Source of the DNA: Kiloniellaceae bacterium
Lineage (GTDB): Bacteria; Pseudomonadota; Alphaproteobacteria; Kiloniellales; J153
Length of the DNA stretch: 33,616 nucleotides
Reading direction: 5' to 3'
Assembly (NCBI GenBank): GCA_021776055.1
Contig: JAJFGP010000058.1
Location: forward strand, 1 to 33,616
Made by a program: the position numbers and the translations under genes. Below the pieces are notes generated by a model. That model made no database searches. It was given only the letters and a program-made list of their open reading frames with translations, and was not told the origin of the DNA. Shown here in pieces: positions 1-33,616 of this stretch (position 1 is its first letter; the number at the start of each line of letters is the position of its first letter).

Positions 1-140
1 TCGATCAAGGAGACGCGCCATTCCTTGCCGATCTTGAATCCGCGTAGATGTCCCTTGCGCAACCACTGGGTCACGGTCCGCTCATTGACTTGCAAGCGTG
101 TGGCGACTTGCGGCGGTGTTAAAAGCCGGTCTTTGGTCAT
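1..140 (-). CDS. Helix-turn-helix (excisionase-type) DNA-binding protein, 3' end outside window
   Basis: The minus-strand reading frame starts at ATG 138-140 and stays open to the left edge, giving about 46 residues. The protein begins MTKDRLLTPPQVATRLQVNE and continues with TVTQWLRKGHLRGFKIG and KEWRV. This is the classic layout of the small MerR-like/excisionase HTH domain: 'TPPQVA..L.V...TV..W...G.L...KIG..WR'. Such domains bind DNA, either as phage or integrative-element directionality factors or as the N-terminal part of larger regulators. Because the C-terminus is missing, the two cannot be told apart. No integrase or attachment site is visible in the window. The ribosome-binding site is weak. 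The domain call is fairly safe; the role is unknown. Confidence 0.7.
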   Translation of the reverse strand, partial: MTKDRLLTPPQVATRLQVNERTVTQWLRKGHLRGFKIGKEWRVSLI

Positions 141-219
141 AACCATCGTCCAGACACAGGATGACACTCCGAGCATGCTGGAAAAGGTTTAAAACGATGT
201 TAACGGACATCAACCGTCG

Positions 220-259
220 AAAACCGATAGACCGGCTATCGCCGGGGGCAGACGCCCCC
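220..259 (-). terminator. Two adjacent hairpins downstream of the minus-strand glycan operon
   Basis: CGATAG (225-230) pairs with CTATCG (236-241) around a 5-nt loop. Read on the minus strand it is followed by GTTTTC, a short T-tract at 220-223, so it resembles a weak intrinsic terminator. A second hairpin, GGGGGC (244-249) with GCCCCC (254-259), lies between it and the last operon stop codon at 273. The position at the 3' end of a seven-gene operon supports termination; the T-run is short. Confidence 0.45.
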
Positions 260-272
260 TCGTGCGGTCCGC

Positions 273-776
273 CTAGCGCTTGCCCGGCGCGTCCGCATCG
301 ACACCGAGGCCGAGTAAGTTACCGGCCGATGCCGGGTCGACGGAAACCCCATTGGCTTGCGCTGCGATCGCCGCCTGACGAACGATCTCGTCGAAGCCGT
401 CGATCGACGATTCAAGACGCACGGAGGCCCCACCGCCACGCAAGGTGAGTTGCCAGAATCCGCCGCTGTTCTCCCGCTGCTGACGCCGGGTGCCATAGTA
501 GCGCAGCCTCAGCCGGTCGAGCGTCTGCCAGGGCACGGAGCGGGAAATCAGGCCCGCCGCCGAAATGCCGTCGCCGGTGACGGTGACCTGCACGAGCTGG
601 CGTTGCAGGGTGCGCAACCCAAAGACGAGGAAAAGCAGGGCAATACCGCCAAAAATGGCGATGATCGCCGGCATCGGCGGGCCGGCGATCAAGACGCCGA
701 GGCCGACTCCCAAGCCGACGGCGGCACGCACGTAGTCGCCGACCAGCGCCCGGCGCGGATAGCGATGGACCGTCAT
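273..776 (-). CDS. Small membrane protein, function unknown, last gene of glycan operon
   Basis: The protein has 167 residues and I do not recognise a named family. Two hydrophobic segments lie at about residues 16-30 and 34-53, forming a hairpin in the inner membrane. A soluble C-terminal part of about 110 residues follows. The alternating hydrophobic pattern after the membrane hairpin (LVQVTVTGDGISAAGL, then VPWQTLDRLRLRYYG) resembles a bacterial PH-like domain, in which a short strand-rich segment follows two helices; this is inference. Its ATG at 774-776 overlaps the stop of the upstream deacetylase gene by 4 nt (ATGA type), so the two are almost certainly translationally coupled. A role in the same envelope-glycan pathway is inferred only from context. 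Confidence 0.75.
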   Translation of the reverse strand: MTVHRYPRRALVGDYVRAAVGLGVGLGVLIAGPPMPAIIAIFGGIALLFLVFGLRTLQRQLVQVTVTGDGISAAGLISRSVPWQTLDRLRLRYYGTRRQQRENSGGFWQLTLRGGGASVRLESSIDGFDEIVRQAAIAAQANGVSVDPASAGNLLGLGVDADAPGKR

Positions 777-1591
777 GCCGCTCCCCGGGCTACCTCTCGC
801 GCCGCCGCTGTGGGGCCGGGCGCCGCGGCCGCGGCCACGGCCTCCGCGATGGTGACAAACCGCACCGCCGGGTGGGTGCGCAAGGTGCCGAGCAGCCGGT
901 CGAGAAAATCCCAGGCGGCGGCATCGTGGGCCGCGTGATGGCTGAGGATTCCGCTCGGTTCGGCCGCATCGCCGGTGCCGCTGCGGCGGCGATGCAAGTG
1001 AGTGACCAGCAGATCAAGCGCAACCGATTCCCCGGCGAATCCGCGCGGCGCTGCCCAGCGCATGAGATCGACGTGGCAATTCACCTGAACGAGGCCGGGC
1101 GCCGTGTGCGCGCTCCGGCGTGGCCCATAGGTCGAGAGGGCGGCAAAGCCCAGCGTCGGCAAGATCGGTGCCAGTCCCGCATCAATGCGATTCCAGGGCG
1201 GCACCAGGACCGGTTGGGCATGGGTTCCGAACAGGCTCGCCATGCGCGCGTGACCGCGCGCCAACTCCTCGCCCATCACGGCGGGCGGCCGATTTCCGCC
1301 CAATTCGGCTTTCTTGTCCGCGGGTGGCGCATGGTTGCGATGGGCGAAGCCGTGTTGCAGTGGCGTGACGATGGTGCCGGCCGCCGCGATTCTCGCCGCG
1401 AGCGCCACCGAGGCGCGCGCGGGAATGACCGCCAGCGCAATCGGTGCCGCGTGCCGCGCCGCCAGGTCGAGTAAGCGCTCGAACGCCGGGGTCGGCTCCA
1501 CCGCGTCGTCGTCCCGCCACCAAACGGTTGCACAGGCACCGGCGCTCGCCCAGGCATCGAGCTCGCGCGTTAGATCCGGCCAATCGGTCAT
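773..1591 (-). CDS. Polysaccharide deacetylase family protein
   Basis: The 272-residue protein has the NodB/polysaccharide-deacetylase signature elements in order. WWRDDDA at 24-30 carries the catalytic-base and metal Asp pair. HGFAHRNH at 80-87 supplies metal-binding His residues. PPWNR at 131-135 corresponds to the family's R-P-P motif, and SHH at 217-219 to the late catalytic His. Members remove N- or O-acetyl groups from sugars in a metal-dependent reaction. There is no signal peptide, so it probably acts in the cytoplasm on a nucleotide- or lipid-linked precursor, which fits its place next to glycosyltransferases. The start overlaps the stop of the upstream glycosyltransferase (ATGA, 1588-1591), and its own stop overlaps the following membrane-protein gene. 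The substrate cannot be told from sequence. Confidence 0.85.
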   Translation of the reverse strand: MTDWPDLTRELDAWASAGACATVWWRDDDAVEPTPAFERLLDLAARHAAPIALAVIPARASVALAARIAAAGTIVTPLQHGFAHRNHAPPADKKAELGGNRPPAVMGEELARGHARMASLFGTHAQPVLVPPWNRIDAGLAPILPTLGFAALSTYGPRRSAHTAPGLVQVNCHVDLMRWAAPRGFAGESVALDLLVTHLHRRRSGTGDAAEPSGILSHHAAHDAAAWDFLDRLLGTLRTHPAVRFVTIAEAVAAAAAPGPTAAAREVARGAA

Positions 1592-2748
1592 CCGCTCACT
1601 ATACCAGCGGCACGGGCAATGATCTGCGCCGTTTTCTCTGCTCCGCCCACGTCCAGGCCGGCAAAACCGGATGGCGCCGGGGGCCTCGACAGGGCGCGGC
1701 GAATCGCCGCCGCCAGGCTCACCGGCGACAGCTCCGCCTCGGGCAGAACAGTGACAGCACCGCGCTCACCCAGCAAACGGGCGCGCAGGGATTGCTCCGT
1801 CTCGCCGCGGCCGGCGAAGGGGACGACGACGGCGGGAATCTTCGCCGCCAGCACGTCGAGAACCGTGTTGTAGCCGGCTTGGCTGATGGACAAACGGGCG
1901 CGCGCCAGCAGGGCGCCGAAGTCCGGTCGCGCGCGCTCGACCACCACCCCCGCCGGTGCGGCAGCCGCAAACGTGCGAAACACCTCATCCGACAAGTTGT
2001 CGCCGGCCAAGATGCGCCACGGCGCGTCCGCCAACGGGCTGGACGGCCGCGCGGCCATGGCCGCGGCAATGAGCGGTCCGGCCACGGCGCCGCCGCCGGT
2101 CGATACGACCACCTCGCCGGACGGCGCCGCGTCCGTGGGTTCGCCTGCGGCAGCTGCCTCGGCCACATAACCGGTATAGCGGGTCTGTGCCGCCAACTCG
2201 CGTGCCCGCGGAAAACTGCGCTCCAGGGGTAAGAAGGCGGGATCGCCGTGAACCAGAAGCTGATCGAAATAGCGGCGGAAGGTGGCCATCATCCAACGTG
2301 CCTTCTCGGCCGAGCGCGGGGCGCTCAGCACGTCGCGCAGGGAGCACACGATGTGCGGCCGCGGTTGGGCGGCCTGGGCCATGTCGAGCAGCGGCAGAAG
2401 CTCGAAACGCATCAGCCGCCGGCCAAAGGGAAACATCTCGATGAGCAGAACCTTCGGGCGCTGCTGGCTATAGATCGCCTGCAAGTCGGCGGCGCGGGCG
2501 GTTTTCCAGGGCTCGTCCACCGGCTGGCCGTCGGCATCGACCAGCATGGAGAAGCTGTCGTCGCGCGCGCGCAGGGGCGGCAGCTGGACAAGCGTGGCGC
2601 CGCCCAGGTCCAACCCCGGCACGGGCAAGCCGCCGCTGACCAACACCACGTCCAGGCCGGCCCGGTCCATGGCCCGGGCAATCAGCGCGGCGCGGCGCAC
2701 GTGGCCGATGCCAAGCAGGTGCTGGACATAGAAAAGAACGTCGGTCAT
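1588..2748 (-). CDS. MurG-like (GT-B fold) predicted glycosyltransferase
   Basis: The 386-residue protein opens with a strand and a glycine-rich loop, FYVQHLLGIGHVRRA (6-20), the N-terminal acceptor-side signature of the 'predicted glycosyltransferase' group related to MurG. The C-terminal nucleotide-sugar domain shows STGGGA at 216-221, SQAGYNT at 289-295 and RGETEQ at 314-319. These match the donor-binding loop and the conserved 'Q.G.NT..E' type region of GT-B enzymes. It should transfer a sugar from a nucleotide donor at the cytoplasmic face. It overlaps both neighbours by 4 nt (histidine phosphatase upstream, deacetylase downstream). A second protein of the same type is encoded at 5869-7110, so the operon contains two distant paralogues. 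Donor and acceptor are unknown. Confidence 0.82.
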   Translation of the reverse strand: MTDVLFYVQHLLGIGHVRRAALIARAMDRAGLDVVLVSGGLPVPGLDLGGATLVQLPPLRARDDSFSMLVDADGQPVDEPWKTARAADLQAIYSQQRPKVLLIEMFPFGRRLMRFELLPLLDMAQAAQPRPHIVCSLRDVLSAPRSAEKARWMMATFRRYFDQLLVHGDPAFLPLERSFPRARELAAQTRYTGYVAEAAAAGEPTDAAPSGEVVVSTGGGAVAGPLIAAAMAARPSSPLADAPWRILAGDNLSDEVFRTFAAAAPAGVVVERARPDFGALLARARLSISQAGYNTVLDVLAAKIPAVVVPFAGRGETEQSLRARLLGERGAVTVLPEAELSPVSLAAAIRRALSRPPAPSGFAGLDVGGAEKTAQIIARAAGIVSG

Positions 2749-3371
2749 GGCGCCATCCCGGCTTGATACAGCGGGATGTTGAGATGCTCGATCCGGAGGG
2801 CGCCGCCGTCGTCGAGGGCGAAACGTTGGGCGCAGCCATCCTGCAGTTTCGCCGGCGCGCGCCCGGTCATGTCCCAGCTGGCGGCGCGGGCCAGAACGGC
2901 ACGGATGACACCTTTGTGGGTGATCGCGACGACCGGTCGGCGGCGCACGGCGAGCGCGGCTAACAGAGGTGCTAGCCGCGCCTGCACCTGGCGCGGTGAT
3001 TCACCGCCCGGTGGACAGAAATCGAGGCCGCGCGCTTCCGCTTCGGCGGTGCCGGGGCCGTCGATCCGACGCATCTCCGCAAGACTGTGGCCCTCCCAGA
3101 CTCCCCAGTGCATCTCCACGAGGGCCGGTTCGGGACACAGGACGTTGCGCGCCGCTGCGGGCAGAAGGATCTCGGCGGTCTCCCGAGTTCGCGCTAGGGG
3201 GCTTGTTAGCCAATCCCAATCGCCGGCGGCCTCGGTGATCTCGGTCGGCAGGCACCAGGTTCGTACGGTGCGCCGGCCGGCGTCCGACAGGGGCACGTCG
3301 GTATGGCCCTGGATACGCCCGGCGGCGTTCCACTCCGTCGGTCCATGGCGGATAAGAACCAGGGGAATCAT
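2745..3371 (-). CDS. Histidine phosphatase family protein (phosphoglycerate-mutase-like)
   Basis: The 208-residue protein begins MIPLVLIRHGPTEWNAAGRI. RHGPTEWN (8-15) contains the phospho-accepting His9 and the first catalytic Arg. LTSPLARTRETAEIL (55-69) carries the second Arg, Glu86 lies in LVEMHWGVWEG, and the second catalytic His is H152 in AITHKGVIRAVL. The full catalytic set of the branch-1 histidine phosphatases is therefore present, and length is normal. I chose ATG 3369-3371 although the frame is open much further upstream, because the RHG motif must sit near the N-terminus and this ATG overlaps the upstream stop in the ATGA arrangement used throughout the operon. It may dephosphorylate a sugar-phosphate or lipid intermediate of the glycan pathway; the substrate is not readable. 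Confidence 0.9.
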   Translation of the reverse strand: MIPLVLIRHGPTEWNAAGRIQGHTDVPLSDAGRRTVRTWCLPTEITEAAGDWDWLTSPLARTRETAEILLPAAARNVLCPEPALVEMHWGVWEGHSLAEMRRIDGPGTAEAEARGLDFCPPGGESPRQVQARLAPLLAALAVRRRPVVAITHKGVIRAVLARAASWDMTGRAPAKLQDGCAQRFALDDGGALRIEHLNIPLYQAGMAP

Positions 3372-4501
3372 GGTCCGGTCACCTCGGCAAGAATCGCCCC
3401 CAAGCGGGCGGCGGCTTGATCGAGGGTATGTTCGCTGGCCACGGTTGTCAGGGCTGCCTCGGCCATCGCGCGGCGCTGAGCGGGTGCCGCCAATAGTTTG
3501 TCCAACGCGCCGGCAAAGGCCGTGATGTCGCCGGGCGGAGTAAGCACACCGGTGCGGCCGTTGCGCACGATGCTGGCAATTCCGCCGCTGGCGCCGGCTA
3601 GGACCGGCAAACCGGCGGCCTGGGCTTCGAGCAACGCCATGCCATAGGCCTCGTTGTGCGCGGGCCAGACCAGCAGGTCGCTGGCGGCATACAGGGCCGG
3701 CAGACGGTTGCCCGGCCAGGCGCCGAGGACGTGGACGCGCCCGGGTGTTGCCCCAGCGAAAGCCTCCGCCACCGCCGGCCGGGCCGGGCCGTCGCCGACG
3801 ATCAGAAGCTGCCAGTCGCGTTCCGGCACGCCCGCGAGCGCTGCCGCCAATTGCCGGTAAGAGGTGAGCTTGTCGCCGGGCCGCATCATGGCGACAGCCA
3901 GCAACCATGGCGGGCCAGAGGGGATGCCGAATTGCGCGGCCAAACGTGCGCGCTCGCGGTCGCGCCGGGCGGCGGCGGTGCGGAACGGTGCCGCATCGAG
4001 GAATGGCAAAAGCGAATGCACCCGGGTGGGATCGGGTAAGCACGCTGTATCCGCCGGGTTCAGGGAGATAACAGCGGCTGCGTGGGCCAGCGCGGCTACC
4101 GTGGCTTGGTGGCCGCCTGCCCATGGCCCCGTGGCCCGCTTGTTGGCAAGGGATGCCTCCACCGCGATGTACGGAATTCCCAACCCGGCGCTCACCGTTG
4201 GCCCGAGCCAATCCGGGGCTGTGTAGTAGAGATGATAGGTCATCCAGGCGCGCGGTTGCTCCGCCGCGGGTTGGTCGCGGTAACGGCGCAACAACCGCTC
4301 GGCGGTCGCTGCCCCGGTGCGGGCAATGCGCGCTTGATGAGCCGGATCGCCGGCTCCGTCACGGCTGCGCAAGCGGCTGGCCAGGTCCACTTGATTCCCA
4401 GCGCGGCGCAGGGCGGCCATGAGCAGCCGTGCTATCCGCCGGTCGCCCGAAGGCTGCGGATGATCCGGCGGTTTCATGGGGGCGTAGAAAGCGATCCGCA
4501 T
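3368..4501 (-). CDS. Glycosyltransferase, GT4-like
   Basis: The 377-residue protein has a GT-B layout. The N-terminal half begins MRIAFYAPMKPPDHPQPSGD, where a loop with SGD follows the first strand as is usual for acceptor binding. The C-terminal half has LLAVAMMRPGDK (200-211), LLIVGDGPAR (232-241) and the E-x7-E donor motif: E284 to E292 in AHNEAYGMALLEAQAAGLPV. These are hallmarks of family GT4 retaining enzymes. In GT4 enzymes 'R..GDK' often stands as 'R...EKG'; here K211 is retained. The stop overlaps the phosphatase start by 4 nt, and 39 nt separate its start from the upstream glycosyltransferase stop (4541). It probably adds one sugar in a multi-step assembly. Confidence 0.88.
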   Translation of the reverse strand: MRIAFYAPMKPPDHPQPSGDRRIARLLMAALRRAGNQVDLASRLRSRDGAGDPAHQARIARTGAATAERLLRRYRDQPAAEQPRAWMTYHLYYTAPDWLGPTVSAGLGIPYIAVEASLANKRATGPWAGGHQATVAALAHAAAVISLNPADTACLPDPTRVHSLLPFLDAAPFRTAAARRDRERARLAAQFGIPSGPPWLLAVAMMRPGDKLTSYRQLAAALAGVPERDWQLLIVGDGPARPAVAEAFAGATPGRVHVLGAWPGNRLPALYAASDLLVWPAHNEAYGMALLEAQAAGLPVLAGASGGIASIVRNGRTGVLTPPGDITAFAGALDKLLAAPAQRRAMAEAALTTVASEHTLDQAAARLGAILAEVTGP

Positions 4502-4540
4502 GCGGGGCTCTTGTGCTGCGATGGGTGGCGCTTGGCCCGC

Positions 4541-5818
4541 TTATTGGGCGGCTGCAGCGGTCGTCGCCAGACCAAACCGCGCTGCCAACGTATCGATACC
4601 CGCAGCCAAGGAAAAGTCGGCGCGCACACGCCGGCAACCGGCGTCGCCCAGGCGCGCGCGTGTTTGTGGATCGCGGATCAGGCGGTTCAGGGCGGCCGCC
4701 AGCGCCGCCGGATCGCCCGGCGCCACAAGAAGACCGGTCGCCTCATGGTCGATAAGCTCGGGGATGGCCGAGACCGTGGTGGAGAGGCAGGCCAAGCCTT
4801 GGCTTTGTGCTTCCATCAGCACGTTTGGCAGGCCATCGCGGTCGCCGTTACCGGCGATGCGGCTGGCCAGGACGAAAAGATCGGCGCGCCGGTATTCGGC
4901 CAAGACCCGTTCCTGCGATTGCGCCCCCAACCAGGCAATGCGATCGCCGAGGCCGCGGGCGCTGGCTTGGGCCGCCAGGCTCCGTGCCTGTTCACCGCCC
5001 CCGATGTGGACCAGGCGCCAGTGTACGTCGGCGGGCAGGCGGGCCAACGCATCGATCAGATCGTCATATCCTTTCTTTTCGACGGCGCGACCGACCGAGA
5101 GAAGAAGCACCGGATCCGCCGCTGCCGATCCGTTTCGGGTCGGGCGTGCCAGGGTTGGACTCAACTGGGGCGGCGGCGGCAGGCGGGCGAAGTCGAGGCC
5201 ATGATAGGCCAGCGATACCTTGTTCGGGTGCGGCGCCAGGCTGGCTAGGTGATCGCGCGCAACGGCGCTGCAGGTGACCACCCAATCGGCGGCGGCGAGC
5301 TTTTCCCGCTTTTCCCATTCGGGCGTCGTCCAAATATCCTTGGCGTGTGCCGAGGCGCACCAGGGCAGACCGGTCATGAGCGCCGCATACCGCGCGACCG
5401 AGGCCGGTGTGTGCAGGAAATGGGCATAAAGACGTGTTACGCCCGCCGGCAGTTCGGTGGCAAGGACGCAGGCCTGGCCGAACCGGCGAAGGCGATTGCG
5501 GCTGCGTTCACGCGCCAGATCACGCCGGAAAACCCGCCAGGCGGCGCCATAACCAGGTAGTTGCCGGGCTCGGCGCCAAGCGGCCAGCACGCGCTGCGGC
5601 TGCTCGTGCAGGTACTCCGGCAGATAGGTTACCGGCGCGGTGATCTCGCGATGGATGGGGTGTGTCGCAGTCTCGGTGGGCCGGCGCAGGGAATAAAGGT
5701 GCAGCGGCAATCCGCGTTGCTGCAGGGCATGAATCTCCTGCGCGATGAAGGTTTCCGACAGGCGCGGATACCCTTTTACGACAACGGCAATCGTTCCAGT
5801 GGGTGCGGTGCTCGTCAT
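4541..5818 (-). CDS. Glycosyltransferase, WcaL/GT4-like
   Basis: The 425-residue GT-B protein starts at ATG 5816-5818. Near the N-terminus it has VVVKGYPRLSETFIAQEIHAL, a pattern ('YP..SETFI..E') typical of WcaL-like colanic-acid and exopolysaccharide glycosyltransferases. The C-terminal domain has LLSVGRAVEKKGYDDLIDAL and then LFVLASRIAGNGDRDGLPNV followed by LMEAQSQGL. In the donor-binding E-x7-E element the first position is Asp (DGLPNVLME), a tolerated variation in this subgroup. The WcaL-like sequence is the best hint that the operon builds an exported or surface polysaccharide. It sits second in the operon, 50 nt downstream of the first gene. Confidence 0.88.
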   Translation of the reverse strand: MTSTAPTGTIAVVVKGYPRLSETFIAQEIHALQQRGLPLHLYSLRRPTETATHPIHREITAPVTYLPEYLHEQPQRVLAAWRRARQLPGYGAAWRVFRRDLARERSRNRLRRFGQACVLATELPAGVTRLYAHFLHTPASVARYAALMTGLPWCASAHAKDIWTTPEWEKREKLAAADWVVTCSAVARDHLASLAPHPNKVSLAYHGLDFARLPPPPQLSPTLARPTRNGSAAADPVLLLSVGRAVEKKGYDDLIDALARLPADVHWRLVHIGGGEQARSLAAQASARGLGDRIAWLGAQSQERVLAEYRRADLFVLASRIAGNGDRDGLPNVLMEAQSQGLACLSTTVSAIPELIDHEATGLLVAPGDPAALAAALNRLIRDPQTRARLGDAGCRRVRADFSLAAGIDTLAARFGLATTAAAAQ

Positions 5819-5868
5819 GCGAGATAAGGTTAGGAAGCCAGACAGCCGCCCGTCAAGGTACAGCCGCG

Positions 5869-7110
5869 CTACTTCCCGCCGCGCCCGGCGGCAACCGTTA
5901 GGCTGGCGCGCGCCGGAAAGGCGCGGTGGCGCTCGTGCAGCCAGTTTTGCGATAGCTCGACCACGTTCTTGCGGCCATCCAAAAGGCCGGGGACGATCAC
6001 GCTGGAGGGCAGCGGCTGGGTCGGCAAGCGGCGCAATGCTTGGGCCATGACCCGCGGATCGCGCACCCCTTCATCGACCAGCATCCGCACAAGGCCGAGC
6101 TCTTGTGCCCGGGAGGCGCGAATGTACTGTTCGCGGCGCGGGACGGTGCGCGGAATCAGCAGCGCCCGCTTGTCGAACGACAAGACCTCGCAGAAGGTAT
6201 TATAGCCGCCCATGCAGACAACGCCCTTGGCGCGCGCCATGAGACTTTCGATGTGGGCATCGAAGGTGATCGCCTCGACCTTATCGAGGCGCGCCGCCCG
6301 TTGCATAAATTCGGCCTGGAATTGCGCGCCCATGAAGGGCCCGAGGACGAGCAGGGCCGGATCGGGCAGATCCGGATCGGCCTCGTAAGCCGAGAGCACC
6401 CAATCGATGATAGCCTCGCCATCGCCGCCGCCGCCGACGGTGACCAATAGGTACGGATCGACGATCTTTTCCGGGGCGAATAAGGGCCCGGTTTCGGGCA
6501 CATGCCGGTTGAGATAACCCGTATAGGTCATTCGATCGTGCACCCAGTCGGGCACGCCCATGCCAGCCAGGGGGTTGCAAATCTGCGGCAGTCCATAGAC
6601 CCAGATCGCATCGTAATAGGCGCTTAGCGCCGGAAGGACGTTCTTGCGCTTCCATTCCGGCTTGAGAAGGACCGGATCGTCCATGACATCGCGCAGGCCG
6701 AGCACACAAGGTGTGCCGCGCGCTTGCATCATGGCCAAGGTCCGGCGCACCTCGCCGCGCAGGCCCAGGGGCTCCTTGTCCACGATAAACAGGTCCGGAT
6801 CGAAAATGTTCGCCGTATGTTCGACAATCGAGGCGCGAATAGCCAACGTCTGCTCGATGTCGATGTGCAGATTCAGCGACGTGTATTCGCCATTGCGCAG
6901 CTTGATGACTCCCGGAATGCGCACGAAATCAACGCGCGAGCGAAAGTCGAAGCTGCCGATGATCGGCGAGCCGGAGAGAATCAAGACCGACAGATTGCTT
7001 TCGGCGCCCACCAGACTGTGGGCAATCTCACGGCATCGGCGCAAGTGGCCAAGACCGAAACTGTCATGGCTGTAAATGAGAACGCGTTTGCTTTGGCGGC
7101 CCTGCCCCAT
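5869..7110 (-). CDS. MurG-like predicted glycosyltransferase, first gene of glycan operon
   Basis: This 413-residue protein begins MGQGRQSKRVLIYSHDSFGL and continues GHLRRCREIA. The 'YSHD..GLGH.RR' element is the characteristic opening of the predicted glycosyltransferase group that also contains the product of 1588-2748 (H..G.GH.RR). The C-terminal half has LLVTVGGGGDGE, for nucleotide-sugar binding, and MGGYNTFCEVLS, corresponding to SQAGYNT in the paralogue. The start ATG 7108-7110 is preceded by a strong purine-rich site (GGGGGAGGG) about 7 nt away, so it is probably the entry point for the whole minus-strand operon. It is divergent from the ABC-like gene, with 192 nt between them. Acceptor and donor are unknown. 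Confidence 0.83.
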   Translation of the reverse strand: MGQGRQSKRVLIYSHDSFGLGHLRRCREIAHSLVGAESNLSVLILSGSPIIGSFDFRSRVDFVRIPGVIKLRNGEYTSLNLHIDIEQTLAIRASIVEHTANIFDPDLFIVDKEPLGLRGEVRRTLAMMQARGTPCVLGLRDVMDDPVLLKPEWKRKNVLPALSAYYDAIWVYGLPQICNPLAGMGVPDWVHDRMTYTGYLNRHVPETGPLFAPEKIVDPYLLVTVGGGGDGEAIIDWVLSAYEADPDLPDPALLVLGPFMGAQFQAEFMQRAARLDKVEAITFDAHIESLMARAKGVVCMGGYNTFCEVLSFDKRALLIPRTVPRREQYIRASRAQELGLVRMLVDEGVRDPRVMAQALRRLPTQPLPSSVIVPGLLDGRKNVVELSQNWLHERHRAFPARASLTVAAGRGGK

Positions 7111-7302
7111 GCCGCAGCCCTCCCCCTGTATCGGAGCGTATCGCCCCGTTGGCCCAGACTATGGCACACCCCCAGGCACAAGGGGAAGGGCGGACCTTTG
7201 ACAGAATTGTGAAGCACCGAGGTCAGTTTACGGGGATACGGCCATGGGTTAACGTCCGCCGATCGCCTGGGCGCCGCGCCAAGGCCACCACAGATTATCG
7301 TC

Positions 7303-10017
7303 GTGATGGAACCGAATCTCTTCAAATACATCTGGCGCCATTCGAGACGCGAACAGCTCGGTATTCTCAGCACGGTGTTGCTGTCGCTGCCGTTCTATTT
7401 TCTGGCTCTCGATTTGCCCAAGGGCATCGTCAATCGCGGCATCCAGGGCCAAGGCTTTGCTGGCCCGGATTCGACGCGGGCTTTTCTGGCATTCGACCTA
7501 CCGTTTGGAGAGGCGTTGACCGGCGCGCCGGTGGCCTTGTTCGACGGCTTTGCCTTGACCCAGCCGGAGTACCTGCTGGCGCTCAGCTTCGCCTTCTTGA
7601 TCATGGTCGCGATCAACGGCGGCTTCAAATTCGTCATCAATACCAACACGGGGCGTATGGGCGAGCGCATGCTGCGCCGCCTGCGTTATGAGCTGGCCGA
7701 CCGGGTTTTGCGTTTTCCGATCCCCCAGATGCGCCGGGTCAAGCAGGCCGAGATGGCGACCATGATCAAGGATGAGGTGGAGCCGTTGGGCGGCTTCATC
7801 GGCGATGCCTTCATTGCTCCGGCCTTCCTGGGCGGTCAGGCGATCACGGCCATGGCTTTCATTCTGCTGCAAAGCGTATGGCTCGGCTCGGTGGCGGCGG
7901 CGATCGTGCTGGTCCAGGCCTTCTTCATTCCGCGCCTGCGGCGGCCGATCCTTCGCCTCGGGCGCGAGCGGCAACTCACCGCGCGGCGACTGGCGGGACG
8001 GGTAGCGGAAATCGTCGACGGCGCCACCGAGGTACATGCCCACGATGCGTCGAACCTGGAGCGGGCGGATATGGCGGCGCGCCTTGGCCGCATCTTCAAC
8101 ATCCGCTATGAGATCTTCCAGCGTAAGTTCTTCGTCAAGTTTCTGAACAACTTTCTGGCGCAACTAACGCCATTTGTCTTTTACGCCGGCGGCGGGCTGC
8201 TGGCGATCTTCGGGCATCTCGACATCGGTTCGTTGGTGGCCGTCATCGCCGCCTACAAAGACCTGCCGGGTCCCATCAAGGAGCTGATCGACTGGGATCA
8301 ACGGCGCAATGATGTGCAAATCAAATACGATCAGGTGATCGAGCAGTTCCAGCCGGCCGATATTCTGGATCCGGAGCGCCAGGACCCGGACGCAGATGCG
8401 GGCCCGCCCTTGAGCGGTGAGATCGTTGCCCAGGCGGTCGGTCTGGTTGACGACAACAATAGCAAGGTGCTGGATTCGGTTAGCTTCCGGGCCGGTGTCT
8501 CCCAGCACACCGCCCTTATCGGCGCCGACGAAAGCGGCAAGGACCGGCTGACGATGATGCTCTGCGGCCTGGAGGTGCCGAGTACCGGGCGCCTCAAGAT
8601 CGGTGACCGCAATGTGGAGGATCTGCCGCAGGCGGTGACGGGCCGGCGCCTGTCGTACGTGGGGCCGGAAACCTATCTCTTCGCCCGGTCGGTGCGCGAC
8701 AATCTGCTCTACGGTCTCAAGCACCGGCCGATGCAAGACGCCGCCGACCGTGGTACGCCCGCTCGGACGCTTTGGTTTGCTGAGGCGGCCCGCGCCGGCA
8801 ACTCGACCCTCGATGTGACGGCGGATTGGATCGATTACGCCGCCGCCGGTGTGGCCGGACCCGAGGCGCTGACCCGGCAGCTTATCGAGGTCTTGGCCTT
8901 GGTGGAGATGGAAGACGACGTCTATCGCTTCGGCCTGGTCGGGACGGTCGATCCGGTGGCTCACCCGGACGTGGCCGAGGCGATCCTCAAGGCGCGGGCG
9001 GCCCTGCCGGAGCGGCTGGCGGCCGTGGATGCCCAAAGCTTGGTGGTCCGGTTCGATCCGGAGCGCTACAACGGCAATGCTACCTTGGCCGAAAATCTGT
9101 TGTTCGGCACACCGCGCAAATCGGAATTTGCCGGAGACGCCCTGGCCGAGAACGCGCTGATGACACGGGTGCTGGGCGAGGCCGGCCTGATCGATGATAT
9201 GCTGAGCATGGGTGTGAGTATCGCCCGCACCATGGTCGAGATCTTCGCCGGCTTGCCGCCCGGGCACCCGTTTTTCGATCAATATAGTTTCATCGACGCC
9301 GACTCCTTGCCGGAATACCGCAACCTGTTGACGAAGTTGGACCGTGTGGGCGAGGGCGCTCTTACGGTGGCCGAAAGTTTGTCGCTGCGCCGGCTGCCGT
9401 TCGCCTATGTGGAAGCGCGCCATCGCTTGGGCTTGATCGACGAAACCATCGAGCAAAAGGCGGTCAAGGCGCGACGTCTGTTTGCCGATCGCATGGCGAC
9501 GGTCGATCCGGGTGCGGTCGCCATCTATCGGCCGGATGCCTACAACGCCGCCGCCGCTCTGCAGGACAACATCCTGTTCGGGCGCCTGGCCTATGGTCAG
9601 GCCAAGGCCGAGGAGATCGTGGGCGGAGTCATGACGGAGATGCTCGATGCGCTGGGTCTGCGGGAGACCGTGATCGAGGCCGGGCTGAGCTATGAGGTTG
9701 GCGTTGGCGGCAAGCGCCTGAGTTCGAGCCAGCGGCAGCGGATCGGGTTGGCCCGTTCCCTGCTGAAACAGCCGGATTTGTTGGTTATCAACGATGCCCT
9801 GGCGGCGATGGACGATGCGACGCAGACGCGTCTCTTAGACAAGGTTCTGGAACACCGCCGCGGTCGCGGCGTGGTCTGGGCGCAACAGCGGCCGCGGGCC
9901 GGCGAGCGTTTCGATCGAGTCATCGTGCTGCGCGGTGGGCGCCTGGTGGCAGAGGGAAGTTTTGCCGAACTTAGCAAGCCGGGCTCGGCGCTGAGCGACC
10001 TTTTGGCAGCGGAATAA
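7303..10017 (+). CDS. Aberrant ABC-exporter-like protein with expanded, degenerate nucleotide-binding domain
   Basis: The protein has 904 residues counted from GTG 7303; ATG 7306 is an equally good start and neither has a clear ribosome-binding site. Residues 1-345 form an exporter-type transmembrane domain, with hydrophobic segments near 20-37, 90-108, 175-208 and 290-318. The C-terminal part is an ABC ATPase with altered motifs: Walker A reads GADESGKD (407-414), where GxxGxGKS/T is expected. The signature is LSSSQ (806-810). Walker B ends IND (829-831), with Asn and Asp in place of Asp-Glu. The H-loop His is Gln (Q861, in VWAQQR). About 390 residues separate Walker A from the signature, against roughly 100 normally. 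That stretch carries three Q-loop-like modules ending NLLYG (467-471), NLLFG (598-602) and NILFG (756-760). The reading frame is intact, so this is a maintained variant rather than a pseudogene. It probably moves or regulates a glycan or lipid; ATP hydrolysis is doubtful. Confidence 0.85.
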   Translation: MMEPNLFKYIWRHSRREQLGILSTVLLSLPFYFLALDLPKGIVNRGIQGQGFAGPDSTRAFLAFDLPFGEALTGAPVALFDGFALTQPEYLLALSFAFLIMVAINGGFKFVINTNTGRMGERMLRRLRYELADRVLRFPIPQMRRVKQAEMATMIKDEVEPLGGFIGDAFIAPAFLGGQAITAMAFILLQSVWLGSVAAAIVLVQAFFIPRLRRPILRLGRERQLTARRLAGRVAEIVDGATEVHAHDASNLERADMAARLGRIFNIRYEIFQRKFFVKFLNNFLAQLTPFVFYAGGGLLAIFGHLDIGSLVAVIAAYKDLPGPIKELIDWDQRRNDVQIKYDQVIEQFQPADILDPERQDPDADAGPPLSGEIVAQAVGLVDDNNSKVLDSVSFRAGVSQHTALIGADESGKDRLTMMLCGLEVPSTGRLKIGDRNVEDLPQAVTGRRLSYVGPETYLFARSVRDNLLYGLKHRPMQDAADRGTPARTLWFAEAARAGNSTLDVTADWIDYAAAGVAGPEALTRQLIEVLALVEMEDDVYRFGLVGTVDPVAHPDVAEAILKARAALPERLAAVDAQSLVVRFDPERYNGNATLAENLLFGTPRKSEFAGDALAENALMTRVLGEAGLIDDMLSMGVSIARTMVEIFAGLPPGHPFFDQYSFIDADSLPEYRNLLTKLDRVGEGALTVAESLSLRRLPFAYVEARHRLGLIDETIEQKAVKARRLFADRMATVDPGAVAIYRPDAYNAAAALQDNILFGRLAYGQAKAEEIVGGVMTEMLDALGLRETVIEAGLSYEVGVGGKRLSSSQRQRIGLARSLLKQPDLLVINDALAAMDDATQTRLLDKVLEHRRGRGVVWAQQRPRAGERFDRVIVLRGGRLVAEGSFAELSKPGSALSDLLAAE

Positions 10018-10038
10018 GCGGAATCAATAGGGGCGATT

Positions 10039-10043
10039 GGAGG
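10039..10043 (+). promoter_or_regulatory. Ribosome-binding site deciding a GTG start
   Basis: GGAGG at 10039-10043 lies 6 nt before GTG 10050. It makes this GTG the convincing start of the cyclic-nucleotide-binding protein, with only 32 nt between it and the stop of the ABC-like gene. Confidence 0.7.
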
Positions 10044-10049
10044 CTTAAG

Positions 10050-10502
10050 GTGAGTATCGAACAGGAAGTTGAAATTCTGCGTAAGATTCCTCTCTTCGCC
10101 AATATCGATCCGGCGAAGCTCAAGCTCATGTGCTTTGCCAGCGAGCGCTTGACCTTCAAGGCGGGACAATCGCTTTTCGATCAGGGCGATTCTGCCGATT
10201 CGGCCTATATCATCGTTGCCGGAGCCGCGGACGTGATCGTGACTACCGGCAAACCTTCGGTGGTCGCACATGTTGCGAAGAACGACATCGTCGGCGAAAT
10301 CGCTATTCTCTGCGATGTGCCGCGCACGGCGACGGTTACCGCGACCAGCGAGCTAACCGCTTTAAAAGTCACCAAGGACCTTTTCTTCCGCATGGTCACG
10401 GATTTCCCGGAGATGGGTGTCGAGGTTATGCGAGTTCTGGCACATCGGCTCGAGAATACGACGGCGGATCTCATAAAGGCGCGTGCCGCGGCGCGCGGCT
10501 AA
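10050..10502 (+). CDS. Stand-alone cyclic nucleotide-binding domain protein
   Basis: The 150-residue protein is essentially one cyclic-nucleotide-binding beta-roll. It has FDQGDSADSAYIIVAGAADV (43-62) and the phosphate-binding cassette GEIAILCDVPRTATV (82-96), with Glu83 and Arg92, the residues that normally hold the ribose and cyclic phosphate. The usual C-terminal helices follow (LFFRMVTDFPEMGVEVMRVL), but there is no winged-helix DNA-binding domain, so it is not a Crp/Fnr transcription factor. It lies between the ABC-like gene and the methyltransferase, with short gaps on both sides (32 and 12 nt), so it is probably an operon partner. I infer that it acts as a cNMP-responsive subunit or adaptor for the ABC-like membrane protein. 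The presence of both cassette residues suggests that ligand binding is retained. Confidence 0.88.
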   Translation: MSIEQEVEILRKIPLFANIDPAKLKLMCFASERLTFKAGQSLFDQGDSADSAYIIVAGAADVIVTTGKPSVVAHVAKNDIVGEIAILCDVPRTATVTATSELTALKVTKDLFFRMVTDFPEMGVEVMRVLAHRLENTTADLIKARAAARG

Positions 10503-10514
10503 CGGGGGCCACGG

Positions 10515-11069
10515 GTGAGCCGGCTCGATATCAATATCCGCCGCTTACAGGCGCAACGGGCCTGCCTGAATCTGATGGCCGAGCAGATCCGCGATCTGCC
10601 GGGGCCGGTCTTCGAGTTGGGGCTGGGGAACGGTCGCACCTACGATCACCTGCGCGAGCTATTGCCGGACCGGGAGATTTTTGTCTTCGACCGCGAGGTT
10701 GCCGCCCATCCCGACTGTATTCCGGATCCGGCCCATCTTTTTCTCGGCGACTTCCAGGAGACGCTGCCGCGCGCGGTGGACCGTTTCGCCGGGACCGTTG
10801 CGCTGATCCATGCCGATATCGGCTCGGCGAATGCCGCGCGCGATGCCCTGTTGGCGAGCGCCGTTGCCGGGTTTCTCCCGGTGTTGCTGCGGCCCGGCGG
10901 CCTGGTGGCAGCGGACCGCAATGTGGCCTTCGCCGAGGCTTTGGCCGTGCCGTTGCCGGCAGCCGTGGCGCCGGAGGTCTATTTTCTCTATCGGCAGGCG
11001 GCCGGGATCGAGTTGCCGGAAACGGGGAACGCCCGGTCGGGGGGGATCCGGGCGTTCCGTGCTCCGTAG
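10515..11069 (+). CDS. Class I SAM-dependent methyltransferase-like protein
   Basis: The 184-residue protein starts at GTG 10515 and has the Rossmann motif I ELGLGNGRTYDHLRE (34-48), followed by IFVFDREVAAHP, where the acidic Asp59 would bind the SAM ribose. LIHADIGSANAARDALLASA and FLPVLLRPGGLVAADR match later strands (motifs IV and VI) of the class I fold. It is at the small end for the family and ends shortly after the core fold, so a substrate-binding lid is minimal. It is the third gene of the plus-strand trio, 12 nt after the cNMP-binding gene. A role in methylating the product of the divergent glycan operon is a reasonable inference but not shown. Confidence 0.8.
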   Translation: MSRLDINIRRLQAQRACLNLMAEQIRDLPGPVFELGLGNGRTYDHLRELLPDREIFVFDREVAAHPDCIPDPAHLFLGDFQETLPRAVDRFAGTVALIHADIGSANAARDALLASAVAGFLPVLLRPGGLVAADRNVAFAEALAVPLPAAVAPEVYFLYRQAAGIELPETGNARSGGIRAFRAP

Positions 11070-11072
11070 AGC

Positions 11073-11107
11073 AGCGGAAGGCAGGCAGGGGACAGTGCCC
11101 TTCCGCT
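11073..11107 (+). terminator. Hairpin at the end of the ABC/cNMP/methyltransferase operon
   Basis: AGCGGAAGG (11073-11081) pairs perfectly with CCTTCCGCT (11099-11107) across a 17-nt loop, 3 nt after the methyltransferase stop. No long T-run follows. A second small hairpin, GCTGC/GCAGC, lies at 11117-11130. The position suggests a transcription end or an mRNA 3' protective stem. Confidence 0.5.
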
Positions 11108-11164
11108 TATCGACCGGCTGCTTTAGCAGCGCCGGCTCATGGATATAAATTTAGGAACGATTTT

Positions 11165-11974
11165 TCAGGTTGCAATACTGACCTGCGCGGTTGGTCGATG
11201 GCGGCTGGCAGCCCGCATCCGTGCCGCGGCGCCGAAAGCGGCGAATAGGCGGGTCGAGAAGGCGTCGTCAAGCGGGCGATATTCCGGATGCCATTGCACG
11301 CCAAGGGCAAAGGCTTGGGCACCGCGGACCGCAACGGCCTCGATGGTGCCGTCCGGGGCGATCGCCTCGACTATCAAACCCGGCGCCAGCCGGTCGACGG
11401 CCTGCCAGTGCAGGGAATTGACCATCAAGGTCTCGCCACCGGCCAGACGCGCCATCTCACCGCCGGCGCTAAGTTTGACCTCGTGGCGGGGGCCGTATTG
11501 CACGTGTAAATCTTCGTGCTTCGGCCGCCGGTGGTCGTCGCGCCCGGGTACCTCGTGCACGCGGGCATGCAGGGTGCCGCCCAGGGCGACGTTTAGTTCC
11601 TGCATCCCGCGACAGATGGCCAATAGCGGTAGCCCGCCGTCGAGGGCCGCCTGGATCAAGGGCAAGGTGGTGGCATCTCGGTGCGGATCATGGGGCTCCG
11701 CTTCCGCTGTGGCCGGGGTATCGTAATGGCTCGGATGCACGTTCGACGGGCTGCCGGTCAAAAGCAGGCCGTCCAGGCGGGAGACCAAATCGGGTAAATC
11801 GAGCAAATCGCCAAAAGCAGGGATGACCAGGGGCACGCTATCGGCCGCCTCGGTCACCGCGCGCAGGTACTTATCACCGACCGTATGGTACGGCATGCTG
11901 TCGATGATCCGGCTACAGGCGGGTAGACCGATCAAGGGCTTAGACTCTAAGGAAAGGGCGGGAATTGTACTCAT
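11165..11974 (-). CDS. Class I glutamine amidotransferase-like hydrolase (PuuD/GATase1 family)
   Basis: The 269-residue protein belongs to the gamma-glutamyl-gamma-aminobutyrate hydrolase (peptidase C26) family. SKPLIGLPACSR near the N-terminus is followed by the HTVGDKYLRAVTEA segment typical of the family. LDGLLLTGSPSNVHPSHY forms the oxyanion loop, and LAICRGMQELNVALGG contains the nucleophile Cys in ICRGMQ. GVQWHPEY provides the catalytic His and Glu. The triad is complete. Family members hydrolyse gamma-glutamyl amides, for instance gamma-glutamyl-GABA in the putrescine pathway. No other puu genes are adjacent, so the exact substrate is open. It is a single gene, divergent from the fatty acid hydroxylase family gene and convergent with the methyltransferase operon. 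Confidence 0.88.
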   Translation of the reverse strand: MSTIPALSLESKPLIGLPACSRIIDSMPYHTVGDKYLRAVTEAADSVPLVIPAFGDLLDLPDLVSRLDGLLLTGSPSNVHPSHYDTPATAEAEPHDPHRDATTLPLIQAALDGGLPLLAICRGMQELNVALGGTLHARVHEVPGRDDHRRPKHEDLHVQYGPRHEVKLSAGGEMARLAGGETLMVNSLHWQAVDRLAPGLIVEAIAPDGTIEAVAVRGAQAFALGVQWHPEYRPLDDAFSTRLFAAFGAAARMRAASRHRPTAQVSIAT

Positions 11975-12059
11975 CCGACAAAGCTAGGGCGCCGCTAGAT
12001 GCGGTGCAAGGGGGCGATCCTTCTTGCCTCGGCTGCCGACGCCAGCCATATCTCGGGTT

Positions 12060-12887
12060 ATGACCGACGTTGTGCAAACGCTGCTGCCGTGGAAGGGCGC
12101 AGCCGGGCTCATCTGGCTGGCGCTTTTTTTGGTGGCCGAACGCCTGTTTCCGGCGGCTCGCGAGCCGGCCCCGGCGGCACCCGGTCCCTCCGGCCGATGG
12201 CACAGACTGGGGCGTAATCTCGGCCTGTGGCTGGCCAACGTCGGCCTATATCCGCTGATCGTCTTGCCGGTCTCGGTGTGGGCGACCGGGCATACCATCG
12301 GCTGGCGGCCGGATTGGTGGGGCGGTGGCTTGGGTCTTATCCTGGATGTGGTGCTGCTCGATTTTTTGATTTTCTGGTGGCATCGGGCCAATCACGAAAT
12401 CCCGATCCTGTGGCGCTTTCATGAGGTGCATCATCTGGATCGATTCCTGGATGCCAGCTCGGCCCTGCGCTTTCATTTCGGCGAGGTCATCCTCTCGGCC
12501 TTGCTGCGCGCCGGATTGATTATGGTTTTCGATCTGCCGATTATCTCGATTCTCGTCTTCGAGACCGTGGTGCTGGTCGGAACCGTGTTTCATCATTCGA
12601 ATCTGTCGGTGCCGCCGAGGCTGGAGCGTCTCCTAGCGCGATTGGTGATCACCCCCTCCATCCACTGGGTGCATCATCATGCGCTGCGCCGGGATACGGA
12701 TGCCAATTACGGCACGATCTTTAGCTTTTGGGACCCGCTGTTCGGCACGCGCAGTCCAAACCCGCGCACCCTGGCCATGCCAATAGGTGTCGAAGGTGTA
12801 CCAGAGCAGCCGTTTTTGCGCCTATTTGTCCGGCCGTTTACAGCTCGACGCCGGCCGGCGCCGGCATCAGGAGATAGCAGCGCGTGA
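12060..12887 (+). CDS. Sterol desaturase / fatty acid hydroxylase superfamily protein
   Basis: The 275-residue integral membrane protein carries the eight-or-more-His di-iron signature of the fatty acid hydroxylase superfamily. The boxes are HRANHEIP, FHEVHHLD, FHHSNLSVP and, near the end, HWVHHHALRRDTDANYG. Hydrophobic segments near residues 12-25, 50-75, 85-108 and 145-180 fit four membrane helices with the His boxes on the cytoplasmic side. Family members use O2 and two electrons to hydroxylate or desaturate lipid substrates; in bacteria they include ornithine-lipid and carotenoid hydroxylases. I chose ATG 12060 (MTDVVQTLLPWKG) over an earlier in-frame ATG at 12024, because it starts just before the first hydrophobic helix. 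A small gene overlaps its stop. Confidence 0.85.
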   Translation: MTDVVQTLLPWKGAAGLIWLALFLVAERLFPAAREPAPAAPGPSGRWHRLGRNLGLWLANVGLYPLIVLPVSVWATGHTIGWRPDWWGGGLGLILDVVLLDFLIFWWHRANHEIPILWRFHEVHHLDRFLDASSALRFHFGEVILSALLRAGLIMVFDLPIISILVFETVVLVGTVFHHSNLSVPPRLERLLARLVITPSIHWVHHHALRRDTDANYGTIFSFWDPLFGTRSPNPRTLAMPIGVEGVPEQPFLRLFVRPFTARRRPAPASGDSSA

Positions 12888-13135
12888 AGTATTTGCTTTT
12901 GATCGTCGGTTTGCTGGCCGCGGCCAGCGTGGCGACCTATGCGCGGTATGAAAGCCTGGATCCATGCGTCTGGCTGGTCCACGACGCGGCCCGCCAATCA
13001 GGCCTGCCGCCGCTGGCCGAGGAGACACGCATGCGTGCCGCTTTTCTGGTTCGTGGGATTACCGAACCGGACTTTTACGACTGTCTGGATGCTTGGTGGC
13101 GCTTGCGCTTCGAAGGAGCCAGCAAGGTGGACTAG
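12884..13135 (+). CDS. Small secreted or membrane-anchored protein, unknown
   Basis: The 83-residue protein starts at GTG 12884, overlapping the hydroxylase stop by 4 nt (GTGA), so the two are probably translationally coupled. The N-terminus (MKYLLLIVGLLAAASVATYA) is a single hydrophobic segment, either a signal peptide or an anchor. The rest is a short soluble domain with two Cys residues (DPCVW and YDCLD) and no motif I recognise. Its stop overlaps the convergent lolA stop by 4 nt. Coupling to the hydroxylase suggests a related envelope role; nothing more can be said. Confidence 0.65.
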   Translation: MKYLLLIVGLLAAASVATYARYESLDPCVWLVHDAARQSGLPPLAEETRMRAAFLVRGITEPDFYDCLDAWWRLRFEGASKVD

Positions 13136-13782
13136 CGGCTTTGCCGCTGGTTGCCACCTTGAATCTCCAGATCGTCGTAGTCGAAGGCGGCGGGATCGAC
13201 GGGGACGCCGAATTCCGGATTGATCAAAGAGACTTGGGTGGAGATGCCCTGGGCATCCACAAGTTCCCACTTGCGCAGGCTCAAGGGCGCATCGCCGAAA
13301 ATCAACGTCATGCTGCCGGCATCCACCGATTCTTTGTTGCGCAGTGTCAGTTTCAAGACGCCCTGTCCCCGTTCGACCGCCGTGACCTGAACATCGTCGG
13401 AGAGCTGTACCTTCTCGCGGATGAGGAACCACAACGGCGTCTCCCACAGGGGTAGGAAGCTCGCCTGTTTCAGCTCGCGATCGTAGAAGAGCAGGTTCAG
13501 GCCATCGGCGATGAGCAGCACCGGATTGGGCGGATCGTAGTCGAAACGCAAGCGGCCTGGCCGCTCGACGATCATCTCACCCTCGGCGTAGGCGCCGTTC
13601 GACGAAATCTGCACGAAACGGGCGCGCAAGGTCGATAGATCGTTGAGATAGCGGACGGCACGGTGAACCGCCGCGGTGTCATCGGGTGAAAGTGCTGCCA
13701 AGCCGGTGGCGGCGCCGGCATTCACAGTGCCGCTTAGGGTCACGAGTACCGCCATGACGGCGGTGGCGATGGTTCGGATCAT
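13132..13782 (-). CDS. lolA: Outer-membrane lipoprotein carrier protein LolA
   Basis: The 216-residue protein has a cleavable signal peptide (MIRTIATAVMAVLVTLSGTV, then NAGAA). The mature part is a LolA-type half-barrel. LNDLSTLRARFVQISSNGAY and GEMIVERPGRLRFDYDPPNP are the most diagnostic stretches, followed by LLIADGLNLLFYDRELKQAS. LolA ferries lipoproteins through the periplasm from the LolCDE transporter to the outer membrane, so the host is Gram-negative. It lies 18 nt downstream of ftsK on the same strand, an arrangement common in alphaproteobacteria, and is probably co-transcribed with it. The 3' end overlaps the convergent small gene by 4 nt. Confidence 0.92.
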   Translation of the reverse strand: MIRTIATAVMAVLVTLSGTVNAGAATGLAALSPDDTAAVHRAVRYLNDLSTLRARFVQISSNGAYAEGEMIVERPGRLRFDYDPPNPVLLIADGLNLLFYDRELKQASFLPLWETPLWFLIREKVQLSDDVQVTAVERGQGVLKLTLRNKESVDAGSMTLIFGDAPLSLRKWELVDAQGISTQVSLINPEFGVPVDPAAFDYDDLEIQGGNQRQSR

Positions 13783-13800
13783 AGGCTTGACCTGTCTTTG

Positions 13801-16221
13801 TTAGATATCTGCCGACCCGGGCACCAGGACCTCGCGTTTGCCCACGTGGTTGGCCGAGCTGACCACGCCTTCCGCCTCCATCCGTTCGACGATACGCGCC
13901 GCCCGGTTGTAACCGATCTGCAGGTGGCGCTGGACGAAGCTGGTCGATGCCTTGCGGTGTTGGAAAACCAGGGCGACAGCCTTGTCGTACAACTCGTCGG
14001 CACCCTCGCCGCCGAGGAACGCGTCGATGCCTGCATCCTCTTCCTCGGTGACGGCTTCTACATAAGAAGGCTCCCCCTGTTGTTTCAAGAAGGCGACCAC
14101 ATCCTCGACCTCGTGATCGGTGACCAGCGGCCCGTGGACGCGCGAGATGCGGCCGCCGCCGGCCATGTAGAGCATGTCGCCCTGGCCGAGCAGTTGCTCG
14201 CCGCCCTGCTCGCCCAGGATGGTGCGGCTGTCGATCTTCGAGGTTACGTGGAAGCTGATGCGGGTCGGGAAGTTGGCCTTGATGGTGCCGGTGATCACAT
14301 CGACCGACGGGCGTTGGGTGGCCATGATCAGATGGATGCCGGCGGCGCGCGCCATTTGCGCCAGGCGCTGGACGGCCATCTCGATCTCTTTGCCGGCGAC
14401 CAGCATGAGATCGGCCATCTCGTCGACCACCACCACGATGAAGGGCAGCGGCTCCAGATCGAAGGGCTGCTCTTCGTGGACCGGCTGGCCGGTATCCGGA
14501 TCGAAGCCGGTCTGTACCGTGCGGGTAAGCACCTCGCCGCGGCGCAAGGCTTCCTCGATGCGGGTGTTGTAGCCTTCGATGTTGCGCACCCCCAGGCGCG
14601 ACATGGCGCGGTACCGCTCTTCCATCTCGCGTACGGTCCACTTCAGGGCGACGATTGCCTTCTTCGGCTCGGTGACCACCGGCGAGAGCAGATGCGGAAT
14701 GCCGTCATAGACGGACAATTCCAGCATCTTCGGATCGATGAGAATGAATTTGCATTTGTTCGGACCCAGCCGGTGCAGCAGCGACAGGATCATGGAGTTC
14801 ACGCCAACCGACTTGCCGGAGCCGGTGGTGCCGGCAATCAGCAAATGCGGCATGCGCGCCAAATCGACGATCATCGGCGCGCCGCCGATATCCTTGCCCA
14901 AGATGAGCGGCAGCTTGCCGGTGTTTTTCTCGTAGGCGCGCGAGGCCAGCAATTCGCGCAAGAAAACCGTTTCGCGCTTCGCATTCGGCAACTCGATGCC
15001 GATGGCACTCGAGCCCGGTACTACCGCGACGCGCACCGAAACCGCGCTCATGGAGCGGGCGATATCGTCGGCCAGACCGACCACGCGGCTGGTCTTGGTG
15101 CCCGGCGCGGGTTCAAGCTCGTAGCGGGTGACCACCGGGCCGGGGCGCACCTTGACGATCTCGCCGCGCACGCCGAAGTCATCGAGCACGCCTTCCAGAA
15201 GGCGCGCGTTCTTCTCCAGGGAATCTTGATTAAGAGCATCCTGCGCCGCGTCATCGGGCGGCTGGTCGAGAAGGGAGAGCGGCGGTAACTCATAGTCGCC
15301 GCTGGGGCCGAAATCGAGGCGCCGCTGGTTGGCTTGCCGACCGCGCTTGCCCGTCGGGGTGCGCGCGTGCCGGGGCGCAATCAAGTTGCGTTTCACCGAC
15401 CGTTGGCTGGCGCGTGCCGCGAAGGCGGCGATCTCCGCCTCCTCCTCGTCTTCTTCTTCCTCTTCTTCTTCGAAGTCGTCCTCGTCCTCCGCGGATGCAA
15501 CCAGCTTCGGCTCGCGCCGACGGCGCCGGGCCGGGCGTAAGTCACGTGTCCACTCACGAGCCGTCGGCCGCCAGCTGGCTAAATTCGCGATGGCTGCAAA
15601 GAATCCGGTGATCCATGCCAGCAGTCTCTGTCCCACGGCGTGCCAGGCGCGCCGGCTGATGCCCAGGCCATAGAGGTAGACGATGCTCCCCAGAGCGGCA
15701 GCGAGGGCTTTTGTGAGAACAGGCTCAATCTCGATGTTGGTTGCAAGCATCAACCGCAGGGCTTCGCCCACGATACCGCCAGCGCTTTCTTTGGCCGGCC
15801 AGAGCAGCGGCGCCGGTAGCATGGTCAGGGCAGTTGCGAGCAGCAAAAGTCCCACAAGGAAGCCGGGCAGGCGCAGCCACCAGTGGCGCACTGGCCAGTG
15901 GCGCACCATGCGCCAGCCCCAGGCGATCAGTGTCGGTGGGATCAGATAGGCACCGAAGCCAAGGCCGTAGAGCAGCGCGTCGGCAGCGAAGGCGCCGGGC
16001 ACGTTCAAAAGGTTTGCAATCGGTCCATCGATGGCCCGATTGAACGAGGGATCCGCCGGATTATAGGTCAAACAGGCGACGAAGATCGCCGCGCCCAACG
16101 CCAAGAAGCCGAGGCCGAAAATCTCGACAAAACGGCGGCCAAGGAATACGCCGAAACCATCCGCGAATATCGCGGCGCGCGGCGCCCTTCCCGTCCGGCG
16201 AGTACCAGTACGTGCGGCCAT
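13801..16221 (-). CDS. ftsK: DNA translocase FtsK
   Basis: The 806-residue protein has the three-part FtsK structure. Residues about 25-210 hold four membrane helices that anchor it at the division septum. Residues about 211-400 are a linker and the start of the motor, including a strongly acidic run of Glu and Asp at about 244-265. The RecA-like motor has Walker [11 protein letters not shown] near residue 465 and Walker [14 protein letters not shown] near 593. The C-terminal gamma winged helix (about 741-806, with [20 protein letters not shown]) reads the polarity sequences of the chromosome. It pumps DNA during division and activates XerCD dimer resolution. The linker is short compared with E. 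coli FtsK but normal for alphaproteobacteria. Confidence 0.97.
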
Positions 16222-16262
16222 CGCCTGTTTATGCTCCTCCCGTCCGCATTGGTCTAGACCTG

Positions 16263-17480
16263 CTAAAGGATCTCGCCGAGTCGCGCGAGAGCCGCTTCAG
16301 TCAGCGCCGCATCGTAGACCAGGGCAATTCGTATATAGGGTGTGCCCGGATTGTCGCCAGCGGCGTCTTCGGCGCACATATAGGCACCGGGCAGGACTTT
16401 GATCCCAGCCTCGCGCCACAAAGTGACGGCCGCGGATTCGCCGTCACCTACGTCCAGCCAGAGAAAGAACCCGCCGGCCGGCTTGCGAAAGCCGAAGCGG
16501 TTGCCGAGGACCCGTTCGGCGACCGTGAAATTCGCTTGATAGCGGGCACGGTTGGCCTTTGCGTGGCTTTCTTCCTGCCATAGGCGGGTGCCGGCGGCGA
16601 TGACCGGTAAGGGCACCCCGGCGCTGCCGACCCGCAAGAGACCCTCGATGGCCCGGATTTGCCGCGGATCGCCGACGACGAAACCACAGCGCAGGCCGGG
16701 CGCGCTGGAGCGCTTGGAGAGCGAATGGAAGACCAGCATGTTGTCGAGCGTACCACCCAGTGCCGCGGCGGCCTCAAGGGCGCCGGGCGGGGGCGTTTCG
16801 GTGTAGATCTCGGCATAGCACTCATCGAAGGCGACGGTGAAACCGTATCGGCGGGCCAGCGCGATCAGATCCTGCAACTGCGCCAGGCTGGCAACCGCCC
16901 CTTGTGGATTTGCGGGCGAGCAGTAGTAACAGAGTGTGGTGCGCGCCAGAACCTCGGGCGGTAAGGCGCCGTAATCCGGCAAGAATCCATTTTCGCGCGT
17001 CGCCGGGACGCAGATCGCCTCGGCTCCGGCGGCGGCGGCAGCACCGGCATAGACGTGATAAAACGGGTTCGGCATGAGGATGACCGGCGTTTCGCCTGTT
17101 CCAGGGTCGGCAGGCGTGGTCGCCAAGGCGGCAAAGAACAGGCCCTCCCGCGTTCCCGCCAAGGGCAAAAACATGCGTTGGGGGTCGATCATGCCGGCGG
17201 ACAGGCCGTAGCGTTGTGTCAGCCAGGCCAAACAGGCCTTGGCATAGGCGCCGGTGCCGCGCGGCGGCGGGTACCGGGACCAATCGGCGGCGGCGCGGGC
17301 AATTTCCTCGGCGACGAACGCGGGCGGCTGGTTCTGCGGCTCACCGACGGAGAGCAGGGTCGGCTCTCCGGCCGCTAGTTCCGGGACATCGATACCCGAA
17401 TGGCCAGCGGGCACGCCGTCGAGCAAGCTGTTAAGCCGGCCGAACGGGTGAAAGGCTTGCAGGTCTCGCCGATCGGTCAC
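16263..17480 (-). CDS. dapC: Aminotransferase class I/II, DapC-like (succinyldiaminopimelate transaminase)
   Basis: The 405-residue fold-type I PLP enzyme has [11 protein letters not shown] and [18 protein letters not shown] in the N-terminal half. [12 protein letters not shown] binds the cofactor phosphate, [18 protein letters not shown] holds the conserved Asn, and [11 protein letters not shown] holds the Asp that contacts the pyridine nitrogen. [19 protein letters not shown] contains the Schiff-base Lys. 'SLSKRS..PG.R.GFV.GD' is typical of the DapC branch that makes N-succinyl-L,L-diaminopimelate in the lysine and peptidoglycan precursor pathway. It lies 41 nt upstream of ftsK on the same strand, so an aminotransferase–ftsK–lolA transcription unit is likely. 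DapC activity is an inference from this motif; a broader aminotransferase role is possible. Confidence 0.85.
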
Positions 17481-17610
17481 AGGCTAAAATCCCGCCCATA
17501 GCCGTAACAGGGCGCCGGCTTGGCGCTAGGGCAAAAATTCATAGGGAATTGTAACGCCGCCGGATTTCGCCGACAAGCAAGGCCCGCGCTGCAAGATCAA
17601 TGTGTTGGTG

Positions 17611-17655
17611 GGCCGATTCACCTAACGCTTGGGAAACAAGCGTTAGGATCGGGCC
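17611..17655 (-). terminator. Long hairpin downstream of the small secreted-protein gene
   Basis: CCTAACGCTTG (17621-17631) pairs perfectly with CAAGCGTTAGG (17637-17647) around a 5-nt loop. An outer stem GGCCGAT (17611-17617) with ATCGGGCC (17648-17655, one bulged G) extends it. The hairpin begins 1 nt after the stop of the 17657-17965 gene on the minus strand. No T-run follows, so it may be a terminator or an mRNA-stabilising stem. The rest of the gap up to 17481 shows no gene. Confidence 0.6.
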
Positions 17656-17656
17656 A

Positions 17657-17965
17657 CTAGGCCCCTGGGTCCGCCGCGATTTCTTTTTGTTCGCGCCAGC
17701 CATCGCCGGAAAAAACCAGGCAGCTAACGCCTTGTGGCGAGGTAACGATGATCGTCCAGGTTTCGTCCGCCGCACTTTGCAATACCTCGACCAGGCTACC
17801 GGCGTTGGTCACGCCAAGGGCGACGGGGATCTCCTGATACCGTTCGGCCAGGGCCGTAATTAGATTATCGCGCGTTTCGCACGGGCCCAAAGCCGCCGCC
17901 GGCTGGGGTAGGAGGAAGATGGCAACGGCCGCCATGACAGCGGTAACAAGCCAGAAAGGGCGCAT
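17657..17965 (-). CDS. Small secreted protein, unknown
   Basis: The 102-residue protein has a clear signal peptide, MRPFWLVTAVMAAVAIFLLP followed by QPAAA, and a mature part of about 75 residues. The latter has two Cys (GPCETR and VSCLVF) that could form a disulfide, and a pattern DNLITALAERYQEIPVALGV, then SLVEVLQSAADETWTIIVTS. I recognise the general look of a common alphaproteobacterial periplasmic protein of unknown function but no named family. A strong hairpin follows immediately downstream. It is monocistronic, lying between the aminotransferase and the ammonium transporter. Confidence 0.75.
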   Translation of the reverse strand: MRPFWLVTAVMAAVAIFLLPQPAAALGPCETRDNLITALAERYQEIPVALGVTNAGSLVEVLQSAADETWTIIVTSPQGVSCLVFSGDGWREQKEIAADPGA

Positions 17966-18040
17966 GGTCCAGGCCCCAATATGAGCTACTATACAGCTAT
18001 TGATACCACAACATGTAGTAGATTTACAACTGTTACGAAA

Positions 18041-18072
18041 TAAGGACCGATAGCCGGTCGGGCTATCGGTCC
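18041..18072 (-). terminator. Intrinsic terminator of the ammonium transporter gene
   Basis: GGACCGATAGCC (18044-18055) and GGCTATCGGTCC (18061-18072) form a perfect 12-bp stem around a 5-nt loop, 32 nt beyond the amtB stop. Read on the minus strand the stem is followed by TTATTTCG, a T-rich tail. The fit to a Rho-independent terminator is good. Confidence 0.8.
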
Positions 18073-18104
18073 ATAGGGGTGGCCCTGTTAGACGGCGGGC
18101 TCTG

Positions 18105-19460
18105 TTAGATGGTCTGTGAGCCGTGTCCGAACTCCGGATAGGCCTCCATGCCCAGCTCGGCCTTGTCCAATCCCATCTCCTCGTCCTCTTCGTTCACCCG
18201 CAAGCCGACCGTGTGCTTGATGATGAGCCAAAGGATCGAGCTGGTAACGACGACGAAGCCGCCAATTGCCGCAATGCCGATGATTTGAACCACGAGGTCA
18301 CCACCGCCGAAGATAGCCACCGCCAAGGTGCCCCAGATGCCGGCGAACAGATGTGCCGAGATAGCGCCGACCACATCGTCAATGCGCAGGCGATCGAGCA
18401 AAGGCACGGCGATGACCACGATTGCCCCGCCGATGGCGCCGATAACGATTGCCAAGGCGTGATTTTGCAAATCCGGCCCGGCGGTTATGGAGACCAGCCC
18501 GGCGATAGCGCCGTTCAACGTCATGGTCAGGTCGATCTTCTTATAGAGCACCTGGGTTAGCGCCATGGCGGCGAGCAGGCCGGCGGCGGCAGCCAGGTTG
18601 GTGTTGACATAGACGATGGCGATCGCGGCGGCGTCCAGGGCGGACCCGAGCGCCAACTGCGAGCCGCCATTGAAGCCGAACCAGCCGAACCAAAGGATAA
18701 AGGTGCCAAGCGTCGCCAATGGTAGATTGGCCCCCGGCAGCGGTGTGACCCGGCCACCGGGGCCGTACTTGCCGCGTCGGGCGCCAAGGATGATAGCCCC
18801 GGTCAGGGCCGCCCAGCCGCCCACCGAATGGACGATGGTCGAACCGGCGAAGTCGGAAAAGCCGAGTTTGCTCAACCAGCCGCCACCCCAGGTCCAGGCG
18901 CCCTGAACCGGATAGATGATCGCGGTTAGTACCACGACGAAGAGCAGAAACGGCCAAACCTTGATCCGCTCGGCCACGGTGCCCGAGACGATGGAGGCGG
19001 CGGTGGCCACGAAGACCATCTGGAAAAACCAGTCGGACATGACCGAATAGCCGTTCTCGACCACTGGTGCGATAAGCTCGGGTGTTACCGTATCGGCGTT
19101 GAGTAGGGCCAACTCGGCCTCGGACGTGTTGTAGAAGAACGTCAGGTCGCCGATCCAATTGCCGACGTTGCTGTACATGAGGTTGTAGCCGATCACGTAG
19201 TAGAGCAAACCGGCGACCGAATAGAGGGCGACGTTCTTCAGACAGATGGTCGCCGTATTCTTGGTGCGTACCAGACCGGATTCGAGCATGGCAAAACCGG
19301 CGCCCATCCACATGACCAGGAAGCCGTGGACCAAGAAGGAAAAGGTGTTGAAGACGTACTGTGTCTCGCTCGACACCTCCGCCCGGGCCGGAATCGCGGC
19401 CAACAGGACGGCGGCACCAACGATGCCGGCCAACACAAGCGTGGAACTAAATCGTCTCAT
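18105..19460 (-). CDS. amtB: Ammonium transporter (Amt/MEP/Rh family)
   Basis: The 451-residue protein starts at ATG 19458-19460, behind AAAGGAG about 10 nt upstream. The frame is open further but that extension lacks support. A signal peptide ends near ARA-E (27/28) and is followed by 11 membrane helices. The twin-His pore pair is present: His211 in STIVHSVGGWAALTGA and His370 in GAISAHLFAGIWG. AER at 163-165 and WFGWFGFNGGS (257-267) are family marks. The C-terminal tail GLRVNEEDEEMGLDKAELG and then MEAYPEF matches Amt proteins gated by PII proteins. It takes up ammonium/ammonia for assimilation. Unusually for the family, no glnK lies next to it. A sigma-54 promoter upstream indicates nitrogen control by NtrC. 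Confidence 0.95.
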   Translation of the reverse strand: MRRFSSTLVLAGIVGAAVLLAAIPARAEVSSETQYVFNTFSFLVHGFLVMWMGAGFAMLESGLVRTKNTATICLKNVALYSVAGLLYYVIGYNLMYSNVGNWIGDLTFFYNTSEAELALLNADTVTPELIAPVVENGYSVMSDWFFQMVFVATAASIVSGTVAERIKVWPFLLFVVVLTAIIYPVQGAWTWGGGWLSKLGFSDFAGSTIVHSVGGWAALTGAIILGARRGKYGPGGRVTPLPGANLPLATLGTFILWFGWFGFNGGSQLALGSALDAAAIAIVYVNTNLAAAAGLLAAMALTQVLYKKIDLTMTLNGAIAGLVSITAGPDLQNHALAIVIGAIGGAIVVIAVPLLDRLRIDDVVGAISAHLFAGIWGTLAVAIFGGGDLVVQIIGIAAIGGFVVVTSSILWLIIKHTVGLRVNEEDEEMGLDKAELGMEAYPEFGHGSQTI

Positions 19461-19528
19461 CCCCCAGGTCTCCTTTAGGACTGCATTAGTTTTCCGGCCC
19501 AGATGGGGCCCCTCGTAAGTCCTGTGCA

Positions 19529-19545
19529 TTCCAAGAACCGTGCCA
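19529..19545 (-). promoter_or_regulatory. Sigma-54 (RpoN) promoter of amtB
   Basis: The minus strand reads TGGCACGGTTCTTGGA, against the consensus TGGCACRNNNNTTGCW. The -24 GG and the -12 element are separated by exactly 10 nt. The only deviation is GG in place of GC at -12. It lies about 70 nt before the amtB ATG, a normal distance. NtrC-dependent expression under nitrogen limitation follows from known biology of amt genes. Confidence 0.7.
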
Positions 19546-19611
19546 TGAGCCCCTGCATGGCGGTGGGCGCTGGAAATGGCAGTTTTCCGCACCTCGCATG
19601 CTGTGGTGATT

Positions 19612-19676
19612 CTAGGCGTACAACATGATATGCCTAGAAATTAGCCACATCATGTTGTACGCCTAAATAATAGGCG
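19612..19676. repeat. 17-bp perfect inverted repeat with a competing inner pairing
   Basis: TAGGCGTACAACATGAT (19613-19629) and its exact complement at 19649-19665 are separated by 19 nt. Inside, CTAGGC (19612-19617) can instead pair with GCCTAG (19632-19637), and another TAGGCG occurs at 19671-19676. The element lies in the amtB/UbiH-like divergent region, 68 nt before the plus-strand ATG. It could be a tandem regulator site, an RNA switch or a small repeat element. Confidence 0.75.
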
Positions 19677-19733
19677 AATAGAAGACATGCCTCGGGGCTG
19701 GACAAGGCGGCGCGGCGCGGCAATTCTGCGCCC

Positions 19734-21029
19734 ATGGCGCAAAGATCGGTCAACGGTACGGCACGGGGCGGCGATGAGGCGACCACGGAGGTCTTGATTT
19801 CCGGCGGTGGCATGGTCGGGCTGACCTTGGGAATAGCGCTGGCCGGCGCCGGGGTGGATGTGGTCGTTCTCGAGCCGAGGGACCCGGCGGCGTCGACCGA
19901 TGCCGCCTTCGACGGCCGCTCGTCGGCGATCGCGCGCGGTACCCAGCGGCTTTTGGCGGCGCTGGGCATCTGGCCGGGCATGGCCGCGGCGGCAGAGCCT
20001 ATTCTGGATATCCGCGTCTCGGATGGGCGCATCGGGTCGGCTGCTTCGCGATTGTTCCTGCACTACGGGCGGGATGAGCGGGCCAAAGAACCGGACGAGC
20101 CCATGGGCTATATCGTGGAAAATCGGGCGATCCGCACTGCCCTGCATGCCCGCGCGGCCGAGATGCCAACGCTACGTTTCATGGTGCCGGAGCGTCTTAC
20201 CAATCTGGAGCGCGGCACCGGCACGGCGCCGGCGGAGGCGACGCTTAGCAACGGACAGCATTTGCGCGCCCGCCTGGTGGTTGCCGCCGAGGGTCGCGGG
20301 TCGCCTTTGCGCGCCGCCGCCGGCATTCGGATGACGGCGTGGGATTATCCGCAAAGCGGCATTGTCTGCACCGTGGCCCACGAGGCGCCGCATCACGGTG
20401 TGGCGCACGAGCATTTTCTGCCTGCCGGACCGTTCGCGCTGTTGCCCATGACCGACGGGGCGGATGGGGGGCACCGGTCGTCCCTGGTGTGGACCGAGCG
20501 GCGGACCCTGGTCCCGGCCATGCTGGCGCTGGATGACGCTGCCTTCGGTGCCGAGCTGCAGCGGCGCTTTGGCGATAGTTTAGGGGCGCTTCGGCCGGCC
20601 GGCCGGCGCTGGAGTTATCCCCTCTCGCTCATGCATGCGGAACGATATATCGACCATCGCCTGGCGCTTGTGGGCGATGCGGCGCATGGGATTCACCCCA
20701 TCACCGGGCAGGGATTGAATCTGGGTCTGCGCGATGTGGCGGCGCTGGCGGAAACGGTGGTCGAAGCCCGCCGCCTTGGCCTCGATCCCGGCGAGGCAAA
20801 CGTGTTGGCCCGCTATCAGCAATGGCGGCGCTTCGACAACACCGTGCTGATGATCACGACGGATGGCCTCAATCGGTTGTTCTCGAACGATCTTGCGCCG
20901 CTGCGCCTGGCCCGCGATGTGGGCTTGGCGGCCGTCAACAGACTGCCGCCCTTGAAGCGTTTGTTCATGCAACACGCCATGGGTCTGGTGGGCGATCTGC
21001 CGCGCCTCATCCGCGGTCAGGCCCTGTAG
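19734..21029 (+). CDS. UbiH/UbiF/VisC/COQ6-family FAD-dependent hydroxylase
   Basis: The 431-residue flavoprotein monooxygenase has the N-terminal dinucleotide-binding motif LISGGGMVGLTLGIALAGAG, followed by the acidic VVVLEPRD. DAAFDGRSSAIARGTQRLL is the family's variable 'D.R..A....' segment. GDAAHGIHPITGQGLNLGLR near residues 315-335 is the hallmark second FAD-binding motif. Enzymes of this family add hydroxyl groups to the ubiquinone ring at C1, C5 or C6; which position is used cannot be read from the sequence, and alphaproteobacteria use versions called UbiL and UbiM. The next gene overlaps the stop by one base. It diverges from amtB, with the inverted repeat between them. Confidence 0.9.
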   Translation: MAQRSVNGTARGGDEATTEVLISGGGMVGLTLGIALAGAGVDVVVLEPRDPAASTDAAFDGRSSAIARGTQRLLAALGIWPGMAAAAEPILDIRVSDGRIGSAASRLFLHYGRDERAKEPDEPMGYIVENRAIRTALHARAAEMPTLRFMVPERLTNLERGTGTAPAEATLSNGQHLRARLVVAAEGRGSPLRAAAGIRMTAWDYPQSGIVCTVAHEAPHHGVAHEHFLPAGPFALLPMTDGADGGHRSSLVWTERRTLVPAMLALDDAAFGAELQRRFGDSLGALRPAGRRWSYPLSLMHAERYIDHRLALVGDAAHGIHPITGQGLNLGLRDVAALAETVVEARRLGLDPGEANVLARYQQWRRFDNTVLMITTDGLNRLFSNDLAPLRLARDVGLAAVNRLPPLKRLFMQHAMGLVGDLPRLIRGQAL

Positions 21030-21709
21030 TGGACGCTTTGCGTTGGGCGGCTGTGTTGCTGGCCTCATTGTTCGGTGTTCTCAGTGAGGTTCGTCCGGCA
21101 GCGGCACAGACAGGTGATACCGCGGTGCTGTTCGGCGGCGGCGATGAGGTCTACATCGCCGGCTTGCCGGTCGGCTGGCGCAAACAGGCCGAGGCGCGCG
21201 ATGCTTTAGGCTATCGGGCCGATTGGCTGCCGGCGGGACAGACTCTAGCGGACTGGCGCGACCGTATGACCCTGCAACTCATCCCGGATGTGGCGGGCCA
21301 AGTCCCCAAACAATTTCTCGACAACCTGGCGGCACTTTGGGCGGAAAGTTGCGAAGCGGTCATGGTCACCGAGGTCGAAAGCAAACCGGTCAACGGCTAT
21401 GCCGGAGGATCGCGTTTGATCGCCTGTACGCGCGACAAGCAAAGCGGCAAGGGCAGCGTCTCGCTGTATCAGGTGGTCGCCGGTGAGCGTGCGCTTTACG
21501 TGGTGCAACGGGCCTACCGGGTGCCGCCGTTCACGACTGACGGCGTGCCGCTGGCGGGGGCCGATCTCGACGCGGGCCGCAGTGAGGTTGGCTTCGGCGT
21601 CGCCTGTGAACGGGGTACCGCGATACGCCCCTGCCCGGCCGATTGGGCCCCGGTGCTCGCCCCCCTCGATCCCAACCGCCAGCTTGTGGTCTTTCCGGCC
21701 CCGGGTTGA
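21029..21709 (+). CDS. Secreted protein, unknown, coupled to UbiH-like hydroxylase
   Basis: The 226-residue protein probably starts at GTG 21029, whose G is the last base of the upstream TAG stop. This start puts a clean signal peptide (WAAVLLASLFGVLSEVRPAA, then AQ) at the N-terminus; the frame is open far upstream within the hydroxylase, where translation makes no sense. The mature protein contains LTLQLIPDVAGQVPKQFLDN-like amphipathic segments, three Cys (ESCEAV, LIACTRD and VACERG, plus IRPCPADW near the end) and no catalytic motif I know. It is predicted to be periplasmic. Similar 'hypothetical' genes next to Ubi hydroxylases cannot be confirmed without searching. Confidence 0.7.
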   Translation: MDALRWAAVLLASLFGVLSEVRPAAAQTGDTAVLFGGGDEVYIAGLPVGWRKQAEARDALGYRADWLPAGQTLADWRDRMTLQLIPDVAGQVPKQFLDNLAALWAESCEAVMVTEVESKPVNGYAGGSRLIACTRDKQSGKGSVSLYQVVAGERALYVVQRAYRVPPFTTDGVPLAGADLDAGRSEVGFGVACERGTAIRPCPADWAPVLAPLDPNRQLVVFPAPG

Positions 21710-21716
21710 GGGTGCC

Positions 21717-22940
21717 CTATATCTGGCGCGGCATCAGCGCGTCTTCGAAGGGAAAGGTCGACAGCAGCTCGCAGCCTTGGTCGGTGATCAAGACCTGTTG
21801 TTCCAACTTCACCCCTTCGTCGCCGCCTACCTCGCCCATATAACTTTCAACACACAAGGTCATGCCAGCCTCGATTCGCGCGTCATAACCGAAATCTTCG
21901 ATGTCCTCGGCGTAGGTGGCATGTGGATATTCATCGCACAAGCCGACCCCGTGCAGCACCACGGAATAGCGATTGGGAACGCAGTTGTCGGGCATCAGAA
22001 AGGCGCGCTCGGCCAAGTCGCGCATGCTCACGCCCGGACGCAACAGATCGGTGTTGTACTGAATCTGATCCCAGGCCATTTGGTAGAGCTGCTGCTGTTT
22101 GGCGTTCGGCCGGCCGGTGCCGCAATAGAAGGTGCGGGAGATGTCCACACAATAGCCATAGGGCCCGATCAGATCCGTATCGAAGCTGACCAGATCGCCG
22201 TTCTGAATAATCCGCTCGCTTGATTCCTGGAACCAAGGATTGGTGCGTTCGCCTGAGCTGAGAAGCCGCGTTTCGATCCATTCGCCGCCCTCGGCGATGT
22301 TGACCTGGTGCAGAATCGACCACAGCTCGTTCTCGCTCATGCCCGGTGTCAGAGCCTCGCGCATGCGCGCCATGCCGCGTTCGCAGACATCGATTGCTTT
22401 TCCCATCAGGGCCAACTCGCCGGCCGACTTGATCACCCGCGCTTGCTCAAGAACCTCCTGTCCGTCGTGGATTTCGATTCCTTCCCGTGTCAGGGCCGCA
22501 GCACCTGCCGGGTCGCAGTGATCGATGGCCAGGCGCTTGTTGCCGCCGCCGTGCGTGCGTACCAGATCAGCAATCTCCGCCGCCCAGATCGCGGCCCGCT
22601 CGCTGACGTGCGGCCCGGCGGCAAAGTAGTACCAGCCGCGGGCCGGGCGCACTTCGTCGACGGTTTCAATGCCGTCGGACAAATGGGCGCAATTGTGGAA
22701 ATCGAAAACAATGACCGGCCCTTCGGTGGAAACGAAGCAATAGCGCGCCGCGTTGTGCAGGGTCCAGACCGCCATATTGCGGCTGTCGGTGGCGTAGCGG
22801 AGGTTGACCGGATCGAAGAGCACGCAGCCGGCATAGTCACGGGCGCGCAGCTGTTCCCGAACGCGTGCTAAACGGTAAGCGCGCACGTCGCGCATGTCCG
22901 TCGCCGCCATCGGGCCGGGGTGAGTTTTGGAATAAGGCAT
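21717..22940 (-). CDS. M24-family metallohydrolase, DddP-like (putative DMSP lyase or Xaa-Pro peptidase homologue)
   Basis: The 407-residue protein starts at ATG 22938-22940 behind AGGAGA; the longer frame lacks a ribosome-binding site. It has the creatinase-like N-terminal domain (YRLARVREQLRARDYAGCVL, then FDPVNLRYATDSRNM) and a pita-bread M24 C-terminal domain. GGEWIETRLL, RTNPWFQE, FDTDLIGPYG, HGVGLCDE and GVKLEQQVLIT resemble the Roseobacter DMSP lyase DddP closely. Metal ligands D254, D256, D266, H330, E365 and E380 and the catalytic candidates Y325 and D336 all fall at a constant offset of 41 from the DddP numbering I recall (295, 297, 307, 371, 406, 421, 366, 377). The N-terminal substrate region differs in places, for example WTLHNAAR where DddP has WNAHNPFR. 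A related peptidase-like clade of unknown substrate therefore remains possible. It is the last gene of a minus-strand cluster. Confidence 0.8.
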   Translation of the reverse strand: MPYSKTHPGPMAATDMRDVRAYRLARVREQLRARDYAGCVLFDPVNLRYATDSRNMAVWTLHNAARYCFVSTEGPVIVFDFHNCAHLSDGIETVDEVRPARGWYYFAAGPHVSERAAIWAAEIADLVRTHGGGNKRLAIDHCDPAGAAALTREGIEIHDGQEVLEQARVIKSAGELALMGKAIDVCERGMARMREALTPGMSENELWSILHQVNIAEGGEWIETRLLSSGERTNPWFQESSERIIQNGDLVSFDTDLIGPYGYCVDISRTFYCGTGRPNAKQQQLYQMAWDQIQYNTDLLRPGVSMRDLAERAFLMPDNCVPNRYSVVLHGVGLCDEYPHATYAEDIEDFGYDARIEAGMTLCVESYMGEVGGDEGVKLEQQVLITDQGCELLSTFPFEDALMPRQI

Positions 22941-23042
22941 TGTGCGTCTCCTCTGCACGAACCTGGTTCCAGTTTTGCCGCGTCGCCCGGCGCGGTCTAA
23001 CGACGGCGCGACGTGCAAATGGCGCGATTTGACCGGCCTCGT

Positions 23043-23426
23043 TTACCGCCGTTCAGGATCGCGGGACAGGCCGCGCGCTTGCAACTCGGCCAGATAGGCG
23101 TTCCAGATCTCGGTCTGGTTCTGGCCCAGATGGTAGAGATATGGCCAGGTGAAGATGCCGGTATCGTGCAAATCGTCGAACTTGATGCGGATGGCGTAGT
23201 TGCCGACCGGTTCGATGGCCATGATGCCCACGTGCCGGCGGTTGGCAACGATCTTTTTATCGCTCGGCCCGTGTCCCTGAACTTCCGCCGAGGGGCTCTC
23301 GACTCGCAAGAGTTCCACCGGATAGGAAAACGAAACGCCGTCGTCGAATTCGACCTCCAGGCGCTTGTCCTGGGCGACGTAGCGGATCTCTTTCGGCCAG
23401 TGGGCGGTGACGAAGGACTCGCTCAT
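23043..23426 (-). CDS. DUF971 family protein
   Basis: The 127-residue protein matches the DUF971 (GBBH-like N-terminal) fold: TAHWPKEIRYVAQDKRLEVE, then FDDGVSFSYPVELLRVESPS. VGIMAIEPVGNYAIRIKFDD and LHDTGIFTWPYLYHLGQNQ are the family's most conserved stretches. The function of stand-alone members is uncertain; some relatives fuse to iron-sulfur carrier or carnitine-dioxygenase domains. No Cys residues are present, so metal-cluster binding by this protein alone is unlikely. It begins 18 nt after the Trm112-like gene stop and is followed by the M24 gene after a 102-nt gap. Confidence 0.9.
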   Translation of the reverse strand: MSESFVTAHWPKEIRYVAQDKRLEVEFDDGVSFSYPVELLRVESPSAEVQGHGPSDKKIVANRRHVGIMAIEPVGNYAIRIKFDDLHDTGIFTWPYLYHLGQNQTEIWNAYLAELQARGLSRDPERR

Positions 23427-23444
23427 GGCCGTCGCTTGCCCGGT

Positions 23445-23633
23445 CTAGTCGTCAAGTTGCCGGGCTTCGTCGGCGAGCATGATGGGGATGCCATCGCGAA
23501 TGGGAAAGGCCAGCCGCGCCTTGCGGCTGATCAGTTCCTGGGCTTGCGCGTCGTACTCCAGAGGTTCCTTGGTCAGCGGACAGACCAGGATTTCCAGAAG
23601 CCTGGGATCGACACCGGATTTTTCTTCGGTCAT
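23445..23633 (-). CDS. Trm112-like small protein
   Basis: The 62-residue protein has the Trm112/YcaR layout: [20 protein letters not shown], then [20 protein letters not shown] and [10 protein letters not shown]. '[12 protein letters not shown]' and '[13 protein letters not shown]' are diagnostic. Only one Cys of the zinc-ribbon remains (CPL), as is common in bacterial copies. In eukaryotes Trm112 activates methyltransferases; bacterial relatives are thought to act as small partner proteins. Its place in a thioredoxin/Lon-domain/DUF971 cluster is common in alphaproteobacteria. Confidence 0.92.
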
Positions 23634-23671
23634 GGCCGTATCTGCTCCCGTTCCCTAGCGGATTCTATCCA

Positions 23672-24352
23672 CTAGTGATGCATGTTGTGGCTGCCGTCGC
23701 TGTGCGCCGCAAGTTCCATGATTATGGTCATTGCCGCAACCCGCTCGCGCAAGGTCTGCGCCTCCAGAAGCGCTTGCTTCTCGGCCCCATCGAAGGGGCA
23801 GACCATGGCCAAGGAGGTGACCAGCAGCACGCTCTCGGTTTTCTTGATAGCCGCCCAGTCGCCCTCGATACCGGTGGCGTCGAAGTAGGCGCCGAGTACC
23901 GTGAACAGATGATCACGGTCGATGCCGTTTTCTTCGTCGTCAAGATCGCCTTGGAACCGGCTGTAGTCGGCGGTGACCCGCCGATAGCCGTCGATGCTTG
24001 GTAGCTCCTGCTCCACTTCGAAGCGGATGATACCGGTGAGGGTAATCAGGTTGCGCCCGTCGGGTGTTTCGCTAAAGGCGGTAATGCGCCCGGCGCAACC
24101 GATGTTATAGACATCCGCGGCGCCAATTTCCCCGGCCCCGACATCCTTGGTCGGGTCACGGGGCTGCACCATGCCGATCATGCGCTCGCCGGCCAGGGCG
24201 TCCCGGACCATGGCCAAATAACGTGGCTCGAAAATATTCAGCGGTAACTGCCCGCCCGGCAGCAGCAGGACGTCGCTGAGCGGAAAGATCGGTAGAATGC
24301 GCGGCAGGGTCGCGGTCGTTGCGGCATCCGTATCGGCTGTTGTCCGAATCAT
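23672..24352 (-). CDS. Lon substrate-binding-domain protein (LON peptidase N-terminal-like)
   Basis: The 226-residue protein is a stand-alone Lon N-terminal domain (COG2802 type): LPRILPIFPLSDVLLLPGGQ, then LPLNIFEPRYLAMVRDALAG, followed by RMIGMVQPRD. There is no AAA+ or protease part, so it is not a Lon protease. It may bind unfolded proteins or act as an adaptor; the exact role is unproven. The start overlaps the thioredoxin-like gene stop by 4 nt (ATGA), so the two are probably made together. Confidence 0.9.
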   Translation of the reverse strand: MIRTTADTDAATTATLPRILPIFPLSDVLLLPGGQLPLNIFEPRYLAMVRDALAGERMIGMVQPRDPTKDVGAGEIGAADVYNIGCAGRITAFSETPDGRNLITLTGIIRFEVEQELPSIDGYRRVTADYSRFQGDLDDEENGIDRDHLFTVLGAYFDATGIEGDWAAIKKTESVLLVTSLAMVCPFDGAEKQALLEAQTLRERVAAMTIIMELAAHSDGSHNMHH

Positions 24353-25287
24353 GAAAAGAGAAGCGACGACAACTTGCGCCGCGCCGCCAGGGTATGCGGA
24401 TCGGTCGGACCCCAGGCATCGAAGAATTTGAGAAGCTGTTGCCGCGCCGCCTCCTCGTTCCAGGCTCGGTCGCGGCGAATGATCTCCAGCAGGGCATCCG
24501 CTGCCGCCTCGTTCTCTCCGGCGGCGTGCAAAGCCATGGCTAGATCGAGCCGCGCCTGATGATCCTGCGGGTTCTGCTCCACGCGGGCGGTCAAATCGGA
24601 AAGCGGGCCGGCCTTGGCGCTTTGTTCGGCAAGCTCCAGAGCAGCCTTCGCCGAGGCGAAGGATGGCTTGCCCGTCATGTCAGCGGATAAGGCGTCGAAT
24701 ATCTCACGCGCCGCGGCAATATCGTCGGCCGCCAGATGGCAGCGAATCATGCCCGCCAGCGCGGTTTCGTTGTCCGGCTCGTGCTGGAGCACCTGCCCGA
24801 AGAGCGCAGAGGCGGCGCCGATTTGATTTTCGCTCAAGGCGGTTTGCGCCTGCTCCAGCGCTTGCTCGATGGGCGATGGTCCCGCACCGGCGCCGGCTTG
24901 TTGTAGCAGGCGATCGACGAACTGTTTAATCTCGCTTTCGCTTTGGGCGCCGACAAAACCGTCGACCGGCTGCCCCTGGAAGAACGCATAGACTGCGGGG
25001 ATCGATTGGATGCGCAGTTGGCCGGCCAGGGCCTGATTCTGGTCTATGTCCACTTTGACCAAACGCACGCCGCCGCGCGCCGCCTGAACCACCTTCTCCA
25101 GGGTGGGGCCCAACTGCTTGCATGGTCCGCACCACGGGGCCCAGAAGTCGACGATGACCGGGACCTTCATCGAGGCCTCGATGACGTCCTGGCCAAAGGC
25201 CTCTGTACTGCTGTCCTTGATCCAGTCGGCGGCTTGTTGACCGCCGTTTGCGCCGGTGGACGGGCCGCTGCCGATAATGGTTTCCAT
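24349..25287 (-). CDS. cnoX: Thioredoxin-domain protein with TPR-like C-terminus (CnoX/YbbN type)
   Basis: The 312-residue protein is read from ATG 25285-25287 (METIIGSG...); in-frame ATGs further upstream (25346, 25401) lack better ribosome-binding sites. The thioredoxin domain has VIVDFWAPWCGPCKQLGPTL with the intact WCGPC redox centre, and IQSIPAVYAFFQGQPVDGFV with the cis-Pro. The C-terminal half is helical with tetratricopeptide-like repeats (ALEQAQTALSENQIGAASAL, then FGQVLQHEPDNETALAGMIR). CnoX proteins hold oxidised or unfolded clients for chaperones. E. coli CnoX lacks the second Cys, whereas alphaproteobacterial versions keep it, as here. It overlaps the Lon-domain gene. Confidence 0.88.
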   Translation of the reverse strand: METIIGSGPSTGANGGQQAADWIKDSSTEAFGQDVIEASMKVPVIVDFWAPWCGPCKQLGPTLEKVVQAARGGVRLVKVDIDQNQALAGQLRIQSIPAVYAFFQGQPVDGFVGAQSESEIKQFVDRLLQQAGAGAGPSPIEQALEQAQTALSENQIGAASALFGQVLQHEPDNETALAGMIRCHLAADDIAAAREIFDALSADMTGKPSFASAKAALELAEQSAKAGPLSDLTARVEQNPQDHQARLDLAMALHAAGENEAAADALLEIIRRDRAWNEEAARQQLLKFFDAWGPTDPHTLAARRKLSSLLFS

Positions 25288-25378
25288 GAGATATTCCGAT
25301 TGCTTGCGGTAATTCCCCGCGCCTTGAACGGGTGCCGGCGGGGCCATCGTCAATAGATGGCGCCTTTCGACATTTGGT

Positions 25379-25408
25379 GCAACCCTGGGCCCCTGGGTCA
25401 TGGGTTGC
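25379..25408 (-). terminator. Inverted repeat after the prolyl-tRNA editing gene
   Basis: GCAACCC (25379-25385) pairs with GGGTTGC (25402-25408) across 16 nt, beginning 17 nt after the stop of the upstream minus-strand gene. There is no T-run. It could end that transcript or simply sit in the 137-nt gap ahead of the thioredoxin gene. Confidence 0.3.
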
Positions 25409-25424
25409 GGGCCGCCGTCCCGGC

Positions 25425-25946
25425 TCAGATCCGGCCCATATCCAACAGCTTGGGCGGGTGGCCGATGCTCTCGAGGAAACGGATTAGGTCCGTTGCCGTG
25501 ATCGCCGTGGTCATATGATTGACCAGGGGATGGCAGTTGACCGGCCCGTTTTCCGCCACCGCCGTATCGAGCACGACCTGAACTTGGCCGTCCGTATCGT
25601 TGATGGCGGCGAAAGGGGTAACGGATCCGGGTTCGACGCCTAAATAGGTCATCAGGCGCTCGGCGCTGCCAAAGGAGAAGCGCCCGGCCTCCAAGGCCCC
25701 CGCCAGGGCTTTCAGATCGATCTGCCGGTCTTCCAGGCAGACCACCAGCCACATGGCCCCCTTTTTGTTGCGCAGGAACAGGTTTTTGATGTGATGGCCG
25801 GGCAGCTCGCCGCGCAGGACCTTGGCCTGCTCGACGGTAAAGACCGGCGGGTGACTAACCGTCTGCGTCTCGATGCCGAGTGCCTCGAGCCGCGCCAGCA
25901 GGGTCTCCGGGCTGGTCGGCAGGTTGGCGGGGGTTGGGTCGGTCAT
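25425..25946 (-). CDS. Prolyl-tRNA editing (ProX/YbaK-type) domain protein
   Basis: The 173-residue protein is a single YbaK/ProRS INS-like editing domain: LARLEALGIETQTVSHPPVF, then TVEQAKVLRGELPGHHIKNL and FLRNKKGAMWLVV. The Lys in HIKNLFLRNKKG corresponds to the catalytic Lys of trans-editing enzymes. GSVTPFAAINDTDGQVQVVL and NCHPLVNHMTTAI are later family landmarks. Such proteins deacylate mischarged Ala-tRNA(Pro) or Cys-tRNA(Pro); the PrdX/ProXp-ala branch ('PVFT..EA') fits best by eye. It is the first gene of the minus-strand cluster. Confidence 0.9.
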   Translation of the reverse strand: MTDPTPANLPTSPETLLARLEALGIETQTVSHPPVFTVEQAKVLRGELPGHHIKNLFLRNKKGAMWLVVCLEDRQIDLKALAGALEAGRFSFGSAERLMTYLGVEPGSVTPFAAINDTDGQVQVVLDTAVAENGPVNCHPLVNHMTTAITATDLIRFLESIGHPPKLLDMGRI

Positions 25947-26034
25947 GGGCGATCCTTCGGGACAAAAGGGCTCTTAGCCGTCCGCGGACGGCCTGGCAAG
26001 TGCTGGGTGGCCCCCTATCGCCGCTCTCGATCAC

Positions 26035-26063
26035 GACTTGCAATGGCGGAGAAATGGTATAAT
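26035..26063 (+). promoter_or_regulatory. Promoter of tRNA-Gly
   Basis: TATAAT at 26058-26063 is a perfect -10 hexamer 26 nt before the mature tRNA. A weak -35 (GACTTG at 26035-26040, 17-nt spacer) can be placed. Its position directly ahead of the tRNA supports function. Confidence 0.6.
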
Positions 26064-26089
26064 TTTCCGGCCTGTCGGATGATCCGAGT

Positions 26090-26164
26090 GCGGGCGTAGC
26101 TCAGGGGTAGAGCACAACCTTGCCAAGGTTGGGGTCGTGAGTTCGAATCTCATCGCCCGCTCCA
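26090..26164 (+). tRNA. tRNA-Gly (GCC)
   Basis: The cloverleaf is complete. Acceptor stem GCGGGCG (26090-26096) pairs with CGCCCGC (26154-26160), followed by discriminator T and an encoded CCA (26162-26164). The D-arm region reads AGCTCAGGGGTAGAGC. The anticodon stem CAACC/GGTTG encloses the loop TTGCCAA with anticodon GCC (26122-26124). The T-arm contains GTTCGAATC. It reads GGC/GGT codons. Length is 75 nt including CCA. Confidence 0.97.
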
Positions 26165-26204
26165 TTATCCGGCTGAAATTCTAGAGATTCAGGTTTGTAT
26201 TGCG

Positions 26205-26231
26205 GCGCGCCCGAGTCCTATCGGGGCGCGC
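26205..26231 (+). terminator. GC-rich hairpin after tRNA-Gly
   Basis: GCGCGCCCGA (26205-26214) pairs with TCGGGGCGCGC (26221-26231, one bulged G) around 6 nt, 40 nt past the tRNA. There is no T-run. It may end the tRNA transcript. The remaining bases to 26310 hold no gene that I can support. Confidence 0.45.
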
Positions 26232-26309
26232 GGGTCCTTCAACGCGGCCGGATTGTGTTTTCGTGCTGCATTCTCTTGCGGCCACGGCGGTTCGTGCTAT
26301 CGTTCTCGT

Positions 26310-27443
26310 GTGACCGACGGCCTGCGATCAGAGCGGCTGGCGCTTCCCCTGATGGAAGCTGCAGTGCGCTTAGGTATTAGCGCAGAGGCCCTGCGTCTTC
26401 GCCTGGAAAGGGGAGAGGTGCTGGGATTCGAACGCGACGGCACGTCTTTTGTCTACGTGAATGACCCTGCTGCGGAACGCCGCTTTGGCGGTGCGGCCGA
26501 TGATCTGCCGCCGGGCCTGTCAACCGGCCAGGTGGACCGGATACCATCGGACGGCACATTGCCGGTGGTGGTCGAGTTCCAGAAGATGGAGCTCACCCGC
26601 TTGTTGCGTGAAAACGAACGGCTAAACACCCGTCTCGACCAACTTTTCGAGGAAACGCGCCGCCTGCGGGATATGCAGCAGCGGGAACAGGTGTTGCGTC
26701 AGCAGGAACAGACCCTGCGCCGGCAAATCCAGGAGACCCTGGATCGCCTGACCAGCCGCCCGGCGTTGCCAGCACCGGATGAAACGCCCCCAGAACCACC
26801 TAAGGCGCGCCCGGCGCTGTTGCTGACTCGGACCATGGCCGGGAAAAACTCTAGCAAGAGTCCCGGCAAGAGCCCCAGCTGGAGCCGAGAGGACGCCACG
26901 CGCCGGCCCGGCCCGGCGTTTCTGGCGACCGGGCGCGTTGCCCGTAAGGTCGTCGGCGCCGACCGCCGTGAGCCGCACGCCGTCATGCCGAGGCCCATTC
27001 CAGGCAAACCGGCCGTACGGGATTTTGCCGCAACGCCGGCGCCCGCACCGGTACCGAGTGCCGCCGAGGACGCGGCGATCAGGCCTGAAGAGGCGGCGGC
27101 GCTGGCCGAAATTCTCAATGGTATCGGCCGGTCGCTACGCGATTCGGAAGCATTCCGCCGCTATCCGCCGATCAAGCCGGGATCGGCACCGCAACGTGCG
27201 GGTGACCGTCGTCCCGTTGCTTCCCGGCCCAGTCATGCGCCGGGTCACGCGACAACATCGATGCGCGCAACGGGAGTGGCGGCCGAGTCCCTATCGGCAC
27301 CAAAATCTCTGTCGGAGGAAGAATCCGCCCTGCACGCCATTCTCGATTCCATGGGGCCCACGGCGGAGGATCGGCGCAACGCCGCCCGAGATCTGGGGCG
27401 CCTGCTGCGCAAAGGTTTACCGTCACGGGCCGGTGAGCTCTGA
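26310..27443 (+). CDS. Unrecognised protein with MerR-like HTH, coiled coil and repeated C-terminal motif
   Basis: The 377-residue protein probably starts at GTG 26310 (MTDGLRSERLALPLMEAAVR). Residues about 10-55 resemble a small HTH: LPLMEAAVRLGISAEALRLR, then LERGEVLGFERDGTSFVYV. Residues about 95-150 are a strongly predicted coiled coil rich in Gln, Glu, Arg and Leu (LLRENERLNTRLDQLFEETR and RLRDMQQREQVLRQQEQTLR). A Pro/Ser/Lys-rich basic region follows (about 155-250), probably disordered. The C-terminus holds two similar motifs, EAAALAEILNGIG near 261-273 and ESALHAILDSMG near 338-349. I do not recognise the family. A DNA-binding, self-associating regulator or nucleoid-type protein is an inference. 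The long GC-rich frame with conserved domain order supports a real gene. It is followed by the NAD-GDH after a 102-nt gap. Confidence 0.75.
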   Translation: MTDGLRSERLALPLMEAAVRLGISAEALRLRLERGEVLGFERDGTSFVYVNDPAAERRFGGAADDLPPGLSTGQVDRIPSDGTLPVVVEFQKMELTRLLRENERLNTRLDQLFEETRRLRDMQQREQVLRQQEQTLRRQIQETLDRLTSRPALPAPDETPPEPPKARPALLLTRTMAGKNSSKSPGKSPSWSREDATRRPGPAFLATGRVARKVVGADRREPHAVMPRPIPGKPAVRDFAATPAPAPVPSAAEDAAIRPEEAAALAEILNGIGRSLRDSEAFRRYPPIKPGSAPQRAGDRRPVASRPSHAPGHATTSMRATGVAAESLSAPKSLSEEESALHAILDSMGPTAEDRRNAARDLGRLLRKGLPSRAGEL

Positions 27444-27494
27444 GCGCGACTGTCGGCCCTCCCGTTCCCTCGGCGAATCGGCTAGCTTGATCTA

Positions 27495-27514
27495 TACCAC
27501 TTATGCGCGTGGTA
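27495..27514. promoter_or_regulatory. Small inverted repeat upstream of NAD-GDH
   Basis: TACCAC (27495-27500) and GTGGTA (27509-27514) form a 6-bp inverted repeat with an 8-nt spacer, 31 nt ahead of the GDH start. It lies where a promoter-proximal operator would be expected. A clear -35/-10 pair was not found, so this is only a candidate. Confidence 0.3.
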
Positions 27515-27545
27515 GCCGCGCGCGACCGATAAGGAAGATGCCGCG

Positions 27546-30500
27546 ATGGCAATGAAGGCCGAGCAACGGAAACGCCAATTGATTGATCGCGTGGCCGAGC
27601 GCGCGCGCGACCGGATGGCATCGGCAGGGGCCGAGCTGGCGGAACGCTTTGTGCGTCAGTTCTACGCGCATGTGCCGCCGGACGATATCATCGGCGAGGG
27701 GGCAGACAACCTCTATGGCGCGGCCATGTCGTTGTTGAGCCATGCCCAGGTGCGCGCGGCCGAGACGAGCAAGGTTCGTGTCTATAACCCGCGCCCGGAC
27801 GAGCATGGCTGGAAATCGACCCATAGCGTCGTCGAGATCGTCAATGACGACATGCCTTTCCTGGTCGATTCGGTCACGGCCGAGATTAGTCGGTTGGGTG
27901 CCGAAGTCTTTCTCATTATTCATCCTATTTTGAGCGCCAAGCGCGATGGCAAACGCAAACTTACGGGCTTAGGCGATCCGGGCAAGGCGCCGGCCGGCGC
28001 GGCCGGCGAATCCTTCATGCACGTGCAGATCAGCGAGCAGCCGAGCGAGCGGCACGCGGAAATTGCCGCGGGGTTAATCCAAGTGCTGGCCGATGTGCGC
28101 GCCAGTGTCGAGGATTGGCGGACGATGCGCGAAGGCTTGCTGGCAATTATCGATGATCTGGAAAAGGCACCCCCGGCGTTGCCGGCCCACGAGATCGAAC
28201 AAGGTATCGCCTTCCTAAAATGGATGGACGACGACCATTTTACTTTTCTGGGTTACCGCGAATATAGCTTTGAAGGAAAAGGTGCCGCGGCGCTTGCACG
28301 GATCCAGAAAGAAAGTGGGCTCGGTGTGTTACGCGATGTGGATGTGCCGGTCTTCGATGGCTTGCGCAACTTGGGCGGCCTACCGCCCGACGTGCGCGAC
28401 TTCGTAAAAAAGCCGGAGCTGTTGCGCTGCACCAAGGCCAATCGCCGCGCCACCGTGCATCGGCCGGTCCACATGGACACCGTGGCGATCAAGCGCTTCG
28501 ACTCTAAAGGCCGGGTGACCGGTGAGCGTCTGTTCCTGGGTCTCTTTACGTCCATCGCGTATTCCCGCTCGCCGCATAGCATCCCGTTGTTGCGCGAAAA
28601 GATCGAGCGTGTTGCCAAGGGCGCTGGCCTCGATGCCAAGAGCCATGACGGCAAGGCGTTGATGCATATTCTGGAGACTTATCCGCGCGACGAATTATTT
28701 CAGATCACCGAAGGCGATTTGCTCGAGACCGCCATGGGCATCCTGCATTTGCAGGAACGCCAGCGCATTGCTTTGTTTGTTCGCCGCGATCCGTTCGAGC
28801 GGTATGTGTCATGCCTGGTTTTCGTTCCACGTGATCGCTACGACACGAAGCTGCGCCAAAAGATGCAAGAGCTGATCGCCGCGGCGTACGCGGGCACGAT
28901 CGCCGCCTTCACGACACATCTTACCGACGAGGCGCTGGCGCGCCTGCATGTCATCATCAAAACCACGCGCGGCGAGATTCCCGATGTGGATCTTGCGGCA
29001 CTGGAGCAAAGGCTGATCGAGGCCGGCCGATCCTGGGACGATCGGCTGGAAGAAGCCTTGGTCGCCGACCGCGGCGAGGGACAGGGTTTGCGCCTCTTCC
29101 ACCGCTATGCTCAGGCTTTCCCGAGTAACTACCAGGATCACTTCGATGCGCCCGCGGCGGTTTTCGATATCGCCCGCGTCGAAGAGGCGCTTGGCGACGA
29201 AAAATTGGCGATGAACCTCCATCGGCCGCCGGAGGCCGAGGCGAGCACCCTGCACTTCAAGATCTACATGGCCGGCGCGCCCGTGCCGCTCTCCGACGTG
29301 CTGCCCATGCTTGAGAACATGGGGCTGAAGGTGCTCAGCGAAATTCCCTACAGTATTCTCCCGACGGGCGCCGGCGGGCCGGTGTGGATGCATGACTTTG
29401 CCATGCGCACCCAGGATGGCTCGGCCGTCGATCCGGACACGGTCAAGGAGGCTTTTCACGAGGCCTTTGCCAAGGTCTGGCGCGGTGCCGTCGACAACGA
29501 CGGTTTCAACAAGCTGGTGCTGCGCGCCGGCTTGCGCGCGCGCGAAGTGTTGGTCCTGCGCGCCTATAGCAAATACCTGCGCCAGGCACGCATTCCCTTC
29601 AGCCAGGAATACATGGAACAGACCCTGGCAAACAATCCGACCATCACGCGCCGGTTGGTGGATCTCTTCCTGACCCGCTTCGCGGCGGAACCGTCTGGCA
29701 AGACAGGGGCAGGCAAGACAGGGGCAGGCAAGAAGGGGCCCGGCGAGAAGAAGGTGGGCGACAACGAGGCCCGTGCCAAGGCGTTGGTAGGCGAGATAGA
29801 AACGGCGCTGGAAGCGGTCAGCAATCTGGACGAAGACCGTATCGTCCGCCGCTTCCTGAATTGCATCGAATCCACGTTGCGCACCAACTTCGCTCAGCGC
29901 ACGGCCGAGGGTGAGATCAAGCCCTACCTTTCCTTCAAGTTCGATTCGCGCGCCCTGGACGAGTTGCCGCGGCCGCGGCCGTTTCGCGAAATTTTCGTCT
30001 ACAGCCCGCGGGTCGAGGGCGTGCACTTGCGCTTCGGCATGGTGGCACGCGGCGGCTTGCGCTGGTCGGATCGGCGCGAGGATTTCCGCACCGAGATTCT
30101 CGGCCTGGTGAAGGCGCAGCAGGTGAAGAACGCGGTCATCGTGCCGGTCGGCTCAAAGGGCGGGTTCGTGCTCAAGCGGCCGCCGCCAGCCGAAGCGGGC
30201 CGCGAGGCTTTTCAGGAAGAGGGGATTGCCTGCTACAAGCTTTTCATCTCCGGCCTGCTCGATATTACCGACAACTTGAAAGGCGGTGCCGTGATGCCGC
30301 CGGCCGACGTGGTTCGGCGCGATGGCGACGATCCCTATCTGGTGGTCGCCGCGGACAAGGGGACGGCGACGTTCTCGGATATCGCCAATGGGATTTCACA
30401 AAGCTACGGCTTCTGGCTGGACGACGCCTTCGCCTCCGGCGGCTCCGCCGGTTATGACCACAAGAAGATGGGCATCACCGCGCGCGGTGGTTGGGAATCG

Positions 30501-32447
30501 GTCAAACGCCACTTCCGCGAAATCGGAAAGGACACGCAGAGCGAAGACTTTACGGTCATCGGTTGCGGCGATATGGCGGGCGACGTATTCGGGAACGGCA
30601 TGCTGCTGTCCAAGCACATCAAGTTGATCGGGGCGTTCAACCACTTGCATATCTTCGTCGACCCCGATCCCGATCCGGAGAAGAGCTGGGTGGAACGGCA
30701 GCGGTTGTTCGATCTGCCGCGCTCCGCCTGGAGCGACTACGATGCCAAGTTGATGTCCAAGGGTGGCGGCATCTTCGAGCGCCGGGCTAAGTCGATCAAG
30801 CTAACGCCCGAGATGAAAGCGCTGTTCGATCTGGATAAGGACCAAGTTCCGCCAAGCGAGCTGATCAAGGCGATGCTCGGGGCCGAAGTCGAGTTGCTCT
30901 GGTTCGGCGGCATCGGCACCTATGTGAAGGCGAGCGATGAATCCCATGCGGATGTGGGTGATCGGGCGAATGAGTCCCTGCGGGTCAATGGGTCGGAATT
31001 ACGCTGCAAGGTCATCGGCGAGGGCGCCAATCTGGGTGTTAGTCAACGCGGTCGCGTCGAGTACGGCTTGCATGGCGGCAGATTGAATACGGATTCCATC
31101 GACAACTCGGCCGGTGTCGATTGCTCGGACCATGAGGTCAATATCAAGATACTGTTGGGCGAGGTGGAGGCCGAGGGCGACATGACCCGCAAGCAGCGCG
31201 ATGCGTTGCTCGTGCGCATGACCGACGAGGTTGCCGAGTTAGTCTTACGCGATAACTATCTACAGACCCAGGCGATCACGGTAACCGCCACCCTCGGCGC
31301 CCATTTGCTCGACCGCACGGCGCGTTACATGCGTACCTTGGAGAAGGCCGGGCATCTCGACCGCGCCATCGAATACCTGCCGGACGATGAAACGATCACC
31401 GAACGCATGAACAAGAAGATCGGTTTGACCCGACCCGAGGTCGCGGTCCTACTTTCTTATGCCAAGATCACTCTCTACGACGAGTTGCTTTCGTCCGACC
31501 TGCCGGACGATCCGTATATGAGGCAGGACTTGGTGCGTTATTTTCCGAAGCCTCTGCGCGAGCGTTACAACGCGCAGATCATGCGGCACCGTCTGCACCG
31601 CGAGATCATCGCTACGGTGGTAACCAACGGTATCGTCAACCGGGTCGGCGTCACTTTTGTGCACGAGTGCCGCGAAAAGACCGGCATGTCCGCCGCGGAT
31701 GTGGCGCGTGCCTATACCATCAGCCGCGAGATCCTGGAGATGCGCGACCTTTTCGCCGCAATCGAGGGGCTGGACAACAAGGTGCCGGCGGCGGTTCAGG
31801 CGGCGATGCTCACTGAATGCGGCCGGCTGATCGAGCGCACCACCGTCTGGTTCCTGCGTCTGGGCGCGCACCCGTTGAACATCGAGGTCGAGTCCAAGGC
31901 CTATGGCGCAAGTGTTGGGCAACTAGCGGCGAAATTGCCGGAGCTGCTGTCGGATGTGGACCGTCAACATTTGGAGGAGCGCGCCGCCGATTTTGCTCAG
32001 CACGGGGTGCCTGACGATATAGCGCGCCGGACCGCCAGCTTGGCGCTGTTGGTTCCGGCCTGCGATATCGTGCGCATTGCCAGCGGTGCGGCCTTGCCCG
32101 TGCTCGAGGTCGGGCGGGCTTACTTCACCATCGGCGCCCGCTTCGGCTTCGATTGGCTACGCCTTGCCGCCGGTCATCTGCCCAGCGACAGTGCTTGGGA
32201 CAAATTGGCGGTCACCGCCATCGTCGATGATCTCTACGGGCACCAAAGCGAGCTGACCGCCCGTGTGGTCAACGGCATCACGGATGCCGGGGCCGCCAAT
32301 GGCATGATCGACCGTTGGGCCGACTCACGGCGACCGCTGGTTGCTCGCACGGAACAACTGCTCACGGAGTTGCAGACGACGGGGACCCCCGATCTCGCTA
32401 TGTTGGCGGTGGCCAACCGCCAGCTTCGCTCTATGGTGGCTGGCTAA
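27546..32447 (+). CDS. gdhB: NAD-specific glutamate dehydrogenase, large (180-kDa) class
   Basis: The 1633-residue protein matches the large bacterial NAD-GDH class (~1600 residues; gdhB is the Pseudomonas name). ATG 27546 follows AAGGAAG. The long N-terminal part (about 1-700) carries regulatory ACT-like domains ([39 protein letters not shown]). The catalytic core begins near 780: [20 protein letters not shown], then [15 protein letters not shown] (866-880) with the substrate Lys. [18 protein letters not shown] lies near 1007, and [20 protein letters not shown] near 1159. It converts glutamate to 2-oxoglutarate and ammonium with NAD+, mainly for glutamate catabolism, and is commonly allosterically controlled. 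A tandem repeat encodes a Gly/Lys-rich linker at about 718-732. Its stop is 5 nt from the convergent YbjQ-family gene. Confidence 0.97.
   Translation: [1633 protein letters not shown]
29697..29741 (+). repeat. Three 15-bp tandem repeats inside the GDH gene
   Basis: GGCAAGACAGGGGCA occurs at 29697-29711 and exactly again at 29712-29726; a diverged third copy is at 29727-29741. The frame is kept (15 bp = 5 codons), encoding [10 protein letters not shown] and GKKGP. It lies in an apparently flexible linker between the regulatory part and the catalytic core. Confidence 0.9.
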
Positions 32448-32452
32448 GGCCG

Positions 32453-32767
32453 TTATTCGAGGCGTACGGCGGTGCCGTTGGCGCTGACCATGAGCATGGA
32501 ATCGCCGACCGTCTCGTAGTCCAGATCGACACCGACAATGGCATTGGCGCCGAGGGTTTCCGCGGCATCGGTCATATCCGCCATCGCAGCATCCTTTGCG
32601 CCGCGCAGCGCTTTCTCATAACCGCCGGCGCGGCCACCGACTACATCGCGGACGCGGGCGAAGAGATCGCGGAACATATTGGCGCCGACAATGGCATCCC
32701 CGCTGACAATACCCAGATAGGCGGTGATCCGCCGGCCTTCGATGGCATCGGTGGTAACGATCTGCAT
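32453..32767 (-). CDS. YbjQ/UPF0145 family protein
   Basis: The 104-residue protein starts at ATG 32765-32767 behind GGGAG; a longer frame adds residues not seen in the family. It shows the full UPF0145 pattern: [20 protein letters not shown], then [20 protein letters not shown] and [29 protein letters not shown]-type residues and [11 protein letters not shown] complete it. The family is a small heavy-metal-binding-like or pentameric protein of unknown role. It is convergent with the GDH gene and divergent from the small membrane-protein gene across a 354-nt AT-rich intergenic region. Confidence 0.93.
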
Positions 32768-32889
32768 GAGCAGGCTCTCCCTCGCGTGATCCAGGGTGTG
32801 ACCCAAGCTGGCTTAATTCGCCGCGATAGATCGACATCCTATCGGCTTATGCGTGCGCCAGGCACGGGATAAAGAGGCGCTCATTATTG

Positions 32890-32981
32890 GGGTAAAATGC
32901 CCTAATATATGTTAGGGTATAGTGCCCTAATTTTCTAGAGTACATTCAGTAAACATATATTTTTAGGGTTTAATACCCTAG
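32890..32981. promoter_or_regulatory. Three palindromic 16-bp repeats, likely operators
   Basis: Copies at 32890-32905 (GGGTAAAATGCCCTAA), 32915-32930 (GGGTATAGTGCCCTAA) and 32966-32981 (GGGTTTAATACCCTAG) share the consensus GGGTWWARTRCCCTAR. Adding the flanking bases gives near-palindromes of the form TTAGGG-N7-CCCTAA, as a dimeric regulator would bind. Copy starts are 25 and 51 bp apart, close to a 25-bp multiple. They sit between two divergent genes. Confidence 0.75.
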
Positions 32982-33046
32982 TATATGGAAAAATCGCAGA
33001 AACAAACCGGTTATAATCGTACAATACATAGAATTGAAATCGATTA

Positions 33047-33075
33047 TTGTTGTAGTATTTCTATGTTTGTTATAG
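33047..33075 (+). promoter_or_regulatory. Candidate promoter of the small membrane-protein gene
   Basis: TTGTTG (33047-33052) and TTATAG (33070-33075) have a 17-nt spacer and lie about 47 nt before the ATG at 33122. The hexamers are imperfect, so this is tentative. Confidence 0.35.
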
Positions 33076-33121
33076 CGTGCATAAGCATCACATGGATCAA
33101 GACATGGAACGGAGAGACCGC

Positions 33122-33394
33122 ATGAGTGAGCTTGTGATCGCACCTGGCGCGGTTCTGACCGAGACCTTGGATTCCAGCCAAACCGCCACCGTTGCCGCCC
33201 TGGTGGGTGTGATTGGCGCCGTGGTGAGCCTCTATGGGGTGGATATGTATGGCATGCCGCTCTTTTTCCTGGCTGCCAGTCTGCCCATGAGCGTGCTGGG
33301 CCTAGCGCTCGGCATTCGGCAGCGTAACCATGTTGCTTGGTTTCTCGGCGTCATCGGCACCACTTTCGCGGGCCTTGGCCTCATCCTGGCTTAA
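33122..33394 (+). CDS. Small three-helix membrane protein, unknown
   Basis: The 90-residue protein starts at ATG 33122 (MSELVIAPGAVLTETL) behind CGGAGAG about 7 nt upstream; an in-frame upstream ATG has no such site. About three hydrophobic segments cover residues 21-36, 42-60 and 68-88, with short charged turns (GIRQRNH). I do not recognise a family. The three-operator AT-rich upstream region suggests tightly controlled expression. It is followed by a terminator-like hairpin, so it is probably monocistronic. Confidence 0.75.
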   Translation: MSELVIAPGAVLTETLDSSQTATVAALVGVIGAVVSLYGVDMYGMPLFFLAASLPMSVLGLALGIRQRNHVAWFLGVIGTTFAGLGLILA

Positions 33395-33430
33395 ACCGCC
33401 GCCCCCTCCATAGATTTCGCACCACGTTCG

Positions 33431-33486
33431 CGCCCCGGAGGGTCAGGTAGAGCCACCTGATCGCTCCATTGGGGCGTTCAATTTTC
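33431..33486 (+). terminator. Structured hairpin after the small membrane-protein gene
   Basis: An outer stem CGCCCC (33431-33436)/GGGGCG (33471-33476), a middle stem GGAG/CTCC (33437-33440/33464-33467) and an inner stem TCAGGT/ACCTGA (33443-33448/33455-33460) nest into one 46-nt hairpin. It is followed by TTCAATTTT, a modest T-tract. The fit to a terminator is reasonable; a small structured RNA cannot be excluded. Confidence 0.5.
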
Positions 33487-33556
33487 GTGGGTACCCAATT
33501 TCTCTGTATACTCCCCGCCGGCGTGGCCGAAAGCAGGGCATCGGGGGATAACAGGT

Positions 33557-33616
33557 ATGGAGAGTGGCCAGCAGAATGCGCCCGCGATAGTGGGCCGTAG
33601 AGGCCGGTTGTTCGCT
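33557..33616 (+). CDS. Start of a possible gene, truncated by the window edge
   Basis: ATG 33557 is followed by 20 open codons to the right edge (MESGQQNAPAIVGRRGRLFA), with a purine-rich GGGGGA about 8 nt upstream. The codon usage is GC-rich like that of its neighbours. Too little is visible to name a function; it could also be a chance frame. Confidence 0.4.
   Translation, partial: MESGQQNAPAIVGRRGRLFA

Follow-up and report, generated by a model that had tools for sequence, protein, structure and literature searches.

ABC exporters of the MsbA/TmrAB/TAP type combine a membrane domain (PF00664) with a nucleotide-binding domain (NBD, PF00005) and, by the usual assumption, cannot do without at least one functional ATP site. 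In heterodimeric exporters degenerate sites occur often, and the canonical residues are normally spread over both halves. The window analysed here, a 33,616-nucleotide stretch of DNA from a Kiloniellaceae bacterium (contig JAJFGP010000058.1), encodes a protein that shares the domain order and fold of these exporters and which is very probably an ATPase-deficient version of that fold with a triplicated helical unit. We refer to it as a pseudo-ABC protein, its fold and inactive motifs being well supported and its function being inferred from the evidence given below. It belongs to a large, unstudied family whose fold places it in the ABC exporter superfamily; our literature search, which left most subscription journals outside its reach, found no publication on it.

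Altered motifs and repeated units in the nucleotide-binding domain

The pseudo-ABC gene can start at a GTG or at the ATG one codon after it, the latter being the start point of its homologues (Table 1). In the encoded protein an ABC_membrane domain (residues 90-315) is followed by an NBD of the ABC_tran fold, which Pfam detects as two separated stretches, with gathering scores passed, and a conserved loop of about 40 residues (about residues 48-86) follows the first helix of the transmembrane domain (TMD).

Table 1. Coordinates of the pseudo-ABC gene, its parts and its neighbours in the window
Feature	Coordinates	Strand	Remarks
Pseudo-ABC exporter CDS	7303..10017	+	904 aa, GTG start, alternative ATG at 7306
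TMD, residues 2-355	7306..8367	+	highest conservation within the protein
A-loop position, residues 382-384 (VDD)	8446..8454	+	acid replaces aromatic
Altered Walker A GADESGKD, residues 407-414	8521..8544	+	
Repeat unit U1, residues 448-576	8644..9030	+	Q-loop strand and NLLYG, then helices and an AR helix (Arg565 invariant)
Repeat unit U2, residues 577-734	9031..9504	+	NATLAENLLFGTP, then helices, RHRLGL and an AR helix (Arg724 invariant)
Repeat unit U3, residues 735-838	9505..9816	+	YNAAAALQDNILFG, then helices, the signature helix (Arg818) and the Walker B strand
Altered signature LSSSQ, residues 806-810	9718..9732	+	
Altered Walker B LLVIND, residues 826-831	9778..9795	+	Asp to Asn at 830
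H-loop position, Gln862	9886..9888	+	
Stand-alone cyclic-nucleotide-binding-domain (cNMP) protein	10050..10502	+	150 aa; 42/42 complete loci
SAM methyltransferase (PF12692)	10515..11069	+	29/42 complete loci
Divergent glycosyltransferase, GT28-C-like (first of cluster)	5869..7110	-	38/42 complete loci
Glycosyltransferase family 4	4541..5818	-	37/42 complete loci
Glycosyltransferase family 4	3368..4501	-	38/42 complete loci
Histidine phosphatase superfamily protein	2745..3371	-	
Glycosyltransferase, GT28-C-like	1588..2748	-	39/42 complete loci
Polysaccharide-deacetylase-like protein	773..1591	-	271 aa; by eye only; 31/42 complete loci

In its NBD the A-loop, Walker A, Q-loop (with Pro455 at the position of the Gln), signature, Walker B and H-loop are all non-canonical and only the D-loop Asp is kept, so that every feature tested for membership among the active ABC ATPases failed except this one residue; four canonical ABC exporters that this genome also encodes do carry the motifs that were read out in them. 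The first-pass annotation had described GADESGKD, LSSSQ, IND (829-831) and Gln862 as altered within one intact frame, and all of these are present. It had also placed the Walker A and signature motifs about 390 residues apart; the distance is indeed far above the canonical one, though it measures 399 residues, against 104-107 in the four exporters of the same genome. The MsbA model TIGR02203 matches the protein at 141.8 bits against a curated cut-off of 602, and no NCBIfam cut-off is reached among the best 25 models.

In an alignment with the canonical exporters that this genome encodes, the protein has a single NBD, and past the Q-loop those exporters show a gap of about 290 residues; the canonical segment TIRANIAYG aligns twice, to the start of U1 and to U3, which constitutes direct evidence of duplication. 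In profile comparisons based on 168 sequences the units matched each other at 98% (E 1e-13) for U2-U3, 92% (E 5e-7) for U1-U2 and 78% (E 2e-5) for U1-U3; none of 60 column shuffles equalled the real score for any of the three pairs, and the alignments span the NLLFG helix and the helical pair that follows it. An earlier comparison with fewer sequences had given only weak homology for U1, which improved with 168. The similarity of three modules, whose motifs end at Gly471, Gly602 and Gly760, and the internal duplication of the Q-loop/helical region, both proposed from the letters of this stretch, are thus borne out by these comparisons. Each unit closes with a helix bearing an Ala-Arg pair (Arg565 in 168/168 sequences, Arg724 in 168/168 and Arg818 in 165/168), which we interpret as the signature helix of the respective copy, and Asn598, Asn756 and Gly760 within the units are invariant (168/168). 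As judged from sequence, the extra residues are two additional copies of a unit made up of Q-loop, helical region and signature helix.

An AlphaFold2 model of residues 358-904, built with 86 sequences, is that of a confident single NBD (pLDDT 93.9, pTM 0.88) in which the helix order repeats three times; the model of the whole protein, built with 22 sequences, is mediocre (pLDDT 77, pTM 0.65). In a Foldseek search the 251-residue NBD of TAP1 aligned with the NBD model over 542 columns with a TM score of 0.81 (target-normalised), the insertion being predicted to sit inside the NBD core that superposes on it. The top matches cover part of the query only (TMq about 0.38), which means that no solved structure among the matches listed covers the inserted units well.

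Family breadth, conservation and gene neighbourhood

Full-length homologues with 55-69% identity occur in 47 of 58 relatives of the same order, and the wider class has a match at E < 1e-100 in 79 of 240 sampled genomes, that is, in about a third of the alphaproteobacterial genomes sampled. A scan of GTDB contigs gave at least 540 confirmed loci, some of them in records labelled Betaproteobacteria, and plasmid records contributed 262 further matches, mostly from Rhizobium and Sinorhizobium; pSymB of S. meliloti 2011 is one of the plasmids concerned.

A motif census of 168 non-redundant family members found no member with more than two of the six canonical motifs, let alone all of them, which upholds the proposal of a non-canonical class; nor does any combine canonical motifs with an interval of about 100 residues, the Walker A to signature distance being 375-474 across the family (n=168). 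The A-loop aromatic is canonical in 5/168 members, with Asp or Glu at position 383 in 160/168; Walker A follows GxxxxGK[ST] in 6/168 and has Asp or Glu in place of the Ser/Thr in 135/168; the Q-loop Gln is present in 51/168, the signature LSGGQ in 1/168, the Walker B Asp-Glu pair in 6/168 (Asp being replaced by Asn in 109/168) and the H-loop His in 33/168, while the D-loop Asp is kept in 158/168. The Walker A Lys (104/168) and the Walker B Glu (86/168) are kept often enough for ATP binding or slow turnover to be possible. The replacements of canonical residues are patterned, not random. An acid at 414 combined with a residue other than Asp at 830 is found in 127 members and the reverse in 23, with 18 exceptions (n=168; Fisher p 3e-14 when kinship is ignored). 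Proven co-evolution was considered for this acid swap and rejected: on a tree of the TMD there are 4.5 pairs for it and 0.3 against (median p 0.125), which amounts to a trend.

The S. meliloti copy, like other distant members, has lost the P-loop Lys, and some distant members have no P-loop whatsoever, yet three NLLFG-type motifs can still be recognised in them. Four divergent members (L166, L167, L169, L174) have 1044-1080 codons and essentially no ATPase motif left, and such members occur in two or three copies in some genomes. In another lineage (L168, L170, L171) Walker A (GKS) and Walker B (DEG) look canonical, but the signature is SQTLRQ and there is no H-loop His, apparently a second and different route to a non-canonical site.

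A second copy of the pseudo-ABC protein, 86% identical, is encoded in the same assembly. Between the two copies dN/dS is 0.13 overall; it is lowest in the TMD (0.07) and U2 (0.08) and reaches its maximum, 0.26, in the Walker A lobe. Identity among pseudo-ABC orthologues is 0.77 in the TMD, 0.57 in the NBD (core) and 0.46 in the Walker A lobe, whereas orthologues of canonical exporters in the same order, taken as a control, rank the opposite way (TMD 0.62, NBD 0.70). Taken together, these patterns indicate that selection favours the TMD and the repeat units over the nucleotide site. A pseudogene, a frameshift or an assembly artefact, which the many non-canonical motifs might suggest, is refuted by full-length conservation across genera and classes and by the low dN/dS, and we give it practically no chance; the frame is therefore maintained, as had been supposed from the sequence of this one gene.

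In this assembly it is the whole cluster that occurs a second time: positions 292-10992 of the window match positions 11303-556 of another contig (G000:C54, L231) over 10.8 kb at 81.6% identity in DNA, and everything between the glycosyltransferase operon and the methyltransferase, both included, is covered. In that copy a TAG lies within the match to the first glycosyltransferase, and behind the methyltransferase comes another one, 57% identical to it. The second cluster could be either a real duplication or a contig of a related strain.

Among the 42 loci with full flanks the cNMP-binding gene is the invariant companion (42/42), in keeping with the operon partners predicted by the first-pass annotation, and four glycosyltransferases, all divergent, are each present in 37-39 of them. 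The family cNMP proteins, encoded downstream of the pseudo-ABC gene, have about 150 residues, keep the cassette and have no DNA-binding domain; the one in the window has both of these properties, its phosphate-binding cassette being GEIAI..DVPRTATVTA. The first glycosyltransferase of the cluster and the pseudo-ABC gene also go together across the 58 relatives, of which 46 have both and 9 neither (Fisher p 5e-8), the three mismatches all falling in fragmented or incomplete assemblies. The deacetylase-like protein, which has no Pfam, NCBIfam or PDB match, resembles a divergent polysaccharide deacetylase in the motifs RDDD, QHGFAHRNH and PPWNR. Two further frames of the window have no Pfam match, at 26253-27443 (+, 396 aa) and 273-776 (-, 167 aa). 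Some distant members (Ruegeria) have no glycosyltransferase or cNMP neighbours, so the link to glycans may not be universal.

In R. johnstonii 3841 the gene order is cyclase, Dpp/Opp-type ABC transporter, three glycosyltransferases, pseudo-ABC and cNMP, the adenylate/guanylate cyclase gene lying upstream beyond four ABC-transporter and three glycosyltransferase genes. A cyclase is nearby in only 3 of the 80 loci with flanks, and Dpp/Opp-type ATPase genes are found upstream in 49/80. A transporter of this type (double ATPase, binding protein, two permeases) adjoins the cluster in R. johnstonii 3841 pRL11 (L228), Azospirillum oryzae (L230) and S. meliloti ml46 (L147), and it may form one system with the pseudo-ABC protein and the glycosyltransferases. 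The nucleotide-sugar dehydrogenase near the R. johnstonii pseudo-ABC copy is probably, by gene counting, pRL110056, an O-antigen enzyme important for root colonisation (PMC11103875). The breadth of the family, the A-loop and Q-loop changes, the cNMP-binding partner, the linkage to glycosyltransferases and the inverted conservation had all been absent from the first-pass annotation.

Possible functions of the pseudo-ABC protein

The residues lost from the NBD are those that hold adenine, Mg2+ and the catalytic water, as well as those which close the partner's site, and a loss of normal ATP hydrolysis is strongly inferred from the sequence. The protein is probably a non-hydrolysing pseudo-ABC exporter which serves a surface-glycan pathway and is switched by nucleotide and/or the cNMP protein. 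The mechanism we propose, held with middling confidence, is that it would work as a homodimer (assumed) without normal ATP turnover, with the NBD block acting as a conformational switch or docking scaffold whose state would depend on bound nucleotide, on the cNMP-binding partner or on both, and not on a hydrolysis cycle. The conserved TMD would then gate or organise how the product of the neighbouring glycosyltransferases, a surface glycan or glycolipid, passes or is assembled, and the repeat units would form a docking or switching array. Contact between the cNMP protein and the pseudo-ABC protein is suggested by gene order. More tentatively, both ATP sites of the homodimer may be dead, with the catalytic pocket rebuilt as an acidic one by the A-loop and Walker A acids and the triplicated helical subdomain serving as a regulatory or docking array that the cNMP partner drives, making the system signal-gated and not ATP-powered, a version that we consider possible but doubtful.

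Other explanations can be weighed against the same evidence. The protein may move no substrate at all and be a signalling receptor or assembly scaffold, whose ABC fold relays the state of the membrane or periplasm to the glycosyltransferases via the repeat units and the cNMP protein. The loss of the ATPase residues, the strong conservation of the TMD and repeat units and the invariant regulatory partner all fit such a role, but the TMD keeps an exporter architecture and the core cluster was found to contain no other exporter-type gene for the glycan, and we regard it as rather unlikely. An ATP-driven glycan exporter with unorthodox chemistry is a further option, in which Walker A, with Asp/Glu for Ser/Thr, would have taken over the Mg2+ ligand from Walker B, where Asp has become Asn, and signature-like contacts would come in cis from the extra units. 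It would account for the finding that members have an acid at 414 or an Asp at 830 and rarely both, and for the mostly retained Walker A Lys; however, once kinship is corrected for, the acid-swap association is only a trend, the A-loop position is acidic in 160/168 members, the Gly-Gly of the signature and the H-loop His are mostly gone and there are distant members that have no P-loop altogether, all of which makes this chemistry distinctly improbable.

The protein could also be the degenerate half of a heterodimeric exporter (of the TmrAB, BmrCD or TM287/288 type), with a canonical partner half closing one working site. Exporters of this kind often have degenerate sites, and TmrAB is among the best Foldseek matches of the whole model; set against this are the alteration of Walker A, signature and Walker B in one and the same protein and the fact that none of 81 neighbourhoods encodes a canonical exporter half near the pseudo-ABC gene, and we consider this arrangement very unlikely.

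Returning to the pseudo-ABC exporter without normal ATP turnover, a family that has no canonical motif set, an NBD which evolves faster than its TMD and a tripled helical subdomain would demonstrate that evolution can retain the fold for work other than hydrolysis, and it would be a natural test case for the helical subdomain and for coupling without a power stroke. The gene also points to a probable surface-glycan locus, as yet uncharacterised, in roughly one in three of the sampled alphaproteobacterial genomes, and the locus occurs in the genetically tractable Sinorhizobium meliloti and Rhizobium johnstonii.

Comparison with known systems

Compared with the MsbA/TmrAB/TAP-type exporters, the protein of the window differs in having all six ATPase motifs altered and about 290 residues inserted between the Q-loop and the signature. 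Degenerate catalytic residues in an ABC exporter are a feature that it has in common with TmrAB, TM287/288, BmrCD, TAP and CFTR, but in these one site stays canonical and no repeats are inserted. In SMC/Rad50, too, a large insertion separates the lobe with Walker A from the one with signature and Walker B, but there it is a coiled coil, the ATPase motifs are kept and there is no membrane domain; the likeness of the split NBDs would be one of analogy and not of relation. With respect to the partner protein, stand-alone proteins of the cNMP type (TIGR03896) are encoded together with the ABC exporters of NHLP bacteriocins, as is the case in the window, whose own 150-aa cNMP protein matches TIGR03896 weakly (39 bits, the cut-off being 161). 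The NHLP exporters have a peptidase and export peptides, whereas the companions of the pseudo-ABC locus are glycosyltransferases.
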